Positions 1 through 64,000 of a DNA stretch of 64,000 bases are shown here, in pieces. Both the position numbers and the translations under genes were made by a program. Source of the stretch: Hymenobacter sp. BT18. GTDB lineage: Bacteria > Bacteroidota > Bacteroidia > Cytophagales > Hymenobacteraceae. Where the stretch lies: contig NZ_CP050954.1 of assembly GCF_012273015.1 (NCBI RefSeq), positions 1,054,001 through 1,118,000 on the forward strand, written 5' to 3'. The notes under the pieces are model-generated. The model did no database searches. It was given only the letters and a program-made list of their open reading frames with translations, and had not been told where the DNA came from. Numbering within the stretch: the stretch's first letter is position 1; the number at the start of each line of letters is the position of its first letter.

Positions 1-396
1 CTGCCCGATGGTATTCCGTTCTGGTCGCCGCCCGGGGGGGGCTGGCAGTTTGGGGAGTCCATCCACGAGGCGCTGCGGCGGGAGTTTCGGGAAGAAACAG
101 GCTTAGAGGTGACGGTGGGACGCTTTCTGCACGTGCACGAGTTCCGCCGCGGGGAGCTACAGGCCCTGGAGCTGTTCTTTGAAGTTACCCCGGCTGATGA
201 TACCGCCGAAGCCAAGCTGGGCCTCGACCCCGAGCACGCCCGCGACGCCCAGCTGCTCACCAAGCTGGCCTACTTCACCCCGCGCCAGCTGGGCGCCTTC
301 GACCCGCAGCAGCTGCATCCCCTGCTGCGCCACATCCTCAGCCCCGACGACGTGTTCATCCCCCAGGTAATCTTCGATAAAGCACAGCGGCGCTAA
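1..396 (+). CDS. NUDIX hydrolase, C-terminal part (5' truncated by window edge)
   Basis: The reading frame is open from base 1, so the gene begins outside the window. The first residues hold a complete Nudix box: the glycine of GGWQFGE, then after seven residues REFREETGL, which fits GX5EX7REUXEEXGU. These enzymes cleave nucleoside diphosphates linked to another moiety, using Mg2+ held by the REUXEE glutamates. The remainder has no second domain and ends DKAQRR-stop. The substrate cannot be told from the sequence. The next gene (DUF3822) starts about 120 nt downstream on the same strand. Family assignment is firm; specificity is unknown. Confidence 0.85.
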   Translation: MPDGIPFWSPPGGGWQFGESIHEALRREFREETGLEVTVGRFLHVHEFRRGELQALELFFEVTPADDTAEAKLGLDPEHARDAQLLTKLAYFTPRQLGAFDPQQLHPLLRHILSPDDVFIPQVIFDKAQRR

Positions 397-513
397 GAGC
401 CCGGCAGTTTTTCACTGGCTGAATAAAGATGTGCTGCTTGGGTGTGTCTGCTGGCGGCTAGAACTCCGAGGGGTTTGTACCTTTAGGGGCCCCTTTTCTT
501 TCCGCCTCACCTT

Positions 514-1401
514 TTGCCCGTGCCCGATTCTCTGTACACCGCCTCCGCCCACGCCGCCCTGCCGCGCCTGCGTGATGAGACGCTGGACCCGGACCAGTTA
601 GCTGCCTATAACCTCTACCTTTCGGTGGGCGCCGCGGGCCTGCGCGTGGGCGTCGCCGATGTGCGGCGCAACAAGTTTGTCCTTCTCGAAGATTACGCGC
701 CCCAGCCAGATCGGCCGCTGCCCGAGCAGTTGCGAGGGCTGGCCGGGCAACATGATCTGGTAGGGCAGGCTGGCTGGAATCAGGTGCGCCTGGCCGTGCA
801 GAACCGGCACTTCACTCTCCTGCCCGCGCCCTTGTTTCGTGAGGGCGACGAGGCTACTTACCTGCAACTGCATCATACCCCCGATGCCCTGCAGGAGGTG
901 GTGCGCTACTATCCCCACCCGGCCCGGGATATGGTGAACGTATTCGCGGCCGACCGGCAGGTTGCCGAGTGGTTTGCCCAGGTATACCCTACGGGCAAGT
1001 TGCTCCATCATACCAGTGCCTTGCTCGAAGGGCTGGTACACCAGAGTGACCGGGGTGCCCCGCGCCGGCTCTACGTGAGCATCAGCGCGCAACAAGTCAC
1101 CCTCATCGTCATTCGCGACAAGAAGCCGGAGTTCTGCAACGTGTTCACGTTTGCCACCCCGGAGGACCTCATCTACTACATCATCCTAGTGATGCAGGAG
1201 CTGCAACTCAACCCCGACCAGGATCCGGTGATTGTGTGGGGCGACCTGCTGCACGACTCGGCTCTGTTCACCATCCTGCGCAAGTACGTTCGCAACATTC
1301 GCTTCGGCAACCGCCCCTACGACCTGGGCTACAGCTACCGCCTCAACGACGTGTTCGAGTACCGTTATTTCGATTTGTTCAGCCTACACCTCTGTGGATG
1401 A
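514..1401 (+). CDS. DUF3822 family protein
   Basis: A 295-residue protein matching the DUF3822 family, which is largely restricted to Bacteroidota and usually lies beside coaD, as here. No signal peptide or membrane segment is visible, so it is probably cytosolic; its function is not known. The start is uncertain: TTG at 514 opens the longest frame and GTG at 520 would give a protein two residues shorter; no ATG is available near the N-terminus. The stop codon TGA (1399-1401) is also the first base triplet of a degenerate inverted repeat that fills the gap to coaD. Confidence 0.78.
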   Translation: MPVPDSLYTASAHAALPRLRDETLDPDQLAAYNLYLSVGAAGLRVGVADVRRNKFVLLEDYAPQPDRPLPEQLRGLAGQHDLVGQAGWNQVRLAVQNRHFTLLPAPLFREGDEATYLQLHHTPDALQEVVRYYPHPARDMVNVFAADRQVAEWFAQVYPTGKLLHHTSALLEGLVHQSDRGAPRRLYVSISAQQVTLIVIRDKKPEFCNVFTFATPEDLIYYIILVMQELQLNPDQDPVIVWGDLLHDSALFTILRKYVRNIRFGNRPYDLGYSYRLNDVFEYRYFDLFSLHLCG

Positions 1402-1475
1402 TTGGGTGCACGAGTCACTAATGCTGCCTGACTTATTCACGCACTCATTCATTCGTTCCTTCACATAGTCACCGT
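1399..1475. repeat. Degenerate inverted repeat filling the DUF3822-coaD gap
   Basis: The left arm (1399-1423) begins in the DUF3822 stop codon. The right arm (about 1429-1473) runs up to the coaD ATG and is built of loose 4/8-nt units such as CACTCATTCATTC. Read outward from each gene, the arms share a GAATGAGTG-like theme: about 14 of 22 positions agree between GATTGGGTGCACGAGTCACT and GAATGAGTGCGTGAATAAGT. Weakest member of the repeat family described in the findings. Confidence 0.4.
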
Positions 1476-1943
1476 ATGCGCATTGCCCTGTTTCCCGGCT
1501 CTTTCGACCCCTTCACCAATGGTCATCTTGACGTGGTACGCCGGGGCGCTGACTTGTTCGACCAGATTATCATTGCCATCGGCAACAACAGCAGCAAAAC
1601 GCGCTACCTGCCCGTGGAGCAAATGGTAACGCTCATTGAACAGGTATTTGCGGATGAGCCGCGCGTGTCGGTGCAGTCCTACAAAGGCCTCACCGCCGAC
1701 TTCGCCCGGGAGGTTGGGGCCCGCTATTTGCTGCGGGGCTTGCGCAACACCACCGATTTTGAATACGAAAACACCATTGCGCAGGCCAACCGCCATGTAA
1801 ATCCGGCCCTGGAAACCGTGTTCCTTATCACCTCTCCTACCCTGGCCGCCATTAGCAGCACTATCATCCGCGAAATCCACCGCTTTGGCGGTAACATCGA
1901 CGATTTCGTACCCTTCCAGCTACCGGCCCCCGCCCAGCAATGA
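1476..1943 (+). CDS. coaD: Phosphopantetheine adenylyltransferase
   Basis: CoaD transfers AMP from ATP to 4'-phosphopantetheine, the penultimate step of coenzyme A synthesis, in the cytosol. The 155-residue protein has the family's usual length. The N-terminal nucleotidyltransferase motif GSFDPFTNGH (residues 8-17, with the TxGH-type His17) is intact, as is the later segment ending in the SPTLAAISSTIIREI helix. ATG 1476 immediately precedes MRIALFPGSF, the typical start. It lies 74 nt downstream of DUF3822 on the same strand, a common Bacteroidota arrangement. A strong 20-bp hairpin follows the stop. Confidence 0.96.
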   Translation: MRIALFPGSFDPFTNGHLDVVRRGADLFDQIIIAIGNNSSKTRYLPVEQMVTLIEQVFADEPRVSVQSYKGLTADFAREVGARYLLRGLRNTTDFEYENTIAQANRHVNPALETVFLITSPTLAAISSTIIREIHRFGGNIDDFVPFQLPAPAQQ

Positions 1944-1950
1944 GGTAGCG

Positions 1951-2000
1951 CCAACACGCAACCGGGCGGCCCTAGCAAGAGCCGCCCGGTTGCGTGTTGG
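1951..2000. terminator. Bidirectional hairpin between coaD and the convergent lipoprotein gene
   Basis: A perfect 20-bp inverted repeat (1951-1970 with 1981-2000) encloses a 10-nt loop. It lies between two convergent genes, so it probably serves both as a transcription end. No long U-tract is present on either side. Confidence 0.75.
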
Positions 2001-2014
2001 CCGCAGATTACCTG

Positions 2015-2524
2015 CTATTTGCGACGAGGTATTACCCGTATGCCTTTTACTTTATTGCTTTCCGGTCCCCCATCCGAAATCGGCATAACAATGTAGTCGG
2101 GGCTGGTCATCATCAGGCCGCCGCGCAGCATCAGGTCATCCTCGTTGCTACCCACCAGCACAATGTCACTCACGCGGCGGTTGCGGGCGTTGAAGGTGAC
2201 CACCAGTGTGTTGCCTTCGGTTTGAAAGGTATTAATCCAGCCTTCCCCGTTGGTAGATTTCATTTGATCGGCGTTTGGGTCTGCACCCACCAGCTCGTCG
2301 CTGGCTTCCTGCGGCTGGCCCAACTGGCGGCGGAGCTGGTCGATGTTACGCTTCAGCAGGCTGGCAACGTCGAGCTTACCCGGCGTGACGGCCGTACCGC
2401 GCTCGGCCGCCGGCCGCTCCGTCTCCGAGGCATTCTGGGAATTCATGCAGCCAGCCAGACCCAGTAAGCCGGCAAAAACCGGGACCAGCAGTCGGCGCGA
2501 AGAAGAAGTAGATGAAGCGAGCAT
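2015..2524 (-). CDS. Predicted lipoprotein of unknown function
   Basis: A 169-residue protein with an N-terminal hydrophobic segment ending in the lipobox LAGC (lipidated Cys26), so it is likely exported and anchored in a membrane. The mature part is polar with a Glu/Arg-rich spacer followed by a compact domain containing NTLVVTFNARNRRVSDIVLVG. I do not recognise the domain. It starts 25 nt after the upstream NUDIX gene on the same strand, so the two are probably cotranscribed. Confidence 0.72.
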   Translation of the reverse strand: MLASSTSSSRRLLVPVFAGLLGLAGCMNSQNASETERPAAERGTAVTPGKLDVASLLKRNIDQLRRQLGQPQEASDELVGADPNADQMKSTNGEGWINTFQTEGNTLVVTFNARNRRVSDIVLVGSNEDDLMLRGGLMMTSPDYIVMPISDGGPESNKVKGIRVIPRRK

Positions 2525-2549
2525 AACGCAGGGAAAAAGTGAGAACCCC

Positions 2550-3257
2550 CTATTTAACGGGTTCCGGTACGGCGGGTTCCGTAGAGTTGCCGGCTACCTC
2601 GCTTAAATAGTGGCGGACCACCAAGGCAATGGAAGCATAAGTATCGGGCAGCACGGCCAGCGCCTCCTGGGGCGACATCCACCGCACCTCTTCGATGTAC
2701 TCCTCGGCCTGGGGCTTCATCAGCGAGTCGTCGAGGCACTGCATGATGTACCAGTTGGTTTTCTTGAGGATCTTGTTGCCGTTGTAGGCGTAGGAGTGCC
2801 AGGTGCTGGGCAGCTCTTCGCCTAGCGCGAGCTGCACGTTGGTTTCCTCCTCTACTTCGCGCAAAGCGCCCTGCATGGGGTCCTCGTCCTTCTTGAGCTT
2901 GCCTTTGGGCAAGTCCCACTTACCCAGGCGGTAAATCATCAAAATCAGCCCATCCTTCACCACAAGTCCTCCGGCGGCTTTGGCAATCCGGAACTGGTCT
3001 TTCAGGTGCAGAATCAGCGACTTTTTCTTGCGGGCCAGCAGGGTCAGCGAGGTCAGCTTTTTGAGCTTCTTCACTTCCATCAGCCGCAGCAAACGGTCAA
3101 TAAACGCCGGGGTGGCGTCGCGCACGAGCACGTCGCCGACCAGGTCCTTGGAGATGAATTCATCCTCGGCGTTCAGAATCAGGTCGTAGCGGTGCTTATA
3201 CACCTTGTCGCTGGTCTTTTTAATGATCAGCGGAATGTCGTTGATGAAAACGTTCAT
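2550..3257 (-). CDS. NUDIX hydrolase with N-terminal extension
   Basis: The 235-residue protein has a Nudix box at residues 119-141 (GKLKKDED ... REVEEETNV); the usual glycine near the end of the box is Asn140. About 90 residues precede the NUDIX fold (MNVFINDIPLIIKK...), an extension I recall in Bacteroidota homologues. It is expected to be a cytosolic pyrophosphohydrolase of unknown substrate. ATG at 3257 is the only good start. The lipoprotein gene follows at 25 nt on the same strand. The divergent neighbour is the phosphodiesterase at 3423. Confidence 0.85.
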   Translation of the reverse strand: MNVFINDIPLIIKKTSDKVYKHRYDLILNAEDEFISKDLVGDVLVRDATPAFIDRLLRLMEVKKLKKLTSLTLLARKKKSLILHLKDQFRIAKAAGGLVVKDGLILMIYRLGKWDLPKGKLKKDEDPMQGALREVEEETNVQLALGEELPSTWHSYAYNGNKILKKTNWYIMQCLDDSLMKPQAEEYIEEVRWMSPQEALAVLPDTYASIALVVRHYLSEVAGNSTEPAVPEPVK

Positions 3258-3386
3258 CGCGGGATGAGAGGAAAGAAGGCAGGAGATTCAGTTTTAGCGC
3301 CGGGGTCCTTTGCAAAGCAGTGCATAAATATCGGCAAACGGAAATACCCAGCAGGCCGGGCAAGATACGAGAAGTACCCGGTAACG

Positions 3387-3419
3387 TTGCCACCGGCCTA
3401 CCGTTCAGTTGTACCTTGC
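3387..3419 (+). promoter_or_regulatory. Promoter candidate of the metallophosphoesterase gene
   Basis: TTG (3387-3389), a 22-nt spacer, then TACCTTGC (3412-3419), a variant of the Bacteroidota -7 consensus TAnnTTTG. The element ends only 3 nt before the ATG at 3423, so transcription would start at or inside the start codon. Confidence 0.45.
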
Positions 3420-3422
3420 AGC

Positions 3423-3932
3423 ATGCAACAGATTGGCCTTCTCTCCGATACCCACGGCTACCTGGACGAACGTATTCTCCATCACCTGGTTGGGTGTAAC
3501 GAAATCTGGCACGCCGGCGACTTTGGCACCGCCGAAGTTATTATGCAACTGGAAGCCCTGGCTCCCGTGCGGGGCGTATATGGCAACATTGACGGCCGGG
3601 ACGTGCGCCTCACCCAACCCCTGGTGCAGGACTTCACCCTGGAAGGCCTCCGCGTGCTGATGACGCACATTGGCGGCTACCCCGGCCACTATAGCCCCGC
3701 CGCACGCCAGCTTGTGCAGGAGCACCGCCCGGGGCTTTTTATTTCCGGGCACTCGCATATTCTGAAGGTGATGCCCGACCCTAAATACCAGCTCCTGCAC
3801 CTCAACCCCGGGGCGGCGGGGCGGCACGGCTTTCACAAAGTGCGCACCCTGCTGAAGTTTCAGGTAGCGGGCGGCAAGGTGCAGCAGCTCCAGGTGATAG
3901 AGCTGGGCCCGCGAACCACCAGCGGGGAGTAG
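3423..3932 (+). CDS. YfcE/MJ0936-type metallophosphoesterase
   Basis: This 169-residue protein has the full calcineurin-like metal-binding set: SDTHG (Asp9, His11), GDFG (Asp33), GNIDGRD (Asn55), a histidine in THIGG (His82) and SGHSH (His110, His112). Such enzymes hydrolyse phosphodiesters with two metal ions in the cytosol. The same frame is open upstream from 3006, but the family begins a few residues before the SDTHG motif, so ATG 3423 (MQQIGLLSDTHG) is chosen. The upstream extension overlaps the divergent NUDIX gene and is not credible. A hairpin terminator follows. Confidence 0.88.
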   Translation: MQQIGLLSDTHGYLDERILHHLVGCNEIWHAGDFGTAEVIMQLEALAPVRGVYGNIDGRDVRLTQPLVQDFTLEGLRVLMTHIGGYPGHYSPAARQLVQEHRPGLFISGHSHILKVMPDPKYQLLHLNPGAAGRHGFHKVRTLLKFQVAGGKVQQLQVIELGPRTTSGE

Positions 3933-3943
3933 CCAAACGCAAA

Positions 3944-3975
3944 AAAGCGCCTCTACCAACTGGCAGAGGCGCTTT
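3944..3975. terminator. Hairpin terminator between convergent genes
   Basis: AAAGCGCCTCT (3944-3954) pairs with AGAGGCGCTTT (3965-3975) around a 10-nt loop, with A-rich sequence before and T-rich after, so it can act in both directions between the phosphoesterase gene and the convergent small gene. Confidence 0.75.
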
Positions 3976-4015
3976 CGTACTGTATGGGAGCCAACCGACG
4001 CGGGTGGCAGGCTAG

Positions 4016-4351
4016 TTAGAGAGCAATTTCCGGCTTGGGGTGCTCACCTTCCTGGCCGTCTTCATTCACGGGCTTGGTTACCGCTTCGGCATCGTCGAAA
4101 GCAGCGGCGTTTTCTTTGGCTACGCTGGCTTCGGCGTTAGCATCGGCCTGCTTTTTGGAGCGGGCAGCAGCCTTCTCAGCCTTGGTTTCGGATTGGGCGG
4201 GGGCAGCACCGCCGTTGAAGCTGGCTTTCAGCTCTTCGATGTCCACGTTCTTCAGAACGGGGGTGAGGAGCAATTGCTTGATGATGCGCTGCTTGTTATT
4301 GGCGCGCGCAATGTTCTTGCGGTGCTTCCGCTTCAGTCGGGTGACGCTCAT
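4016..4351 (-). CDS. Small protein with basic N-half and acidic C-half, function unknown
   Basis: A 111-residue protein starting MSVTRLKRKHRKNIARANNK, strongly basic for about 30 residues, then a short hydrophobic stretch (QLLLTPVLKNVDIEELKASF), then an Ala/Lys/Glu-rich low-complexity tail ending acidic. There is no signal peptide or membrane helix. The basic start is reminiscent of nucleic-acid- or ribosome-binding tails, but this is inference. It is followed by a terminator and has its own 5' region divergent from ltaE, so it looks like a real single-gene unit. Confidence 0.65.
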   Translation of the reverse strand: MSVTRLKRKHRKNIARANNKQRIIKQLLLTPVLKNVDIEELKASFNGGAAPAQSETKAEKAAARSKKQADANAEASVAKENAAAFDDAEAVTKPVNEDGQEGEHPKPEIAL

Positions 4352-4400
4352 ATCCGGGTCGGTTTAGTCAATTTAGTAAAGGAGGGGCAAAAGTAAGTCT

Positions 4401-4408
4401 TATTTTTG
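4401..4408 (+). promoter_or_regulatory. -7 promoter element of ltaE
   Basis: TATTTTTG matches the Bacteroidota -7 consensus TAnnTTTG exactly and lies 26 nt before the ltaE start. No clear -33 TTTG is seen. Confidence 0.55.
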
Positions 4409-4434
4409 AATCCTGAAACCTGATTGCTAACTCC

Positions 4435-5466
4435 ATGACCGTATCCCTCATTGATTTCCGTTCCGACACCGTTACCCGTCCTACCCCGGCTATGCTGGAA
4501 GCCATGTTCCAGGCCCGCGTAGGCGACGATGTGTACGAGGAAGACCCCACCGTGCGGGCCCTGGAAGAAGCCACTGCCGCCCGCTTTGGGCTGGAAGCCG
4601 GGCTGTTCTGCCCCTCCGGCACCATGACCAACCAAATTGCCATCAAAGCCCACACCGAGCCTCTGTCGGAGGTTATCTGTGAACAGACGTCGCACATTTA
4701 CCTTTGGGAAGTAGGCGGCATTGCTTTTCACTCCGGCGCTTCCGTGGCGTTGCTGCCCGGCAACCGGGGCCGCGTAACGGCGGCGCAGGTAGAAGCCGCC
4801 ATCCGGCCCGTGAATGTGCACTACCCGACAACCAGCCTCATTTCCCTCGAAAACACCCACAACCGCGGCGGCGGTAGCTGCTACTCGCTGGAAGAAATTG
4901 CCTCCATTGCGGAGGTGGCGCGCCGCTACCAGATTCCGCTGCACCTCGACGGAGCCCGCATTTTCAATGCCCTGGTAGCCACGGGACAGTCGGCTCTGGA
5001 ATATGGCCGCTACTTCGATACTATTTCCGTGTGCCTGAGCAAGGGCTTGGGCGCCCCGGTGGGCTCGGTGTTGCTGGGCAGCCGGGCGTTTATTCAGAAA
5101 TGCAAGCGTATCCGCAAGGTGATGGGCGGGGGCATGCGCCAGGCCGGCTTCCTGGCAGCGGCCGGCCTCTATGCCCTCGAAAATAACGTGGAGCGGCTGG
5201 CCGACGACCACCGCCGGGCCCGGCAGTTGGCCGAGGCACTGGAGGCTCAAGCCTATGTGGCGGAGGTTTTGCCCGTAGAAACCAACCTCGTCATCTTCCG
5301 CCTGCAGGACACGATGCCCGCCGAAACCTTCCTGGCCCGCCTGCAGGAGCAAGGCATCCTGGCTTCTTCCTTCGGCCCGCAAATGATTCGCTTCGTTACC
5401 CACCTAGACATTGACGACTCGATGCTGGAGAAAACACTGACCGCCCTGCACGCCCTTGCCCAGTAA
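4435..5466 (+). CDS. ltaE: Low-specificity L-threonine aldolase
   Basis: A PLP-dependent enzyme that cleaves L-threonine and L-allo-threonine to glycine and acetaldehyde. The 343 residues match the family length. The start is typical (DFRSDTVTRPTPAMLEAM); PLP contacts are visible as HLDGAR (Asp172) and the Schiff-base lysine in SVCLSKGLGAPVGSVL (Lys203). It is cytosolic and stands alone between a divergent small gene and convergent nhaA, with its own promoter element and a strong terminator. Confidence 0.93.
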   Translation: MTVSLIDFRSDTVTRPTPAMLEAMFQARVGDDVYEEDPTVRALEEATAARFGLEAGLFCPSGTMTNQIAIKAHTEPLSEVICEQTSHIYLWEVGGIAFHSGASVALLPGNRGRVTAAQVEAAIRPVNVHYPTTSLISLENTHNRGGGSCYSLEEIASIAEVARRYQIPLHLDGARIFNALVATGQSALEYGRYFDTISVCLSKGLGAPVGSVLLGSRAFIQKCKRIRKVMGGGMRQAGFLAAAGLYALENNVERLADDHRRARQLAEALEAQAYVAEVLPVETNLVIFRLQDTMPAETFLARLQEQGILASSFGPQMIRFVTHLDIDDSMLEKTLTALHALAQ

Positions 5467-5488
5467 GTAGCCCGCAGTAGTTTACCGG

Positions 5489-5535
5489 TTTTATAGTTCT
5501 GCCTAGTTGCTGACCAACTGGGCAGAACTATAAAA
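5489..5535. terminator. Long hairpin terminator between ltaE and nhaA
   Basis: A 15-bp stem (5489-5503 with 5521-5535) extends through a T-G wobble into a further 5 bp (AGTTG with CAACT), leaving a 5-nt loop. The stem base is T-rich and A-rich, so it can terminate both convergent genes. Confidence 0.8.
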
Positions 5536-5550
5536 AGTCTGGCCGCTGCT

Positions 5551-6690
5551 TTACTCCCGGGAGTGTCCCAGCCGAAGCACCAGAATGCCAAGCAAGGCCG
5601 CCAGCACGGAGCCCGCAATGACGGCCAGCTTGGCCACATCGATAAGGGCCGGATCTGAGAAGGATAGATTGGCAATAAAAATGGCCATGGTGAAGCCGAT
5701 GCCCGCCGTGAAGGCGAGGCCCAGGAGCTTCAGCCAGGTGACATTGGCGGGCAGTTCGGCCACCCCGGCTTTGACGGCCAGCCATGTAGCCGAAAAGATA
5801 CCCACTGGTTTGCCCAGCAGCAGCCCCAGCCCTACGCCCATCCCCAGGGGTGAGAGCAGCCCACTTACGGCCTCGCCAGACAACACAATAGCGGTGTTGG
5901 CCAAAGCAAAAACGGGTAAAATGAGGTAGCTCACCGGCTTTTGCAAGGCGTGCTCAATCTGCTCGATGGCAGTAGTAGGTATGGTGAGGGCCAGCACCAC
6001 CCCCGCAATGGTAGCGTGTATGCCCGACTGCAACACCACAAACCACAAGCCCAGCCCCAGCAGAAAATACAGCGGCAGCCACTTCACCCGCAGGCGGTTG
6101 GCCACCACCAACGCCGCCAGGATGCCGCCAGCTGCCAGCAGATAGCCCATATGCAGCTCGTCTGTATAAAACACGGCAATGATGAGCACAGCCAGCAAAT
6201 CGTCGATGATGGCCAGGGCGGTGAGAAAGACGCGCAGGCCGGGGGGCACTTTGTCGCCGAGCAACGACAGAATTCCCAGCGAAAAAGCAATGTCGGTGGC
6301 CGTGGGAATAGCCCAGCCGTGCGCAGCGGGTGTGCCGGCCGTGCACAGCAGGTAGATGCCCGCCGGCACGGCCACTCCGCCAACAGCTGCCAGCACCGGC
6401 AGCAAGGCGTGGCGCACGTCGGTTAGCTCGCCGTATAGCACCTCCCGCTTGATTTCCAGCCCTACCAGAAAAAAGAAGACGACCATCAGCCCATCATCCA
6501 CCCAGTGGGCCAGGCTTTTGACGAGCGGCCCCGCCCCTACCTCTGTGTGCCAGAAATGTAGGTAGCGCGGCCCCCAGGCCGAGTTGCTAAGGACCAGGGA
6601 AACCACGGTAGCCAGCAGCAGCAGCAGCCCCGAAAGCTTCCCGCTCTCCGACAATTCCCGAATAGGCGCAATAATTCTACGTAAGGGCAT
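5551..6690 (-). CDS. nhaA: Na+/H+ antiporter NhaA
   Basis: An inner-membrane antiporter that expels Na+ in exchange for protons. The 379 residues comprise about 12 hydrophobic segments. Key acidic residues occur at the same numbers as in the E. coli protein: Asp133 in PTATDIAFS, and Asp163-Asp164 in LAIIDDLLAV. ATG 6690 is supported by a TACCTTTA -7-like element ending 6 nt upstream. It probably contributes to salt and pH tolerance together with the CPA1 antiporter at 14.4 kb, though the two are not linked. Confidence 0.95.
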   Translation of the reverse strand: MPLRRIIAPIRELSESGKLSGLLLLLATVVSLVLSNSAWGPRYLHFWHTEVGAGPLVKSLAHWVDDGLMVVFFFLVGLEIKREVLYGELTDVRHALLPVLAAVGGVAVPAGIYLLCTAGTPAAHGWAIPTATDIAFSLGILSLLGDKVPPGLRVFLTALAIIDDLLAVLIIAVFYTDELHMGYLLAAGGILAALVVANRLRVKWLPLYFLLGLGLWFVVLQSGIHATIAGVVLALTIPTTAIEQIEHALQKPVSYLILPVFALANTAIVLSGEAVSGLLSPLGMGVGLGLLLGKPVGIFSATWLAVKAGVAELPANVTWLKLLGLAFTAGIGFTMAIFIANLSFSDPALIDVAKLAVIAGSVLAALLGILVLRLGHSRE

Positions 6691-6696
6691 CGGCAG

Positions 6697-6704
6697 TAAA
6701 GGTA
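6697..6704 (-). promoter_or_regulatory. -7 promoter element of nhaA, very close to the start codon
   Basis: On the minus strand TACCTTTA, one base off TAnnTTTG, is separated from the nhaA ATG by only six bases, implying a leaderless or nearly leaderless transcript. Confidence 0.45.
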
Positions 6705-6757
6705 CACGGCCTGACCATACCGCGGCCGAACGGCACTTATATCTAGCGGCGGGTACT

Positions 6758-6765
6758 TACCTTGC
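6758..6765 (+). promoter_or_regulatory. -7-like element of the DNA glycosylase gene
   Basis: TACCTTGC lies 32 nt before the ATG at 6798 and resembles the TAnnTTTG element seen before other genes in this window. Confidence 0.35.
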
Positions 6766-6797
6766 TGCTGGCCTCCTGCCCTCCATTCTTCCCGCGT

Positions 6798-7415
6798 ATG
6801 ACATCTACTGCTGCCCTCGCGCACCTTGCGCAAGCCGACCCCATTCTGGCTACCATTATCCGCCAGGGGCGGCCTATTCAGCCCAGTGCCCACGAGGATT
6901 TGTATCTGGCTTTGTTGAAGGCTATTGTCTCGCAGCAGATATCCACGAAAGCGGCGGCGGCCATCTGGCGCAAGGTGCAGGCCCTTTTCCCACCCGATGG
7001 CTACCCGGAGCCGGCAGCCGTCCTGGCTTTGTCGGATGAGGACCTGCGGGCGGCGGGCATCTCCCGCCAGAAGGCCGGCTACCTGCGCGCCATTGCCGAC
7101 TATGCCCAGCGGGGCCAGCTCGACCATACTCACCTCTCACAGCTGGATGCGGAGGCCTTCACGCTGCATCTCACCCAAATAAAAGGCGTTGGGCGCTGGA
7201 CGGCTCAAATGCTGCAGATGTTTGCCCTGGACCAGCCCGATGTTTTTCCGGAAGGCGACCTGGGCATCCAGAATGCCATGCGCCGCCACTATAAACTGGA
7301 AGAAACCGGCCGGGCCCTGCTCCGCCGCATGACGGAAATTGCCGAAGCCTGGCGCCCGCACCGTACCCTGGCCAGTAAATACCTGTGGCAGTCGTTGGAC
7401 AACGCCCCAACCTAG
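6798..7415 (+). CDS. AlkA-like DNA-3-methyladenine glycosylase (HhH-GPD)
   Basis: This 205-residue base-excision repair enzyme removes alkylated purines from DNA. It carries the helix-hairpin-helix LTQIKGVGRWTAQML (about 125-139) and the catalytic aspartate in FPEGDLGIQNA (Asp154), the HhH-GPD arrangement of AlkA-type enzymes without the extra N-terminal AlkA domain. An in-frame start at 6762 exists, but MTSTAALAHLAQ at ATG 6798 fits the family better and leaves room for the promoter element. Confidence 0.88.
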   Translation: MTSTAALAHLAQADPILATIIRQGRPIQPSAHEDLYLALLKAIVSQQISTKAAAAIWRKVQALFPPDGYPEPAAVLALSDEDLRAAGISRQKAGYLRAIADYAQRGQLDHTHLSQLDAEAFTLHLTQIKGVGRWTAQMLQMFALDQPDVFPEGDLGIQNAMRRHYKLEETGRALLRRMTEIAEAWRPHRTLASKYLWQSLDNAPT

Positions 7416-7426
7416 GCAAAGCTGAT

Positions 7427-7654
7427 TTAGCGCCGGGCGCGCTCTGCGCGCTGCCGCTCGTCTTCTTCTTGCTCCCGTCGGAGACTTTCCCGGCTCACGA
7501 GCAGCATAATCAGAAACACCGACAGGAAGGGCAGCACCAGGGAAATCAGCAGCCAGCGCCACCCGGAGCGGCCGTACATGCGGGCTACATACACGGTTAT
7601 CACGCTGGGAATCACTAGGGCAAACAGGTAGCCCAGAAAACTAAAAAAGTCCAT
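7427..7654 (-). CDS. Small membrane protein
   Basis: A 75-residue protein with two predicted membrane helices (FLGYLFALVIPSVITVYVA and WRWLLISLVLPFLSVFLIMLLV) and a highly charged C-terminal tail rich in Arg and Glu. No family was recognised. It begins 11 nt after the DUF58 gene on the same strand, so the two are almost certainly cotranscribed. Confidence 0.65.
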   Translation of the reverse strand: MDFFSFLGYLFALVIPSVITVYVARMYGRSGWRWLLISLVLPFLSVFLIMLLVSRESLRREQEEDERQRAERARR

Positions 7655-7665
7655 ACAATGCAGAT

Positions 7666-8580
7666 TTACCGGCCTTTATTGCGCTTGACCAAGTAGGCAT
7701 AGAGCACCTTGTCGAATGGCTCCCGGATATCAACCGGCACGAAGTCAATTTTGTACTGCCCGCAGCGGAGGGCCAACTCGTGCTCGTAGCGCTGCATGGC
7801 GGCGCGGTACTGCTCGCGCACTTGGTTGGGCTGGAGCTTGAGCGTCTGGCCGGTTTCTACGTCCTCAAATAAGTAGGGCCGCTCCTGGAAGGTGAAGTCC
7901 GACTCCGTGGCCCGGTCCATCACGTGAAACAGGAGCACCTCGTGCTGCTGGTGGCGCAGGTGCTGCAAGGCCGCCAGCGCGGCGGTTTGCTCTTCGGGGG
8001 CCCGGCCCAGCATGTCGCTGAAGAGTATTACCAACGAGCGTTTTGGAATTTGCTGGGCTATCTGGTGAATTACGTGGGCCACATCGGTGGAGCGGCGCAC
8101 CACGGGGCGCTGCAGCAGTTGCTGCAGGGTGAGCAGCAGGGTGTGGCGGTGGGTGCTGGTGGAGCGCACCGGCGTTTGCAGCTCCACTTGGTCGGCAAAC
8201 GTGACGAGGCCCACGGCATCGCGCTGCTTTTGCAGGAGGGTGCACAGGGCCGCCGCACTCAGGATGCTGAAGCGCAGCTTGTCGAAGTCGGGCGCGGGGT
8301 AGTACATGCTGGGGCTCACGTCCAACAGGAGGTGGCAGCGCAGGTTGGTTTCCTCCTCGTAGCGCTTCACAAACAGCTTATCGGTGCGGGCCAGCACTTT
8401 CCAGTCGAGGTGCCGGGTGCTTTCGCCGGGGTTGTAAAGCCGGTGCTCGGAAAACTCCACCGAAAACCCGTGGTAGGGCGACTGGTGCAGGCCCGTAATA
8501 AACCCCTCTACCAGCTGACGGGCCAGGAATTCCAGGTTCTCGAAGGAGCGCACGGCCGCCAGGTCCAGTGGTTTTGCCAT
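7666..8580 (-). CDS. DUF58 domain protein (vWA-like)
   Basis: The 304-residue protein has the DUF58 signature SVEFSEHRLYNPGESTRHLDWKVLARTDKLFVKRYEEE, followed by a vWA-like fold with DVSPSMYY (MIDAS-like DxSxS). Such proteins usually work with MoxR-type AAA ATPases; no MoxR gene is present here. The frame is open further upstream, but MAKPLDLAAVRSFENLEFLARQ at ATG 8580 is the conserved beginning. No membrane helices are present. It is followed at 11 nt by the small membrane protein. Confidence 0.87.
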   Translation of the reverse strand: MAKPLDLAAVRSFENLEFLARQLVEGFITGLHQSPYHGFSVEFSEHRLYNPGESTRHLDWKVLARTDKLFVKRYEEETNLRCHLLLDVSPSMYYPAPDFDKLRFSILSAAALCTLLQKQRDAVGLVTFADQVELQTPVRSTSTHRHTLLLTLQQLLQRPVVRRSTDVAHVIHQIAQQIPKRSLVILFSDMLGRAPEEQTAALAALQHLRHQQHEVLLFHVMDRATESDFTFQERPYLFEDVETGQTLKLQPNQVREQYRAAMQRYEHELALRCGQYKIDFVPVDIREPFDKVLYAYLVKRNKGR

Positions 8581-8855
8581 ATAGGGTAGAAGCAGGTAAA
8601 CGGGTTGCGCGCCGGCTGCGGCGGGCCTCCTTGCTAAAACTACGGCACGAAATGCCGGAGGTAAAAAGATTCTCAATATCCGCAAAAAGCTGCACTCCGG
8701 TCCGGGCGTCTTTACAGTGTGCAATTTCCCTTTTAGCGAGTTTTCGGGTGTAATGGCCGAAACCCAGGCTTCCCTATTTTTATATCATGGGGGAAGTCCT
8801 TATTTTGGGCAACAATTTAGTCATCTTGGAATACCTCAACTCTACTCATTTAACT

Positions 8856-9218
8856 GTGGAAGACCGTCACGATCAGGAAGAAATCTACTCCCAACGCGTC
8901 AAGGCTGGTAAGCGCACTTACTTCTTTGACGTGAAGGCAACGCGCGGGCAGGATTTCTACCTCACCATCACCGAAAGCAAGCGTCGCCTGCGCGATGACG
9001 ACACATTCTCCTACGAAAAACACAAAATCTTCTTGTACAAAGAGGACTTCGCCAAATTCGTGGATGCCCTGCAGGATGCGGTGGACTATGTGCGCGAAGA
9101 GCTGCTGACGGAAGAGGAAGTAGCCGAGCTGGACCGCCCCCGCCCGGCCTACGACGGCTACGACAGCCGCCCCGGCGACGCTGGCTACAACCCTAACCGC
9201 GCCGACGACACTTACTAA
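8856..9218 (+). CDS. DUF3276 / PUR-like nucleic-acid-binding protein
   Basis: A 120-residue protein of the Bacteroidota PUR-alpha-like family, recognised by YSQRVKAGKRTYFFDVKATR, FYLTITESKRR and HKIFLYKEDFAKFVDALQDAVDYV; PUR domains bind single-stranded DNA or RNA. The C-terminal tail is Asp/Tyr/Pro-rich and probably disordered. The frame is open from ATG 8787, but homologues start just before the HDQEEIYSQR segment, so GTG 8856 (MEDRHDQEE) is preferred. It is cytosolic and monocistronic. Confidence 0.85.
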   Translation: MEDRHDQEEIYSQRVKAGKRTYFFDVKATRGQDFYLTITESKRRLRDDDTFSYEKHKIFLYKEDFAKFVDALQDAVDYVREELLTEEEVAELDRPRPAYDGYDSRPGDAGYNPNRADDTY

Positions 9219-9378
9219 CCAGCCCCACGCCTAGCGAAACAAGCTCTACACACCTTCTCCCCGACTACCCCGGCGCGCCCTGCTTTCCCGAAGGCAGTGG
9301 CGCGTCGTTGCGTTAGCGGCTGGCCCCGGGACGGTAAGTCAACGGAACCGGCAAGCTGCAAACCCGCCCAAAACGCCC

Positions 9379-9386
9379 TACCTTTG
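9379..9386 (+). promoter_or_regulatory. -7 promoter element of ychF
   Basis: TACCTTTG is an exact TAnnTTTG match 61 nt before the ychF ATG; the interval contains an 8-nt tandem array. A -33 TTG was not found at the expected distance. Confidence 0.5.
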
Positions 9387-9412
9387 CGGCACGAATTGCA
9401 CCGGCGGTGCAG

Positions 9413-9444
9413 CTCACCATCTCACTAACTCACTATTTCACCGT
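9413..9444 (+). repeat. Four 8-nt tandem units directly before ychF
   Basis: CTCACCAT, CTCACTAA, CTCACTAT and TTCACCGT follow one another without gaps, then CAT and the ATG at 9448. The array lies in the expected 5' leader. It resembles one arm of the gene-abutting inverted repeats elsewhere in the window, but no partner arm was found upstream. Confidence 0.6.
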
Positions 9445-9447
9445 CAT

Positions 9448-10548
9448 ATGGGTCTCCGCTGCGGTATCGTCGGCTTGCCGAACGTGGGCAAATCCACGCT
9501 GTTCAACGCTCTTTCCAACGCCAAGGCCGAATCGGCCAACTATCCGTTCTGCACCATCGAGCCCAACGTGGGCGTGATTACCGTGCCCGATGAGCGGTTA
9601 CAGATTCTGGAAAAGCTGGTGAACCCCAAGCGCGTGCTGCCCACCATCATCGAGTTTGTGGACATTGCCGGTCTGGTAAAAGGGGCTTCCAAGGGCGAAG
9701 GTCTGGGCAACAAGTTCCTGGCCAACATCCGCGAGGTAGACGCCATTATTCACGTGGTGCGCTGCTTTGAGGACCCTAACATCGTGCACGTGGCCGGCGG
9801 CGTCGACCCAGTGTTCGACAAGGACGTTATCGACACCGAGCTGCAGCTGAAAGACTTGGAAAGCATTGATAAAAAGCTGGTGAAATCGGAGCGCTCCGCT
9901 AAAGCCGGCGACGCCGCGGCCAAAAAGGAAGTAGCCGTGCTCCAGCGCTTCAAGGCGGCCCTGGAAGCCGGGCAGAACGCCCGCGCCGTGCCGGCCGACG
10001 ACACCGAGCTGGAAGCTGTGGCCGACCTGCAGCTGCTCACCATCAAGCCCGTGATTTACGTGGCCAACGTGGACGAGGCCAGCATTGCCACCGACGGCAA
10101 CAAGCACGTAGCGGCCCTGCGGGAGCATGTAAAGGCCGAAAACGCCCAGGTGGTGCTGGTATCGGCGGCCATTGAGGAGCAGATTGCCGACATGGAAGAC
10201 CCCGAGGAAAAGGAAATGTTCCTGGCCGAGTACGGCCTCACGGAGTCGGGCCTGAACAAGCTGATTCGCGCCTCCTACGAGCTGCTGAACTTGATTACCT
10301 ACTTCACGGCCGGCGTGCAGGAAGTGCGCGCCTGGACCATTCACCGCGGCGACAAAGCTCCCGCCGCCGCCGGCGTCATCCACTCCGACTTCGAGAAAGG
10401 CTTTATCCGCGCCGAGGTTATCAAGCTGGCCGATTACCAGGAATATAAAACCGAAGTAAAAATCAAGGAAGCCGGCAAAATGGCCGTGGAAGGCAAAGAC
10501 TACGTGGTGCAGGACGGCGACATTATGCACTTCCGCTTCAACGTCTGA
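9448..10548 (+). CDS. ychF: Ribosome-associated P-loop ATPase YchF (OLA1 family)
   Basis: A 366-residue universally conserved OBG-like protein that binds ribosomes and hydrolyses ATP. The Walker A loop is GLPNVGKST near the N-terminus, the G3 region is [17 protein letters not shown], and the C-terminal TGS domain ends in [17 protein letters not shown], so the gene is full length. The last base of its TGA stop is the first base of the inverted repeat enclosing the GxxExxY gene. It is convergent with the M48 protease at 11.2 kb. Confidence 0.96.
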
Positions 10549-10651
10549 ACCACGGATTCGCGCGGATTTATCGGATTTCGCGGATTTTGTAGACGGCACA
10601 TTGCACCCACTTATAACAAAAAAGACCAGCCTATGGGCTGGTCTTTTTTGT
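10548..10651 (+). repeat. Left arm of the GxxExxY cassette
   Basis: CGGATT occurs at 10553, 10563, 10572 and 10581, i.e. every 9-10 nt, then a unique segment, then the hairpin at 10618-10649. It matches the reverse complement of 11139-11244. Confidence 0.9.
10618..10649. terminator. Terminator hairpin inside the left arm
   Basis: AAAAAAGACCAGCC (10618-10631) pairs perfectly with GGCTGGTCTTTTTT (10636-10649) around TATG, a textbook bidirectional terminator. It would end ychF transcription. Confidence 0.85.
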
Positions 10652-10716
10652 GCGTCGTTTCGGTGGTTTTATTAGATTTAGCTTATATGCAACGCACCTT
10701 GCAACCCGTTTTATAA

Positions 10717-11124
10717 ATGCTTGTTATGTTGTTGGACAACCGTTACAATGAATCGACGCATGCTATTATTGGGTGTTCTATGGCCGTGCATCGTATGCTG
10801 GGTAGTGGGTTTCAGGAGGCAGTGTACCAGCGAAGCTTAGCAATAGAAATGGAGCAAGCCAAGCTGCTTTTTGCGCGTGAGGTAGAAGTACCTATTTACT
10901 ACAAGGGCATTGACGTAGGCTCGCGCCGGATAGATTTTCTGGTGCAAAACACCGTGCTGGTCGTGTTGAAAGCGCTGCACGAGCTAAACCAGAACCATTT
11001 TGCACAAACTATCAACTACTTGGAAGCCTTTCAACTGGAAGTAGGTCTGCTCATCAATTTTGGAGAGCCAAGCCTACGCTATAAACGATTTCTCAAAAAC
11101 CAGCCCCGCTCACTTTCCTTGTAA
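10717..11124 (+). CDS. GxxExxY protein (PD-(D/E)XK nuclease-like), probably catalytically impaired
   Basis: A 135-residue protein with the naming motif GFQEAVY (Gly31, Glu34, Tyr37) and the PD-(D/E)XK-like core RRIDFLV (Asp73) followed by VLVVLKAL (Lys85). In the family the residue two before the lysine is normally Glu (VELKA); here it is Val83, encoded GTG, one base from GAG. The gene lies wholly inside the inverted-repeat cassette. ATG 10717 is used; ATG 10726 is an alternative. The function of the family is not established; it recurs as scattered singletons in many genomes. Confidence 0.85.
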   Translation: MLVMLLDNRYNESTHAIIGCSMAVHRMLGSGFQEAVYQRSLAIEMEQAKLLFAREVEVPIYYKGIDVGSRRIDFLVQNTVLVVLKALHELNQNHFAQTINYLEAFQLEVGLLINFGEPSLRYKRFLKNQPRSLSL

Positions 11125-11138
11125 TTGTTCCGGCCCCA

Positions 11139-11244
11139 ACAAAAAAGACCAGCCCATAGGCTGGTCTTTTTTGTGTTATAGGTGGGTGCAATGCGCCGTC
11201 TACAGAATCCGCGAAATCCGATAAATCCGCGCGAATCCGTGGTT
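11139..11244 (-). repeat. Right arm of the GxxExxY cassette
   Basis: Reverse complement of the left arm with three substitutions and a 2-nt insertion. Its outer base is the last base of the TAA stop of the minus-strand M48 gene. Confidence 0.9.
11141..11172. terminator. Terminator hairpin inside the right arm
   Basis: AAAAAAGACCAGCC and GGCTGGTCTTTTTT pair around CATA. It lies downstream of both the GxxExxY gene and the M48 gene. Confidence 0.85.
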
Positions 11245-12674
11245 TACTTACCCACCACTTTATACAGCTGTCCGGCAGTGAGCTTGGTAGAGGTCTGCAT
11301 CCCGTTGAGGATGGCCAGTTCCTCATAACGCTTCGAGGGAATACCGTTGGCGGCCAAGGCCGAGGCCAGCGTTTGACCGGCTTTGGCGGTGCGCAGGCGG
11401 ATGCGCTCCGGGGCTTTGTTGATTTTAGCTGCGTCGGTGAGGCGCTTGAAGCCCTGAGCCACTCGCTGAAACGTGGGGCCGTAAGTGCCCAGCGTCTGCG
11501 GGCCGCACATACCGATGAGAGCATACAGGGTTTTGCCGTCCTGAATGATGTAGCTCAGCGTGGCGGCTGTTACGCCCTGCTCCCCCACCTGGTTGCCCTG
11601 GATGGCCAGGGCCTGGAAGCCGTTGAGCGTGGTGCGCGAAGCCTTTGGCGACTGTAGGTTCAACTGCTTGGCCAGTGACTGGGCCGCTTCTTCCAGGGAG
11701 TTGCCGGGGGCCGCCGTCAGAATCTGTACAGCCTTACCGCTGGGCTCGGCCATCTGAAACTGCTGGGGTGAGTTCTGAGACTTCCAGCCGGTAGGCACTG
11801 GAAATTGAATCTTCAGATCGGGGTGATAGAAGTAGCCGCTTTGCACATAGCCCTGGCGCGGGTCGTCGCCATACACAAGACCGTTGAGGCGCTGCAGGTA
11901 GGAGTTGCGGTTTACGGCCAGGGCCCGGCCGCCAGCATCCTGCTTAGCGTTGGCGGCCAGCTTTTTCACCGTAGTGTAGCGGTTGGCCGAGTTGGGGTGC
12001 GACGAGAGGAAGGTAGGCACGCTAGCCGCCCCACTCGCCTGCTCCGTGCGCTGCAGCGTCTGGAAGAAGTCGGCCATGCGCGAGGCGTCGTACCCAATTT
12101 TGGTAGAGTACTTCACTCCCAGCTGGTCCGATTCACTTTCGTCGTCGCGGCCGTACTTCAGCAAGCCCAGGCCCACTACCTGCGAGGCCGGCTGGGCTAG
12201 CTGGGCTACGCGCTTGGAAAGCAGAGACCCCAGGATCAGGGCCCCATTGGCAATGGTGGAGCGGGTTTGCTGCTTCTGACCGTGGCGGGCCGTGATGTGG
12301 CCAATCTCGTGGCCAAGCACGCCCGAGAACTGGGCTTCGTCATTGAAGTAAGCCAGGATGCCGCGCGTGAAGTACACGTGGCCATCGGGCGTGGCAAAGG
12401 CGTTGATAATGGGCGAGTCAAGCACCGTGAAGCCTTTTACATCGTTGGGGCGGTCGGAAATGCGGCCCATGGCACCGCCTTTCTGATCCATAAACTGCTG
12501 CAGGGCCGAGTTATCGAGCAGACCGAACTGGGCCACTACCTGCGGATCGGGCTGGGCACCTTGCACGGGGGCAACGGCGCTGGCGGGCGTGGTGGGGCCC
12601 ACCAGACTTCCCATCGGCAGCAGCAACCCCAGGAGGGCGGCGGCGCGAACGGGACGGGACAGGGAAATTTTCAT
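11244..12674 (-). CDS. M48 family zinc metalloprotease (copy 1)
   Basis: This 476-residue protein begins with a signal peptide (MKISLSRPVRAAALLGLLLP...) and carries the zinc motif GHEIGHITARH (HEIGH 122-126), as in BepA/YfgC-like exported M48 proteases. The C-terminal half holds a conserved region and a LysM-like segment (AGQTLASALAANGI...LAILNGM...GQLYKVVGK). It probably acts in the periplasm on misfolded envelope proteins (inference from the family). The frame extends upstream to 12767, but ATG 12674 starts the signal peptide. A paralogue lies immediately upstream. Confidence 0.9.
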   Translation of the reverse strand: MKISLSRPVRAAALLGLLLPMGSLVGPTTPASAVAPVQGAQPDPQVVAQFGLLDNSALQQFMDQKGGAMGRISDRPNDVKGFTVLDSPIINAFATPDGHVYFTRGILAYFNDEAQFSGVLGHEIGHITARHGQKQQTRSTIANGALILGSLLSKRVAQLAQPASQVVGLGLLKYGRDDESESDQLGVKYSTKIGYDASRMADFFQTLQRTEQASGAASVPTFLSSHPNSANRYTTVKKLAANAKQDAGGRALAVNRNSYLQRLNGLVYGDDPRQGYVQSGYFYHPDLKIQFPVPTGWKSQNSPQQFQMAEPSGKAVQILTAAPGNSLEEAAQSLAKQLNLQSPKASRTTLNGFQALAIQGNQVGEQGVTAATLSYIIQDGKTLYALIGMCGPQTLGTYGPTFQRVAQGFKRLTDAAKINKAPERIRLRTAKAGQTLASALAANGIPSKRYEELAILNGMQTSTKLTAGQLYKVVGK

Positions 12675-12777
12675 CGGGAGAGAATGAAGTACGGGAAGAC
12701 AAAACCAAGGCCGGGCACGGGCGCTGCACACCCAGGCGCAGGCCATAGTAGGCAGGCATCGTGCCAAACCGGTCAGC

Positions 12778-14244
12778 TTATTTTTCCACTACCTTGATGA
12801 GGGAGCCGGCATCTACCTGGTCGTTCAGCTGCATGCCGTTCAGAATAGCCATTTCGTTGAGGCGCTTTTCGGGCACGTTGTAGCGGCGCAGGGCGGTTTC
12901 GAGGTTGCTGCGCAGGGTAAGCTTTTTGATGCGCACCCGCTCAGGCTGGCGGTTCAGCTTCTCGGAGTCGGTGAGGCGCTGGAAGCCCTGGGCCACGCTG
13001 GTAAACTGCGGCGCAAACCCATCAAAGTCAGTTGGAGCCGAAACGCCAATCAGTGCGAAAATGGTTTTCCCGTCCTGAATCAGGTACGTGAGGGCGCGCA
13101 CGCCCGCCACTTGCTGACCAGTTTGCTGGTCCTGCTGCACCTGGTCGGCCACGAAGGCCAGGGCGGGAAAGTTGTTGATGGTGGTTTTCTTCGAGTCGGT
13201 GGGCTGCAGGCTGAACTGCTTGGCCAGGGCCTGGGCGGCCTCTTCCAGGGAGTTGCCGGGCGCCAGCATCAGCATTTGCAGGGCCTTGCCGCCGGGGTCG
13301 GCCATTTGAAACTGCTGGGGCGTGTTCTGGTGCTTCCAGCCGGCGGGCACCGGAAAGCGGAACTTCAGCTCAGGGTGGTAAAACACGTTGTTTTCCACGA
13401 AGCCCTGCTTGGGGTCCTCGCCGTACACAATGCCGTCAATCATACGCAGGTACTGGTCCCGGTTGATCTTCAGGTTGGTGGGGTTGCCGTTGCTGGCTTT
13501 CCACTGGTCGGCCAGCTGGTGCACGCGGTTATAGCGGTCGGCGGGGTTGGGGTGGGTGGAGAGGAAGTCGGGAATAGGGTCGGCGCCGCTGGCTTCCTGC
13601 TCGCGCTGCAGGGTCTGGAAGAAGTCGGCCATCTGGGCCGCGTCGTACCCGATTTTACTGGAGTACTGCACGCCCAGCTCGTCGGACTGGCTTTCGTCGT
13701 CGCGCCCGAATTTCAGAAACAGCAGCTGCATGCCCTGCATGGCCTGGTCGCCAAACTGCGCCAGCTTGGGCGAGGCAATCATGGCGCCCACCAGCCCTAC
13801 TTGCCCGATGATGGCATTGGTTTGCTGCTTGGCCGAGTGGCGGGCCGTGACGTGGCCGATTTCGTGGCCCAACACGCCCGCAAACTGGGCCTCGTTGTTG
13901 AAGTGGGCCATGATGCCGCGCGTGAAGTATACGTAGCCCCCGGGCACGGCAAAGGCATTGATAACCGGCGAATCGACGATGCGGAAGTTGTAGGCCAGCT
14001 CGGGGCGGTGCGAGATGGCGCCCATCTGCTTGCCCTTTTCATTGATGAAGTTCTGCAACTTCTGGTCGGGGTAGAGGCCAAACTGGGCCGTTACGGCCGG
14101 GTCCGACTGCTGGCCCATGGCCAGCTCCTGCCCTTCCGACACCAGCATGACTTCTTTTTTGCCGGTAACGGGGTTGGTCGCGCAGGAGTTGAACAGTAGC
14201 GCGGCGGCCAGGCTGCCGCTGAGAAAGAGAATACGGGACTTCAT
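12778..14244 (-). CDS. M48 family zinc metalloprotease lipoprotein (copy 2)
   Basis: A 488-residue paralogue of copy 1 with the same order: zinc motif GHEIGHVTARH (HEIGH 127-131), PEL(K)FRFPVPAGWKHQNTPQQFQMADPGGKA region and a LysM-like C-terminus ending GSLIKVVEK. Unlike copy 1 it has a lipobox-like LLFNSC (Cys21), so it may be membrane anchored while copy 1 is soluble. ATG 14244 starts the signal sequence. Tandem copies 103 nt apart point to local duplication. Confidence 0.9.
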   Translation of the reverse strand: MKSRILFLSGSLAAALLFNSCATNPVTGKKEVMLVSEGQELAMGQQSDPAVTAQFGLYPDQKLQNFINEKGKQMGAISHRPELAYNFRIVDSPVINAFAVPGGYVYFTRGIMAHFNNEAQFAGVLGHEIGHVTARHSAKQQTNAIIGQVGLVGAMIASPKLAQFGDQAMQGMQLLFLKFGRDDESQSDELGVQYSSKIGYDAAQMADFFQTLQREQEASGADPIPDFLSTHPNPADRYNRVHQLADQWKASNGNPTNLKINRDQYLRMIDGIVYGEDPKQGFVENNVFYHPELKFRFPVPAGWKHQNTPQQFQMADPGGKALQMLMLAPGNSLEEAAQALAKQFSLQPTDSKKTTINNFPALAFVADQVQQDQQTGQQVAGVRALTYLIQDGKTIFALIGVSAPTDFDGFAPQFTSVAQGFQRLTDSEKLNRQPERVRIKKLTLRSNLETALRRYNVPEKRLNEMAILNGMQLNDQVDAGSLIKVVEK

Positions 14245-14399
14245 AGAACGGAGAGAGTAAAGCGCAGGAAAGCCGATGACCACCCGCGCCAGGTGGGAAG
14301 AGGAAGAGTCCGTAGCCGCTGCAGGCGGCAGGTATTGTTACGGATACTGCCAGCAACGCAGCACCGGCGCGGAGGTTACACCAGCTCAAATGTCGGGGC

Positions 14400-15677
14400 T
14401 CAGCGGGAAATTTCAGCCTCGGCCCGCTCGTCCAGTTCCAGGGTGGTGGGGCGGCCGTGCCAGCGGTCCAGCCAGTTCATCACGGGCGTGGCCAACACCC
14501 CGTGCAGGATAATGGAGGTAAGCACCGTGAAGCCCGTAATGGCCCACAACTCCCGGCTATCGGGAAATGCCTGCTTGTTGAGAGCGTAGGCCAGGTAGAA
14601 AAACGAGCCGATGCCGCGAATGCCGAAAAACGAAATGACCAACTGCTCGGGCCAGCTCAGGCGGCTGCGCCAGAGCGTGAGCATGCCGCCCATGGGCCGT
14701 AGCAGAAACAGCAGAAACAGCCCCAGCCCTACCCCGCGCCACGTGAGCGGCTCCAGCAGCCCCCGCACCAGCGCGCCCCCAAACAATAGCAGAATCACCA
14801 CAATGAGCAGGCGCTCCAGCTGGTCCGTGAACTCGTGCATTTCGGTGTGGTACTCGTGGCTGCGCTCATGCGCCCGCAGCGTAACCGCCGCAATGAACAC
14901 GGCTAGGAAGCCGTAGCCGTGCGCCAGCTCCGTGATGCCGTAGGCCGTGAGCGTGACGGCCAGGGCCACAAATCCGTAGGCTTCAGGATTAATACGGATG
15001 CGGTGGGGCAAGTCAAAAATCAGGAATGAAAGCACCTTACCCGCCAGCCAGCCCCCCGCTACCCCCGCCGCAAGACGGTACAGCACGTCCATCAGTGCCC
15101 AGTCGGTGAGGCGCTCCACTACAGGCACGGCGGCCGGCAAGAGAGCCAACGCCAGGTATACGAAAGGAAAGGCCAGGCCGTCGTTAAGGCCGGCCTCGCC
15201 GGTTAGGGCAAAGCGCACGTTGTCTTCCCGACCTTCCCCAGGCTTGCCCACTTGCACGTCGCCGGCCAGCACGGGGTCGGTGGGGGCCAGCGTGGCGGCC
15301 AGCAGCAACGCTGAGGCCAGGCTTAGGCCGGCCAGCCGCCAGGCTACCACCCAGAAGCCGGCAATGGACACCACCATCAGGATAAGCACCAGCTTGAGCG
15401 GAGCCCGCCAGCGCACCCGCGAAAACTTCCGGTCGATTTTCAGCCCCGTACCCGTGAGGGCCACAATCACGCACAGCTCGGTGAGGTGGGTGGCAAATTC
15501 GACGTGCGTTATCGGGTCGGGCGAGGGCAACCCCAGCGGCAGCGCGTACACCAACGCCCCCAGCCCCACAAACACGATGGGGTACGAGAGCGGAAACTTT
15601 TTCAGCAGCGAAGGCAGCCAGGCTACGGCCAGAATAGCCACGCCCAAAACCACCAGCCCAAGGTTATACAACGACAT
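14400..15677 (-). CDS. CPA1-type sodium/proton antiporter
   Basis: A 425-residue inner-membrane transporter of the Na+/H+ exchanger (CPA1/NhaP) family with about 12 hydrophobic segments. Diagnostic stretches are ALTGTGLKIDRKF, LAATLAPTDPVLAGDVQVGKPGEGREDNVRFALTGEAGLNDGLAFPFV (the TDP and ND elements of the exchange site) and FFGIRGIGSFFYLAYAL. It exports Na+ in exchange for H+. ATG 15677 (MSLYNLGLVVLG) is a natural start. It is followed by the M48 pair on the same strand, but with a 155-nt gap. Confidence 0.9.
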   Translation of the reverse strand: MSLYNLGLVVLGVAILAVAWLPSLLKKFPLSYPIVFVGLGALVYALPLGLPSPDPITHVEFATHLTELCVIVALTGTGLKIDRKFSRVRWRAPLKLVLILMVVSIAGFWVVAWRLAGLSLASALLLAATLAPTDPVLAGDVQVGKPGEGREDNVRFALTGEAGLNDGLAFPFVYLALALLPAAVPVVERLTDWALMDVLYRLAAGVAGGWLAGKVLSFLIFDLPHRIRINPEAYGFVALAVTLTAYGITELAHGYGFLAVFIAAVTLRAHERSHEYHTEMHEFTDQLERLLIVVILLLFGGALVRGLLEPLTWRGVGLGLFLLFLLRPMGGMLTLWRSRLSWPEQLVISFFGIRGIGSFFYLAYALNKQAFPDSRELWAITGFTVLTSIILHGVLATPVMNWLDRWHGRPTTLELDERAEAEISR

Positions 15678-15780
15678 GCAACGGGGATAAGCGGAGACAA
15701 CGAGAGTCTCTGCTTACGCAAGCCCGGCCGTGTCGGCTGGAATGGAGCCGTGGGCAGCAGCTTGTCTGATAAACCAGGCC

Positions 15781-15870
15781 GTCATGCTGAGCGGAGCCGA
15801 AGCATCTCTACCGCTTCGCCTGCATCATTCAACGAAGCGGTCCAGATGCTGCGGCTGCGCTCAGCATGAC
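15781..15870. repeat. Large palindromic intergenic repeat (REP-like)
   Basis: Outer 27-nt arms (15781-15807 and 15844-15870) pair with two mismatches and begin GTCATGCTGAGCG. Inner 9-nt arms ACCGCTTCG and CGAAGCGGT also pair. Two shorter palindromes with related ends occur at 32669 and 40066. I recall GTCATGCTGAGC-type palindromes in Hymenobacter genomes, but this should be checked by search. Confidence 0.75.
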
Positions 15871-15896
15871 GTACTGAATTAGGCTGCCTACTTGTC

Positions 15897-17252
15897 TTAA
15901 CGCCCCTGGTTTAGCTGGATGATCTGGGCGTTGGCTACGGCCACGGCGCTGTAGCCAATGAGCAGGTCGGTGCGGGTGCCGGGCGGGCGGTAGTACACCA
16001 GCAGATCGTACTGGTTTTCGGTTTCCTGGTGGCTGCCCTCAAAGTACACTTCATTGGGTACGGCCGCCCCACCCACGGCGTAGCTGTAGTTGTAGTAGCC
16101 CTGCTTGAGCAGCAGCCGGCCCTGGTACTCCTGGGCCTCGGCGTTGTAGGTGAGCTTGTTTTCTTCGCGCAGCTGCCAGTCGGATAGCGCCCCCAGCACA
16201 TACACGGGGCCGGGCGCGGGCTGCGGGGCCCTTAGGTGGAAGGTCACGTTCAGGTAGTCGGCGTTGGTGGCGCCGGTGCCGTACTCGCGGCTTTCCAGTA
16301 CGCGCTGCCCATCCACATCAGGGTACTGGGAATAGGCCAGGCCGTTGCGGGTGGCTTCGGGCAGCAGGTCGGCTTCGCGGGGGCTGGCCTCGGGGTTGAT
16401 GCGCGCTACCCCGGCCCCGCTGGCCCGGAAGGAGCGCAAGTCAAGGAAGCGGTACTCGCTCAGTCCGGGAAAAGCGTTTTCGAAGTTGAAGTACTGGTAG
16501 TCAAGCTGCCGCTCAGCGTCGCGCACGAAAGTGGGGCGCAGGTTGTAGCGGGCATTATCCCAGCGGAAGTTCTGGCGCAGCACCACCTTCACTTCCTGGG
16601 CAGGATTGACGATGGGGTAGCCCCCGTAGCGGATGCCGAAGTTGAGCTGCTGCATAGTGTAGCGCTGCTGCCCCGCCGCTATAGGCCCCGGCTGCAGGAA
16701 AGCCTCCACCCGATTGTCGTAGACCAGCACCCGGCGCGAAAGCACGGGCACGCCCGCCGTGGTTTGCACCACCCAGAGGTAGTTGCCCGAAATCTTGACC
16801 CGGGGCAGCTGGGTGCGGTAGTGGTAGTAGGGCACCTTGGTGTTCACGCTGGTGCGGTAGTCGGTAATTGTCTGCTCGTTGATCTGGCTGAGAAACTGCA
16901 TATCCGTGAGGATGGACGGCTTCCAGTCGGCGTCGCAGTGCACGAGCCGGGCCGTGAGGCGCTGGCCCTGCTCGCTGAGTACATCAAACTCCAGGGTGAC
17001 GGGCAGGTCCTGGGCCAGCGACACCACCGGGGGCGTAAACACCTGCGTGGCCTGGCCGGTAGCCACGTAGCACTGCACGGAGCGCACATCGGGCGAGTAG
17101 GTGGCATCCTCGTAGCGTAGCGTGGGCGCAGCCGCTACGGGCGTGCTCTGGCTGGTGCCGGTAGCATTAGGGTCGGTGATGGGAGTGCCCAGGGGCACGC
17201 AGGCGGCGCTGGCAAGCAGCAACCCCGGGAGCAGATGAGCGAAGTAACGCAT
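15897..17252 (-). CDS. DUF5103 protein, predicted type IX secretion system plug protein
   Basis: A 451-residue exported protein with an N-terminal signal (MRYFAHLLPGLLLASAACVP; SAAC is a weak lipobox). The body matches DUF5103: RSVQCYVATGQATQVFTPPVVSLAQDLPVTLEFDVL near the start and YYNYSYAV...EGSHQETENQYDLLVYYRPPGTRTDLLIGY near the end. In Bacteroidota this family is known as the T9SS plug protein that blocks the SprA translocon pore. ATG 17252 has a -7-like element ending 5 nt upstream. No other T9SS genes lie in the window. Confidence 0.85.
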   Translation of the reverse strand: MRYFAHLLPGLLLASAACVPLGTPITDPNATGTSQSTPVAAAPTLRYEDATYSPDVRSVQCYVATGQATQVFTPPVVSLAQDLPVTLEFDVLSEQGQRLTARLVHCDADWKPSILTDMQFLSQINEQTITDYRTSVNTKVPYYHYRTQLPRVKISGNYLWVVQTTAGVPVLSRRVLVYDNRVEAFLQPGPIAAGQQRYTMQQLNFGIRYGGYPIVNPAQEVKVVLRQNFRWDNARYNLRPTFVRDAERQLDYQYFNFENAFPGLSEYRFLDLRSFRASGAGVARINPEASPREADLLPEATRNGLAYSQYPDVDGQRVLESREYGTGATNADYLNVTFHLRAPQPAPGPVYVLGALSDWQLREENKLTYNAEAQEYQGRLLLKQGYYNYSYAVGGAAVPNEVYFEGSHQETENQYDLLVYYRPPGTRTDLLIGYSAVAVANAQIIQLNQGR

Positions 17253-17257
17253 AGACG

Positions 17258-17265
17258 CGAAGGTA
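17258..17265 (-). promoter_or_regulatory. -7-like element of the DUF5103 gene
   Basis: On the minus strand TACCTTCG is followed after five bases (CGTCT) by the ATG, implying a leaderless mRNA if used. Confidence 0.4.
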
Positions 17266-17310
17266 CGGGCGGAACGCGGTTTGTGGGCGAAGCGGCGCCG
17301 CCTGGCGCTT

Positions 17311-17387
17311 GTAGGATATTCTGAAAAAGGAAAGCCGATTCCTACAAACTTGGTAGGAATCAGGCGAGAAACTATTTTATTTCCTAC
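17311..17387. promoter_or_regulatory. Symmetric four-site GTAGGA/TCCTAC array (candidate operator)
   Basis: GTAGGA at 17311 and 17353 and TCCTAC at 17340 and 17382 are spaced 29-13-29 and are dyad-symmetric about 17349. The inner pair extends to a perfect 9-bp palindrome arm (GATTCCTAC/GTAGGAATC). The two direct repeats are 42 nt apart, four helical turns. The array sits in the 329-bp divergent gap between the DUF5103 gene and the Crp/Fnr gene. The rest of the gap shows no gene I can support. Confidence 0.5.
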
Positions 17388-17581
17388 ACTCTTGTGGACC
17401 CGTCAAATAAGCAGGTTCTTTTGCTTACGAGCAGCCCCGATTAGCCTGGTCGAAGCGGCAACAACGCCACCCTAACAGGCCGGTGATTCGGGGCTTGCCC
17501 GGGCAGCGCAAGAATTTGCTGAAGCGCCCTACCATCGCCAAGCCGTAAACCCTCAGACCAATTCCATCTCCTCCCAAAAAA

Positions 17582-18163
17582 ATGGAAAACGCACTTTTTG
17601 GCTTTATATCAAACTATATTTCTTTAACAGAAGACGAGAAAAACATTCTCCTCTCGCTCGACATATTCCGTTATATTAAGAAAGGAACTATTTTACTTAA
17701 AGAAGGCCAGAAGTCACAGGATTCTTACTTTGTTTTGAAAGGATGTATTCGAAAGTATTACATCAAAGATGGTGAAGAAAAAACCACCGCGTTCTTTACG
17801 GAGCTGGACGCCTTAACGCCTCATTGCGTTGCAAGTAAAAATCCTTCCGACTATTTCATCAGCTGCGTCGAAGACAGCATCATTACCGTTTCAAATCCTG
17901 ATTTGGAAAAAGAAGTAAATAGCAAATTCCCCAAATTTGAAATAATGTGCAGAATGTTATCAGAAGAATTACTAGCCAAGCACCAAATCAATTTTGACGA
18001 GTTCAAGACTTCTTCCCCAGAACAACGGTACCTGAGCTTACTGCAAAATCGCCCAGACCTGGTTCAGCGGGTTCCCCAACACCAGCTAGCGAGCTACTTA
18101 GGCATCAAACCTCAATCATTAAGCCGATTAAGAGCAAGAATTACAGAGAAAGACAAGGAATGA
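17582..18163 (+). CDS. Crp/Fnr family transcriptional regulator
   Basis: A 193-residue protein with the cNMP-binding-like beta-roll (about 10-115: KKGTILLKEGQKSQDSYFVLKGCIRKYYI) and a C-terminal winged helix (VPQHQLASYLGIKPQSLSRLRARI). The effector pocket cannot be read with certainty. The gene is distinctly AT-rich compared with its neighbours, as is the next gene, which suggests recent transfer. ATG 17582 is the first start. It probably controls the downstream outer-membrane protein gene 83 nt later (inference from pairing). Confidence 0.88.
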   Translation: MENALFGFISNYISLTEDEKNILLSLDIFRYIKKGTILLKEGQKSQDSYFVLKGCIRKYYIKDGEEKTTAFFTELDALTPHCVASKNPSDYFISCVEDSIITVSNPDLEKEVNSKFPKFEIMCRMLSEELLAKHQINFDEFKTSSPEQRYLSLLQNRPDLVQRVPQHQLASYLGIKPQSLSRLRARITEKDKE

Positions 18164-18246
18164 GGGGCATTTCTTAACTTAAGTGAACGAGTTCCGGGAG
18201 CTCGTCAACCAACTTTTGCAGCATCGTTTCACATAAAGGGAAAGAA

Positions 18247-18870
18247 ATGCAAAAGAACCTCTTATTCCTTAGCCTGGCCCTAACGGCCAGCACACTACAA
18301 GCCAAGGCTCAGTATACTGAGGCAGATAGCACTTACAAAAGATGGTTTGTTGGCAGCACTATATTCCTCTTGGGCAATCTGGCTCCTACAAACCCTCCCG
18401 ACTTCGTCCAGCTTAATTTTGGCTACCGGATTACCGGCAAAGACGTCATTACCTTAGAGCCGAAAACCTGGAAATATGCTTGGCCCAATGGTATTCATCC
18501 ATTCTTCAACCAAGCATACGGTAAGCCGGAGGAAGAATTTCCGGGGTATGTTCGCGAGTATGGCCTATCAGTAGCGTACCAACGCTTTTTTTGGAAAGGA
18601 CTCTACACCGAACTTAACGTAATGCCTACTTTTCAGACTTTTACGAATAAAGAAGGCAAAAGAATAGATGATGGGTTTCAGATTTTCAATACGTACCGGG
18701 CGGGGTATCACGTTAAACTCTTTAAAGACAGATTTTTTATTCAACCATCCGTTGCCATTACCCACCGCGCTTACCACACCAGAATGCCAGATGGATTTAA
18801 ACAGCTAGACGATAAATGGCCCAAGTTTGTCTTGGGAGAACCGGGGTTTCATTTCGGGTTCAATTTGTAG
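18247..18870 (+). CDS. Predicted outer-membrane beta-barrel protein
   Basis: A 207-residue protein with a signal peptide (MQKNLLFLSLALTASTLQAKAQ) and alternating aromatic/polar strands such as SVAYQRFFWKGLYTELNVMPTFQTF and AGYHVKLFKDRFFIQPSVAITHRAY, ending in a terminal FGFNL typical of outer-membrane barrels. No named family was recognised. It shares the AT-rich composition of the Crp/Fnr gene and follows it on the same strand, so the pair looks like one acquired module. Confidence 0.7.
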   Translation: MQKNLLFLSLALTASTLQAKAQYTEADSTYKRWFVGSTIFLLGNLAPTNPPDFVQLNFGYRITGKDVITLEPKTWKYAWPNGIHPFFNQAYGKPEEEFPGYVREYGLSVAYQRFFWKGLYTELNVMPTFQTFTNKEGKRIDDGFQIFNTYRAGYHVKLFKDRFFIQPSVAITHRAYHTRMPDGFKQLDDKWPKFVLGEPGFHFGFNL

Positions 18871-19085
18871 CTACGGCATCAACAAAGGGCACACAATTAA
18901 TCTTAAAGACAAACAACACGCAACACCCAGCGGCAGCTCCCTGAATTTGGCAGCTCAGTACCTATAGAAGGACCCGGAGCTTTATCTGTTTTGGCTTGCT
19001 CGACAGCTATAGCAGTTTCCTGAATGGTGTATACGTTCCTGGGAATTACCACCTTTGAGTTGCGAAATCAACTGCCTAAGCATTA

Positions 19086-19126
19086 AAAAGCCCCACCCGA
19101 AACCAGAAGTTTCAGGTGGGGCTTTC
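19086..19126. terminator. Hairpin terminator between the barrel gene and the ABC-F gene
   Basis: AAGCCCCACC plus GAAAC pair with GTTTC plus GGTGGGGCTT, one mismatch, 5-nt loop. It lies just downstream of the minus-strand ABC-F stop. The remaining 18871-19085 gap shows nothing I can name. Confidence 0.75.
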
Positions 19127-19147
19127 TGATGTAAGTGAGGCGGGCGT

Positions 19148-21058
19148 TTACATTTCGGCCAGCATTTCCCAACGGTCGTTGAGCTGGGCCAGCTCTTTTT
19201 TCACCTGCTCGAATTTGAGGGTGGCGTCTTTGAGTTGGGCGGCGTTCTGGTAAATCTGCGGGTCGGCGAGCTGGGTTTCGTAGCGGGCCAGCTCCTTTTC
19301 GCTTTCCTCGATTTTCTTTTCTACCTCGGCCAGCTCCTTCAGGGCCTTTTTCTGGTCGGGTGAAGGCGTTTTGGCGGGGCTGGCTTCTACCTTCTTTTCC
19401 TCCTTGGGCTGGGGCTTGGGAGCTGATGGGCTAGGCAGACCAGCTTTCTTGGCGGCCTTTTCGCGGTCCTCCATCCACTGCTCCCACTCGGCGTAGGTAC
19501 CGGGGTATTCCTTCAGCTGGAAGTCCTCGATGTACCAGATTTTGTTGGCCACGTTCTCTACGAAGAACCGGTCGTGGCTGATGACGATGTAGGTGCCTTC
19601 GTACTGATCCAGGGCCTGAATCAGGATGTTCACCGACTGCATGTCCAGGTGGTTGGTCGGTTCGTCGAGCAGCAGGAAGTTGGCCTCCGAAATCAGGGTT
19701 TTGGCCAGGGCCACGCGGCTTTTTTCGCCCCCGCTCAGCACCTTGATTTTCTTGTACACCTCGTCGCCGGTGAACAGGAAGGAGCCCAGCACCGAGCGCA
19801 GCTCCATTTCGGAACGCTTGGAGCCGGCTTCTACCATCTCCTGCAAAATCTCGTTCTCGATGCGCAGGCTTTCCAGCTGGTGCTGGGCGTAGAACGACAT
19901 AATCACGTTGTGGCCCAGCTGGTGGGTGCCGTTGGTGGGCGCCTCCTGCCCGGCCACCAGGCGCATGAGCGTGGATTTACCTTTGCCGTTGGCCCCAATC
20001 AGCGCGATTTTGTCGCCCCGCTCGATGTGCACGTGGGTGTCACGGAAGATGATTTTCTCGCCGTACTTCTTGCTCACGTGCTCCATGCGCAGGATGTGGC
20101 GGCCGGGCGTGACGGTGAAGTTGAACTTGATGTTCACCTTCGCGTCGTCGGCGGCTACGTCTTCGATGCGTTCCAGCTTGTCGAGGGCTTTCACGCGGCT
20201 CTGGGCCTGCTTGGCTTTGCTAGCTTTGGCCTTAAACCGCTCAATAAACCGCTCGGCCTGCCGGATCTGGGCCTGCTGGTTTTCGAAAGCGCCCTTCTGA
20301 ATGGCGTTGCGCTCCTCCTTTTCTTCGAGGTAATACGAGTAGTTGCCGGCGTAGGGCACCAGCTTGCCGCCGGTTACCTCCACCGTGGTGTTGGTGGTGC
20401 GGTCCAGGAACTCCCGGTCGTGACTTACGATGATAACAGCGCCCTCGTAGCCGGCCAGGTAGTTTTCAATCCACTTAATGGAGGGCAAGTCCAAGTGATT
20501 GGTGGGTTCGTCGAGCAGCAACAGGGAAGGCTGCTGAAGCAGGATTTTGGCCAGCATCACGCGCATGCGCCAGCCGCCCGAAAACAGCTTCAGGGGGCGC
20601 TGCAGCTCCTCGGTGGTAAAGCCCAGCCCTTCCAGGATTTCCTCGGTGCGGGCCTGCATGGTGTAGCCGCCTAGGGCCTCAAACCGCTCCTGCAGGGCGG
20701 CCAGCTTTTCCACCAGGTCGTCGGTGTAGTTGGTTTCGAATTCCAGCAGCACCTCGTCAATTTTCTTCTGCACGTCCAGGGCTTCGCCGAAGGCCTGCAT
20801 GGCCACAATCAGGATGGGCTCGTGCGAGTCGTAGGAAAGCAAATCCTGGTTGAGGAAGCCCAGGCTCACGTCCTTGCTCATGGAGATGGAGCCGCCATCG
20901 GGCTTGTACTCACCCACCAGAATGCGCAGCAGCGTGGATTTACCCCGACCGTTGAGCCCGATCAGGCCAATCTTATCCTTGGGTTTGATGTGAAGGCTGG
21001 CCTTGTCGTAGAGCGTGCGCGAGCCGAAGTGAAAGTCGAGGTCGGTAATGGAAATCAT
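19148..21058 (-). CDS. ABC-F family ATP-binding protein
   Basis: A 636-residue soluble protein with two ABC cassettes and no membrane segments: first Walker A GLNGRGKST, signature LFSGGWRMRVMLAKIL and Walker B LLLLDEPTNHLD; then a linker, second Walker A GANGKGKST, signature LSGGEKSRVALAK and LLLDEPTNHLD. A charged coiled-coil C-terminus follows. ABC-F proteins act on ribosomes, in translation quality control or antibiotic protection; the subtype (Uup-like is favoured by the C-terminal coiled coil) is not certain. ATG 21058 (MISITDLDFHFG) is chosen over a longer frame because a TACCTTTG promoter element lies between. Confidence 0.92.
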   Translation of the reverse strand: MISITDLDFHFGSRTLYDKASLHIKPKDKIGLIGLNGRGKSTLLRILVGEYKPDGGSISMSKDVSLGFLNQDLLSYDSHEPILIVAMQAFGEALDVQKKIDEVLLEFETNYTDDLVEKLAALQERFEALGGYTMQARTEEILEGLGFTTEELQRPLKLFSGGWRMRVMLAKILLQQPSLLLLDEPTNHLDLPSIKWIENYLAGYEGAVIIVSHDREFLDRTTNTTVEVTGGKLVPYAGNYSYYLEEKEERNAIQKGAFENQQAQIRQAERFIERFKAKASKAKQAQSRVKALDKLERIEDVAADDAKVNIKFNFTVTPGRHILRMEHVSKKYGEKIIFRDTHVHIERGDKIALIGANGKGKSTLMRLVAGQEAPTNGTHQLGHNVIMSFYAQHQLESLRIENEILQEMVEAGSKRSEMELRSVLGSFLFTGDEVYKKIKVLSGGEKSRVALAKTLISEANFLLLDEPTNHLDMQSVNILIQALDQYEGTYIVISHDRFFVENVANKIWYIEDFQLKEYPGTYAEWEQWMEDREKAAKKAGLPSPSAPKPQPKEEKKVEASPAKTPSPDQKKALKELAEVEKKIEESEKELARYETQLADPQIYQNAAQLKDATLKFEQVKKELAQLNDRWEMLAEM

Positions 21059-21082
21059 CCTACTTTGCGGGGTATCAGGCCG

Positions 21083-21090
21083 CAAAGGTA
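21083..21090 (-). promoter_or_regulatory. -7 promoter element of the ABC-F gene
   Basis: On the minus strand TACCTTTG is an exact TAnnTTTG match ending 24 nt before ATG 21058. It supports the shorter start. Confidence 0.55.
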
Positions 21091-21111
21091 GCGGTTTGGG
21101 GGGAGGGATAC

Positions 21112-21954
21112 TTATTGTCCTTTCATTACTCTCCACTCTTTACCGATTTCAATAGACAAGCATTTAAAGACAAAATAGGCCAATTCGGCTATTCTTTCTA
21201 ATGTCTTATCAGCAACATCAATAGTCATATTGACATTAATATAGCCATTGCTACAATTTTTGCCACAAAATTCACCATGCAATATCCCTTTTTGAGTACT
21301 ACTAATTTCGCCAATGGTCTTACCTTTTATAACTCCTTCGCTATGTACTAAAGCATGTCTAGTAACGGACAACGCCTGATACCATTCATAAATATTCATA
21401 CCGGCACCATTGTTATTTTCTCCGTTTCTAAATTGACTAGATAATTCTCTAATCAGTTTGAATAGATCTTTATTATTACGACCCGAATTATATTTCCTCA
21501 TACTTTCTTTATAGTCAATTAATGACGAATTATAATCAACATGCTTTATGGAACTAAAATCCTTATTAAGAAACAAGTATGAAGCTAATATATCTTTAAG
21601 AAAAGTTGAAAACGATTCATAAGCTTGAATTACAGAGTAATTAGCTTCCCTAAATTCATAGTTTCTTATCTCTGATTCATATAACTTACTTTGTACAATA
21701 TAATTTTTACCTGTATGATAGTATAGTTTCCATCCATCATCGTCAGGGCCTGTCAAGTCCCCAATTACCAGTGAGCTTGCGGATAGAAAATTAGGCAAAT
21801 TGTTTTCTCTTGACACAATAGATTCTGATTTATCTTTAAAAATATTTGCCACGTGATATAGCATGCCTTTTAGGACAATAACTCTATCCAAATAGACTGA
21901 GTAAACTTCGTAAAGTTCTGAGCTAAAACCAGTTGGATGATTCATTACTAACAA
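21112..21954 (-). CDS. HEPN-like protein of unknown function, AT-rich
   Basis: A 280-residue, mostly helical protein with no signal peptide. The segment LSVTRHALVHSEGVIKG contains Arg199-x4-His204, the RX4-6H signature of HEPN domains, placed after long helices as in that fold. Many HEPN proteins are RNases in toxin-antitoxin or defence systems, but no partner (MNT nucleotidyltransferase, other effector) is adjacent. The gene is strikingly AT-rich beside GC-rich neighbours, a sign of transfer. ATG 21954 or the Met three codons later could be the start. The HEPN assignment is from the motif alone. Confidence 0.6.
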   Translation of the reverse strand: MLVMNHPTGFSSELYEVYSVYLDRVIVLKGMLYHVANIFKDKSESIVSRENNLPNFLSASSLVIGDLTGPDDDGWKLYYHTGKNYIVQSKLYESEIRNYEFREANYSVIQAYESFSTFLKDILASYLFLNKDFSSIKHVDYNSSLIDYKESMRKYNSGRNNKDLFKLIRELSSQFRNGENNNGAGMNIYEWYQALSVTRHALVHSEGVIKGKTIGEISSTQKGILHGEFCGKNCSNGYINVNMTIDVADKTLERIAELAYFVFKCLSIEIGKEWRVMKGQ

Positions 21955-21968
21955 ATTAAAATTGAAAT

Positions 21969-22567
21969 TTAAACTCCCTCAAACACCTCCGTCCACTCCA
22001 TCTGCAGCTCCGGCAGCGTGGCTACGGGTATCAGGCCGGGCGTGTAGAACTCGCCGCGCAGCTGGTAGCGGCCGTCTTCGCCCAGCAGGTAGATGACCAC
22101 GTTGCGCTGCTCGGGCGTTACCATCCAGTACTCGCGCACGCCGGCTTCCTCGTAGAGGTCGAATTTCTCCTTGGTGTCGCGGGAGACATTGCCGGGCAAG
22201 AGAATTTCGATAATCCAGTCGGGGGCGCCCAAGCAGCCGCGGTCGTCGAGCTTCTGCGGGTCGCAGATGACGCAGATATCCGGCAGCACCACGGTTTCGA
22301 TGCTGGCATCGCCGTTAGGGGTGCTGCGCACGAGGCGCACATCGAAGGGGGCAACGTAGGTGCGGCAGGGTTTGCCACGCAGATAATGCGCGATGGGCGT
22401 GCTGACGTTGCGCGAAATATCCTGGTGCCGCCGCTTGGGGCTGGGCTCATCAGCCGCACCCGGCCTCGAATCAGTTCTACCCAGTCCGTCAGCTGCCAGG
22501 TCAGGTAGTCGGCGTAGGTGTAGCGGCGCGTCAGGTCCAGCTGGGAGATGTCGGTTATCGGGGCCAT
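21969..22567 (-). pseudogene. Uma2 family (DUF820) endonuclease-like gene, frameshifted
   Basis: Two frames together make one Uma2-type PD-(D/E)XK protein. The first (from ATG 22567) reads MAPITDISQLDLTRRYTYAD ... LIRGRVRLMSPAPS; after the G4 run at 22437-22440 homology continues in another frame as KRRHQDISRNVSTPIAHYLR ... PDWIIEILLPGNVSRDTKEKFDLYEEAGVREYWMV. Loss of one base in the homopolymer explains the break. The nuclease-like core (DICVICDP, DWIIEIL) is in the second frame. The family is abundant in Bacteroidota and cyanobacteria and of unclear role. A sequencing error is possible. Confidence 0.8.
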
Positions 22568-22639
22568 AGAACAGGTGGTACGTGGCAGGGGTAAAGTTAC
22601 GCAGCAAACCGCCTCTTCCCTGCCCGCGTACACTCCGGC

Positions 22640-23185
22640 ATGAAGCTGATTTTCCTGCCCGCCGCCCTTTTCTTCGCCCTGAGTGCCTGTACCTCCACCG
22701 AGCAGGAAACGGCCACCAACCAAACCGCAGAGGTGGTGCCGCCCAACCTGACCGCTGAAATGTCGACCACGGAAACGGTGGGCGCTACGGGCCGCAACCA
22801 CGGCTACCTCCGGCGCGTGTACCAGCAGAAAGGCCAGTACTACGCCACGGTAGACTACATTCAGTTTCTGACCGGGGAAGCCGCCGTGGCCGCAGCCCGC
22901 CGCAAGGGCGACGCGGCCGAGGATGTGAGCCAAGACGGCGACACCACCTACTCCGTCTTCAACGACTATTACATCATCAACGACAGCCCCCGCCTACGCA
23001 CGGTACGCCTCAGCCCCACGGCCACCATTACGCTGTGGCGCAGCGCCGAAACCGGCCTGGAGGAATATCCGGCCACTCCCGCCCAGCTCCAGGAAAAAGA
23101 CGCGCAGGCCCTGGGCCTTTCGCCCTTTATCATCGAAACTCGGCAGGGCCTGGCCGTCAGCCTCTCCCAGCAGTACGTCCCCTGA
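22640..23185 (+). CDS. Predicted lipoprotein of unknown function
   Basis: A 181-residue protein with signal sequence MKLIFLPAALFFALSAC (lipobox LSAC, Cys17), a Thr/Glu-rich spacer, then a domain with GYLRRVYQQKGQYYATVDYIQFLTG, a Tyr-rich pattern. No family was recognised. It is transcribed divergently from the Uma2 remnant and is monocistronic. Confidence 0.72.
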   Translation: MKLIFLPAALFFALSACTSTEQETATNQTAEVVPPNLTAEMSTTETVGATGRNHGYLRRVYQQKGQYYATVDYIQFLTGEAAVAAARRKGDAAEDVSQDGDTTYSVFNDYYIINDSPRLRTVRLSPTATITLWRSAETGLEEYPATPAQLQEKDAQALGLSPFIIETRQGLAVSLSQQYVP

Positions 23186-23329
23186 AACACGTTCTTACTC
23201 CGCCTGGCGTAGGCGTAGTAAGCGCCGGGCATGAGCGGAGCAAGCGCCTGGAGAGTTAATTAAATGCCCACCTAGGTGGCCCTGGTTCCGTATAGCAAGG
23301 CATCCGACTACCTAAAAACACCTTAAGCC

Positions 23330-23566
23330 ATGGCAACCACCGCCCCCTCCATACCCCCCGACGAAAACGATGACCGTGCCGCCAATGCGGCTCAGGGCCG
23401 CCAGACCGGCGGCGTAGTTGGCCAGACGGCTGGCAAACCCACCTACGGCAGCGGCGGCTACGAGCTTAACCTTGATGCCGAGCCCCTCGAAGATGGCGGC
23501 TCCGCCAGCGCCAGCTCTTCCACCGAAAAATCGTCCCGCGAGCAGCCGGCCAACGATAAAGAGTAG
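23330..23566 (+). CDS. Small hydrophilic protein
   Basis: A 78-residue Gly/Ser/Asp-rich protein (MATTAPSIPPDENDDRAANA...) with no hydrophobic segment, probably disordered. Support comes from the ATG, the balanced hydrophilic composition and a strong terminator just after the stop. Function unknown. Confidence 0.5.
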   Translation: MATTAPSIPPDENDDRAANAAQGRQTGGVVGQTAGKPTYGSGGYELNLDAEPLEDGGSASASSSTEKSSREQPANDKE

Positions 23567-23581
23567 CTTTAAATCGTTGCT

Positions 23582-23645
23582 AAAAAGCTTCCCTGGCCCC
23601 CACCCTGAATATGCGTTCAGAGTGGGGGCCAGGGAAGCTTTTTTT
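23582..23645. terminator. Long hairpin terminator
   Basis: AAAAAGCTTCCCTGGCCCCC through CTGAA (23582-23609) pairs with the matching arm ending in TTTTT (to 23645), one mismatch, 6-nt loop. It lies between the small protein gene and the convergent amidase gene and can serve both. Confidence 0.85.
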
Positions 23646-23652
23646 ACGTTAC

Positions 23653-25284
23653 TTAGCCTACAAACGGGGCACGGAAGGTGGGTGCCGCGCGCTTCTTGGA
23701 GGCCTGCTCGTAGGCATAGGCCAGCGTGAGCAGGGGGCCTTCCTGCCAGGCCCCGCCCACAAACGACAAGCCCACGGGCATACCGTGCGCCTGGCCCATG
23801 GGCACCGTAATGTGCGGGTAGCCTGCCATAGCGGCTGGGGAAGAGAAGCCGGGGCCCTTCCAGGAATCCCCGTTAATAAGGTCGATGGGCGTAGCCGGGC
23901 TGTTGGTAATGGCCACCAGGGCGTCCAGCTTGTTGTCGGCTAATACCTTGTCAAGCACCTGCCGGGCCCCGCCGTTCGACTTGCGCAAGGCCGCCTGGTA
24001 CTTGGGGCTGCTCAGGCCTTCGAGCTTCTCAGAGGCTTCCAGGATTTCCTGCTGGAAGAAAGGCATGGCCTTGGCTTTGTTTTCGGTGTTGAAGCGGATG
24101 ACGTCGGCCAGGGTTTTCACTGGGGCGCCGGCCGTAGCCAGGTACTTGTTTACCCCATCCTTGAACTCATAGAGCAGCACGTCGTACTCGGCCTCGCCCA
24201 GCGGGTCGATCTGCTTTTCTACTTCCACTTCCACTACCGTAGCTCCCTGCGCCTTGAGCACGGCCAGCGCCGCCTGCAGCAGGGCCACCGAATCGGAGTT
24301 GCCGGTGAGGTGGTTTTTCTCCACACCCAGGCGCCTGCCGCGCAGGCCATCGGCTTTCAGGAAGGTAGTGTAATCGGGCTGAACGTGGCCCTTGCTGGCC
24401 TGCGTAGCCACATCGGCCGCATCGTCGCCGGCCAGGGCACCCAGCAGTACAGCCGCGTCGCGCACGGTGCGCGTCATGGGGCCGGCCGTGTCCTGGGTGG
24501 CCGAAATAGGAATAATACCCGAGCGGCTCCACAGGCCCACGGTGGGCTTGATGCCCACCAGCCCGCTGCACGAAGCCGGCGACACAATGGAGCCGTCGGT
24601 TTCGGTGCCAATGGCCAGGGCACACAGGTTGGCGGCCGCCGCCACGCCCGAGCCGGAGCTGGAGCCGCTGGGGCTGCGGTCGAGGATGTAGGGGTTGCGC
24701 GTTTGGTGCCCGCGGCTGCTCCAGCCGCTGGTGCTGCGCGTGGAGCGGAAGTTGGCCCACTCACTCAGGTTGGTTTTTCCCAGCACAATGGCCCCGGCGG
24801 CCCGCAGCTTCTGCACGATGAAGGCGTCCTTCTGCGCCTTGTGGCCGGCCAGGGCCAGGGAGCCGGCCGTGGTTTGCTGCTGGTCGGCCGTGTCGATGTT
24901 GTCTTTGATGAGCACCGGAATGCCGTGCAGCGGCCCGCGCAGCTTGCCAGCTTTGCGCTCCTCGTCGAGCTGGTCAGCGAGCTTCAGGGCATCGGGGTTG
25001 GTTTCGAGTACGGCGTGCAGCTGGGGCCCGGCTTTGTCAATGGCTTCGATGCGGGCCAGGTAGAGCTCCGTGATGCGGCGCGCCGTAAGCTGCCCGCTCT
25101 TCATCTTATCCTGGAGCTGCGCTACCGTAGCCTCTTGGAGCTCGAAGGTATCGGGGGCCGGGGCCGCGCTGCCGTCAGCGGTGGCTGCCGAGGAGGCCGG
25201 GTCGGCAGTGCAGGCATCAAGGGAAAAGGTAGCCAGGGTGAGGCCGGCCAGGGAGCTGTTGCGAAGGAAGATACGGCGGTTCAT
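23653..25284 (-). CDS. Amidase signature family enzyme, exported
   Basis: This 543-residue protein has the amidase-signature triad: Lys127 in [14 protein letters not shown], the Gly/Ser-rich loop [19 protein letters not shown] (about 203-220) and the nucleophile region [19 protein letters not shown] (Ser232). Such enzymes hydrolyse amide bonds; the substrate is unknown. The N-terminus [25 protein letters not shown] resembles a Tat or lipoprotein signal, so it is likely exported. ATG 25284 is preferred over an upstream start. It follows DUF2256 on the same strand. Confidence 0.88.
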
Positions 25285-25384
25285 GCAAATGATTTTGGCG
25301 TAAGATAGATCCGCCGCTGGCACATTTCCGAATTGACCCGGCGGCCGACGTTACGGCTTTCCGTCGGGGCTGCTTTCCGGCTTT

Positions 25385-25570
25385 TTAGGCGCTTGCCGGT
25401 GCTGTTGGGCGGGACTTGTTGCGCTGGCATTTCTCGCCACAGTACTTCACCTCGTCCCAGCAGGCCCGCCATTTCTTGCGGTACTCGAAGGGCCGGCCGC
25501 AGGTAAGGCACGTTTTGGTGGGCAGGTTGCCCTTGGTTAGCTTGCGAGGAAGAGTGTTGGCGCGCGGCAT
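25385..25570 (-). CDS. DUF2256 domain protein
   Basis: A 61-residue zinc-ribbon-like protein with the DUF2256 pattern KGNLPTKTCLTCGRPFEYRKKW followed by WDEVKYCGEKCQRNK. The four cysteines (CLTC and CGEKC) probably bind zinc. The function is unknown; homologues often sit near cryptochrome/photolyase genes, which are not present here. It starts 33 nt after the large AsmA-like gene on the same strand. Confidence 0.85.
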   Translation of the reverse strand: MPRANTLPRKLTKGNLPTKTCLTCGRPFEYRKKWRACWDEVKYCGEKCQRNKSRPTAPASA

Positions 25571-25603
25571 AGACCGGAGTAACTCCTGCGGCCCCGAAAG
25601 GGT

Positions 25604-27811
25604 TTAGCGCAGGCTGCCGGGCGGCGGCATGGTCTTGGGAGCTGAAGAAGCTTCGCTGGTTTTCTTGGCAATGCCCCGCGGCACGCCCATGCTGTGCAGC
25701 ATTCCGCTGATCAGGGCCTGCTGCCAAATAGCAAAAACCGACAGCCGCCGGTCGCGGCTCGACTCAATAACGCCTATTTTGAGCTCCTGCCCAGGTTTGC
25801 GCGGGTTGTTGTTGCGGATGAGCAAGCCATCCACCAGCTTGGACTTTGCTTTGACGAGCAGCTTTTTTACGCCCTGGTCCTTGTGCTCGGTCAGCAGTTC
25901 CAGCTTCAGGTTACTGTAGGCGGCCCACATCTGCCCGCGCACCCCTTGCCGGTCGGCCGTGAAGGCAAAGCGCACCTGGTCCACGTCACCGCTTTTAAAG
26001 CGGGCCGACCGCCCGGGCACCGTAATCGGGTTCAGAATGCTGAAGGGGGCCCGGCTAAAGGTGCCCGTTGCGGTATGTCGACCATCGGCCCGGAGCAAAG
26101 GCAAGCGGATGGTAACGCCCACCCGGCTACGCTGCTGAAACAAGGCCGTAGCCCGTGCTACGGCTACGGGGGCCACTCGCACCCGGCGGGGGTTGTTGCT
26201 GAGGTTGGTGAGGGTGCCGCTCAGCTGCGTGAGGCTCACGCGGCCCAGTTGCGGGCTGCGGGCCGAGCGGTAGCGAAACCAGATGTCGCCTCGCTGAATG
26301 CGTAAGCGGCCCAGCTCAAACTGAAAGGGCAAGCGGCGCAGGGCTTCCGGCGTCACCACCGAGAGCCTGGGGTTGATGGGATAACGCCCGTCCCCCGACA
26401 CCCGTAGCACGGGGCGCGGCAGGGCCAGCTCACCCACCTTTAGGTAGCCGCGCTGCGTGAGGGCCGCCCAGTCTATGCCCGTAGCCTGCAGCTGCGGGGC
26501 CCATAGCCGGATATGCGACATCTGGTGCCCCTTACGCCGGCTCAATGCCTCCAGGGACATGGTAGGCTGTACCCCAATGTTTGAGAGTCGCAGCGTTTTC
26601 CCAGTAGTCGAGAAGTCTAAGCGCTGGTAAGCCAGGCGGTAGTAGGGGGCATCGAGCAGCATACTCCCCGGCCCGGTGCGCACCCCCCAGCTGCGGCCGT
26701 AGAAAATACGCCCCGGTGCCTGGCTGGCGGCCTTTTCCAGCCGGAGGTCCTGGGCCTGCACCATTACCTGTTCTGCGCGGGGCGCCATACTTAGCCCGGC
26801 CGCGCGGACCCGTCCATCAACCACCAAGAAACTGCCCAGCCGGAAACGGGGAAATACGCCCGCTACCAGCTCATGCAGGGGCGGCGGGGGCTGGCGGGCG
26901 GGCGTAAAGGAGAGGTCGGGGCCCTGCAGGCGAAGCGTATCGGCGGTAAATCTTCCCTGACGTAGGGACCGGACCTGCAGGCCCGTAAGCCGGACTACGG
27001 GCAAAGAGAGGGCCACGCGCACCAGCTCGCTGCGCCGGTTGCTGATGGGCACCAGGGGCCGCACGCGCAATGAGTCTATCCGCAGCAGCCCGCTTTTTGT
27101 AGCAAAACCCAGCGCCCCCAACTGCAGCCGGTGGCCATACCCTTTGGCTTGGCCGTCGGCTACTCGCAGCTGCCAGGCGGCGGCATACACCACGCGCTGG
27201 GTGTCAGCGGCACCGGCCGCGGCCAGGAGAATATCCTGCCCTACCAGCGTGCCCCGCCGAAAGGAAATTGAATCAGCGGTGGTGGGGCGGTAAGCTGCCT
27301 GGCCCTCCTGAATACTCAGATAACCCAAGCGTAGTCCTGGCAGCTGACGGGGAAGGCGCTGGTGCAGGGGCTTTGGGTTGTTGGCCGGCAGCCTGCGGCC
27401 CGTCAGGCGCAGGTGGGGCGCTTGCAGCACGAGGCTGTCGATGGGCACTACCTGCCGGCGCAGCAAAGCCCCCAGCCCAATGCCCGCAACGCGCAGGCTG
27501 CTGGCGTGCAGGCGCAGGGCCAGGGAGTCGGTGGCCAGCAGGGCGGGCGTGGGCACCAGGTCGATACCGCGCACGGTGAGGGTGCGCCGCCAGAGGCTGG
27601 TGTGCAGCTCCCGCAGGCGCAGCTGGTAGCGGCCGTGGGTACGGCGGGCCACCTGCGTTTCGGCCTGGCGGCGCAGCCAGGGGTCGAGCAGGAAGTGAAC
27701 GGCCAGCGCCAGCCCGGCTACTAGCCCTAGACCAGCCACCAGCCACCAGCCCCACCGCACCCGAGGGCGTACAGGCGGCACAGCAGCTGGAGCAGAGGTA
27801 GAAGCGGGCAC
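25604..27811 (-). CDS. AsmA/DUF748-like envelope protein
   Basis: A large protein of 735 residues from GTG 27811. After a short Pro/Ala-rich tail there is one N-terminal transmembrane helix (WWLVAGLGLVAGLALAVHFLL), then a long beta-rich periplasmic region with repeated short LxVxxLxL-type strands (SLRVAGIGLGALLRRQVVPIDSLVLQAPHLRLTG). This is the architecture of AsmA/DUF748 proteins, linked to outer-membrane lipid transport and assembly. The longer frame to 28027 overlaps the divergent DinB gene and contains no better start, so GTG is an inference. Confidence 0.75.
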   Translation of the reverse strand: MPASTSAPAAVPPVRPRVRWGWWLVAGLGLVAGLALAVHFLLDPWLRRQAETQVARRTHGRYQLRLRELHTSLWRRTLTVRGIDLVPTPALLATDSLALRLHASSLRVAGIGLGALLRRQVVPIDSLVLQAPHLRLTGRRLPANNPKPLHQRLPRQLPGLRLGYLSIQEGQAAYRPTTADSISFRRGTLVGQDILLAAAGAADTQRVVYAAAWQLRVADGQAKGYGHRLQLGALGFATKSGLLRIDSLRVRPLVPISNRRSELVRVALSLPVVRLTGLQVRSLRQGRFTADTLRLQGPDLSFTPARQPPPPLHELVAGVFPRFRLGSFLVVDGRVRAAGLSMAPRAEQVMVQAQDLRLEKAASQAPGRIFYGRSWGVRTGPGSMLLDAPYYRLAYQRLDFSTTGKTLRLSNIGVQPTMSLEALSRRKGHQMSHIRLWAPQLQATGIDWAALTQRGYLKVGELALPRPVLRVSGDGRYPINPRLSVVTPEALRRLPFQFELGRLRIQRGDIWFRYRSARSPQLGRVSLTQLSGTLTNLSNNPRRVRVAPVAVARATALFQQRSRVGVTIRLPLLRADGRHTATGTFSRAPFSILNPITVPGRSARFKSGDVDQVRFAFTADRQGVRGQMWAAYSNLKLELLTEHKDQGVKKLLVKAKSKLVDGLLIRNNNPRKPGQELKIGVIESSRDRRLSVFAIWQQALISGMLHSMGVPRGIAKKTSEASSAPKTMPPPGSLR

Positions 27812-27968
27812 GGTGAGGTAGCGGCAGAAAGCAAGCAAACGAAACCTGAACGTAATGACTGGCAAATGGTTGAACCTGGGCGGCACCAAGCTGGCTTTTT
27901 CTGCCTGGTGGGGCGGCACTGGCTTAGATGCCTTATTTTTACTTGCCTTACGACCAGCGTTGTTATCT

Positions 27969-28520
27969 ATGGCAGAATCCGATGCGCTAAGCCAGGCCGT
28001 GCTGCACAGCATCCGCCACAGCTTCACTACCTACAAAGGACTAGCCGACCGGGCCCTGGCCCAGCTCGCCCCTTCCGACTGGCTGGTGGTACCCGGCCCG
28101 GAGGGTAATAGCCCGGCCGTGTTGCTGCAGCACATGATTGGCAACCTCCGCTCCCGCTTCACCGACTTCTGGACCACGGATGGCGAAAAGCCCGACCGCC
28201 AGCGCGACCAGGAGTTTGAGCAGCCCGTCACGATCAACCCGCCCGCGCTGCTGGCCCAGTGGGAAGCGGCCTGGCAAGTGCTGTTCGACCTGCTGGCGGC
28301 TATGCCACCCGGCCAGCTGCTGCATCCCGTCACTATCCGGGGTGAAGCCTACACGGCGCTGGGGGCCCTGCAGCGCCAGGTAGCGCACTATGCATACCAC
28401 ACCGGCCAGCTCGTGCAGACCGCCAAAACGCTGCGGGGCACTCAGTGGCAGTCGTTGAGCATTCCGCGCGGGCAGAGCGCGCAGTTCAACCAGCAGATGC
28501 AGGCCAACCGGCCGGCGTAA
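27969..28520 (+). CDS. DinB superfamily (DUF1572-like) protein
   Basis: A 183-residue protein with the four-helix DinB fold pattern: VLLQHMIGNLRSRFTDFWTTDGE and a later HYAYHTGQLVQTAK, whose histidines form the usual metal triad. DinB-family enzymes are metal-dependent, many being thiol transferases; the role of this one is unknown. ATG 27969 (MAESDALSQAVLHSI) is preferred to an upstream in-frame ATG that overlaps the divergent gene. Confidence 0.82.
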   Translation: MAESDALSQAVLHSIRHSFTTYKGLADRALAQLAPSDWLVVPGPEGNSPAVLLQHMIGNLRSRFTDFWTTDGEKPDRQRDQEFEQPVTINPPALLAQWEAAWQVLFDLLAAMPPGQLLHPVTIRGEAYTALGALQRQVAHYAYHTGQLVQTAKTLRGTQWQSLSIPRGQSAQFNQQMQANRPA

Positions 28521-28781
28521 GGCAGTAGTCCGTTCCCGTCGCAGCGCGTAGGCCGCCCCTCCCTGGCCCGGCGCGTATTGAAACGCTTCCGGCGGCTCCT
28601 CTCCTTGCCCGGGTAGCTCCGGCGGCACCAGTGCCAAGTAAGCGGCTACCCGTGTACCTTGCACAGGACATGGGCCCCAGGCTACCGTTTTCTCCCTACC
28701 TTCCCCGCAAACCCTACCGGCTTGTCTATCTCACCTCTTTCAGCTGTCTGTCCGTCTTCTGGTTCTTCGTCCCCCGAGCCT

Positions 28782-29360
28782 ATGCTGGCCATAACCTCCC
28801 TGCTTAACCCCCAGAGTGCCGCGCACATCAACGGCATTATCAAAAACCTGGAAGTAGAATTTGGCCTGGATGATGTGCAGGCTACCCCCGACCCGCACAT
28901 TACCTACCAGCTGGCGGGCGTGCGCAAGCTCTCGGCCCTGAAGGCGGTGCTGCAGGACATAGCCCGCACCAGCAAGCCGTTTCCGGCCTTCACCACGGGG
29001 CTGGGCGTATTTCCGGGCCCTAATCCCGTGATTTACATTCCGGTGCTGCGCTCCGATGCGCTCAACCACCTGCACCACCGCATCCGGCAGGCCACCCGGC
29101 CCCTGTGCCTGCGCACCGACAAGTTCAGCGGGCCCGACTGCTGGCTGCCGCATATTTCGCTGGCCCTGCACGATACCACTCCCGACCTGCTGGGGCCGGT
29201 GCTGCAGTACCTCAACCAGCAAACCTTCAACCTGAAGCTCAGCATCAGCAACCTGGCTATTCTGCGCCAGGAAGAGGAGCGGTTTGTGCCCGAGAAGCTT
29301 TTTCAGTTTGAAGGTCACAAGCACGAGGTAGCCCCCAGCCTGTTTGAAGCTACCCGCTAA
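28782..29360 (+). CDS. 2'-5' RNA ligase / 2H phosphoesterase superfamily protein
   Basis: A 192-residue protein with the two signature histidine motifs of the 2H superfamily, DPHITYQL and WLPHISLAL. Members act on 2',3'-cyclic or 2'-5' phosphodiester bonds in RNA or nucleotides. ATG 28782 (MLAITSLLNPQSAAHINGI) gives the family's usual N-terminus; the frame is open upstream from a TTG but that stretch is low-complexity. A TACCTTGC element lies at 28655. Confidence 0.85.
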   Translation: MLAITSLLNPQSAAHINGIIKNLEVEFGLDDVQATPDPHITYQLAGVRKLSALKAVLQDIARTSKPFPAFTTGLGVFPGPNPVIYIPVLRSDALNHLHHRIRQATRPLCLRTDKFSGPDCWLPHISLALHDTTPDLLGPVLQYLNQQTFNLKLSISNLAILRQEEERFVPEKLFQFEGHKHEVAPSLFEATR

Positions 29361-29470
29361 GTCTATTTACTTCCAGCCATACTTTTCAGGCAACCAGAAC
29401 CCGTTTGGCAGGTTGTACCTTCGCGCCCCGCTCCCGCTTTCACTTGCTTCTCTTCACCTTTTTTTTCGCT

Positions 29471-29932
29471 ATGTACTCTACCGTACTGTTACTGCACTCC
29501 TGGACGCGCTGGCTCGTCCTCATCTTTGGGCTGATTGCCTTGTTTCGCGCGCTTAGTGGCTGGCAGGGCCGCAAGCCCTATGTGGGGGCCGATAATGGCA
29601 TGGGGGCCGCCTTTGTAGGCTCTATGCACCTGCAGCTGCTGCTGGGCATCATTCTCTATTTTATCAGCCCCTGGGGCGTAAAAGCCTTCGAAACTGCAGG
29701 CAGCGCCGTAATGAAAGACCCTACCGGCCGCTTTTTTGCCGTAGAGCACCTGGTGGGCATGCTGCTGGCGGTAGTAGCCGCCCAGGTAGGCCGTACGCTT
29801 TCCAAAAAGGCCTCCGACCCCGTGCTCAAGCACAAGAAAGCCTTCACGTGGTTTGCCATTGCCCTGGTACTGGTGCTGCTCATGATTCCGTGGGGCATCT
29901 GGAACCCGGCACGTCCGCTGTTTCATACCTAA
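29471..29932 (+). CDS. Small four-helix membrane protein (cytochrome B-like)
   Basis: A 153-residue inner-membrane protein with about four hydrophobic helices (STVLLLHSWTRWLVLIFGLIALF, MHLQLLLGIILYFISPW, EHLVGMLLAVVAAQVG, FTWFAIALVLVLLMIPWGIW). Histidines in helices 1-3 (His near the start, MHLQ, EHLVG) could ligate haem, and relatives are often annotated as cytochrome B subunits; this is not proven. ATG 29471 is chosen. A hairpin terminator follows. Confidence 0.75.
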   Translation: MYSTVLLLHSWTRWLVLIFGLIALFRALSGWQGRKPYVGADNGMGAAFVGSMHLQLLLGIILYFISPWGVKAFETAGSAVMKDPTGRFFAVEHLVGMLLAVVAAQVGRTLSKKASDPVLKHKKAFTWFAIALVLVLLMIPWGIWNPARPLFHT

Positions 29933-29948
29933 GCACTGCGCTGTTTTC

Positions 29949-30003
29949 AAAACCAGAATCTTCGGGGAGGCCAGCACTGACCACCCCGAAGATTCTGGTT
30001 TTT
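29949..30003. terminator. Hairpin terminator
   Basis: AAAACCAGAATCTTCGGGG pairs perfectly with CCCCGAAGATTCTGGTTTT, followed by further T. It ends the cytochrome B-like gene. Confidence 0.85.
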
Positions 30004-30107
30004 ACGCAGTTAAATTCCGGTAGACTACCACACCCTTCCGGCCTTGCCCGCGTAGAAGCTCTTAGTTCCCCCGCCCGTTCTGCCCTACCCTATTGCCTGC
30101 TTCTCCT

Positions 30108-30275
30108 ATGAAACCGCCCGTACCCTCCCCGCGCTTTTCTACCTTTGAGTTCAAACAACATGTGCTCACGCGGCTGCAGCAGCTGGCCGCCCAACAGGAA
30201 GCCCAAGCGTATGCCCCACTGCTGCTGGCCCTGCGCAAAAACGCAGCCGAGCTACCCTGCGCTAACCGCCCATAG
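30108..30275 (+). CDS. Small hypothetical protein
   Basis: A 55-residue open frame (MKPPVPSPRFSTFEFKQHVLTRLQQLAAQQEAQ...) predicted to be a single amphipathic helix. It is supported by a start codon with no competing gene and by a terminator 28 nt after the stop. Function unknown; could be spurious. Confidence 0.45.
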   Translation: MKPPVPSPRFSTFEFKQHVLTRLQQLAAQQEAQAYAPLLLALRKNAAELPCANRP

Positions 30276-30302
30276 CTGGCTTGCTTTTCCTTTGACGACG
30301 AC

Positions 30303-30331
30303 AGCCGGTCTTTACGACCGGCTATTTTTTT
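30303..30331 (+). terminator. Rho-independent terminator
   Basis: AGCCGGTC pairs with GACCGGCT around a 5-nt loop and is followed by ATTTTTTT. Confidence 0.8.
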
Positions 30332-30392
30332 GCCTGAGGTGCCGGGCCATTCTGTATTTTTAGCGCGGTTCAACTCCCGTAGTCTCCCTGCT

Positions 30393-31253
30393 ATGCACGC
30401 ACCATCCGCCCCCAGTCCGGCTACGGCTGCCCCCGCCGCTGCCGCGCCCCACGCCTGCCTGAACTGCGGAACTGCCCTGCACGACCGGTTTTGTGCCCAC
30501 TGCGGGCAGGCTGCCGACACGCACCGCATCACGCTGGGCCACTGGCTGCACGATATTCCGCACAGCATCTGGCACGTGGATAAAGGACTGCCCTACACGC
30601 TGCAGCAAATGCTGCGCCGCCCGGGCTCCACGCTGCAGCGGTACCTGGCCGGGCAGCGGGCCCCCTTTTTCCGGCCCCTCTCCTACCTGCTCATCATCAC
30701 CGGGCTCATCACCTTTCTGTATGTGGTGCTGCACCTGCGGCCTTACAACATGCACGACCCGGCCATGCCGGCTGAGCTGCGGGCGGTGCAGGAGCGCTTC
30801 ATCACCTTCTTTTCCAAATACATCAACTGGTTTGCGGTGGCGCTGCTCCCGCTCACGGCCGCAGTGGTACGTTTGTTTCTGCGGCGCGGGCGCTTCAACT
30901 ACGCCGAGTGCATCACGGTGGCTACCCTCGTAACCGGTACTTCCCACTTCCTGACCTTGGTGGTGCTGCCGGTTTTGTATTTCCTGAACGGTACCAGCCG
31001 CGGGCAGCTCCTGATGATGGGAGTAATGCTCCTGACGCTGGCTTACCAGTCCTGGGCCTACGGCAGCCTGCTGCAAGGCACCGGGTTGTCGATGTTGGGG
31101 CGCTACCTGCGCGGCTGGGCAGCGGCCATGGGCGGCTACCTGATTACGCTGATTATTGCTATGACCATCATGATCCTGCTGAACCGGGAGCAGATTCAGG
31201 CTTTCATCAAGCACAAAACCCAACACCCAGTCCCGTCAGCCGTTGCCCGGTAG
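30393..31253 (+). CDS. DUF3667 family membrane protein (copy 1)
   Basis: A 286-residue protein with an N-terminal zinc ribbon (CLNCGTALHDRFCAHCGQ) and the DUF3667 sequence HRITLGHWLHDIPHSIWHVDKGLPYTLQQMLRRPG, followed by four to five membrane helices. The role is unknown in the family. ATG 30393 is preferred over an earlier in-frame Met. A paralogue (36710) lies 6 kb downstream. Confidence 0.85.
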   Translation: MHAPSAPSPATAAPAAAAPHACLNCGTALHDRFCAHCGQAADTHRITLGHWLHDIPHSIWHVDKGLPYTLQQMLRRPGSTLQRYLAGQRAPFFRPLSYLLIITGLITFLYVVLHLRPYNMHDPAMPAELRAVQERFITFFSKYINWFAVALLPLTAAVVRLFLRRGRFNYAECITVATLVTGTSHFLTLVVLPVLYFLNGTSRGQLLMMGVMLLTLAYQSWAYGSLLQGTGLSMLGRYLRGWAAAMGGYLITLIIAMTIMILLNREQIQAFIKHKTQHPVPSAVAR

Positions 31254-31271
31254 CCCCTCAATTAGCCTTGA

Positions 31272-31302
31272 AAACGCCCGTACGAGTTTCGTACGGGCGT
31301 TT
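31272..31302. terminator. Hairpin terminator between convergent genes
   Basis: A perfect 14-bp stem AAACGCCCGTACGA / TCGTACGGGCGTTT with a 3-nt loop lies between the DUF3667 gene and the convergent SDR gene. Confidence 0.8.
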
Positions 31303-31336
31303 CTTGGGTAACAGGAAGCCTGTCAATTCCACGCCC

Positions 31337-32098
31337 TTATACAAACATGCCCCCAGAGGCTTCAATGCGCTGAGCGTTAATCCAGCGGGCTTCGTCGGTG
31401 CAGAGGAAGGCTATGATGGGACCAATATCGTCGGGCTGGCCCACGCGGCCCAGGGCTGTGGCGGCGGCTAGGTACTGATTTAAGTCCTCATTGTCGCGTA
31501 CGTGGCCCCCGCCGAAGTCGGTGGCAATAGCGCCGGGCGCTACCACGTTGGCGGCAATGCCGCGGCTACCCAGCTCCCTGGCCTGGTAGCGCGTGAGTAC
31601 CTCCATGGCCCCCTTCATGCTGGCATAAGTGGAAGAGCCGGGGTTGGCAAACCGCGCCAGACCCGAGGAAATGTTGATGATGCGTCCCCCGTCGTTGAGC
31701 AAGGGCAGCGCCTTCTGGGTCAGGAAGAAGGGACCTTTGAAGTGAATAGTCAGCATCTCATCGAACTGCCCCTCGGTGGTGTCGGCAAAGGGCGCGTACA
31801 GGGCCGTGCCGGCGTTGTTGATGAGGAAGTCGAACTTTTCGGCCCCGAAGGTGGCCCGCAGCGTATGCTGCACGTGCTCCAGAAAGCCGTCGAAGGAGCC
31901 TACGTTGGCGGCATCGAGCGGCAGCGCGGCGGCCTGCCCGCCCTGCGCTTCAATTTCGGCTACTACCTGCTGGGCGTCGGCCTGCTGGCGGTGGTAGGTC
32001 AGCAGTACGCCGATGCCTTTCTGGGCCAGGTTGAGGGCCATGTTTTTGCCCAGGCCCCGGCTGCCGCCGGTTACCAGAGCTATTTTGCGCGTGCTCAT
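31337..32098 (-). CDS. SDR family oxidoreductase
   Basis: A 253-residue short-chain dehydrogenase with the Rossmann motif TGGSRGLG (10-17), NNAG, and the catalytic SSG...YASMK arrangement (Ser, Tyr, Lys). It uses NAD(P)H to reduce or oxidise a small carbonyl or alcohol substrate that cannot be named. ATG 32098 (MSTRKIALVTGG) is clear. An AraC-type regulator gene lies 73 nt upstream on the same strand and may control it. Confidence 0.9.
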   Translation of the reverse strand: MSTRKIALVTGGSRGLGKNMALNLAQKGIGVLLTYHRQQADAQQVVAEIEAQGGQAAALPLDAANVGSFDGFLEHVQHTLRATFGAEKFDFLINNAGTALYAPFADTTEGQFDEMLTIHFKGPFFLTQKALPLLNDGGRIINISSGLARFANPGSSTYASMKGAMEVLTRYQARELGSRGIAANVVAPGAIATDFGGGHVRDNEDLNQYLAAATALGRVGQPDDIGPIIAFLCTDEARWINAQRIEASGGMFV

Positions 32099-32171
32099 AA
32101 AAACGAAGTAGGTTAAATGACTCCGCAAAGTTCTGCCCCACGACGCCCTGCGCTCTGGTGAGTAGTTCAGT

Positions 32172-32591
32172 TTAACTGGTGACAGTTTCCGTTTTTTCAG
32201 GAGCAAACTGCGCCAGCAGTGCCTCCTCCCGGTACTGCCGGGGCGTGAGGCCCACAAAGCGCTTAAAGAACTTGGTGAAGTTGGAGGGGTCGTAAGTGAG
32301 GCGCGCGGCCACGGTGGCTATGCTCTGCTGCGGGTCTTGCAGCAGCTCTTTGGACACGGCCACCAGCTTGCGCTCATAAATGGCGCAAGGGGCTTCGCCG
32401 GTGGTGAGCTTGAGCGTGTTGCTCAGGTGGGTGGGATGAATACACAGCTGGTCGGCAAAATCCCGGATTTCCAACGCTTCGGTAGCTCGACCAGCGGCCA
32501 GATCGTCCACGTGCGCGTGCACGAGGCGGGTGAAGTCGGCCGTTATTTCGTGCTGACGGGCCAGAAGCTTTTTGGGGATGGGCGTAGGCAT
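32172..32591 (-). CDS. AraC family helix-turn-helix protein (DNA-binding domain only)
   Basis: A 139-residue protein consisting essentially of one AraC DNA-binding domain: two helix-turn-helix motifs (LCIHPTHLSNTLKLTTGEAPCAI and ARLTYDPSNFTKFFKRFVGLTPRQYRE). The N-terminal ligand-binding half seen in full-length AraC proteins is missing, as in many Bacteroidota members. It probably regulates the adjacent SDR gene. Confidence 0.85.
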   Translation of the reverse strand: MPTPIPKKLLARQHEITADFTRLVHAHVDDLAAGRATEALEIRDFADQLCIHPTHLSNTLKLTTGEAPCAIYERKLVAVSKELLQDPQQSIATVAARLTYDPSNFTKFFKRFVGLTPRQYREEALLAQFAPEKTETVTS

Positions 32592-32668
32592 AAGCGGGTT
32601 TGGCAGTGGCCGGAGTTGCTAAGGTTAGTCAACTTTAAGCAAAAGGAAAGCTAGGCAAGCAATACAGA

Positions 32669-32700
32669 ACGTCAGGCTGCAGCTGCGCTCAGCCTGACGC
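32669..32700. repeat. Short palindromic repeat (REP-like)
   Basis: CGTCAGGCTG (32670-32679) pairs with CAGCCTGACG (32690-32699). Its ends resemble the larger palindrome at 15781, so it may be a truncated relative. Confidence 0.55.
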
Positions 32701-32751
32701 GTTAAGCTGTATGACGAACTGAGCACCTTCAATACCTTACCTACAAAAAGA

Positions 32752-32784
32752 AAACCTGCCGTCCTGAAGCCGGACGGCAGGTTT
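32752..32784. terminator. Hairpin terminator of the OmpA lipoprotein gene
   Basis: AAACCTGCCGTCC pairs with GGACGGCAGGTTT around a 7-nt loop, just past the minus-strand OmpA stop. Confidence 0.8.
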
Positions 32785-32805
32785 CAAAGTGAAGTGAGCA
32801 AGGAA

Positions 32806-33429
32806 TTAGCGTACGCGCACAACCAGCTCCACCCGGCGGTTTTCCTTGCGGCCGGCGGCGGTGGCGTTGCTGGCAGCGGGCTGCTGCTCGCCGAAGCTCT
32901 CGGTGCTGATGTTGGCGGCGGGCATCTTGCCAGTGTCCACGAGGTAGCTTTTCACGGCGTTGGCGCGCTGTTGGGCCAGGTCTTTGTTGTAGCTGGCGTC
33001 GCCGCGCGAATCAGCAAAACCAGCCACGCGGATTTGCTTGCCCGTGTAACGCTGGCCAATGGAGCCGATAACCTCCTGCAAGGTGGCCGCAGCCGAAGGC
33101 TTGATGGTGGCTTTATCGGTGTCGAAGAGCACGGTTTCATCCACGGAATACACCTGGTAGTCTTCGTTGCCGCGCACCGTTACGCCCTTGGTTTTAATCT
33201 CGGGGAAAGTGGCATCCGTGAGTTTGGCCGAGGCAATGTCGAAGGCGTTTTCTGCGCTGTTAGCGGCATCGTTGGCCATACCTTCGGCAGTTTTGCCGTC
33301 GCGGTACACCACGGCCGTATCGGCGGTAGCTTCCTGGGGCTCGTCTTTCGTGGAGGGCTTGTTGAGGCTGTCGCAGCTGCCAAGCGTCAGGGCCGACAGG
33401 GCGAGCAGAGAAAGAAAGGGCGTTTTCAT
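32806..33429 (-). CDS. OmpA family lipoprotein
   Basis: A 207-residue lipoprotein (lipobox LGSC, Cys19). A spacer with a short repeat precedes a C-terminal OmpA domain (DETVLFDTDKATIKPSAAATLQEV ... RVAGFADSRGDASYNKDLAQQRANAVKSYL), which binds peptidoglycan. It therefore probably ties the outer membrane to the cell wall. ATG 33429 starts the signal peptide. It is monocistronic with its own terminator. Confidence 0.9.
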   Translation of the reverse strand: MKTPFLSLLALSALTLGSCDSLNKPSTKDEPQEATADTAVVYRDGKTAEGMANDAANSAENAFDIASAKLTDATFPEIKTKGVTVRGNEDYQVYSVDETVLFDTDKATIKPSAAATLQEVIGSIGQRYTGKQIRVAGFADSRGDASYNKDLAQQRANAVKSYLVDTGKMPAANISTESFGEQQPAASNATAAGRKENRRVELVVRVR

Positions 33430-33618
33430 GGGTTTTTGGGGAAAGGTTGGGGCGTTCTTACGCTGAGGTTTCGGGAAGGTTAGGCCGCGGCGCCGGGCAA
33501 TGGTGGGGTTTGCAGCTCATTCCCTCCATTTTTTGCCCGATATATAGACCAATTGCATATTTCCCGCCGCTTTTCCCGTAGTTGGTATTCCATTTCCCGA
33601 TTTTGCTTTCCCCTGCCG

Positions 33619-34647
33619 TTGCGAATAGTTCTTCTCCTGCTTTTTCTGGCCCTGCTGGCCACTCAAACGCTGGCTCAGCGTCCTCGCCGGGTGGTGGCCA
33701 AGCGCGGCGACGTTATTCAGACCCTGCTCCGCCGCCACGGCCTGCGCTCCGCCGAGCACGTGCGCCAGTTTCGGCAGCTCAACAGGGCGCGGTTGGGCAC
33801 TAAGGGCCTTATGGCGGGCCGGGCCTATGTGCTGCCCCCGGTGGGCCGTCCCGCCCGCAAAAAGCCTAACACCAAAACGGCACCGGCGGTGGCCGCCAAA
33901 ACGCCACCCGTAACGCGGGCCGCGCTGTTTGGCCCCGCCTACGCCCGGGTGCAGGTGCGCGACCAGGCCCTGCGCGGGGCCGTGTACTACCTGTCCTCCG
34001 GCCACGGCGGGCCCGACCCCGGCGCCATCGGGCAGTACGGCACTTATAAGCTGGCCGAGGATGAGTATGCCTACGATGTGACGGTGCGCCTGGCCCACGT
34101 GCTGCTGGAACACGGCGCCACGGTGTACGTGATGGTGCAGGACCCCAACGACGGTATCCGCGACCAGGCCGTGCTGGCTACTGACTACGACGAGGTCCAG
34201 CACCCCAACCGGCGCATTCCGCTCAGCCAGGTGCAGCGCCTGCGCCAACGCATTGCCGAGGTCAACCGCCTGCATAGCCGCCACGGCCGCGCGTATCAGC
34301 GCCTGTTAGCCTTGCATGTAGACAGCCGCAGCGTGGGCCAGAACATCGACGTGTTTTTCTACCACCATCCTAACAACGCCCTGGGGCTGCGCCTGGCCAA
34401 GAACATTCACAAGGTGTTCACGGCGCGCTATAAACGGGCCCAGCCCAACCGCCCTTATTCCGGCAACGTGTCGGAGCGCGGCACGCTCTACGAAGTGCGC
34501 AACAGTCACGCCCCGGCCGTGTTCATGGAACTGGGCAACATCCGCAACCAGAAAGACCAGCGCCGCTTTGTGGTGCCCGACAACCGCCAGGCCCTGGCCA
34601 ACTGGATTTGTGAGGGCCTGATTGCCGATTACGCCAAGCGACGGTGA
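33619..34647 (+). CDS. N-acetylmuramoyl-L-alanine amidase with LysM-like domain
   Basis: A zinc-dependent amidase (Amidase_3) that cleaves the stem peptide from peptidoglycan. Zinc ligands and catalytic Glu are visible: SSGHGGPDPGA, EDEYAYDV, LALHVDS and FMELGNIRNQKD. A LysM-like segment (RRVVAKRGDVIQTLLRRHG ... GRAYVLPP) precedes the catalytic domain. TTG 33619 opens a clean signal peptide (MRIVLLLLFLALLATQTLAQ); a TTG 22 codons upstream at 33553 is an alternative. The TGA stop begins a tandem-unit inverted repeat. Confidence 0.87.
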   Translation: MRIVLLLLFLALLATQTLAQRPRRVVAKRGDVIQTLLRRHGLRSAEHVRQFRQLNRARLGTKGLMAGRAYVLPPVGRPARKKPNTKTAPAVAAKTPPVTRAALFGPAYARVQVRDQALRGAVYYLSSGHGGPDPGAIGQYGTYKLAEDEYAYDVTVRLAHVLLEHGATVYVMVQDPNDGIRDQAVLATDYDEVQHPNRRIPLSQVQRLRQRIAEVNRLHSRHGRAYQRLLALHVDSRSVGQNIDVFFYHHPNNALGLRLAKNIHKVFTARYKRAQPNRPYSGNVSERGTLYEVRNSHAPAVFMELGNIRNQKDQRRFVVPDNRQALANWICEGLIADYAKRR

Positions 34648-34722
34648 GTGGGAATGGGTAAATAATTGGATGACAGGCGCCTTCTCATGCTTATGCCCAT
34701 CCAGCCATTTACCCATTCATCA
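34645..34722. repeat. Inverted repeat of tandem units between amidase and a convergent gene
   Basis: The left arm (34645-34677) begins at the amidase TGA; the right arm (34691-34722) contains the last codons and stop of the minus-strand gene. Read outward from each gene the arms share AATGGGTAAAT then TGGATG. About 78 bp long, no space left unexplained between the genes. Confidence 0.7.
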
Positions 34723-35047
34723 GCAGGTACAGCAGGTTGTGGTAGAGGATGCCCCGTTCCCCATCGTGGAGGCCGTCGAGACCGGCATCTTCCAAGAGGG
34801 CTTCTACCTCTTCATAGTCGTGGAGAAATTCGATTTCGGGCTCGTCTTCGTCGGGGTGCTGGGTGTGGGCCAGGTAGCGGCGCGGCGTTTCCAGGGTGAT
34901 AAACAGCTTCTGATCCTGGGTTTGGGCTACCAACAAAGCTGCACAGGTACGTAGCGTATCGTCGTCCTCATCGTCGGAGTGCAGGTACACGGTGGTTTTC
35001 TCGGCTTCGGGAGTATGCAGCAGAAAGGTAACGAGGTCGAGGGGCAT
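34709..35047 (-). CDS. Acidic protein of unknown function
   Basis: A 112-residue soluble, acidic protein (MPLDLVTFLLHTPEAEKTTVYLHSDDEDDD...), without signal or membrane segment. The C-terminal residues Met-Asn-Gly and the stop are encoded by the repeat arm, so the original C-terminus may have been altered by that repeat. A TACCTTCG element lies at 35072-35079. No family recognised. Confidence 0.65.
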   Translation of the reverse strand: MPLDLVTFLLHTPEAEKTTVYLHSDDEDDDTLRTCAALLVAQTQDQKLFITLETPRRYLAHTQHPDEDEPEIEFLHDYEEVEALLEDAGLDGLHDGERGILYHNLLYLLMNG

Positions 35048-35101
35048 GGCGGAAGCAGAGCAGGTTCGGCCCGAAGGTAGGCGTTGCGGAACTAGGCGCG
35101 C

Positions 35102-36406
35102 CTACTTGCGCCACCAGCGCTGCAGCCCCCGCACCACCCGAATGCCGGCCCGCACCACGGGCCCGCGCCGTGGGCCCAGCAGCTGGCGCACGTAAAACCC
35201 CGGCTGCCAGAGTTGCTGGCGCAAGTCCCGGTTCAGAAACATGTTGGTAATGGCATCCGACAAGCGGGGGTTGTTGGCAGCCCGGTTGGCGAAAAAGTTG
35301 ATGACGCGCGGAAAGCGCAGCAGGCGCTGCATCCGGTAGCTAAGCTCTAGCTGCCGACCCAGGTTTTGGTGGATGGCGTCATCATAGGTGGCCAGGATAC
35401 CGGCCCCAAACGACTGCGCAGCCAGGGCCTGCCGGGCCGTAGCCGCTGCCAGCCGCCCGCTAAGCATGGCGTTGCTGATGCCTTCGCCCGTGACGGGGTC
35501 GATAAGGGAGCCAGCATCGCCCAGGAGCAGGTAGCCCTCCCCCGAAAGGGAGCGGCGCTTGGAGCCCAGCGGCAGTCCAAACCCGCGCACGGTTTCCAGG
35601 GGCTCGGCGTCGGCAAACCGCTCTTTCAGGGCCGGGTGCTGGGTCAGCATCTGCTGGAGCCGCTCGCGCAGGTTTACTTTCTGCGCGGCTACGGCCGAGG
35701 TAAGCATGCCCACGCCTACGTTGGCCTCGCCGTTGGGGAGCGGAAAAATCCAGAGGTAGCCCGGCAGAAACTCCTGGTGAAAGTGCAGCTCGATGTAGTT
35801 GTGCGGGTGCAGGCCCCGCACGCCCCGGTAGTATACCCGCAGCCCCGCGCAATGGTGGGCCGGGTCCAGCGCGTGGCCGCCCACCTGCCGGGAAAAAGCC
35901 GACTGCGCCCCGTTGGCTACCAATAGCAGCCGCGCCCGGATGCGGGTCTGGCCATCGGCCGATTCTACCAGCCAGCGCCCATCAGCGGTGCACTCTTGTC
36001 GGCTGATGTTTACTCCTTCGAGCAGCGTGACTTCGGGCCGCTGGCGCAGCTCTTCCACCAGCAGCAGGTCGAAGTCCAGACGTTTGATAATGTGCCCGCC
36101 GGGGGGCGTGTCCGGGGTGAAGGCAGGAAGGGCCGGCAGCTGGATGCCCCGGCCGTTGGGGGCCGAGAAGTGTACCCCCCAGGTGGGCAGCTGGCGGGAA
36201 GAAGCAGCCAACCGGCCCGGCAGGGCAGCATCAATGAGGGCCAGTTCCGGCAGCACGCCGCTGCCCAGGGCATCGCCGCAGATTTTGTCGCGCGGAAATA
36301 CGGCCCGGTCGACTACTAGGCACGGTACCCCAGCCTTGGCCAGGTGCAGGGCGGCGGTAGCGCCCGCTGGGCCCGCGCCCAGCACACAGATATCGACGTC
36401 GTACAT
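35102..36406 (-). CDS. Geranylgeranyl-reductase-type FAD-dependent oxidoreductase
   Basis: A 434-residue flavoprotein with the dinucleotide-binding start MYDVDICVLGAGPAGATAALHLAKAG, the RDKICGDALGSG motif of the geranylgeranyl reductase/FixC-like family and GDAGSLIDPVTGEGISNAMLSG near residue 290. It probably reduces an isoprenoid or other double-bonded substrate using FAD. ATG 36406 is chosen; a start three codons earlier is possible. A TATCTTTG element lies about 100 nt upstream. Confidence 0.87.
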   Translation of the reverse strand: MYDVDICVLGAGPAGATAALHLAKAGVPCLVVDRAVFPRDKICGDALGSGVLPELALIDAALPGRLAASSRQLPTWGVHFSAPNGRGIQLPALPAFTPDTPPGGHIIKRLDFDLLLVEELRQRPEVTLLEGVNISRQECTADGRWLVESADGQTRIRARLLLVANGAQSAFSRQVGGHALDPAHHCAGLRVYYRGVRGLHPHNYIELHFHQEFLPGYLWIFPLPNGEANVGVGMLTSAVAAQKVNLRERLQQMLTQHPALKERFADAEPLETVRGFGLPLGSKRRSLSGEGYLLLGDAGSLIDPVTGEGISNAMLSGRLAAATARQALAAQSFGAGILATYDDAIHQNLGRQLELSYRMQRLLRFPRVINFFANRAANNPRLSDAITNMFLNRDLRQQLWQPGFYVRQLLGPRRGPVVRAGIRVVRGLQRWWRK

Positions 36407-36709
36407 GCGAAACAACTACTTAGCAGCTTGATAGTCCGGCCGCAACTGCTTACTGTCCCTAACACCTTAAGCGGGCCAGCAAGCCTGGCGTTGGAATGGG
36501 TGCGACCCTCAAAGATAGCCAGTGTTTATCAGCAAAGGCCCTCCTTGTTACGGTTCGACTTTTCAGGCTTAGCAATAGCTGCTACCTCGACTGAACTCGG
36601 CCAACTGGCAGACGGCAGGCTGGGCGCGTGATAACTGCCCCACTGGTGAGGCATTTGGTCTGAAAATCATAACTGGCTATCTTCCGGCTCGCCACAAAAC
36701 GCCCGTGCT
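36407..36709. other. Divergent intergenic region
   Basis: 303 bp between the oxidoreductase and the second DUF3667 gene. It holds a minus-strand TATCTTTG -7 element (36510-36517) and a plus-strand TATCTTCC (36679-36686). I see no gene or strong hairpin in the rest. Confidence 0.5.
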
Positions 36710-37627
36710 ATGCAGACCGCTTCTTTGTCTTCCGACGTTTTCGCCCCGGAGTTGGCCTCCCACCTAAGCCACACTTCCAGGCACGCGGCGGTGGCATGCC
36801 TGAACTGTGGCCACCCCGTGCCAGACCGGTTTTGCGGGAAGTGCGGGCAGGATGCGCACCACACGCATCGCCTCACCCTGACGGACATGCCGCACGACAT
36901 TCTGCATTCTATCTGGCACGTTGATAAGGGCATTTTATATACGCTGAAAACAATGGTGCTGCGCCCCGGCCCCACTATCCGGGCCTACCTGGCCGGCCAG
37001 CGCGTCGACCATTTCCGGCCTCTGTCGTTGCTATTCATGATAACGGGGCTGTATGCGCTGCTGTGGGCGGTGCTGCACATTCAGGCCTTTCCCCCCAAAG
37101 ACCCCAACATGCCCGAGGCCGTGTGGCAGATGCAGATGACCTCCACCAAGTTTTTCATGAAGTACCTGAGCTGGTGCTACGTGGCCATGGTGCCCGTGTG
37201 GGCGTTGTTTGCCCGCTGGCTGTTGCGGCGCGGCGGCTACAACTATGCCGAATGCCTGATCATTGCGGCCTTTATCACGGCCATGTGCAACTTTTTCAGC
37301 TTGCTGTACCTGCCGGTTATGTACAAGTATAGCGGCACCCCACAGATTGGCACCGTCAGTATGCTGTTTATGGTGCCGGTATTTGCCTACACCACGTGGG
37401 CCTACGGCAGCTTGCTTGCGCACACTGGAATGCGCCTATTCGGCCGCTTATGGCGGGGCCTTCTCACTTACCTGCTAGGGTATCTAACCTGCGTGCTCGT
37501 TATTGTCGTCACTACCTACGCCCTGAACTGGTCTACGTTCAAGCAGGCAATGAAGCAGCAGTACCAGCAGGAGCTACAAAAGAAAAGCCGCAGCCCCAAG
37601 CCAACCGCAGCACCTCAGGTCCGGTAG
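36710..37627 (+). CDS. DUF3667 family membrane protein (copy 2)
   Basis: A 305-residue paralogue of the gene at 30393, with zinc ribbon CLNCGHPVPDRFCGKCGQ, the HRLTLTDMPHDILHSIWHVDKGILYTLKTMVLRPGPTIRAYLAGQR segment and about five membrane helices (TGLYALLWAVLHI, AMVPVWALFARWLL, IIAAFITAMCNFFSLLYLPVM, LTYLLGYLTCVLVIVV). The function is unknown. ATG 36710 fits the start of copy 1. A terminator follows. Confidence 0.85.
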   Translation: MQTASLSSDVFAPELASHLSHTSRHAAVACLNCGHPVPDRFCGKCGQDAHHTHRLTLTDMPHDILHSIWHVDKGILYTLKTMVLRPGPTIRAYLAGQRVDHFRPLSLLFMITGLYALLWAVLHIQAFPPKDPNMPEAVWQMQMTSTKFFMKYLSWCYVAMVPVWALFARWLLRRGGYNYAECLIIAAFITAMCNFFSLLYLPVMYKYSGTPQIGTVSMLFMVPVFAYTTWAYGSLLAHTGMRLFGRLWRGLLTYLLGYLTCVLVIVVTTYALNWSTFKQAMKQQYQQELQKKSRSPKPTAAPQVR

Positions 37628-37718
37628 CTGGGGTAGGCGGTGGATACCGCAGGCGCAAGCGTAGCGAACTTCGTGTCAGACGCATGTATCTACTCAACCG
37701 ACAGGTGCGCCAGAGCAC

Positions 37719-37757
37719 AAAAAGCCCCGCCGCTGATATTCAGCGGCGGGGCTTTTT
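37719..37757. terminator. Strong bidirectional terminator
   Basis: A perfect 18-bp stem, AAAAAGCCCCGCCGCTGA with TCAGCGGCGGGGCTTTTT, lies between DUF3667 copy 2 and the convergent deoxyhypusine-synthase-like gene. Confidence 0.9.
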
Positions 37758-37775
37758 GGGAAAGTTAAGTGGCAC

Positions 37776-38747
37776 TTATTGCCCCAGCACCATCGCGAAA
37801 ATCAGCGGCGCGACGATGGTAGCGTCCGACTCGATGATGTACTTAGGCGTGTCCTGACCCAGCTTGCCCCAAGTGATTTTCTCGTTGGGCACAGCACCGG
37901 AGTAGGAGCCGTAGGACGTGGTAGAGTCCGAAATCTGGCAGAAGTAGCCCCACAGCGGCACCGAGGTGCGCTGCAGATCCTGGTGCAGCATGGGCACCAC
38001 GCAGATGGGGAAGTCGCCGGCGATGCCGCCGCCAATCTGGAAGAAGCCCACTTTGCTTTCCTCCTTAGCGTTCTGGGTGTACCAGTCGGCCAGGTAAATC
38101 ATGTACTCGATGCCGGTGCGCACGGTGTGCACGTTCTGGATGTCGCCCGAGATGACGTGGCCGGCGAAGATGTTGCCCAGCGTGGAGTCTTCCCAACCGG
38201 GGCAGATGATGGGCAGGTTTTTTTCGGCCGCGGCCAGCATCCAGGAGTCCTTGGGGTCGATCTGGTAATACTGCTCCAACTCGCCCGACTTCAGGATCTG
38301 GTAGAAGAACTCGTGGGGGAAGTACCGCTCCCCGGCTTTGTCAGCCTGCTCCCAGAACTTAAGCACCGAGTGCTCCAGGCGGCGCATGGCTTCCTCTTCG
38401 GGAATACAGGTGTCCGTCACGCGGTTCATGTGGCGCTCCAGCAGGGCCTGCTCGTCGGCGGCGGTCAGGTCGCGGTAGTTCGGTACCCGCTCGTAGAAGT
38501 CGTGGGCTACCAGGTTGAAGATATCCTCCTCCAGGTTGGCACCCGTGCAGCTGATGATTTGCACCTTGTCCTGGCGGATGAGCTCGGCCAGCTGGATGCC
38601 CATTTCGGCGGTGCTCATGGCGCCGGCCAGGGTAATCATCATCTTGCCGCCTTCGGCCAGGTGCTTGTTGTAGCCTTCGGCGGCATCAATCAAAGCAGCG
38701 GCGTTGAAGTGGCGGTAGTGGTGCTTGAGGAAGTTGGTTACGTTCAT
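37776..38747 (-). CDS. Deoxyhypusine synthase-like enzyme
   Basis: A 323-residue bacterial member of the deoxyhypusine synthase family. The catalytic lysine context is intact: NEKITWGKLGQD (Lys295), equivalent to the VSWGKI segment of eukaryotic enzymes, and NAD-site residues near GGGIAGDFPICVVPMLHQD (His255) are present. Bacteria lack eIF5A, so this enzyme probably transfers an aminobutyl group from spermidine to a small amine, as in homospermidine synthesis (inference). ATG 38747 (MNVTNFLKHHYRHFNA) starts the conserved region. Confidence 0.87.
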   Translation of the reverse strand: MNVTNFLKHHYRHFNAAALIDAAEGYNKHLAEGGKMMITLAGAMSTAEMGIQLAELIRQDKVQIISCTGANLEEDIFNLVAHDFYERVPNYRDLTAADEQALLERHMNRVTDTCIPEEEAMRRLEHSVLKFWEQADKAGERYFPHEFFYQILKSGELEQYYQIDPKDSWMLAAAEKNLPIICPGWEDSTLGNIFAGHVISGDIQNVHTVRTGIEYMIYLADWYTQNAKEESKVGFFQIGGGIAGDFPICVVPMLHQDLQRTSVPLWGYFCQISDSTTSYGSYSGAVPNEKITWGKLGQDTPKYIIESDATIVAPLIFAMVLGQ

Positions 38748-38902
38748 GGAATCGGGGGTTTCAGTAGTATTGGTGGGTGTGCGGTGTACAATCAAATGAC
38801 AGCCGGGAATCGTTCAATACGGGGTTGTTGAGGCGAAGATTCTGCCGCGCGTACCATGGCGGCTGGGTTGCGCACAATTAGCCGCCGGGTGAGGCCCTGG
38901 AG

Positions 38903-39421
38903 CTAGCTGGAGGGAAGTGAGTTGGCAGGGCCTAGTCGGGCCGCAGCGCTCTGCTTTAGGATGTATTCCAGCAGCTGCTCCGGGTTCAGGTCAACGCCGC
39001 TCAGGTTCACGGACACGGGCGTGAAGCCCAGGGCTTCGTTGGCGGCGGCCAGCTTGCGCTTCAGCGGCGGGAGGCGGCTCAGGTAGGCTTCTTCGTTGCG
39101 CAGGAGCAGGCAGATAAAGTACTCCTGGTTGATAGAGCGCACGTAGGCATCCGTGATGTCGGCCCAGGGAATGAGCCCCACACCTAGCGTACGGTCGAGG
39201 ATACCCGTGTCGGTGATATGCAGGCGGGGCCGCGTGTCGAGCAGCTGCCGGATGCCGATGACTACGCCGGTACCAAAGAACAGGATGGTGACCAGGCCCA
39301 GGGGCCAGTTGCCGGTTTTCACGATCAGCCAACTACCCATCACCACGAAGACCAGCCCGCCAAAGGTGAGCAGGGCGTACCGCTTGCGGGAGTTGTAGAA
39401 AATCAGATCCTCCGTCATCAC
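38903..39421 (-). CDS. STM3941-like membrane protein
   Basis: A 172-residue protein with two adjacent N-terminal membrane helices (YALLTFGGLVFVVMGSWLIV and LGLVTILFFGTGVVIGI) followed by a PH-like soluble domain (RPRLHITDTGILDRTLGVGLIPWADITDAYV), which is the STM3941 pattern. Role unknown. It begins 12 nt after hslV on the same strand and is probably its operon partner. Confidence 0.75.
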   Translation of the reverse strand: MMTEDLIFYNSRKRYALLTFGGLVFVVMGSWLIVKTGNWPLGLVTILFFGTGVVIGIRQLLDTRPRLHITDTGILDRTLGVGLIPWADITDAYVRSINQEYFICLLLRNEEAYLSRLPPLKRKLAAANEALGFTPVSVNLSGVDLNPEQLLEYILKQSAAARLGPANSLPSS

Positions 39422-39433
39422 CTCGGGGGCAGC

Positions 39434-39970
39434 TTATTCGGGCTGCTCAATCATCAGGTTGTGGTTGGTGTAGATACAGATATCGGCGGCAATGTGGAGG
39501 GCTTCCTCCACCATCTGCCGGGCCGTGAGGTGGGGCGCGTGCTTCTTGAGGGCCAGGGCGGCGGCCTGCGCATACATGGCGCCCGAGCCGATGGCGGCTA
39601 CGTCGGAGTCGGGCTCCAGCACGTCGCCGGAGCCGGCAATGATGAGCAGCTCGTCCTTGTCGCACACCACCATCATGGCTTCGAGCTTGCGCAGGTACTG
39701 GTCCTTGCGCCATTCTTTGGCCAGCTCAATGGCAGCCCGGCGCAGCTGCCCGCCGTAGCCGCCCAGCTTTTCCTCAAACTTATCGAGCAGCATAAAGGCA
39801 TCGGCGGTGGAGCCGGCAAAGCCCGTCACCACCTTGCCCTCGTGGAGCTTGCGCACCTTGCGCACGTTGCTTTTGGCCACGTGCTTGTCCATGGTGGCCT
39901 GGCCGTCGGCGCCGAGGGCAATCTGCCCGTTGTGGCGCACACCGAGCACGGTAGTCGAGCGAATTCTCAT
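39434..39970 (-). CDS. hslV: HslV, peptidase subunit of the HslUV protease
   Basis: A 178-residue proteasome-like peptidase. The N-terminal threonine nucleophile lies in MRIRSTTVLGVRHNGQIALGADGQAT, so a few residues are removed by processing to expose it. Further marks are KVVTGFAGSTADAF and IGSGAMYAQAAALALK. It works with the HslU unfoldase, whose gene is not in this window. ATG 39970 is preferred over an upstream start, and a TAGCTTTG -7 element (40016-40023) lies 45 nt before it. Confidence 0.93.
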   Translation of the reverse strand: MRIRSTTVLGVRHNGQIALGADGQATMDKHVAKSNVRKVRKLHEGKVVTGFAGSTADAFMLLDKFEEKLGGYGGQLRRAAIELAKEWRKDQYLRKLEAMMVVCDKDELLIIAGSGDVLEPDSDVAAIGSGAMYAQAAALALKKHAPHLTARQMVEEALHIAADICIYTNHNLMIEQPE

Positions 39971-40015
39971 GGCAACAATACGAAGAGATAAAACAGTTTT
40001 TCGGCGGAAGAGGCG

Positions 40016-40023
40016 CAAAGCTA
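40016..40023 (-). promoter_or_regulatory. -7 promoter element of hslV
   Basis: On the minus strand TAGCTTTG matches TAnnTTTG exactly, 45 nt before the ATG. Confidence 0.5.
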
Positions 40024-40065
40024 CGGGAATCCGCTGGCAACGACCCAAACATGGTTATAAGAAGA

Positions 40066-40114
40066 CCGTCATTCCGAGCATGTGGCTTGAAGCACCACAT
40101 GTTCGGAATGACGT
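40066..40114. repeat. Palindromic intergenic repeat (REP-like)
   Basis: CGTCATTCCGAGCATGTGG (40067-40085) pairs with CCACATGTTCGGAATGACG (40095-40113), one mismatch, 9-nt loop. It lies upstream of hslV and downstream of the minus-strand S9 peptidase, and may also act as its transcription end. Confidence 0.7.
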
Positions 40115-40144
40115 TTTGGTGTTGACTATTCAACCCTCTTACGT

Positions 40145-42475
40145 CTACTGCACCGCGTTGCGCGGATCGGGCTTGGCTTTGAGTTCGTAGTTGACGGGCG
40201 GCGTGGCCCCGGCCAGGTGCTCCACGAAGTAGTCCCAGCGGCGGCGCATCATGTAGTACGAGGCGGCACCGTAGCCGTGGCGGGCCTGCGGGAATACCAC
40301 CAGGTCGTAGCTTTTGTTGGCTTTGGTGAGGGCGTCCACCACCAGCCAGGTGTTGTAGGGCGGCACGTTGTCGTCCATCAGACCGTGGGCCAGCATCAGC
40401 TTGCCCTGGAGGTTTTTGGCGAAGGGGGCGTTGGCCTGGTTGTCGTAGTTGGTAGTGCCGTCGGGGTTAGTCTTGAGCAAACCGATGTAGCGCTCGGCCC
40501 AGTCGTCCTCATAGTTGCGGTTTTCGTGGTTGCCGGATTCCGAAATGCCCACTTTAAAGAACTCGGGGTAGCGAAACATGGCTGCCGCTGTGGCGTAGCC
40601 GCCGCCCGAGTGTCCCCAGATACCAGCCCGCTCCAAGTCAATGTAGAAGTACTTCTGGGCCAGCTGGCGCATGCCGGACACCTGGTCAGACAGTGTATTT
40701 TCGGCCATGTTGCCGTAGCAGGCATCGTGGTAGCTCTTGGAGCGCAGGGGGTTGCAGCTGCCTTCAATCACCACCACCACAAAGCCCAGCTCTGCCAGGG
40801 CCTGGTTGTCGTTGCGGGCCGAGCTGAACGACCAGCTGCCCACGCCCCCACCCTGCGGGCCGGGGTAGATGTAGTTGATGATGGGGTACTTCTTGCCGGG
40901 CTCCAGCGTGGTGGGCGTAAACATCAGCCCGTAGAGGTCGGTCTGCCCGTCGGCGGCTTTCACCGTGATGGGCGTGGGCGCTTTCCAGCCGGTAGCGGTA
41001 AGGCGGGAAACGTCGGTTTTCTCCAGGGTTGACAGCAGCTTGCCATCGATGGCACGTAGTACCGTCACGCCCGGCTTATCGGGCTGGGAGTACGTGTCCA
41101 CAAAGTAGCAGCCCGAGGGCGCGAAAGTTACCAGGTGGTTGCCGGGCTCGGGGGTGAGCAGCTTCAGGTTTTTGCCATCGAGCCCAATGCGGTAGAGGTA
41201 CGTGAAGTAAGGGTTACCCGGCTCCCGGCCATCGGCCAGGAAGTACAGCTCGCGCCGCTTTTCATCTACCTGCACCAGCTGCGTAACCGCGAAGTCGCCC
41301 TTGGTAATCTGCTGCTTGACCTTGCCGCTGGTGGCATCATACAAGTACAAGTGGCCCCAGTTGTCGCGCTCCGAGTACCAGATGACTTCTTTGCTCTTAG
41401 GCAGGTAGTGCCAGTTGATGGCGCCCTGCCCCGACTCGTACTGCGTGGCCACGGTTTCCGAAAACACGTCCCGCACCGCGCCGGTGGTGGCATCGGCAAT
41501 GCGGAATTTCTCCTCCTTATGGTCGCGGGAAGTCGAGACGAAGGCCAGCTCCTGGGTATCGGGGCTCCAGTCTACGTCGTCGAAGGTGCCGCTGCTGGCA
41601 ATATCGTCGGAGAGGCTGCCCCGGTGCGGGTCGGGGGCCATCTGGAAGCGCACCACTTTCGGGCTGTTCACTTCAATCACGACCCGCTCGATAGTGGCAA
41701 TGTCCTGGTCACCGGGCAGGGGGTACTTCCACGCTTCCAGCTTCGGATGGCCCACGTTGGTGGTCACCAGGTACATGTCGCCCACGCGGCGCTGGTCCTG
41801 GCGGAAGGTGGCAATCTTGCGCGAGTCGGGCGACCAGCGCAGCACGGGCCGGTCGCTGTGGGTCCAGCCGGCGTTGTCGGTGGCGTAGCCGTAGTCCTTG
41901 GCGCCGTCGGTAGTAAGCTGGGTGAGCTGGTTGGTGTGGGTGTCGCGCACCCACAGGTTGTCGTCCTTGATGAAAGCGGCCAGCTTGCCGTCGGGCGACT
42001 CAATTTCGTTGCCTTCATTGGCGTAAGGCGTGTTTGGAGCTGCATCGGGTCTCAGTTGGCCGCTGCCTACGCTGTATTTCCAGGTTTTGCCGTTGGCGGC
42101 GAAGGATATAGTCTTCGCATCGGACGAAAACGAGAGCGTGCGGAAAGGCAGCCGGTTGGCCTCGTACGTCTGGCCGCTGGCCTTCGACAGCGCCGCCGCC
42201 AGCCTGGCCTGGTCGAAAGCCGGCTGGCGGGTTTTACGGGCCGGATCTACCAGGATAAACTCGCTGCCCCGGGCCGTGAGCACGCGGTACCAGAACCGGT
42301 CGTTGTCCAGCCAGTTGAGCTGGCCGGCGCTGCCATCTACCAGCGCCTGGGTGTTGTAGCTCAGAAACCGCTCGGCCCGGGCATAAGCCTGGGAAGAGAG
42401 AGCGGGCCGCTGCTGGGCTGAGGCCGTCGAGACGCAAAAGGCGCCGACGGTAAAGGCCAGTAAATACTTGTGCAT
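40145..42475 (-). CDS. S9 family peptidase (dipeptidyl peptidase IV type)
   Basis: A 776-residue exported serine peptidase with signal peptide MHKYLLAFTVGAFCVSTASAQ. The N-terminal half (about 60-480) is a DPP IV-type beta-propeller; the C-terminal alpha/beta-hydrolase has the nucleophile elbow GIWGHSGGGYATAA and the late His region FPQARHGYGAASYYMMRRRWDYFVEHL. It removes dipeptides from peptide N-termini, usually after proline, in the periplasm. ATG 42475 starts the signal peptide. It stands alone beside the TonB receptor. Confidence 0.93.
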   Translation of the reverse strand: MHKYLLAFTVGAFCVSTASAQQRPALSSQAYARAERFLSYNTQALVDGSAGQLNWLDNDRFWYRVLTARGSEFILVDPARKTRQPAFDQARLAAALSKASGQTYEANRLPFRTLSFSSDAKTISFAANGKTWKYSVGSGQLRPDAAPNTPYANEGNEIESPDGKLAAFIKDDNLWVRDTHTNQLTQLTTDGAKDYGYATDNAGWTHSDRPVLRWSPDSRKIATFRQDQRRVGDMYLVTTNVGHPKLEAWKYPLPGDQDIATIERVVIEVNSPKVVRFQMAPDPHRGSLSDDIASSGTFDDVDWSPDTQELAFVSTSRDHKEEKFRIADATTGAVRDVFSETVATQYESGQGAINWHYLPKSKEVIWYSERDNWGHLYLYDATSGKVKQQITKGDFAVTQLVQVDEKRRELYFLADGREPGNPYFTYLYRIGLDGKNLKLLTPEPGNHLVTFAPSGCYFVDTYSQPDKPGVTVLRAIDGKLLSTLEKTDVSRLTATGWKAPTPITVKAADGQTDLYGLMFTPTTLEPGKKYPIINYIYPGPQGGGVGSWSFSSARNDNQALAELGFVVVVIEGSCNPLRSKSYHDACYGNMAENTLSDQVSGMRQLAQKYFYIDLERAGIWGHSGGGYATAAAMFRYPEFFKVGISESGNHENRNYEDDWAERYIGLLKTNPDGTTNYDNQANAPFAKNLQGKLMLAHGLMDDNVPPYNTWLVVDALTKANKSYDLVVFPQARHGYGAASYYMMRRRWDYFVEHLAGATPPVNYELKAKPDPRNAVQ

Positions 42476-42576
42476 AGAAAGTAAAAAACGGGATTATCCG
42501 TCCGAAACAGACGGGGGCGGAAGGTAGCACCAATCCCCGAAATGCGCACCGCCGGCCCGTCATTCCCCAAATGCAA

Positions 42577-42619
42577 CATACCGGACCAGCCCGGGCAACG
42601 CCCCGACCAATCCGGTATG
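42577..42619 (-). terminator. Hairpin downstream of the TonB receptor gene
   Basis: CATACCGGA pairs with TCCGGTATG, with inner GC-rich pairing, 45 nt past the receptor stop on the minus strand. The U-tract is weak, so termination is likely but not certain. Confidence 0.5.
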
Positions 42620-42663
42620 GTCTATACATTAGGTTCAGCTTCAGCCTGTATCAGCCGTAAAAG

Positions 42664-45216
42664 CTAGAAACGGGCCTGCAGCTTGGCAAAGTAGAAGCGG
42701 CCATTAGCCCCCATCTGCACCGGGTCCCAGGCACCGCCGGTTTCCGTGAGCTGGGGGTTGAACAGCGTGGGGTAGCGGTTGAACAGGTTGGTGCTGCCCA
42801 CCGAGAACTGCAGGTGGTTGGTGAGGGCGTAGCTCAGCGTCAGATCGGTGGTCACCCGGGCGTCGTAGTTCATGTCATTTCCGTCCCAGTCAATGAGCTT
42901 CACCTTATCGAAGCGCACGAAGCGTAGCAGGGTGCTGAAGCGGCCCACCTGGTAGTCGAAGGTTAGGTTGATTTTGGATGGGGGCGCGGAGGCTTTCACA
43001 AAGGCCTGCTCGCGCTTGCCAAAGAACTCTTCGTCGCGCCCGGTCAGCTTGCCGGAAGTGCGCACCCGGTCGATGCGCAGGTTGTTTAAGTTGGCGGCCA
43101 GGCTGGAGTTCAGGCGGCTTTTGCCCAGCATCAGGCTATGACTCAGCACCACGTCGAGCCCCAGGGAGCGGGTGTCGGCGGCGTTGGCAAAGAACTGGGC
43201 CTGGCCCACGTTCAGGGCCTGCAGGTCGGGGCCAATAACGGGGTCGTCGTCGCCGAACTGGCTGGTGAGCACCACGCGGTCCTTCACCTTGATGTAGTAG
43301 CCGTCCAGCGTCACGCTGAAGCCCGAGCCGAGGCGGCTAGTCAGGCCCACGTTGGCACTGTTGGAGGTTTCCTGCTTGAGGCTGGGAACACCCAGTTTTT
43401 GCGTCACGGCGCTGTTGTTGCGCGCCAGCAGCACTTCCACCGGATTGCCGTTAATGAAGTTGGTAAATGTGGAGTTGAAGTTGATCTGGGCCAGGGAAGG
43501 TGCCCGGAAACCGGAGCTGAACGTCCCGCGCAGCGTCAGAAACTCGGTTACGTTGTAGCGGGTGGCTACTTTGTAGTTGAGGGTGCTGCCAAAGTCGCTG
43601 TAGTTCTCAAAGCGCAGGGCACCCGCCAGCAGCCACTGCGGCGTCACGCTCAGCTCGGCATCGGCATATGCCCCGAAGTTGGTGCGGTCGGCCTCGATTT
43701 CGTCGCCGGGCTGAAAACCCGGGAAGCCCTGAGAGCCACCCGCCAGCTCCGAAGCGGGGTCATAGTTTTTATAGGAGCTTTCTTCCCCGGCAAAAAGCGA
43801 GTACCACTCCTTGCGCCATTCCAGCCCTGCGGCCAGGTTCAGCCCGTTCAGCACGCTGGTGTAGTTGCGCGTGGCGCTTAGGCCGACCACATCCTGGCGC
43901 AGTTGGAAGCCGCCCGCGTCGAACGAGGTGGGCGAGGCGGCGCCAAGGGTCGTGTTCAGCGTGTTGCGTACGCCGTAGTGAAAGCGGTTGGAGCCGTAGT
44001 TGTTGCTCAAATCCAACTCCCAGCCGCCCAGGTTCGTGCGCACCCCGGCCACTGCCGAGAAGTCATCGATGTCGCTGGTGATGATGGGGTCGAAGCCGTT
44101 GGGGTAGATGGCGGGTACGTTGCGGTCATCATCGGCGAAGCGCGTCCAGGCAAAAGCATCCCCCTTGCGCTTGTTATAGCCCCCGAACACGTAGGCGTGT
44201 GACTTATCACTAAGAGCAAATTTCGAGTTCAGGTACACCGACGCGTTGGAAACTTCCGGGTCGCCGTACTCGCGGCGGGCCAGGCCATCGGGGGCAGGCA
44301 CGGCGGCCCGCTGGGTGTGCTCCCGCTTGTTGTAATCGAGGGTGGCGTTGATAAAGCTGCCTTTTTCGCCGAAGCCCAGGCCGTAGTTCACGTTGGCGTT
44401 CAGGTTGCCCCCGTCGAATTTCTCGTCGTCGCGGCGGTACTTGGCATCGTAGGCGCCGTAGTTTACGCTGGCCGTCAGTTCCTTCACCGAGCTTTTGAGC
44501 ACAATGTTGATGACGCCGGCAATGGCATCGGAACCGTACTGGGCCGCGGCACCGTCGCGCAGAATCTCAATCCGCTCAATGCTGGCGGCGGGTATCACGT
44601 TCAGGTCGGTGCCGGTGTTGCCGCGGCCGCGCGAGCCGAACAGGTTCACGAGCGCCGACTGGTGCTGGCGCTTGCCATTCACCAGCACCAGCGTCTGGTC
44701 GGGGCCCAGGCCGCGCAGGGAAGCTGGGTCCACGTGGTCGGCCCCGTCGGAGCCAGTCTGGCGGTTGGAGTTGAAGGACGGCGCCACAAACTGGAGCAGT
44801 TGGTTCACGTCGAGCTGCCCGGTTTTGGTGGTCACCTCGCGCAGGTCAATCACATCCACCGGGGAAGGCGAATCGGTAACGGAACGGTTCTGGCTGCGCG
44901 AACCCACCACCTGCACGGCGCCCAGGCTAGTGGTCGACTCGGTTAGCTGCACGCTGAGACCCGCGCCACCCGCCACTTCCTGTGGGGCGTAGCCGATGGA
45001 GCTGATTACCAAGCGCGGGGCACTGCTGCGGCTCTGAAGCGTGAAGCGTCCTTCGTTATCGGTGGCGGTACCGTTGTTGGTCCCCTTTTCCACGACGGTA
45101 GCGCCAATCACGGCGCGGCCGGCGGCATCCTGCACCCGGCCTGTTAAGGTTTGACTTTGGGCCCAGGCCGAGGCAGTGGTGAGGCACAAGGTCACGGCAA
45201 GTAAATTTTTCCGCAT
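42664..45216 (-). CDS. TonB-dependent outer-membrane receptor
   Basis: An 850-residue receptor with signal peptide MRKNLLAVTLCLTTASAWAQ, an N-terminal carboxypeptidase-regulatory-like domain (QTLTGRVQDAAGRAVIGATVVEKGTNNGTATDNEGRF), a plug domain (VIDLREVTTKTGQLDVNQLLQ... RLVNGKRQHQS) and a long beta-barrel ending GRFYFAKLQARF with a terminal Phe. No SusD-like gene is adjacent, so it is a stand-alone importer; the ligand is unknown. ATG 45216 is used. The divergent side lies toward the E2 gene terminator. Confidence 0.93.
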   Translation of the reverse strand: MRKNLLAVTLCLTTASAWAQSQTLTGRVQDAAGRAVIGATVVEKGTNNGTATDNEGRFTLQSRSSAPRLVISSIGYAPQEVAGGAGLSVQLTESTTSLGAVQVVGSRSQNRSVTDSPSPVDVIDLREVTTKTGQLDVNQLLQFVAPSFNSNRQTGSDGADHVDPASLRGLGPDQTLVLVNGKRQHQSALVNLFGSRGRGNTGTDLNVIPAASIERIEILRDGAAAQYGSDAIAGVINIVLKSSVKELTASVNYGAYDAKYRRDDEKFDGGNLNANVNYGLGFGEKGSFINATLDYNKREHTQRAAVPAPDGLARREYGDPEVSNASVYLNSKFALSDKSHAYVFGGYNKRKGDAFAWTRFADDDRNVPAIYPNGFDPIITSDIDDFSAVAGVRTNLGGWELDLSNNYGSNRFHYGVRNTLNTTLGAASPTSFDAGGFQLRQDVVGLSATRNYTSVLNGLNLAAGLEWRKEWYSLFAGEESSYKNYDPASELAGGSQGFPGFQPGDEIEADRTNFGAYADAELSVTPQWLLAGALRFENYSDFGSTLNYKVATRYNVTEFLTLRGTFSSGFRAPSLAQINFNSTFTNFINGNPVEVLLARNNSAVTQKLGVPSLKQETSNSANVGLTSRLGSGFSVTLDGYYIKVKDRVVLTSQFGDDDPVIGPDLQALNVGQAQFFANAADTRSLGLDVVLSHSLMLGKSRLNSSLAANLNNLRIDRVRTSGKLTGRDEEFFGKREQAFVKASAPPSKINLTFDYQVGRFSTLLRFVRFDKVKLIDWDGNDMNYDARVTTDLTLSYALTNHLQFSVGSTNLFNRYPTLFNPQLTETGGAWDPVQMGANGRFYFAKLQARF

Positions 45217-45322
45217 ACACAAGATAGAAAAGTGAGTGACAGGAAGCAGCTGCAACTGCCTCTGCAACAAGTATAGGCCTTTTACAACCAATTAAAACTT
45301 TATTAAGACCCGGGCCCATGAA

Positions 45323-45357
45323 AAAGCCCCGGCCGAGCTAAGCTCAACCGGGGCTTT
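45323..45357. terminator. Terminator of the pyruvate dehydrogenase E2 gene
   Basis: AAAGCCCCGG pairs with CCGGGGCTTT with an inner GAGC/GCTC, just past the E2 stop on the minus strand. Confidence 0.75.
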
Positions 45358-45381
45358 CAGGGCCAAACTGGCCAACTATTC

Positions 45382-47100
45382 TCAGATCAGCATGCGCATG
45401 GGGTCTTCCAACAGGCTTTTCAGCGTCTGTAGGAAGGCGGCCCCGGTAGCGCCGTCTACCACGCGGTGGTCGCAGCTCAGGGTCACCTTCATCACGTTGC
45501 CAATAGCCAGCTGCCCATCCTTCACCACGGCGGTTTGCTTGATGCCGCCCACAGCCAGGATGCAGGCATCCGGGGGGTTGATGATGGCCGTGAATTCCTC
45601 GATACCGAACATACCCAGGTTGGAGATGGTGAAGGTGCTTCCCTCCCACTCGCTCGGCTGCAGCTTCTTGGTCTTGGCTTTTTCGGCCAGGCTCTTCACT
45701 TCCGTGGCAATGGTCGACAGGCCTTTGCCGTCGGCGTTGCGCACTACAGGTACCAGCAGGCCTTCTTCCACGGCTACGGCCACGCCAATGTTGACGAGCT
45801 TGTTGACGCGGATTTTGTCGCCCAGCCAAGAGGAATTAACGGCGGGGTGCTGCTTGAGGGCCACGGCGGCAGCCTTAATGACCAGGTCGTTGAACGACAG
45901 CTTCACCGGCGACAGGGCGTTGAGCTGAGTGCGCACTTCCATGGCCCGGTCCATCAGGATTTCCATCGTCAGATAGAAATGCGGGGCCGTGAACAGGCTT
46001 TCCGAGAGACGACGGGCAATAACCTTGCGCATCTGCGACACGGGCGTGTCAGTATACGTATCGGCGGCGGGGGCCACGGCCGGGGCCAGGCCACCAGTCG
46101 TAGCCGGGACGGGGGCAGCCTGCGGAGCTTCGGCAGCCGCCGGGGCAGCTTGTGGGGCGGGCTGAGCGGCAGCTGGAGCCGCAGCGGCCGGGGCGGTTTC
46201 CAGGTCGCGGGACACAATGCGGCCGTTTTCGCCGGAGCCTTTGATGGTAGCCAGGTCAATGCCTTTGTCTTTGGCAATGCTCTTCGCCAGCGGCGAGGCG
46301 AAGATGCGCCCACCAGCGGCCGGAGCAGCGGCAGCTTCCTCAGCGGCCGGAGCGGGGGCCGAGGTCGTGGCGGCGGCCGGAGCCGCTTCGGCTGCCACTG
46401 GGGCGGCGCTGCCACCACTCTGCCCGCCTAGCAGGGCCTGCACGTCGGCTCCTTCCTCGCCAATGATGGCCAGGATGCCATCCACGGGAATAGCTTCGCC
46501 CTCTTTGGGACCGATGTAAAGCAGGGTCCCATCTTCGTAGTTGTCCAGCTCCATGGTCGCCTTGTCGGTTTCCACTTCCGCCAGCACGTCACCGGATTTC
46601 ACTTTGTCGCCTACTTTCTTCAGCCAGGCGGCAATAGTGCCTTCGGTCATCGTGTCGCTCATCTTCGGCATCCGAATAACGGTGGCCTTCTTGCCATTGG
46701 CAGCCGGCGCCGGCGCGGGTGCCGGGGCAGGTGTTGCCGCTGGGGCAGGCGCAGCAGCGGGTGCCGGGGCCGCAGGAGCGGGGGCGGCTTCCGCTTTCGG
46801 CGCTTCCGGGGCCGGAGCAGCGGGGGCCGCACCACCGCCGAGCAGGGCCGAGATATCTTCGCCTTCTTTGCCTACGATGGCCAGCAAGCCGTCTACGGGC
46901 ACTGCTTCGCCCTGCTTGGGGCCAATATGCAAAAGGGTGCCGTCCTCATAATTTTCCAGCTCCATGGTGGCCTTGTCGGTTTCAACTTCGGCCAGGATAT
47001 CCCCGGATTTTACCTTATCCCCTACTTTCTTGAGCCACGAGGCAATGACCCCTTCGGTCATCGTATCGCTCATTTTGGGCATTTTTATGACTTCGGCCAT
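45382..47100 (-). CDS. aceF: Dihydrolipoamide acetyltransferase, E2 of pyruvate dehydrogenase
   Basis: A 572-residue multidomain E2. Two lipoyl domains (residues about 4-77 and 139-215, each with ETDKATMEL, where the lysine is lipoylated) are separated by Ala/Pro-rich linkers. A peripheral subunit-binding domain follows (IFASPLAKSIAKDKGIDLATIKGSGENGRIVSRDLE), then the catalytic domain with SCDHRVVDGATGAAFLQTL (active-site His). It transfers acetyl groups to CoA in the core of the complex. ATG 47100 has a good promoter just upstream. The other subunits are not in the window. Confidence 0.92.
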   Translation of the reverse strand: MAEVIKMPKMSDTMTEGVIASWLKKVGDKVKSGDILAEVETDKATMELENYEDGTLLHIGPKQGEAVPVDGLLAIVGKEGEDISALLGGGAAPAAPAPEAPKAEAAPAPAAPAPAAAPAPAATPAPAPAPAPAANGKKATVIRMPKMSDTMTEGTIAAWLKKVGDKVKSGDVLAEVETDKATMELDNYEDGTLLYIGPKEGEAIPVDGILAIIGEEGADVQALLGGQSGGSAAPVAAEAAPAAATTSAPAPAAEEAAAAPAAGGRIFASPLAKSIAKDKGIDLATIKGSGENGRIVSRDLETAPAAAAPAAAQPAPQAAPAAAEAPQAAPVPATTGGLAPAVAPAADTYTDTPVSQMRKVIARRLSESLFTAPHFYLTMEILMDRAMEVRTQLNALSPVKLSFNDLVIKAAAVALKQHPAVNSSWLGDKIRVNKLVNIGVAVAVEEGLLVPVVRNADGKGLSTIATEVKSLAEKAKTKKLQPSEWEGSTFTISNLGMFGIEEFTAIINPPDACILAVGGIKQTAVVKDGQLAIGNVMKVTLSCDHRVVDGATGAAFLQTLKSLLEDPMRMLI

Positions 47101-47125
47101 CAGCGTCTTCAGTTGAGTTGAGGGT

Positions 47126-47156
47126 CAAAAATAGACCGGATTTTTGGGGGGCGCAA
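47126..47156 (-). promoter_or_regulatory. Promoter of the pyruvate dehydrogenase E2 gene
   Basis: On the minus strand TTG, a 20-nt spacer, then TATTTTTG (plus-strand positions 47126-47133), an exact TAnnTTTG, 25 nt before the ATG. Confidence 0.6.
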
Positions 47157-47261
47157 GCTATACCTATATCTCGTGGGCGGGCAGCCAGCGGCGAATTTTC
47201 GCCTTGGAATTTCCGCGGCCTGATTCTTCTAACGTAAGTTCCCGGCCCGCGGCCGTTGGGG

Positions 47262-47888
47262 CTACAGGCCCGGCTGCTGCAAGTGCCGCATATCCAGAAA
47301 GCTGCGCACTGTAAACAGGCTGCCGGTGTAGTGCAGCTTGTACAGGCACAGGTTGTGGTGCTCAAAAGAATCCATCTGACTGAGCGGGTAGCCTAGCAAC
47401 TGACATAGCAGCACGCGCATAGCGCGCCCGTGCATGCACACCAGCACGGTTTCTTCCTCGGGGCGGGAAGTGAGCAGCTCAATAAAAGGGCGCTGCCGGG
47501 CGGCTACTTCGTCGGGGCTTTCGCCCCCGGCCATAGCCGTTGCCGTTTGGCCGGCGCGCCACTGCTGCAGCACGCTGTAGTATTCCTCATCTTCCTCGGG
47601 CGTAATGCGGGTGCCCTCCCGGATGCCCCAGCTAATCTCGTTGATGCCCCCGTGCTGCTCATGCGGAAGGCCCAGATCCAGAAAACCCTGCACCGACTGG
47701 TGGGTGCGCTGCAGCTTCGACGTGTATACTTTATCGAAGGGAATGTGGCCGTAGGCGGCAAAAAACTGCGCAGCCTGCCGGCGACCGGCTTCGTTCAGGC
47801 TCGAATCTACCCCGCTGCCCTGCACGATGCCGCGCACGTTGAAATCGGTCTGCCCATGGCGAATGAGGTATATTTTTTTGACGCTCAC
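47262..47888 (-). CDS. Histidine phosphatase family protein
   Basis: A 208-residue phosphoglycerate-mutase-like phosphatase with LIRHGQTDFN (catalytic His in RHG), a later conserved MHGRAMRVLL, and the acidic acceptor in GGINEISWGIREG. It removes phosphate from small molecules or proteins through a phosphohistidine intermediate. Cytosolic; substrate unknown. It is divergent from the menaquinone block. Confidence 0.9.
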   Translation of the reverse strand: MSVKKIYLIRHGQTDFNVRGIVQGSGVDSSLNEAGRRQAAQFFAAYGHIPFDKVYTSKLQRTHQSVQGFLDLGLPHEQHGGINEISWGIREGTRITPEEDEEYYSVLQQWRAGQTATAMAGGESPDEVAARQRPFIELLTSRPEEETVLVCMHGRAMRVLLCQLLGYPLSQMDSFEHHNLCLYKLHYTGSLFTVRSFLDMRHLQQPGL

Positions 47889-48048
47889 TTTCCCGCTAGT
47901 TTTGCTGTTTCAGCCGTTAAAGTACGGCCTTTCCGGCTAGGGCGTCGTATCCAAACCCTACTTTTCTCCCTGCCTCAGCCCCCGGCGCCCACCAATGCAG
48001 CAAGCATTTTGCCGACTTATTGGTATTACATGTTCACGATAGTTTCGT

Positions 48049-48079
48049 AAGCCGCAACCCATGCCTATGGGTTGCTGGC
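48049..48079 (+). promoter_or_regulatory. Leader hairpin upstream of the menaquinone block
   Basis: An 8-bp stem CAACCCAT/ATGGGTTG with a 4-nt loop extends through a bulge into AGCC/GGCT and is followed by TTTCATTTTC. It lies 20 nt before the first menaquinone gene and 160 nt after the divergent histidine phosphatase start, so it belongs to the leader. It could be a terminator-like attenuator or just a structured leader. Confidence 0.4.
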
Positions 48080-48099
48080 TTTTCATTTTCGTCTGTTCT

Positions 48100-48534
48100 A
48101 TGACGCTCGAACAAATAAAGGATTGGGTAAGTAAGCGCCCTACGCTGGCCGATAACCTCGGCATTGAGCTGACTAATCTTACCCCCGAGTACCTGGAAGG
48201 CCGCATGCCCGTGGATGGCCGTACCCACCAGCCCATGGGCCTGCTGCACGGGGGCGCCTCGGTGGCCCTGGCCGAAACCCTGGGCAGCATTGGCGCCTTC
48301 AGCCGCCTGTCCGACCCTACCAAGCAAGCCTGCGTGGGCCTGGAAATCAATGCCAACCACCTGAAAGGCGTGCGCGACGGGCACGTGATTGGCCGCGCCG
48401 CGCCCCTGCACGTAGGCCGCAGCACCCAGGTCTGGGAAATCCGCATTACGCACGAGGAAACCGGGGCCTTGGTGTGCATCAGCCGCATTACGATGGCCGT
48501 CATCGACTTACCCGCTACGGCTCCCCGGGCATGA
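48100..48534 (+). CDS. Hotdog-fold thioesterase, probable DHNA-CoA thioesterase
   Basis: A 144-residue hotdog thioesterase with the family core MPVDGRTHQPMGLLHGGASVALAETLGS and GLEINANHLKGVRDG. Its place at the head of the menaquinone genes suggests it hydrolyses 1,4-dihydroxy-2-naphthoyl-CoA (MenI role); this is inference from context plus family. ATG 48100 (MTLEQIKDW) is preferred over an earlier frame start. Its stop overlaps the menF start in ATGA, indicating translational coupling. Confidence 0.85.
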   Translation: MTLEQIKDWVSKRPTLADNLGIELTNLTPEYLEGRMPVDGRTHQPMGLLHGGASVALAETLGSIGAFSRLSDPTKQACVGLEINANHLKGVRDGHVIGRAAPLHVGRSTQVWEIRITHEETGALVCISRITMAVIDLPATAPRA

Positions 48535-49751
48535 GCAGCCTGCAGCGGATTGCCTGGACGCCCGCGCTGCCCGTGGACACCCGGCTACGGCATTTGGTAG
48601 CCCTGGCCCTGACGAGTGGCCGCCCCGTGGCGTTGTGGCGCCTGCCGGGAGCTGCGCATGCTCGTCTTTGCCTCAGCCTGAAGGTGGATGCCGCCTACGC
48701 GGGGCTGCCTCCGGCGCTGGAGCCTACGGCACCGGCGGGGTTTGCCTTTTTTCCCTTTCACGATTCCGACCACAATCCTCCCTTCTTTTTTCCCGCCGAC
48801 CTGTTTTTTGACCTGGCCCAGCCAGACGAAATCCAGGTAAGTGCTGCCGCGGCTGCCCGCCTGCCCGAGCTGCGGCAGCGCTTTGCCAACTTACCAGCTA
48901 CCCCCGATCTGCCCTGGCACGTAAGCCCTCAGCCAGCACCGGAGCCGGCTACGCGGGCCACCTACGAGGCCCTGGTGACGGCGGGCGTGGCCGCCATTGA
49001 AGCCGGTACCGTGCGCAAGGTGGTATCGAGCCGGGCCGTGCGCCAGCCTTTGCCAGCGGGATTTGATGTGCTGGCCGCCTTCGACGACTTGCAGACTCGC
49101 TATCCGAATGCCTTTGTGTCGCTGGTAAGCGCGCCGGGGGCCGGCACCTGGCTGGGGGCCACGCCCGAGGTGCTGGCAGAAATTGACGAAGACCGGGTGT
49201 TCCGGACCATGGCGCTGGCGGGCACTCAGCCCCTGCTGCCCGGCCTGATACCGGCCACGGCCAAGTGGGCGCAAAAGGATATTGAAGAGCATGCCCTGGT
49301 GGCCCGCTACATTGTCAACTGCTTTAAGCAGCTGCGCCTGCGCGAGTACGATGAGCGGGGCCCGCGCACAATAGTGGCCGGCCAGATGCTGCACCTGCGC
49401 ACCGATTTCGCAGTGCACCTCACGCAGGTTCCTTTCCCTACGCTGGGCACGGATATGCTCCGCCTGCTGCACCCTACCCCGGCCGTGGGGGGGGTGCCCC
49501 GGCAGCCCGCCCTCGATTTTTTGCGCACCCACGAAGGCTACGACCGGGCCTACTACGCGGGCTTCCTGGGCCCCGTCAACCTGCCGGCCAGCGGCGTTAC
49601 GCAGCTGTTCGTCAACCTACGCTGCTTACAGCTACGCCCCCAGGAGGCCATTCTGTACGCAGGCACCGGCCTTACCATCGACTCCGATCCGGCCCGCGAG
49701 TGGCAGGAAACTGAGCTGAAGCTCCGAACGGTGGGCGCCATTCTGCAGTAA
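48531..49751 (+). CDS. menF: Isochorismate synthase (menaquinone pathway)
   Basis: A 406-residue chorismate-binding enzyme that converts chorismate to isochorismate, the first committed step of menaquinone synthesis. Signature stretches are VRKVVSSRAVR, FVSLVSAPGAGTWLGATPEVL, MALAGTQPL, DIEEHALVARYI and ILYAGTGLTIDSDPAREWQETELK. The start ATG (48531) overlaps the upstream stop by four bases (ATGA). menD follows 101 nt later on the same strand. Confidence 0.9.
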   Translation: MSSLQRIAWTPALPVDTRLRHLVALALTSGRPVALWRLPGAAHARLCLSLKVDAAYAGLPPALEPTAPAGFAFFPFHDSDHNPPFFFPADLFFDLAQPDEIQVSAAAAARLPELRQRFANLPATPDLPWHVSPQPAPEPATRATYEALVTAGVAAIEAGTVRKVVSSRAVRQPLPAGFDVLAAFDDLQTRYPNAFVSLVSAPGAGTWLGATPEVLAEIDEDRVFRTMALAGTQPLLPGLIPATAKWAQKDIEEHALVARYIVNCFKQLRLREYDERGPRTIVAGQMLHLRTDFAVHLTQVPFPTLGTDMLRLLHPTPAVGGVPRQPALDFLRTHEGYDRAYYAGFLGPVNLPASGVTQLFVNLRCLQLRPQEAILYAGTGLTIDSDPAREWQETELKLRTVGAILQ

Positions 49752-49852
49752 ACCCGTGCGTGATTTAGCAACTCGGTAAGTTGCCTTGCCATTTATCCTG
49801 GTGCTGTTGGCTCACCCGTAACCTCACTCCGTCATACTTCTTCTACCCGCTG

Positions 49853-51724
49853 ATGCAAGCTGTTCATAATATCGCCGAAATCTGCGCGCGCCACGGCATC
49901 ACCGACGTGGTATTGTCGCCGGGTTCCCGGTGTGCCCCCCTCACCATTGCGTTTGCGCGTCACCCGGAAATTAAGGTCAGGACCGTGCCGGATGAACGGG
50001 CTGCCGCTTTCATTGGGCTTGGTCTGGCTCAGGCGCAAAAGCGGGCGGTGGCGCTGGTGTGCACCTCGGGCACCGCCGGCCTGAACTACGCGCCGGCGGT
50101 AGCAGAAGCCTACTTTCAGCAGATTCCGCTGGTGGTTTTCACCGCCGACCGCCCACCGGAATGGATTGATCAGCTCGATGGGCAAACCATCCGGCAGGCT
50201 GATTTGTACGGGGCCCACGCCAAAGGCTCGTTCCAGTTTCCCGCCGATACGTCCCATCCCGATGCCCTCTGGCACTCGGCCCGCCTTGTCTCGGAGGCCA
50301 TCGGGCTGGCCGAGCAGTTTCCGGCGGGGCCAGTGCAGGTGAATGTGCCCCTGCGGGAGCCTTTCTACCCCAAGCCCGGCGAAGAGCTGCAGTTCACCGC
50401 CGTGAAGGTAGCGCGTGAGGTGCCCGGCCGGCCCCAGCTGCCGGAGCCCGTGCGCCGGGAGTTGCAGAACGCCTTGCGAAGCACCACTCGGGTGCTGGTA
50501 GTGGCCGGCCAGCACCCGGCCGATACGGACCTGCTGCTGGCGCTGCGGCGGTTTGCCGCCGTCTGGCAGGTGCCCGTGGTGGGCGACGTTATTGCCAATC
50601 TGCACCTGCCCGCCGCTCCCGACTACGACCAGCGCCTGCGGCCCCTTGGGCGCCACGACGTATTTCTGGCCGTGCCGGAGCCGGGCCTGAAGGAAGCCCT
50701 GAAACCTGAGCTGCTCATCACCTTTGGCCAGTCGCTCATCTCCAAAGCCCTGAAGCTGTATTTGCGTAACGCCAAGCCTGCTCAGCACTGGCACATCCAG
50801 CCCAGCGGCGCGGTGGCCGACACGTTCCAGTCGCTGACCAAGGTACTGCGCGTGGAGCCCGTCGATTTCTTTACGGCCATGATGGCTGAAGAACCGGCGC
50901 CCACTGCCCCCACCGCCGGGGTGCCGGGTATGCTGGTGGCCCCGCCCGATGCTACCCGGGTGGCGCCGGCTCTGCACCCTGTGGGCCCGGCCCGGCTTAC
51001 GTGGCCTGCGCCGGGCGGGCAGCTAACCGAAGCCGAGGCCCAAACCAAAGCAGCGTACCTGAAACCGTGGCTAGCGGCGGAAAACTGGGCCAGCCGGTTT
51101 CTGCCGGATTTCCTGGCCCAGCCCAACCCGCCCTTCAACGAATTCTTGGCCATCTACCAGGCACTGCAGGGTTTGCCCGATGGCACGGCCCTACACCTGG
51201 CTAACAGCATGGCCGTGCGCTACGCCAACATCTTGGGGCTGCCGGCCGGGCGCACGGTGGAGGTGTTTGCTAACCGGGGCACCAGCGGCATCGATGGGTG
51301 TACCAGCACGGCGGTGGGTGCAGCCCTGGCGCAGCCTCACCGGCCGGTGGTGCTGCTAACCGGCGACGTGGCTTTTTTCTACGACCGGAATGCTTTCTGG
51401 CACAACTACCCGGTGCCCAACCTGCGCGTCATCCTGCTGAACAACCACGCCGGGGGCATCTTCCGGCTGATTGACGGGCCGCGCCAGCAACCGGAGCTGG
51501 AAGAATTTTTCGAGACGCGCCAACCGCTGACGGCTGCCAATACCGCCCGGGATTTTAACCTGCGCTACCTCACGGCCGGCACCTTTACCAAACTTGAATC
51601 GGTTTTACCGGTTTTCTTTGCACCCGAACACGGCGCCACCCTGCTGGAAATTACCACCGACAGCAAGACCAACGCTGCGTTCTTTGAACAATACCGGGCC
51701 GCGGTCCGAACTTCTTTTTCCTAA
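49853..51724 (+). CDS. menD: 2-succinyl-5-enolpyruvyl-6-hydroxy-3-cyclohexene-1-carboxylate synthase
   Basis: A ThDP-dependent enzyme that adds 2-oxoglutarate to isochorismate. The start [31 protein letters not shown] is typical, and the ThDP site is [13 protein letters not shown]...[10 protein letters not shown]. At 623 residues it is longer than usual; an Ala/Pro-rich insertion of about 45 residues (345-390, [11 protein letters not shown]...) appears to account for this. ATG 49853 is chosen. The TAA stop touches a tandem-unit inverted repeat that fills the gap to menB. Confidence 0.92.
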
Positions 51725-51836
51725 ACCACCCTGCGCCTTCTGCGAAAACTTCGGCGCCTTCTGCGGGCTCAGTTCATACCAACGACCTAGCCCGCAGAGG
51801 ATGCCAGAGAAAACGCCGGTGACGCCGAAACCAACG
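51722..51836. repeat. Inverted repeat of CTTCTGCG-type units between menD and menB
   Basis: The left arm (51726-51772) starts next to the menD stop and has units like CGCCTTCTGCG. The right arm (about 51787-51836), read outward from menB, matches it at 14 of 17 positions near the centre (GGCATCCTCTGCGGGCT versus GGCGCCTTCTGCGGGCT) and more loosely beyond. The menB ATG follows 9 nt later. Confidence 0.6.
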
Positions 51837-51845
51837 CATTTACCT

Positions 51846-52658
51846 ATGACTTGGACTCCCATCAAGGAATTCCGCGAAATCCTCTTCACGCAGGCGGGCG
51901 GCATTGCCAAAATCAGCATCAACCGCCCGCAGGTGCACAACGCCTTCACGCCCCTCACGGTACAGGAGATGATTGAGGCTATGCACATCTGCCGCGACCG
52001 GACCGACATCGGGGTCATCATCCTTACGGGCGAGGGTGGCAAGGCCTTCTGCTCGGGCGGCGACCAGAGCGTGCGGGGCCACGGCGGCTACGTGGGCGAG
52101 GACACCGTGCCCCGCCTGAACGTGCTCGACCTGCAGAAGCTGATTCGCTCCATTCCCAAGCCCGTCATAGCCATGGTAGCCGGCTGGGCCATTGGCGGCG
52201 GCCACGTGCTCCACGTGGTCTGTGACCTGACCATTGCGGCCGACAATGCCCGCTTCGGCCAGACCGGCCCCAAAGTAGGCTCCTTCGACGGGGGCTTCGG
52301 CGCCTCGTACCTGGCGCGGGTGGTTGGCCAGAAAAAAGCCCGGGAAATCTGGTTTCTCTGCGACCAGTACGATGCCCAGGAAGCCCTCGATATGGGCCTG
52401 GTAAACAAGGTAGTGCCGCTCGATAAGCTGGAAGAAACGACGGTAACCTGGTGCCACAAAATTCTGGAAAAGAGCCCCCTGGCTTTGCGGATGCTCAAAT
52501 CTAGCTTTAATGCGGAACTGGACGGCCAGGCCGGCATTCAGGAGCTGGCGGGCAATGCCACCCTGCTGTACTACCTCTCGGAGGAAGCCAAAGAGGGCAA
52601 AAACGCCTTCATTGAGAAGCGCAAACCCGATTTCGATAAGTACCCGAAGTTTCCGTAA
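51846..52658 (+). CDS. menB: 1,4-dihydroxy-2-naphthoyl-CoA synthase
   Basis: A crotonase-fold enzyme that closes the second ring of the naphthoquinone from o-succinylbenzoyl-CoA. The 270 residues contain [32 protein letters not shown] (oxyanion/active loop), [18 protein letters not shown] and [19 protein letters not shown] 51846 ([14 protein letters not shown]) fits the family; a Met 15 codons upstream lies within the repeat. Same strand as menF and menD. A terminator follows. Confidence 0.93.
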
Positions 52659-52689
52659 GCACGGCAGTACGCCCGCAAACTGTTAAAAT

Positions 52690-52720
52690 CGGCCCGCCCT
52701 TTGGTGCGGGCCGCTTTTTT
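52690..52720 (+). terminator. Rho-independent terminator after menB
   Basis: CGGCCCGC pairs with GCGGGCCG (8 nt loop) and is followed by CTTTTTT. It ends the menaquinone operon at menB. Confidence 0.85.
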
Positions 52721-52779
52721 AATTGGCTTTCCCCAACGGTGCTTATCTTGCTTAACCTTCACCTGCTGCTTGCAATACC

Positions 52780-53142
52780 ATGAAACTACTGCTGCTCTTT
52801 GCGCTGATGGCCTTTGCCACCCTTGCCAATGCCCAGGCTCAAAAGGCGGCGTCTGCTACGGTGGCAGCCGCACCCGACAAAGCCAAGCCTGTGCAGGTAG
52901 TAGAAGCCGCCTGCGGGCAGTGCCGGCTGGGCCTGCCAGGCAAAAGCTGCGACCTGGCTGTGCGCATCCAGGGCCAGGCCTATTTTGTGGATGGCACCGG
53001 TATCGACTCGCACGGCGACGCGCACGCGCAGGACGGGCTTTGCAACGCGGTGCGCCGGGCCGAGGTGCAGGGCGAGGTGGTGAATAACCGTTTTGTGGCT
53101 ACGTATTTCAGACTGCTGCCGGAAGCTGGAAAAGGTCAGTAG
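52780..53142 (+). CDS. DUF6370-like small secreted protein
   Basis: A 120-residue protein with a signal peptide (MKLLLLFALMAFATLANAQ) and a compact domain with EAACGQCRLGLPGKSCDLAVRIQGQAYFVDGTGIDSHGDAHAQDGLC. Three or four cysteines could form disulfides or hold metal. Family name by recollection of the CGQC...DLAVRI pattern. Separated from menB by a terminator, so not part of the operon. Confidence 0.7.
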   Translation: MKLLLLFALMAFATLANAQAQKAASATVAAAPDKAKPVQVVEAACGQCRLGLPGKSCDLAVRIQGQAYFVDGTGIDSHGDAHAQDGLCNAVRRAEVQGEVVNNRFVATYFRLLPEAGKGQ

Positions 53143-53319
53143 CCTTGCCTAAGCCTTGCTATGGCAGGCTATTTCTGAAGGCCACGGCTCATTTCAGCTG
53201 AACAGGCCGCTGGCTGATAAGCTGCCGCAGCAGGGCCAAGATTCCCCCCATCCTCGACAGCATACCAAGTAAAATGCCGTTGCCGTGGCGGGATAAAGCT
53301 CCTATCCTGCGGTAGCCGC

Positions 53320-53529
53320 TCAGAATATCGACCCGTACGCCTCACAGCCAGCGCACCAGCCGAAGAAGTTGCGCAGCCGCTCGTGCTTAGCCTCCTTCTT
53401 CAGGCGTTTGCGCCGGGCTTTTTCCTCTGCTAACTGCCGCAGGCAGGCTACTTTCTGAGTTGGGGAAGCCAGCGGCAGAAAAAGAAACGTCTTAACCGCG
53501 GTGAAAGGAGCAACAACAGTAGGTTTCAT
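53320..53529 (-). CDS. Small basic hypothetical protein
   Basis: A 69-residue open frame (MKPTVVAPFTAVKTFLFLPL...) with a hydrophobic N-terminus, a strongly basic helix (EEKARRKRLKKEAKHERL) and a Cys/Gly-containing C-terminus. A TAGCCTTTG sequence, close to the -7 consensus, lies eight bases before the ATG, which favours a real gene. Nothing else is annotated between 53143 and 53678. Confidence 0.45.
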   Translation of the reverse strand: MKPTVVAPFTAVKTFLFLPLASPTQKVACLRQLAEEKARRKRLKKEAKHERLRNFFGWCAGCEAYGSIF

Positions 53530-53678
53530 GGCGCGCAAAGGCTAGTGACGTAGCTTAAGATACGGTTTTACTGGCCTGAATGTCAAGCAGCACCATATTT
53601 TCTGACCGGCTACCCCCGCCATTCGTATGCAAGTCTGGTTATAGTTGAAAACCTTTGCCGCCCACCTTGGCTCATTTC

Positions 53679-54812
53679 ATGGCTGCTGACTCTTCCCTGC
53701 TTCCCGACTCGCTTTCCCTCAACGGCCGTACCTTCCACTACGCCGATATTCAGCAGTATCCGGCCCGGGCGCCCCAGGACCTGAATGGCTACGAAGCCCG
53801 CGTGCTGGACTTCTGCCGGCAGTGGCTGAATGGCGCCCAGGAGTTTGGCCTGCGCACCTCCGGCTCCACGGGCAAGCCCCAGCTCGTGACCATGAAGCGG
53901 CGGCAGCTGGAAGCATCGGCCCGCCGCACCGGCGACTATTTCGACCTGGGCCCGGGCGACCGGATGCTGGTGTGCCTGAACTGCGAGTTTGTTGGCGGGC
54001 TGATGATGCTGGTGCGTGGCTTCGAGCGGAATATGCACCTGACCATTGTGGAGCCCCACGCCGACCCTCTGGCCCTAGTGCCCGCCGCCGCTGATTTTGA
54101 CTTTGCTTCTTTTGTGCCTTTGCAGCTGCGGGCCGTGCTGGATGCCGGCCACGCCCCGCGCCTCAACCGCCTGAAGGGCCTTCTGGTGGGCGGCGCCGCC
54201 GTGGAGCGTAGCCTCGAAAAAGACCTGCAGCAGCTGCGAGTACCGGTGTACCTCACCTATGGCATGACGGAAACAGCTTCGCACATTGCCCTGCGGCGGC
54301 TAAACGGCCCCCAGCCCAGTTCCCGCTACCAGGTGCTGCCGGGCATAACTGTGGGCCAGGATGCGCGCGGCTGCCTCACGGTGCGCGCCGATGTCACGCT
54401 GGATCAGCTTATCACCACCAACGACCGGGTGCAACTACTGGATGCGCACTCCTTTGAGTGGCTGGGCCGGGTTGATTTCGTGATTAACAGCGGCGGGGTA
54501 AAGGTGCAGGCCGAGAAGGTAGAGCAGGTATTGGAGGTGACGCTCACGGAGCTCAACCTGCCTCGCCGCGCCTTCGTGGCCGGCCGCCCCGATGCGCGCC
54601 TGGGCGAGCAGGTAACCGCATTTCTGGAAGGCAAACCCCTTACACCGGCCCAGGAGCACCGCGTGCAAGCCCTGCTGGCAGAGCGCCTCGACAAGTACGA
54701 GCGGCCACGCGCTTTCGTGTACGTGCCGCAGTTCCGGACCACAGCCTCCGGCAAGCTTGACCGCCTCACCACGGTACGCTCCCTGGCCCCCGCGCCGCCG
54801 GCCGGCCGCTGA
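53679..54812 (+). CDS. menE: o-Succinylbenzoyl-CoA ligase (AMP-binding)
   Basis: A 377-residue adenylate-forming enzyme that activates o-succinylbenzoate with ATP and CoA in the menaquinone pathway. The P-loop RTSGSTGKPQLV, the later YLTYGMTETASHIA and the C-terminal GRVDFVINSGGVKV / TASGKLDR motifs are present; MenE is one of the short members of this superfamily, consistent with its size. Placement after menB supports the identity. ATG 53679 is chosen; AACCTTTG at 53650-53657 is a plausible -7 element. Confidence 0.87.
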   Translation: MAADSSLLPDSLSLNGRTFHYADIQQYPARAPQDLNGYEARVLDFCRQWLNGAQEFGLRTSGSTGKPQLVTMKRRQLEASARRTGDYFDLGPGDRMLVCLNCEFVGGLMMLVRGFERNMHLTIVEPHADPLALVPAAADFDFASFVPLQLRAVLDAGHAPRLNRLKGLLVGGAAVERSLEKDLQQLRVPVYLTYGMTETASHIALRRLNGPQPSSRYQVLPGITVGQDARGCLTVRADVTLDQLITTNDRVQLLDAHSFEWLGRVDFVINSGGVKVQAEKVEQVLEVTLTELNLPRRAFVAGRPDARLGEQVTAFLEGKPLTPAQEHRVQALLAERLDKYERPRAFVYVPQFRTTASGKLDRLTTVRSLAPAPPAGR

Positions 54813-54891
54813 GGTTGTTTTCGGGGGGCGGATTGCGTTGCTTTGCGGTTAGCTAGTGGTCTGACTAGCCGATTGTTTCATTCCCTCCCCT

Positions 54892-57051
54892 ATGTCCCGT
54901 TCGCTTTTTCCGGCTGCGGCCCTGCTGCTGGCCGCCCAGCTTAGCGGCTGCGCCAGCTCCACCCCGGCCACTGTAAGCTCTGCCACCCCACCCGCCGAAG
55001 CCACGGCCTCCACGATGGCTACCCCTGCCGCGGCTGCCCCGGCTACCCCGGCAGCCCCAGCCGCCGAGCCTTTTCAGGTAGTAAGCGAACAGTTTGCCGA
55101 CCTGCGCATCCTGCGCTACGAAGTTCCCGGCTTTGAGGCCCTGGAACCTAAGCAGAAAGAGCTGCTGTACTACTTGTACGAGGCGGCCCTGAGTGGGCGC
55201 GACATCATCTACGACCAGAACTACAGCCAGAACCTGCGGGTGCGCCGCACCCTGGAGGCCCTCTGGGAGACCAACCAGGCCCGCCGCGCCGCTACCACCA
55301 ATACCCAGCAGGTAGAGCAGGCCCAGCAGTTCAACACCTACGCCAAGCGCGTGTGGTTTTCCAACGGCATCCATCATCACTATTCCACCCGCAAGCTGCT
55401 GCCCGAGTTTACGCCGGCTTACTTCAAAGAGCTGGTGCTAAGTGCGCCGGAGCGCAGCCTGCCTTTACTATCCGGCGAAACGGTAGCGCAGTTTGTGGCC
55501 ACCATGACGCCCGTGCTGTTCGACCCCAACGTAGCGGCCAAGCGCGTAAATCAGGAAGCGGGCAAAGATCTGCTCACAACTTCGGCCAACAACTACTACC
55601 AGGGCGTGACCCAGGCCGAAGCCGAAGCGTACTACGCCAAGAAAATCGATAAAAACGACCAGCGCCCCATTTCCTACGGCCTCAACTCGCGGTTGGTGAA
55701 AGATAAGCAGGGCAACATCGTGGAGCAGCCCTGGAAAGTGGGCGGCCTCTACGGTGAGTCCCTCACGCAGGTGGCGTTCTGGCTGAACAAGGCCCTGGAC
55801 GTGGCCGAAACGCCCGAGCAGCGCGCCGCCCTCACCAAGCTCATTCAGTACTACAGCACCGGCGACCTGAAGCTCTGGGATGAATACAACATTGCCTGGG
55901 TCCATGACACGAACTCGGATACGGACGTGGTGAACGGCTTTATCGAGGTGTATGGCGACCCGCTGGGTTACCGTGCCGCCTACGAGTCGGTCGTGTCGTT
56001 CAAGGATGTGGAGGCTACCAAGCGCATCAAGACCATCGGCGACCAGGCACAGTGGTTCGAGAATCACTCCCCTATTAAAGCCGAGCACCGCAAGAAAAAC
56101 GTGGTGGGCATCACGGCCAAGGTGATTACGACGGTAGTGGAATCGGGCGACGCGGCCCCCGCCACGCCCATCGGCATCAACCTGCCCAACGCCACCTGGA
56201 TTCGTAAGGAGCACGGCTCGAAGTCGGTAAACCTGGGCAACATTGTGGAGGCCTACGACCGCGCTTCGGCCGGCGGCATGCTCGACGAGTTTGCCTTTGA
56301 TGAGGCCGAGAAAAAGCGCGCCCGGCAGTACGGTGCCCTGGCCGGCAAGCTGCACACCGACATGCACGAGGTAATCGGGCACGCTTCGGGGCAGATCAAC
56401 AAGGGTGTGGGTACCACCAAGGAAACGCTGAAAAACTACGCCTCCGCCATTGAAGAAGGCCGCGCCGACCTCGTCGCCCTCTATTATCTGATGGACGACA
56501 AGCTGGTGCAGCTGGGCGTGATGCCGAGCCTGGAAGTAGGCAAGGCAGAATACGACAGCTACATCCGCGGCGGCCTGATGACCCAGCTGGTGCGCCTGCA
56601 GCCCGGCGAAACCGTGGAGGAGGCCCACATGCGCAACCGCCAGATGGTAGCCAAATGGGTGTTTGAGAAAGGCAAGAAGGACAAGGTGATTGAGCAAGTC
56701 ACGCGCGACGGCAAAACCTTCTTCCACATCAACGACTACCAGAAGCTGCGCAATCTGTTTGGGCAGCTGCTGCGCGAAACCCAGCGCATCACGAGCGAGG
56801 GTGACTTCAACGCGGCTAAAAACCTGATTGAAACCTACGGCGTGAAAGTAGATGCCGACTTGCACAAGCAGGTGCTGGCCCGCTATCAGAAGCTGGGCAT
56901 TGCGCCCTACGCCGGCTTTATTCAGCCCAAGCTGGTGCCCGTGGAGCAGGAAGGCAAAATCATTGACGTAAAAGTGGAATATCCCACCGACTTTGCCCAG
57001 CAGATGCTGGAGTACGGGCGTAAGTATTCGTTCCTGCCGCATGTGAACTAG
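54892..57051 (+). CDS. Dipeptidyl peptidase III-like zinc peptidase (M49), lipoprotein
   Basis: A 719-residue lipoprotein (lipobox LSGC, Cys20, then an Ala/Pro/Thr spacer) with the M49 zinc motif HEVIGH (492-497, consensus HExxGH) and the second motif EEGRAD near 521. DPP III removes dipeptides from the N-terminus of short peptides. Lipid anchoring and export are unusual for the classical cytosolic enzyme but common in Bacteroidota. ATG 54892 is the start. Confidence 0.9.
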   Translation: MSRSLFPAAALLLAAQLSGCASSTPATVSSATPPAEATASTMATPAAAAPATPAAPAAEPFQVVSEQFADLRILRYEVPGFEALEPKQKELLYYLYEAALSGRDIIYDQNYSQNLRVRRTLEALWETNQARRAATTNTQQVEQAQQFNTYAKRVWFSNGIHHHYSTRKLLPEFTPAYFKELVLSAPERSLPLLSGETVAQFVATMTPVLFDPNVAAKRVNQEAGKDLLTTSANNYYQGVTQAEAEAYYAKKIDKNDQRPISYGLNSRLVKDKQGNIVEQPWKVGGLYGESLTQVAFWLNKALDVAETPEQRAALTKLIQYYSTGDLKLWDEYNIAWVHDTNSDTDVVNGFIEVYGDPLGYRAAYESVVSFKDVEATKRIKTIGDQAQWFENHSPIKAEHRKKNVVGITAKVITTVVESGDAAPATPIGINLPNATWIRKEHGSKSVNLGNIVEAYDRASAGGMLDEFAFDEAEKKRARQYGALAGKLHTDMHEVIGHASGQINKGVGTTKETLKNYASAIEEGRADLVALYYLMDDKLVQLGVMPSLEVGKAEYDSYIRGGLMTQLVRLQPGETVEEAHMRNRQMVAKWVFEKGKKDKVIEQVTRDGKTFFHINDYQKLRNLFGQLLRETQRITSEGDFNAAKNLIETYGVKVDADLHKQVLARYQKLGIAPYAGFIQPKLVPVEQEGKIIDVKVEYPTDFAQQMLEYGRKYSFLPHVN

Positions 57052-57111
57052 CGCGTTGCGCAGTAACTTGTTGAGAAGCCGGCTGGGGAAGGGAATGGGG
57101 CACGCAACGCC

Positions 57112-57119
57112 TACCTTTT
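57112..57119 (+). promoter_or_regulatory. -7-like element of the small secreted protein gene
   Basis: TACCTTTT, one base off TAnnTTTG, 43 nt before ATG 57163. Confidence 0.35.
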
Positions 57120-57162
57120 CAGCCGGCTTCTCTTTTTCTCACCAGACCCTTGCTCACTTCCC

Positions 57163-57540
57163 ATGAAACGTAATTTCCTCCTGATCTTTCTCCTGGCTCT
57201 TTGCTGCTGGGCTGGCCGCGCCCAAGCCCAAACCCTGGATGCCAAACGCTTCGAGTACTGCGAGCTGCTCACCACCGACAACCTGTTTGCGCCCGATGCC
57301 AAAGGCCGCGGGGGGGATATTTTCGTGGATTTCGGCTACGGATTCGAGAAGCTGGGCGGCGGGTCCCTGTCGCAGCGGGAAGCCGGCAAGCTGCAGGTAT
57401 TTGCTACCCACGTCAGTGCCCTCACCTACATGGGCAAGCTGGGCTGGGAGGTCGTGCAGATGTACCAGCAGCCCAAGCCCAGCGCCAAAGACAATGCCCC
57501 TACCATCTTCGTGCTGCGCCGCCCGGCCCGGGGCAACTGA
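57163..57540 (+). CDS. Small secreted protein of unknown function
   Basis: A 125-residue protein with a signal peptide (MKRNFLLIFLLALCCWAGRAQAQ) and a compact domain containing VSALTYMGKLGWEVVQMYQQ, similar to DUF4177-like sequences, though not a secure match. The TGA stop is the first triplet of the inverted repeat that follows. Confidence 0.65.
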   Translation: MKRNFLLIFLLALCCWAGRAQAQTLDAKRFEYCELLTTDNLFAPDAKGRGGDIFVDFGYGFEKLGGGSLSQREAGKLQVFATHVSALTYMGKLGWEVVQMYQQPKPSAKDNAPTIFVLRRPARGN

Positions 57541-57795
57541 AGCTAATGTGATAATGTGGAAGAATGTGCTCATGTGCTCATGACGAGGCGAAGCGACGCA
57601 ATCCGTTCTGTACAGCACCGACCCATTTTTCTACCAGAAAGCCCCTGACGTCCGTACGTACGTACATCAGGGGCTTTTCACATCTCAGAGCTTGGTGCAT
57701 TGCTTCTCCGTGCTTCCTCGCCACGATGCGAATCAATGGCACTTCAGCACATTTTCACATTCCTCCACATCAGCACATTACCCACATTAATCTCA
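57538..57795. repeat. Nested inverted repeat of TAATGTG units between two convergent genes
   Basis: Outer arms (57538-57582 and 57738-57795) start in the stop codons of both convergent genes and carry 8-nt TAATGTGn-type units. Inner arms share CGAGG..GAAGC..GCAAT-like segments (about 57583-57606 and 57700-57735). In the centre is a terminator hairpin. No open frame is enclosed. About 258 bp in all. Confidence 0.75.
57638..57678. terminator. Terminator hairpin at the centre of the 57.5-kb repeat
   Basis: AAAGCCCCTGA pairs with TCAGGGGCTTT around an 18-nt loop and is followed by TTTT-like sequence. Confidence 0.75.
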
Positions 57796-58464
57796 GAGTC
57801 CTTGCTGGGAAAACAGGCGCTGGCGGCCGCGCACAATCTTGTATAAGTCGCCGAGAAAAAGCTTCACGCGGCCGAAGAAGATAGGGCCGTTCAGCTCGCT
57901 TTCCAGCGCATTATCTTGAAACAGCATCTGCCGGTAGCCCCCGCCCGCGCCCAGCCCTACCCATCGGAAAATGCGCACGTGCCCGGCCACCGAAGGCTCC
58001 AGGATGTAAATCAGCTGCTTGGGGGTGCGCTCCACCTGGCCGTCGGGTTTTTCGTAGCGGGCGTAGTAGCGGCCTATACCCAGTTGAGTGGGGGTGCTCA
58101 GCTCCCAGCGCGGCGTGCCCACCACCACGTATTCGCCGTAGGCCGCTACGTAGCGAAAGCGCAGCTCGTCGCGGGTGCCGGGGGGCAGATAGGACGGCAG
58201 CGCCACGTCGGTCGGTACCCCGTCGGAGAGCAGGTAAATGCCTAGGCCGGTGCGCAGGCGCCCACGCCACTCTATTCCGGCTTTCAGGCCATTGATGCCT
58301 ACAATACCGCCATTAAGCAAGGAATACCGCTGGTCGAACTGAAACACGACGCGCCGGTGCGACTGGCGCACCCGGCTGGTATCGGGGGGAGTTTCGGCGG
58401 CCGCCGGTCCGGCTCCTCCTGCCCATAGTACCCAAAGCAAACTACTCCCAAGCAGCACTTTCAT
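57793..58464 (-). CDS. Exported protein of unknown function, possible beta-barrel
   Basis: A 223-residue protein with signal peptide MKVLLGSSLLWVLWAGGAGPAAAE and many alternating short strands with aromatic/basic residues (FQFDQRYSLLNGGIVGINGLKAGIEWRGRLRTGLGIYLL). The sequence suggests an outer-membrane barrel, but without a family match. ATG 58464 is preceded by TTG-22 nt-TACCTTTG-6 nt, the best-formed promoter of the window. Confidence 0.68.
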   Translation of the reverse strand: MKVLLGSSLLWVLWAGGAGPAAAETPPDTSRVRQSHRRVVFQFDQRYSLLNGGIVGINGLKAGIEWRGRLRTGLGIYLLSDGVPTDVALPSYLPPGTRDELRFRYVAAYGEYVVVGTPRWELSTPTQLGIGRYYARYEKPDGQVERTPKQLIYILEPSVAGHVRIFRWVGLGAGGGYRQMLFQDNALESELNGPIFFGRVKLFLGDLYKIVRGRQRLFSQQGL

Positions 58465-58470
58465 ACGGAG

Positions 58471-58502
58471 CAAAGGTAAGCAGTAGTGCCTGAGGCATTG
58501 CA
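58471..58502 (-). promoter_or_regulatory. Promoter with -7 element six bases before the start codon
   Basis: On the minus strand TTG, a 22-nt spacer, TACCTTTG (plus positions 58471-58478), then CTCCGT and ATG. Predicted transcript start lies at or near the ATG. Confidence 0.6.
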
Positions 58503-58633
58503 ACGCCCCACCAACGCCTCGCCCGGGAGTTCTGCCGGTTTACCCCGGCCGGTTGCGGGTTCGCCCCGCTTGCGCTGGCAACCGGCCGGCCTACCTCCTA
58601 GCTTTACCTCATCATCTACGTAGCCCCCTTGCC

Positions 58634-59086
58634 ATGACTCTTACCCCAGAAACGCTGTTTTCGGTCGCCAATACCGCCGTGCTACCGGCCTGGCTGCTGC
58701 TCCTGCTTGCTCCGCAGTGGGCCGTAACGCGCCGCCTCGTGCGCAGTGGGTTGTGGCCCCTGCTGCTCGCCGCTCTCTACGCCGCCCTGCTCATCGGGCA
58801 CTACCTGGGGGCACAGGCCACGGAAGGCAGCTTCAGCACCCTGGGCGGCGTGGCGGCTCTTTTTCAGGACCCGTGGGCCCTTACCGCGGGCTGGGTGCAC
58901 TACCTCTGCTTTGATTTGTGCGTGGGCATCTGGGAAGTGCAGGACGCTGAGCAACGCCAGCTGCCGTGGTACGTGCGGGTGCCGTGTCTGCTGCTCACGT
59001 TTCTGGTCGGCCCCATTGGCTTTTTGCTGTACGCCATTCTGCGCCGCGCCTTTCCCGCTGCTTTACCCGCTTCTCAATCCCGCTAA
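58634..59086 (+). CDS. ABA4-like family (DUF4281) membrane protein
   Basis: A 150-residue protein with four hydrophobic helices and the ABA4 pattern ... FSTLGGVAALFQDPWALTAGWVHYLCFDLCVGIWEVQDAE, with conserved acidic/His residues in helix 3. In plants ABA4 acts in neoxanthin synthesis, so a carotenoid-linked role is possible but not shown. ATG 58634 is used. The next membrane-protein gene starts 12 nt later, so the two form an operon. Confidence 0.8.
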   Translation: MTLTPETLFSVANTAVLPAWLLLLLAPQWAVTRRLVRSGLWPLLLAALYAALLIGHYLGAQATEGSFSTLGGVAALFQDPWALTAGWVHYLCFDLCVGIWEVQDAEQRQLPWYVRVPCLLLTFLVGPIGFLLYAILRRAFPAALPASQSR

Positions 59087-59098
59087 CCCTTTCCTGCT

Positions 59099-59953
59099 AT
59101 GACAACGCCTGCCCTTCCGCTCAAACTTTCCTCGTCCCGCCCCGCCGCCACGCCCGAAACGGCCGGCATCCGCAGCTGGCTGCGCATTCTGCACCGCGTA
59201 AACCCTGTGCTTTCCTGGACGGGGTGGCTGCAGGTGGCCCTGCTGGTGGTGGCGCTGCTGCTCCTGCCCTACGACACCCGCCTGGTGACCGGGGCGCCGG
59301 TGTGGCTGAAGCCGATTAAATTCTGCCTGTCGGTGGCCGCCTATGTATGGACGCTGGGCTGGCTGCTGGCTGATTTACCGGCCCTGGCCCAGCGCGCGGT
59401 GCGGCACATCAGCTGGACGGTAGCCGGGTGTATGCTCATCGAAATTGCCTGCATCTTTACGCAAGCTGCCCGTGGCACCACCTCGCACTACAACGCCGCC
59501 ACGCCCCTGGATGCGGGAATCTTCAGCCTGATGGGCGTGGCCATTATGGTAAATACAGTAGCCACCGCCGCTGCGGTGTACCTGGCCTGGCGGTACCGCC
59601 CGTATGGCCCGGCTGGCTATGTATGGGGCGTGCGCCTGGGCCTGCTGCTGTTCTTGGTAGGCAGCGTGGTGGGCGGAATGATGATCAGCCAGAACCAGCA
59701 TACCGTGGGTGCCCCGGACGGCGGCCCGGGCCTGCCCGGCCTGGGCTGGAGCACCCGCGCCGGCGACCTGCGCATTGCGCACTTCCTGGGCATGCACGCC
59801 CTGCAGGTAGTACCCCTGCTGGGCTGGTGGCTCAGCCGCCGCCTCCCGCGCCGGGCCGCACTGCTCGCTTGGCTGGGGGCATTGATTTATGCTGCTCTGG
59901 TCGCGCTGCTTTTCGCCCAGGCCCTGCAAGGCCAGCCGGTGGTGAAGTGGTAA
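59099..59953 (+). CDS. Multi-pass membrane protein of unknown function
   Basis: A 284-residue protein with about seven hydrophobic helices (LQVALLVVALLLLPY, SVAAYVWTLGWLLADL, MLIEIACIFTQA, GVAIMVNTVATAAAVYLAW, LGLLLFLVGSVVGGMM, LQVVPLLGWWLSRRL, LAWLGALIYAALVALLF). A charged-poor loop contains QNQHTVGAPDGGPGLPGLGWS. No family was recognised. It starts 12 nt after the ABA4-like gene; a terminator follows. Confidence 0.7.
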   Translation: MTTPALPLKLSSSRPAATPETAGIRSWLRILHRVNPVLSWTGWLQVALLVVALLLLPYDTRLVTGAPVWLKPIKFCLSVAAYVWTLGWLLADLPALAQRAVRHISWTVAGCMLIEIACIFTQAARGTTSHYNAATPLDAGIFSLMGVAIMVNTVATAAAVYLAWRYRPYGPAGYVWGVRLGLLLFLVGSVVGGMMISQNQHTVGAPDGGPGLPGLGWSTRAGDLRIAHFLGMHALQVVPLLGWWLSRRLPRRAALLAWLGALIYAALVALLFAQALQGQPVVKW

Positions 59954-60025
59954 CTACCTGACGGATTACCTTGTCACGTGCCATTGAAGCGTAGCCGCCC
60001 TCTGAGCCCTGCTACAGCCTTTACC

Positions 60026-60064
60026 AGAAAGCCCCTGTCGTGCACTGCACGACAGGGGCTTTCT
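60026..60064. terminator. Long perfect hairpin terminator
   Basis: A 19-bp near-perfect stem (AGAAAGCCCCTGTCGTGCA with its reverse complement) follows the membrane-protein gene and precedes the convergent helical-repeat gene; it can act in both directions. Confidence 0.85.
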
Positions 60065-60153
60065 ATTTTAGAGGGCGTCGTACGATGCCCAGGCCCGATT
60101 ATTTCGCGCCGCGCACAACGACACGCACCTATTCCCTCATTTTTCCCGCTTTA

Positions 60154-61698
60154 CTACTTCAACTGGGAAAACTTGCGGCGGATGATGTCCTGCACAGGCA
60201 GGTTCTCAATCTTGCTTTCCAGCCAGGAAATAATATCCAGGTACAGGAAGGGCCGCCGCTCGAACGGGTTTTCGGCAATGCGAATCAACTTGTCCTTCAG
60301 CTTAATGAAGGCCTCTTTCAGCTGGGAAGGCGCCACATCACCCAGGCCGCGCAGAAACTGGAAAATGGCTTCCTGCATCTGCTGCTGGTCGTTCATCTTG
60401 CCCAGGTAGCGGTACACCGACCGGATCTGGTACTCCAGGGACTCGTCGCGGCCGGCTTCATAGTGGGCAATCAGGTTGAGGATGCGGGCAAAGCACTGAA
60501 TATCCTCGCGCAGGCTAACTTCTTTAAGGTAGATAACCTTGTTCAGGTACTCAATGGCTTTGTCGGGCTGGCCGCTGCCGAAGTAGAGGCTGGCAATTTT
60601 GTAGTAGAACACCAGGCGCCGGTGGGAGTCCATCTGCAGGCGGAAGTTCTCGATGTTTTCGAGCAGGGACGGCACAATTTTCAGGCCTTCTGAGAACTCG
60701 CCCCGCATGAAGTACCCGTTGATGCGGTTGGTGTAGAGGTACAGGAACAGCAGCATCTCAATGTTGGGGCTGGTGCGCCGATCCGGGTCGGCGGCGTAGG
60801 CTTCCAGCTGCGCCAGCACCTGCTCAAACTTGCTATAGTACAGCATGTTGTGCGCCGTCACCAGCAGATTATGAATACCCTTGAGGTAGAGCATGGCCTG
60901 CTGCTCGCGCATCAGCTCGTTGTGCTCAAACAGGTCTACCCACTTCTGAGCATAGCGGAAGCACTGCCGGAAGTTCTGCGTGATGGTGTAGTACCACACG
61001 TGGGCCTGGTAGAAGTACAACTGCTCAAAGAAGCCGGCCTGGCGGGGGTCCAGCGTCGGCAGCCCTTCCCGGAAATAGGCCGTAATCTTCTCGTAGTCTT
61101 GCTGGTTGCGTGTGTGCCCGATCTTGAGGTAGCGGCCATACATGCGCAACGCCAGGTTCGACAGCTCATGTTCCCGGGAAATATGGGCCACGGCTTCCGA
61201 CGACTCATCGGAAAGCTCCCGGGCCCGACCACGCAGGCTCCGCGTGATGTACTGGCCTTCAATCAGCTTCTCAAAATCCAGCACCAGCAGCACAATGTGC
61301 GGCATTTCGGCCTGGCGGGCGGCGGTTTTCACTTTCTCCAGCATGCGCAGGCTCTGCTGGTACAGGCCCCGGTTGTAGAGGACGCGGGCGTAGTCCAGCT
61401 GCTCGTGGAGCTGAATATCGAGGTTGTGGCCCGCGTGGTACATGCGCAGGCTGGCCAGCAGCTGGCGGTACAAATTGGCCTTCAGGTTGGCTACTTGCAC
61501 TTTTTTGATAGCCGGTACCTGGGCCAGCACCCGCTCCTCATCGTAGCGTTCCTGCCCGTCCAGGGCATCAAACAGCTGCAGGAACTTCAAGCCTTCGGCC
61601 GAGCCCTGACGGTTGGCAAACAAACGGAAATGACGCTTCTCGGTGCGGGTCAGGGACTTGATGAGCTGAAAAACCGGGTCCGTATTTTCGTTGGGCAT
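60154..61698 (-). CDS. Large helical-repeat (TPR-like) cytosolic protein
   Basis: A 514-residue all-helical protein without signal peptide, with repeated pairs of amphipathic helices rich in Tyr/Leu/Arg (for example EHELSNLALRMYGRYLKIGHTRNQQDYEKITAYF and IEMLLFLYLYTNRINGYFMRGEFSEG), a TPR-like pattern. I recall similar proteins across Bacteroidota but no assigned role. ATG 61698 (MPNENTDPVFQLIKSLTRTEKRHFRLF) is the clear start. Divergent from the ilv leader. Confidence 0.75.
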   Translation of the reverse strand: MPNENTDPVFQLIKSLTRTEKRHFRLFANRQGSAEGLKFLQLFDALDGQERYDEERVLAQVPAIKKVQVANLKANLYRQLLASLRMYHAGHNLDIQLHEQLDYARVLYNRGLYQQSLRMLEKVKTAARQAEMPHIVLLVLDFEKLIEGQYITRSLRGRARELSDESSEAVAHISREHELSNLALRMYGRYLKIGHTRNQQDYEKITAYFREGLPTLDPRQAGFFEQLYFYQAHVWYYTITQNFRQCFRYAQKWVDLFEHNELMREQQAMLYLKGIHNLLVTAHNMLYYSKFEQVLAQLEAYAADPDRRTSPNIEMLLFLYLYTNRINGYFMRGEFSEGLKIVPSLLENIENFRLQMDSHRRLVFYYKIASLYFGSGQPDKAIEYLNKVIYLKEVSLREDIQCFARILNLIAHYEAGRDESLEYQIRSVYRYLGKMNDQQQMQEAIFQFLRGLGDVAPSQLKEAFIKLKDKLIRIAENPFERRPFLYLDIISWLESKIENLPVQDIIRRKFSQLK

Positions 61699-62033
61699 TG
61701 TATTTACAAAAAAATCAACTTGTTGTTTTTCAGTTCTTTACCAAACAAAGCGCAAATAGTAGAAATAGTAGGTTACCGGAGAGAAAGTTTTAATTACCTG
61801 CTGTGACTGATGTACTTGCTTACATCCTAACAACGCAAAGATGACATGTCGGAGCACTTTTCCACTTCTTGGTCGGCACAATTTATTTCGCTGGTAGCGG
61901 CGGGCTGGCGCCCTTGCATGCTGCCGGCCACATTGCTTAAACCCGGTTCGACTGGCTTTTACTCCGTCGAGCGAATAAAATCAAGCTCAGTACCTCGTAC
62001 GTCTTCCACCGTCGTCTTCCCTTTTCGCCTCAC
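61699..62033. other. AT-rich intergenic region before the ilv leader
   Basis: 335 bp with no gene I can support. It must contain the promoters of the minus-strand helical-repeat gene and of the ilv leader. A TACCTCG sequence near 61991 is a weak -7 candidate for the ilv transcript. Confidence 0.4.
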
Positions 62034-62090
62034 ATGACTCTGCTTTTTTCCTCCGTCGGACTAGTCATTACCCTGCCGCTGCCAGGCTGA
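62034..62090 (+). CDS. ilv leader peptide
   Basis: An 18-residue open frame with sequence MTLLFSSVGLVITLPLPG and stop TGA. Eight of 18 codons specify the pathway's end products: Leu at 3, 4, 10, 14, 16, Val at 8 and 11, Ile at 12. It lies 97 nt before ilvE, with a terminator hairpin in between. This is the arrangement of ribosome-mediated attenuation leaders. Confidence 0.7.
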   Translation: MTLLFSSVGLVITLPLPG

Positions 62091-62154
62091 ACGGAACCGC
62101 GTTACCCGCTATGCCCGCAGCCTTTCGCAGCCTAGTGCTCTGAAAGGCTTTTTT
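62084..62154 (+). promoter_or_regulatory. ilv transcription attenuator
   Basis: The terminator AGCCTTTC (62119-62126) / GAAAGGCT (62142-62149) with TTTTTTAT after it is the OFF structure. AGGCTG (62084-62089), overlapping the leader stop codon, can pair with CAGCCT (62118-62123), which would remove the left arm of the terminator: an antiterminator. A ribosome that reaches the stop codon would block the antiterminator; stalling upstream on Leu/Val/Ile codons would leave it free. Confidence 0.6.
62119..62154 (+). terminator. Attenuator terminator before ilvE
   Basis: An 8-bp stem, AGCCTTTC with GAAAGGCT, loop of 15 nt, followed by TTTTTTAT, 34 nt before ilvE. A terminator just before a start codon makes sense only as a conditional one. 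Confidence 0.75.
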
Positions 62155-62187
62155 ATTCTTACTCCTCCTTTTCCGCCAGCCTCCCGC

Positions 62188-63090
62188 ATGTACTTCACCT
62201 CTGACACCGTTGCTTTCCTGGATGGCGAGTTTGTGCCGGCCGAGCAGGCCACGTGCGGCGTCTATGCCCAGTCGTTGCACTACGGCTATGCCGTGTTCGA
62301 AGGCATTCGGGCTTATCAGACGCCAGCCGGTACGCGCATTTTCAAGGCTGAGGAGCACTATGAGCGGCTACACTATTCCTGTAAAGCCGTGGGGCTGCCG
62401 CTGGCGTACTCGGTAGAGGAGCTCACCCGCATCAGCTACGAAGTGCTGGAGCGCAACAACCTCACCGACGCCTACATTCGGCCCCTGGTGTATGCCGCCA
62501 CGCCCAACATGAGTTTGAAAGCCGCGGCCTCCGGCAACCTGCTGATTGCGGTATGGGAATGGGGTAAGTACCTCGGCGACCAACTGCTGCGGCTCACCAT
62601 TTCGCCCTACGAGCGGCCCAACCCCAAAGCCGTGCCCATTGAGGCCAAAGTCTCGGGTCACTACGTCAACTCCATCATCGCCAGCACCGAGGCCAAGGGC
62701 CGGGGCTACGACGAAGCCCTGCTGCTGGACATGCACGGCTACGTGGCCGAAGGCCCCGGCGCCAACTTCTTTTTCGAGCGCAACGGCGAGCTGTACACCG
62801 CGCCCCAGGGCAGCATTCTGCGCGGCATCACCCGCAACACCATTATCGACCTGGCCCGCGAGGCCGGCATCACGGTGCACGAGCAGTTCTTCCGGCCTGA
62901 GGAGCTGCGTACCGCTTCCGCCGCCTTCATGACGGGTACCGCCGCCGAGGTTATTGGCGTGGCTTCAGTCGATGACGTGACCTTCTCCACCCCTTTCCAA
63001 CAAACCATCGGTGGCCTGCTGGCCCGTCACTACCAGGCCCTGGTCACCGGGCAGCCCGTCAGAACTGAGAGCTTAGAAGTGAGAACCTAG
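62188..63090 (+). CDS. ilvE: Branched-chain amino acid aminotransferase
   Basis: A PLP class IV aminotransferase that makes Leu, Ile and Val from their 2-oxo acids with glutamate. The 300 residues contain the PLP lysine in IEAKVSGHYVNSIIA (Lys154), the HYGYAVFEGIRAY start and the EGPGANFFFERNGEL segment. The last residues (about TESLEVRT) and the TAG stop are encoded by a tandem-unit repeat, so the C-terminus may not be ancestral. It is the first gene of an ilvE-ilvD operon behind an attenuator. Confidence 0.95.
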   Translation: MYFTSDTVAFLDGEFVPAEQATCGVYAQSLHYGYAVFEGIRAYQTPAGTRIFKAEEHYERLHYSCKAVGLPLAYSVEELTRISYEVLERNNLTDAYIRPLVYAATPNMSLKAAASGNLLIAVWEWGKYLGDQLLRLTISPYERPNPKAVPIEAKVSGHYVNSIIASTEAKGRGYDEALLLDMHGYVAEGPGANFFFERNGELYTAPQGSILRGITRNTIIDLAREAGITVHEQFFRPEELRTASAAFMTGTAAEVIGVASVDDVTFSTPFQQTIGGLLARHYQALVTGQPVRTESLEVRT

Positions 63091-63177
63091 ACTTGTGGAA
63101 CTACTCTCCGGCTTCTTCTCCTCATAGCCTACTCTAACCTCTTGGCTCTAAGCTCTGACCTCTAAGCTCTCAACTAC
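63065..63177. repeat. Inverted repeat of AGAG(C/G)TT units between ilvE and ilvD
   Basis: The left arm (63063-63093) covers the ilvE C-terminal codons and stop. The right arm (63131-63177) ends at the ilvD ATG. Read outward from ilvD it is a 7-nt tandem array (AGAGCTT, AGAGGTC, AGAGCTT, AGAGCCA, AGAGGTT). The arms match at 23 of 31 positions. Confidence 0.75.
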
Positions 63178-64000
63178 ATGACTCTAAATAAATACAGCCG
63201 CATCTACACCCAGGACGACAGCCTGCCGGCCTCCCAGGCCATGCTCATCGGCTCGGGGCTGTCGGATGAGGACTTGCGCAAGCCGTTCGTGGGCATTTGC
63301 TCCACAGGCTTCGAAGGCAACACCTGCAACATGCACCTCAATGGCCTGGCCGACCAGGTGAAGGCCGGCGTGCAGCAGCAGGGCCTGGTGGGGCTGCGCT
63401 TCAATACCATCGGCGTGTCGGACGGCATCACCAACGGCACGGCTGGTATGCGCTACTCCCTGGTCTCGCGCGAAATCATTGCCGACTCCATCGAGGCCAT
63501 GGCCGGGGCCCACAACTACGATGCCCTGGCCTGCGTGATGGGCTGCGACAAGAACATGCCTGGCGCCCTCATTGCCATGGCCCGCCTCAACCGGCCTTCG
63601 CTGATGGTGTACGGCGGCACTATCAAGGGCGGCACCTTTAAAGGGCAGCAGCTCAACATTGTTTCGTGTTTTGAGGCCTACGGCAAAAAGCTACAGGGGC
63701 AGATATCGGACGAGGATTACAAAGGCATTATTCACAACGCTTGCCCGGGTCCGGGGGCGTGTGGAGGCATGTACACGGCAAATACGATGGCGGCCGCTAT
63801 TGAAACGCTGGGCATGAGTGTTCCGTTTTCCTCGTCCTCCCCGGCCGTAAGCGCCGAAAAGCAGCAGGAGTGCCACGACGCCGGCGGCTACCTGCGCCGC
63901 CTGCTGGAGCTGGACCTCAAGCCTCGCGACATTCTGGTGGGCGAAGCCTTCGAAAACGCCCTGGTGATGACCACCGTGCTGGGCGGCTCCACCAACGCCG
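63178..64000 (+). CDS. ilvD: Dihydroxy-acid dehydratase (3' part beyond window)
   Basis: The first 274 residues of IlvD, which dehydrates 2,3-dihydroxy acids in valine, isoleucine and leucine synthesis with an Fe-S cluster. Cluster cysteines appear in [22 protein letters not shown] and [16 protein letters not shown], all conserved family motifs. ATG 63178 follows the repeat arm directly. It is on the same strand as ilvE, 87 nt after it, and runs off the window in frame. Confidence 0.95.

What the first reader, a model, noticed from the sequence alone, without database searches (positions are those of the whole stretch)
10548..11244. GxxExxY gene sealed inside near-identical 105-bp inverted repeats that end inside both neighbouring stop codons
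Arms 10548-10651 and 11139-11244 match in reverse complement except three bases and a CA indel. Each contains four CGGATT units at 9-10-nt spacing plus a terminator hairpin. The left end is the last base of the ychF TGA; the right end is the last base of the M48 TAA. The near identity suggests either recent formation or gene conversion. There is no transposase and no target duplication, so the mode of spread would be new. GxxExxY genes are known as scattered singletons, and these arms could be what carries them.
Basis: partly seen in the sequence, partly recalled or inferred. Interest (0 to 1): 0.85.

Follow-up and report, generated by a model that had tools for sequence, protein, structure and literature searches.

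The report
Nuclease gene inside a palindromic repeat
A small nuclease-like gene of unknown function sits in the loop of a long DNA palindrome in this bacterium; related genes in several other groups of bacteria sit in similar but differently spelled palindromes, with gene-free copies scattered in some genomes, so the gene and the repeats look like one selfish or domesticated system.

Summary
The structure is real and not a singleton. The CGGATT arms recur through the genome: 62 overlapping pattern matches in 36 arrays, 0 for the reversed control; 20 of the 36 form gene-free inverted pairs. Tips typically abut stop codons: 19 of 34 lie 0-2 nt from one. GxxExxY genes generally lie between inverted arrays of 9-10-nt units whose spelling is private to the locus but shared by both arms: 91 of 136 loci reach the threshold, against 3 of 345 neighbouring genes. 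One other dialect has gene-free palindromes in its own genome and none in two others. At the window's junction four species carry the gene, as one protein clade; in the window it is flipped relative to the other three, and in all four the two arms match each other better than any orthologous arm. That fits homogenisation and loop inversion, not recent insertion. The window copy has lost the E of its ExK motif; the sister copy has a stop. The architecture resembles REP/RAYT with a Cas4-like PD-(D/E)XK fold instead of a tyrosine transposase. That GxxExxY moves the repeats is inferred, not shown.

The parts
9448..10548 (+). ychF; the last base of its TGA is the tip of the left arm
   Evidence: ORF; TIGR00092 over cut-off; orthologous junction in relatives
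10548..10651 (+). left arm
10553..10586 (+). left array, four CGGATT units at 9-10 nt
10616..10651 (.). terminator-like hairpin of the left arm
   Evidence: I3
10717..11124 (+). GxxExxY gene (TIGR04256/PF13366), 135 aa; E of the ExK motif replaced by V
11139..11174 (.). terminator-like hairpin of the right arm
   Evidence: I4
11139..11244 (-). right arm
11206..11239 (-). right array, four CGGATT units
11244..12767 (-). M48 peptidase gene; the last base of its TAA is the right tip
   Evidence: ORF; PF01435 over cut-off

Best explanation
The locus is one member of a widespread family of palindromic elements in which a GxxExxY gene (PD-(D/E)XK nuclease fold) occupies the loop of an inverted repeat made of 9-10-nt-periodic arrays; gene-free copies of the same arms are scattered in some genomes. 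It works most like the REP/RAYT pair: a nuclease gene bounded by two inverted repeats, plus small extragenic palindromes of the same spelling. SHOWN: the association, the dispersed gene-free copies, their placement at stop codons, presence/absence at orthologous spacers, inversion of the loop between sister species, and locus-private matching of the two arms. INFERRED: (1) arms become identical and the loop flips because the polymerase switches template, or strands recombine, between inverted repeats; (2) GxxExxY binds or cuts the array or hairpin and so helps copies arise elsewhere; (3) tips stop at coding ends because copying further in is selected against, or because the tip itself (TCTGAAC...) supplies the stop. 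The window copy is probably a decaying one.
For: Arms recur in the genome. Tips at stop codons: 29 of 34 arrays have a sense frame of at least 100 codons ending within 60 nt, 14 of 34 at distance 0. GxxExxY flanks with an inverted match scoring at least 32: 29/30 genus loci, 45/76 named loci, 17/30 phylum loci; slid windows 0/117, 2/1236, 1/95; neighbour genes 3/345. Best lag 9 or 10 nt in 55 of 74 arms. By eye 17 of 18 loci of the window's subfamily have both arms (window included). Dialect-specific gene-free palindromes: 14 matches of the L093 arm in its genome, 12 of them besides its own two arms, 0 in two others; a 103-bp gene-free palindrome present in 3 of 30 orthologous loci and replaced by a 35-59-bp spacer in 14. 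Inversion and single clade. Arm matching at the ychF junction, 6 of 6 above the mean of orthologues, 5 of 6 above the maximum. Fold. Precedents: PMC8604942, PMC2817692, PMC3733652 (passages).
Against: No experiment and no observed insertion event. At nine gene-free sites the two arms beat the mean orthologous arm in only 15 of 31 cases and the maximum in 8 of 31; over all 37 cases, the ychF junction included, the Wilcoxon p is 0.088, so homogenisation is not universal. Arms occur in 32 of 60 genomes without the subfamily gene, against 48 of 60 with it (p = 0.0034), so the gene is not needed to keep them. G024, with no GxxExxY hit, still has 9 arm matches. The L117 arms have no full dispersed copies, only one 19-nt match. 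31 of 76 named, 13 of 30 phylum and 1 of 30 genus loci do not reach score 32. Of six plasmid loci read, four (Persicobacter, Treponema, Fusobacteria, Sphingomonas) stay below it; a second Nitrospirae and a Calditrichota, a Leptospiraceae and a Caldilineaceae locus do too.
Confidence: 0.6

Rival explanations
1. GxxExxY is a homing-type gene that invades the loop of palindromes that already exist; the palindromes spread by some other means.
For: Orthologous junctions occur both filled and gene-free: ychF-M48 (filled in G000, G035, G062, G085; gene-free pairs in G025, G014) and site 4 (filled in G026; gene-free pair in G000 and G035, one clear arm left in G003). At one junction (left gene read by eye as psd, right genes different) two species carry genes that are not sisters.
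Against: One gene-bearing locus tested has arms with no gene-free copy, and arms are spelled differently from locus to locus, so no common target sequence is seen. Gene loss explains the gene-free pairs equally well.
Confidence: 0.2
2. The arms are ordinary non-autonomous transposable elements (MITEs) moved by a transposase elsewhere in the genome; GxxExxY is a passenger.
For: Inverted repeats at both ends, small size, many copies, presence/absence between species. Arms persist without the gene.
Against: A passenger would not be expected to accompany differently spelled arms in several phyla. The genome was not searched for a transposase gene with these ends.
Confidence: 0.12
3. The arrays are 3'-end regulatory or terminator-linked elements of the host, and the gene lies there by chance or because convergent spacers tolerate inserts.
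For: Sense orientation after stop codons and a terminator between the arms. Other repeat families and other possible small genes also occupy these spacers.
Against: 3 of 345 neighbouring genes against 91 of 136 GxxExxY loci. Palindromes also lie between co-directional genes. In genome G000 only one of 11 strict-pattern pairs holds a recognisable gene, and that is GxxExxY; the longest open frame wholly inside the other ten is 64 aa.
Confidence: 0.06

Closest known systems
REP sequences and REP-associated tyrosine transposases (RAYT; REPINs)
   Same: Nuclease gene flanked by two inverted repeats; dispersed extragenic palindromes; placement between convergent and co-directional genes; repeat termini that supply a stop codon (PMC2817692, PMC3733652; abstract and passages).
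   Different: Protein is PF13366/TIGR04256 with a PD-(D/E)XK fold, not a tyrosine transposase; the repeats are 9-10-nt-periodic arrays of locus-private spelling, longer than the 20-40-bp REPs.
Template switching between inverted repeats (quasipalindrome correction)
   Same: Predicts both arm homogenisation and spacer inversion (PMC8604942, yeast; abstract and passages). The E. coli work is known to me from a search listing only (PMC7202029).
   Different: There the inverted spacers are a few bases; here a loop of 487 bp with a gene is inverted, so ordinary recombination between the arms is as likely.
MITEs
   Same: Short gene-free elements with inverted repeats at the ends, in many copies.
   Different: No target duplication could be defined, no partner transposase was looked for, arms are made of periodic units, tips lie at stop codons.
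Cas4-family nucleases
   Different: 131 aa against 202 aa for 4ic1; similarity is at fold level only. Association with CRISPR genes was not tested.
TAACTGA intergenic direct repeats of Beggiatoaceae, Cyanobacteria and some Bacteroidetes
   Same: Short-period intergenic repeats of sporadic distribution (PMC4679880; passages).
   Different: Head-to-tail heptamers mostly upstream of start codons, one inverted case in the genome studied; the word nuclease does not occur in the text.

Membership tests
GxxExxY (TIGR04256 / PF13366) | Profile score over the curated cut-off | tested here: met
   133.1 bits vs 35; 126.6 vs 22
GxxExxY (TIGR04256 / PF13366) | GxxExxY motif | tested here: met
   GFQEAVYQ in the window copy; G28, E31, Y34 invariant in alignment A1
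PD-(D/E)XK nuclease | D ... (D/E)xK catalytic residues | tested here: not met
   Window copy: D of RRIDF kept, ExK reads VLK; the other 16 rows of A1 have E. So the protein family is met, activity of this copy is doubtful
PD-(D/E)XK nuclease | Restriction-endonuclease-like fold | tested here: met
REP/RAYT | Tyrosine (Y1, Transposase_17) nuclease gene | tested here: not met
   Only PF13366 hits
REP/RAYT | Gene flanked by two inverted repeats | tested here: met
REP/RAYT | Dispersed extragenic copies of the same repeat | tested here: met
   not so for L117
REP/RAYT | GTAG or CGTC tag at the palindrome foot | not tested
   A TCTGAAC-like tip was seen in 21 of 81 arms; GTAG/CGTC not searched
MITE | Inverted repeats at both ends without coding capacity | tested here: met
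   Gene-free pairs
MITE | Target-site duplication | tested here: inconclusive
   Filled and empty spacers too diverged
MITE | Cognate transposase in the genome | not tested
   No search for transposases with these ends was made
Invertible DNA element (inverton) | Both orientations of the same locus | tested here: met
   Between species: G000 against G035, G062, G085
Invertible DNA element (inverton) | Switching within one strain, dedicated recombinase | not testable with these tools
   No reads; only the GxxExxY gene was recognised between the arms

The most novel reading that the evidence does not exclude
GxxExxY proteins are the enzymes of an undescribed class of replicating palindromic elements: a Cas4-like nuclease acts on hairpin or cruciform arms of 9-10-nt-periodic repeats, copies them (with or without the gene) to gene ends, and keeps the two arms identical. 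By the labels of the records with clear arms the class would be present in Bacteroidota, Nitrospirota, Calditrichota, Fibrobacterota and Gemmatimonadota and would account for a share of the intergenic repeats of those genomes.
Probability: 0.4. Interest if true: 0.9.

Novelty: new variant of a known kind. Interest (0 to 1): 0.72.

Why it matters
GxxExxY genes score over the family cut-off in 120 of 247 genomes sampled from the window's phylum, and I found no function for them in the searches made here. Linking them to a class of inverted repeats gives a testable role, offers a second, unrelated solution to the REP/RAYT problem (how extragenic palindromes are born and kept), and supplies natural replicates for arm homogenisation and loop inversion in bacteria.

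Tried and rejected
Recent insertion of the window element: rejected in favour of an older occupant, because the four genes at this junction form one clade (89/89) and G000 with G035 are sisters (99/95).

Universal concerted evolution of all arms: rejected; 15 of 31 arm pairs at nine gene-free sites beat the mean orthologous arm and 8 of 31 the maximum; Wilcoxon p = 0.088 over all 37. Sites 1, 9 and 11 were left out of that count because the relatives read had no two arms to compare, and G017 because it has no intact arms; the G031 spacers of sites 4, 5 and 10 were also left out (no arms). G029, which has a gene-free pair at the ychF junction, was not put into the count. A few spacer edges (sites 4, 7, 8) were moved by hand in the script.

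Strict dependence of arms on a resident cognate gene: rejected (32 of 60 genomes without it have arms). The arm counts are lower bounds, since at most 7 first-look candidates per genome were scored.

The first control (mismatched flanks) was contaminated by loci that share a spelling; I replaced it by slid windows and by neighbouring genes. L214 of 80 named loci was dropped for short flanks, and four of 80. In one search two of the five highest control genes (L185, L237; both under 32) start like further GxxExxY genes. The locus sets hold a few near-duplicates, none between sets: L153/L192, L156/L192, L238/L240, L074/L083.

Of the 18 loci of the window's subfamily looked at by eye (window, L034, L085, L096-L101, L108, L114, L115, L117, L122, L125, L130-L132), the six L096-L101 were fetched after one search had shown gene or arm matches; L100 has one arm only. 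Eight plasmid records matched; six were fetched, H6 and H7 were not.

Literature: 'GxxExxY' is in 2 held papers, both in passing (passages); 'PDDEXK_3' 0; 'PF13366' 1, listing only; 'TIGR04256' 0. Searches with repeat terms showed nothing linking the two in the titles and abstract starts listed. Preprints and most subscription journals are not held. The descriptive text of the TIGR04256 model was not available.

Full report
The observation. The 64-kb window lies in a 4.69-Mb single-contig genome. The two arms, their CGGATT units, the terminator hairpins and the ends in the ychF TGA and the M48 TAA are as described; the neighbours are YchF and an M48 peptidase. The gene between them is a clear GxxExxY protein.

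The arms are not unique. Parts of the outer 48-52 nt recur at 26 further sites of the same genome (list of 27, window included). A strict three-unit pattern has 62 overlapping matches, which make up 36 arrays, and its reversed control none. Eleven inverted pairs meet the strict pattern, all with the tips outwards; no pair of the opposite arrangement lies within 1.5 kb. Ten are gene-free spacers of 156-314 bp with a terminator inside, read by eye (for nine of them, together for the pair at 455378), and no open frame of more than 64 aa; the only one with a recognised gene is the window's. Of 34 arrays in the fetched own loci, 29 follow a sense reading frame of at least 100 codons that stops within 60 nt, 14 with the stop codon ending exactly at the tip and 19 within 0-2 nt; for the other five only a possible start on the other strand was found. 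So 'ends inside stop codons' is the habit of the family, not a peculiarity of this locus. REP sequences do something similar: their termini often supply a TAG stop (PMC3733652, passage).

The gene and the arms belong together. The second GxxExxY gene of the genome (2274298-2274663) also lies between inverted arrays, of different spelling. In the genus, 17 of 18 loci of the window's subfamily read by eye have both arms. Other GxxExxY subfamilies have arms spelled CGCAGAG, CGCAGTG, ACACAGAG, TTTGATT and so on. With a 250-nt window on each side, an inverted match scoring at least 32 is found at 29 of 30 genus loci, 45 of 76 named loci and 17 of 30 loci drawn from the phylum; slid windows in the same loci give 0 of 117, 2 of 1236 and 1 of 95, and other genes in those loci 3 of 345. 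Among 74 arms of 30 nt or more the best internal period is 9 or 10 nt in 55. Records with clear arms are labelled Bacteroidota, Nitrospirae, Calditrichia and Fibrimonadaceae and Gemmatirosa; most are MAG labels. Not every locus has them: 31 of 76 named and 13 of 30 phylum loci fall below the threshold. Four of six plasmid loci do as well (Persicobacter, Treponema, Fusobacteria, Sphingomonas), the last one sitting between fabD and fabG, and so do a second Nitrospirae, a Calditrichota, a Leptospiraceae and a Caldilineaceae locus.

Dispersed copies follow the dialect. The arms of a CGCAGTG-type gene (L093) have 14 matches in their own genome G031, 12 besides its own two arms, including four tight gene-free palindromes, and none in G007 or G017. 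One of these is a 103-bp hairpin between co-directional genes. Of 30 orthologous loci read, 3 species hold a palindrome there, each with different arm sequences; 14 have a spacer of 35-59 bp without it, 3 one of 82-95 bp, 2 other repeats, 4 a larger insert, and in 4 the right flank was not found. The arms of another gene (L117) have no full dispersed copies. Across 120 genus genomes the window's arm is found in 48 of 60 with the subfamily gene and 32 of 60 without (Fisher p = 0.0034), so gene and arms are linked but the arms outlive or outspread the gene. G017, with no GxxExxY hit at all, has one arm match in its genome and no intact arms at the sites compared, with degenerate traces at two; G024, also without the gene, has 9 arm matches.

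History at ychF-M48. Four species carry the gene there: G000, G035, G062 and G085. Their proteins form one clade (89/89), with G000 and G035 sisters (99/95). In G035, G062 and G085 the gene points the other way relative to ychF, so the simplest history is one inversion on the window's own lineage. G025 and G014 have gene-free pairs at the same place, and G017 and G022 only a terminator. The two arms within a genome resemble each other more than the orthologous arms of other species: above the mean in 6 of 6, above the maximum in 5 of 6, among them all four that carry the gene. In G085 both arms carry an ACCACGG-like duplication, and in G062 the M48-side arm carries TCTGA, like the end of ychF, after M48's own TAG. 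At nine gene-free sites the effect is mixed, 15 of 31 above the mean, and over all 37 cases it is not significant (p = 0.088), with one striking case: at site 3 in G003 and G035 both arms share an insert and then genome-private changes.

Mechanism. Arm homogenisation and loop inversion are two known outcomes of template switching between inverted repeats (PMC8604942, abstract and passages); recombination between the arms would do the same. It does not account for why GxxExxY genes live in such repeats across phyla. The parallel is REP/RAYT, where the transposase-like gene is always flanked by two inverted REPs and small copies are scattered (PMC2817692, abstract and passages). Here the protein has a PD-(D/E)XK fold; the model of a relative (pLDDT 92) is nearest to 4ic1, SSO0001, and a Cas4b profile hits weakly. 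I therefore propose that GxxExxY acts on array or hairpin DNA and promotes copying, marked as inference. The window copy has V for the E of ExK, which the other 16 aligned relatives keep, and the sister copy in G035 has an in-frame stop: this locus is probably on its way out, while the second copy in the genome keeps ELK.

Verdict. A real and recurrent structure, older than supposed, whose interest lies in the general link between a nuclease family and a class of inverted repeats for which I found no description in the library searched. One caution on method: the comparison of orthologous gene-free sites rests, a query that packed several sequences into one search.

Noticed in passing
G000 gene-free pairs such as 816-1067, 1290407-1290665 (L011, L018); L268, L272 (G031), L265 (G003): Two other repeat families (GTCATCCTGAGC...GAAGGACCTT and GTCATTGCGAGG...CAATCCGTCCT) also occur as inverted pairs in the same convergent spacers.
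   Followed up: no
L034 2735-3330 (genome 2274235-2274830): Second GxxExxY gene of the genome, with longer and more diverged arrays (CGGATG units) and an intact ELK motif.
   Followed up: partly
window 11244-12767 and 12778-14283, minus strand: Two similar M48-like genes in tandem, about 50-54% identical.
   Followed up: no
L254 (G035:C2:108000-108500): A gene-free pair collapsed to a short palindrome (AACCACAGATTGCGCGGATCCGTGGTT) between the two genes, as if the spacer had been deleted between the arms.
   Followed up: no
L246, L256 (G035 sites 1 and 11): Where G000 has arms, G035 has other spacer content of about 600 bp with terminators and possibly small genes (not tested), so these convergent spacers take up varied cargo.
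   Followed up: no
L291 (Sphingomonas parapaucimobilis plasmid, NZ_CP155749.1): A GxxExxY gene lies inside the fatty-acid operon between fabD and fabG, just before fabG, without visible inverted arms.
   Followed up: no
L141 (Nitrospirae MAG), flanks of 3001-3357: Each flank of the gene looks like a complete palindrome in itself (TGTCTTGAAC...GTTCAAGACA), so the units can be doubled.
   Followed up: no
L011 1029-1067 (genome): In this pair the arm variant CTAG appears to supply the stop codon of the right-hand gene from inside the array (read by eye).
   Followed up: no
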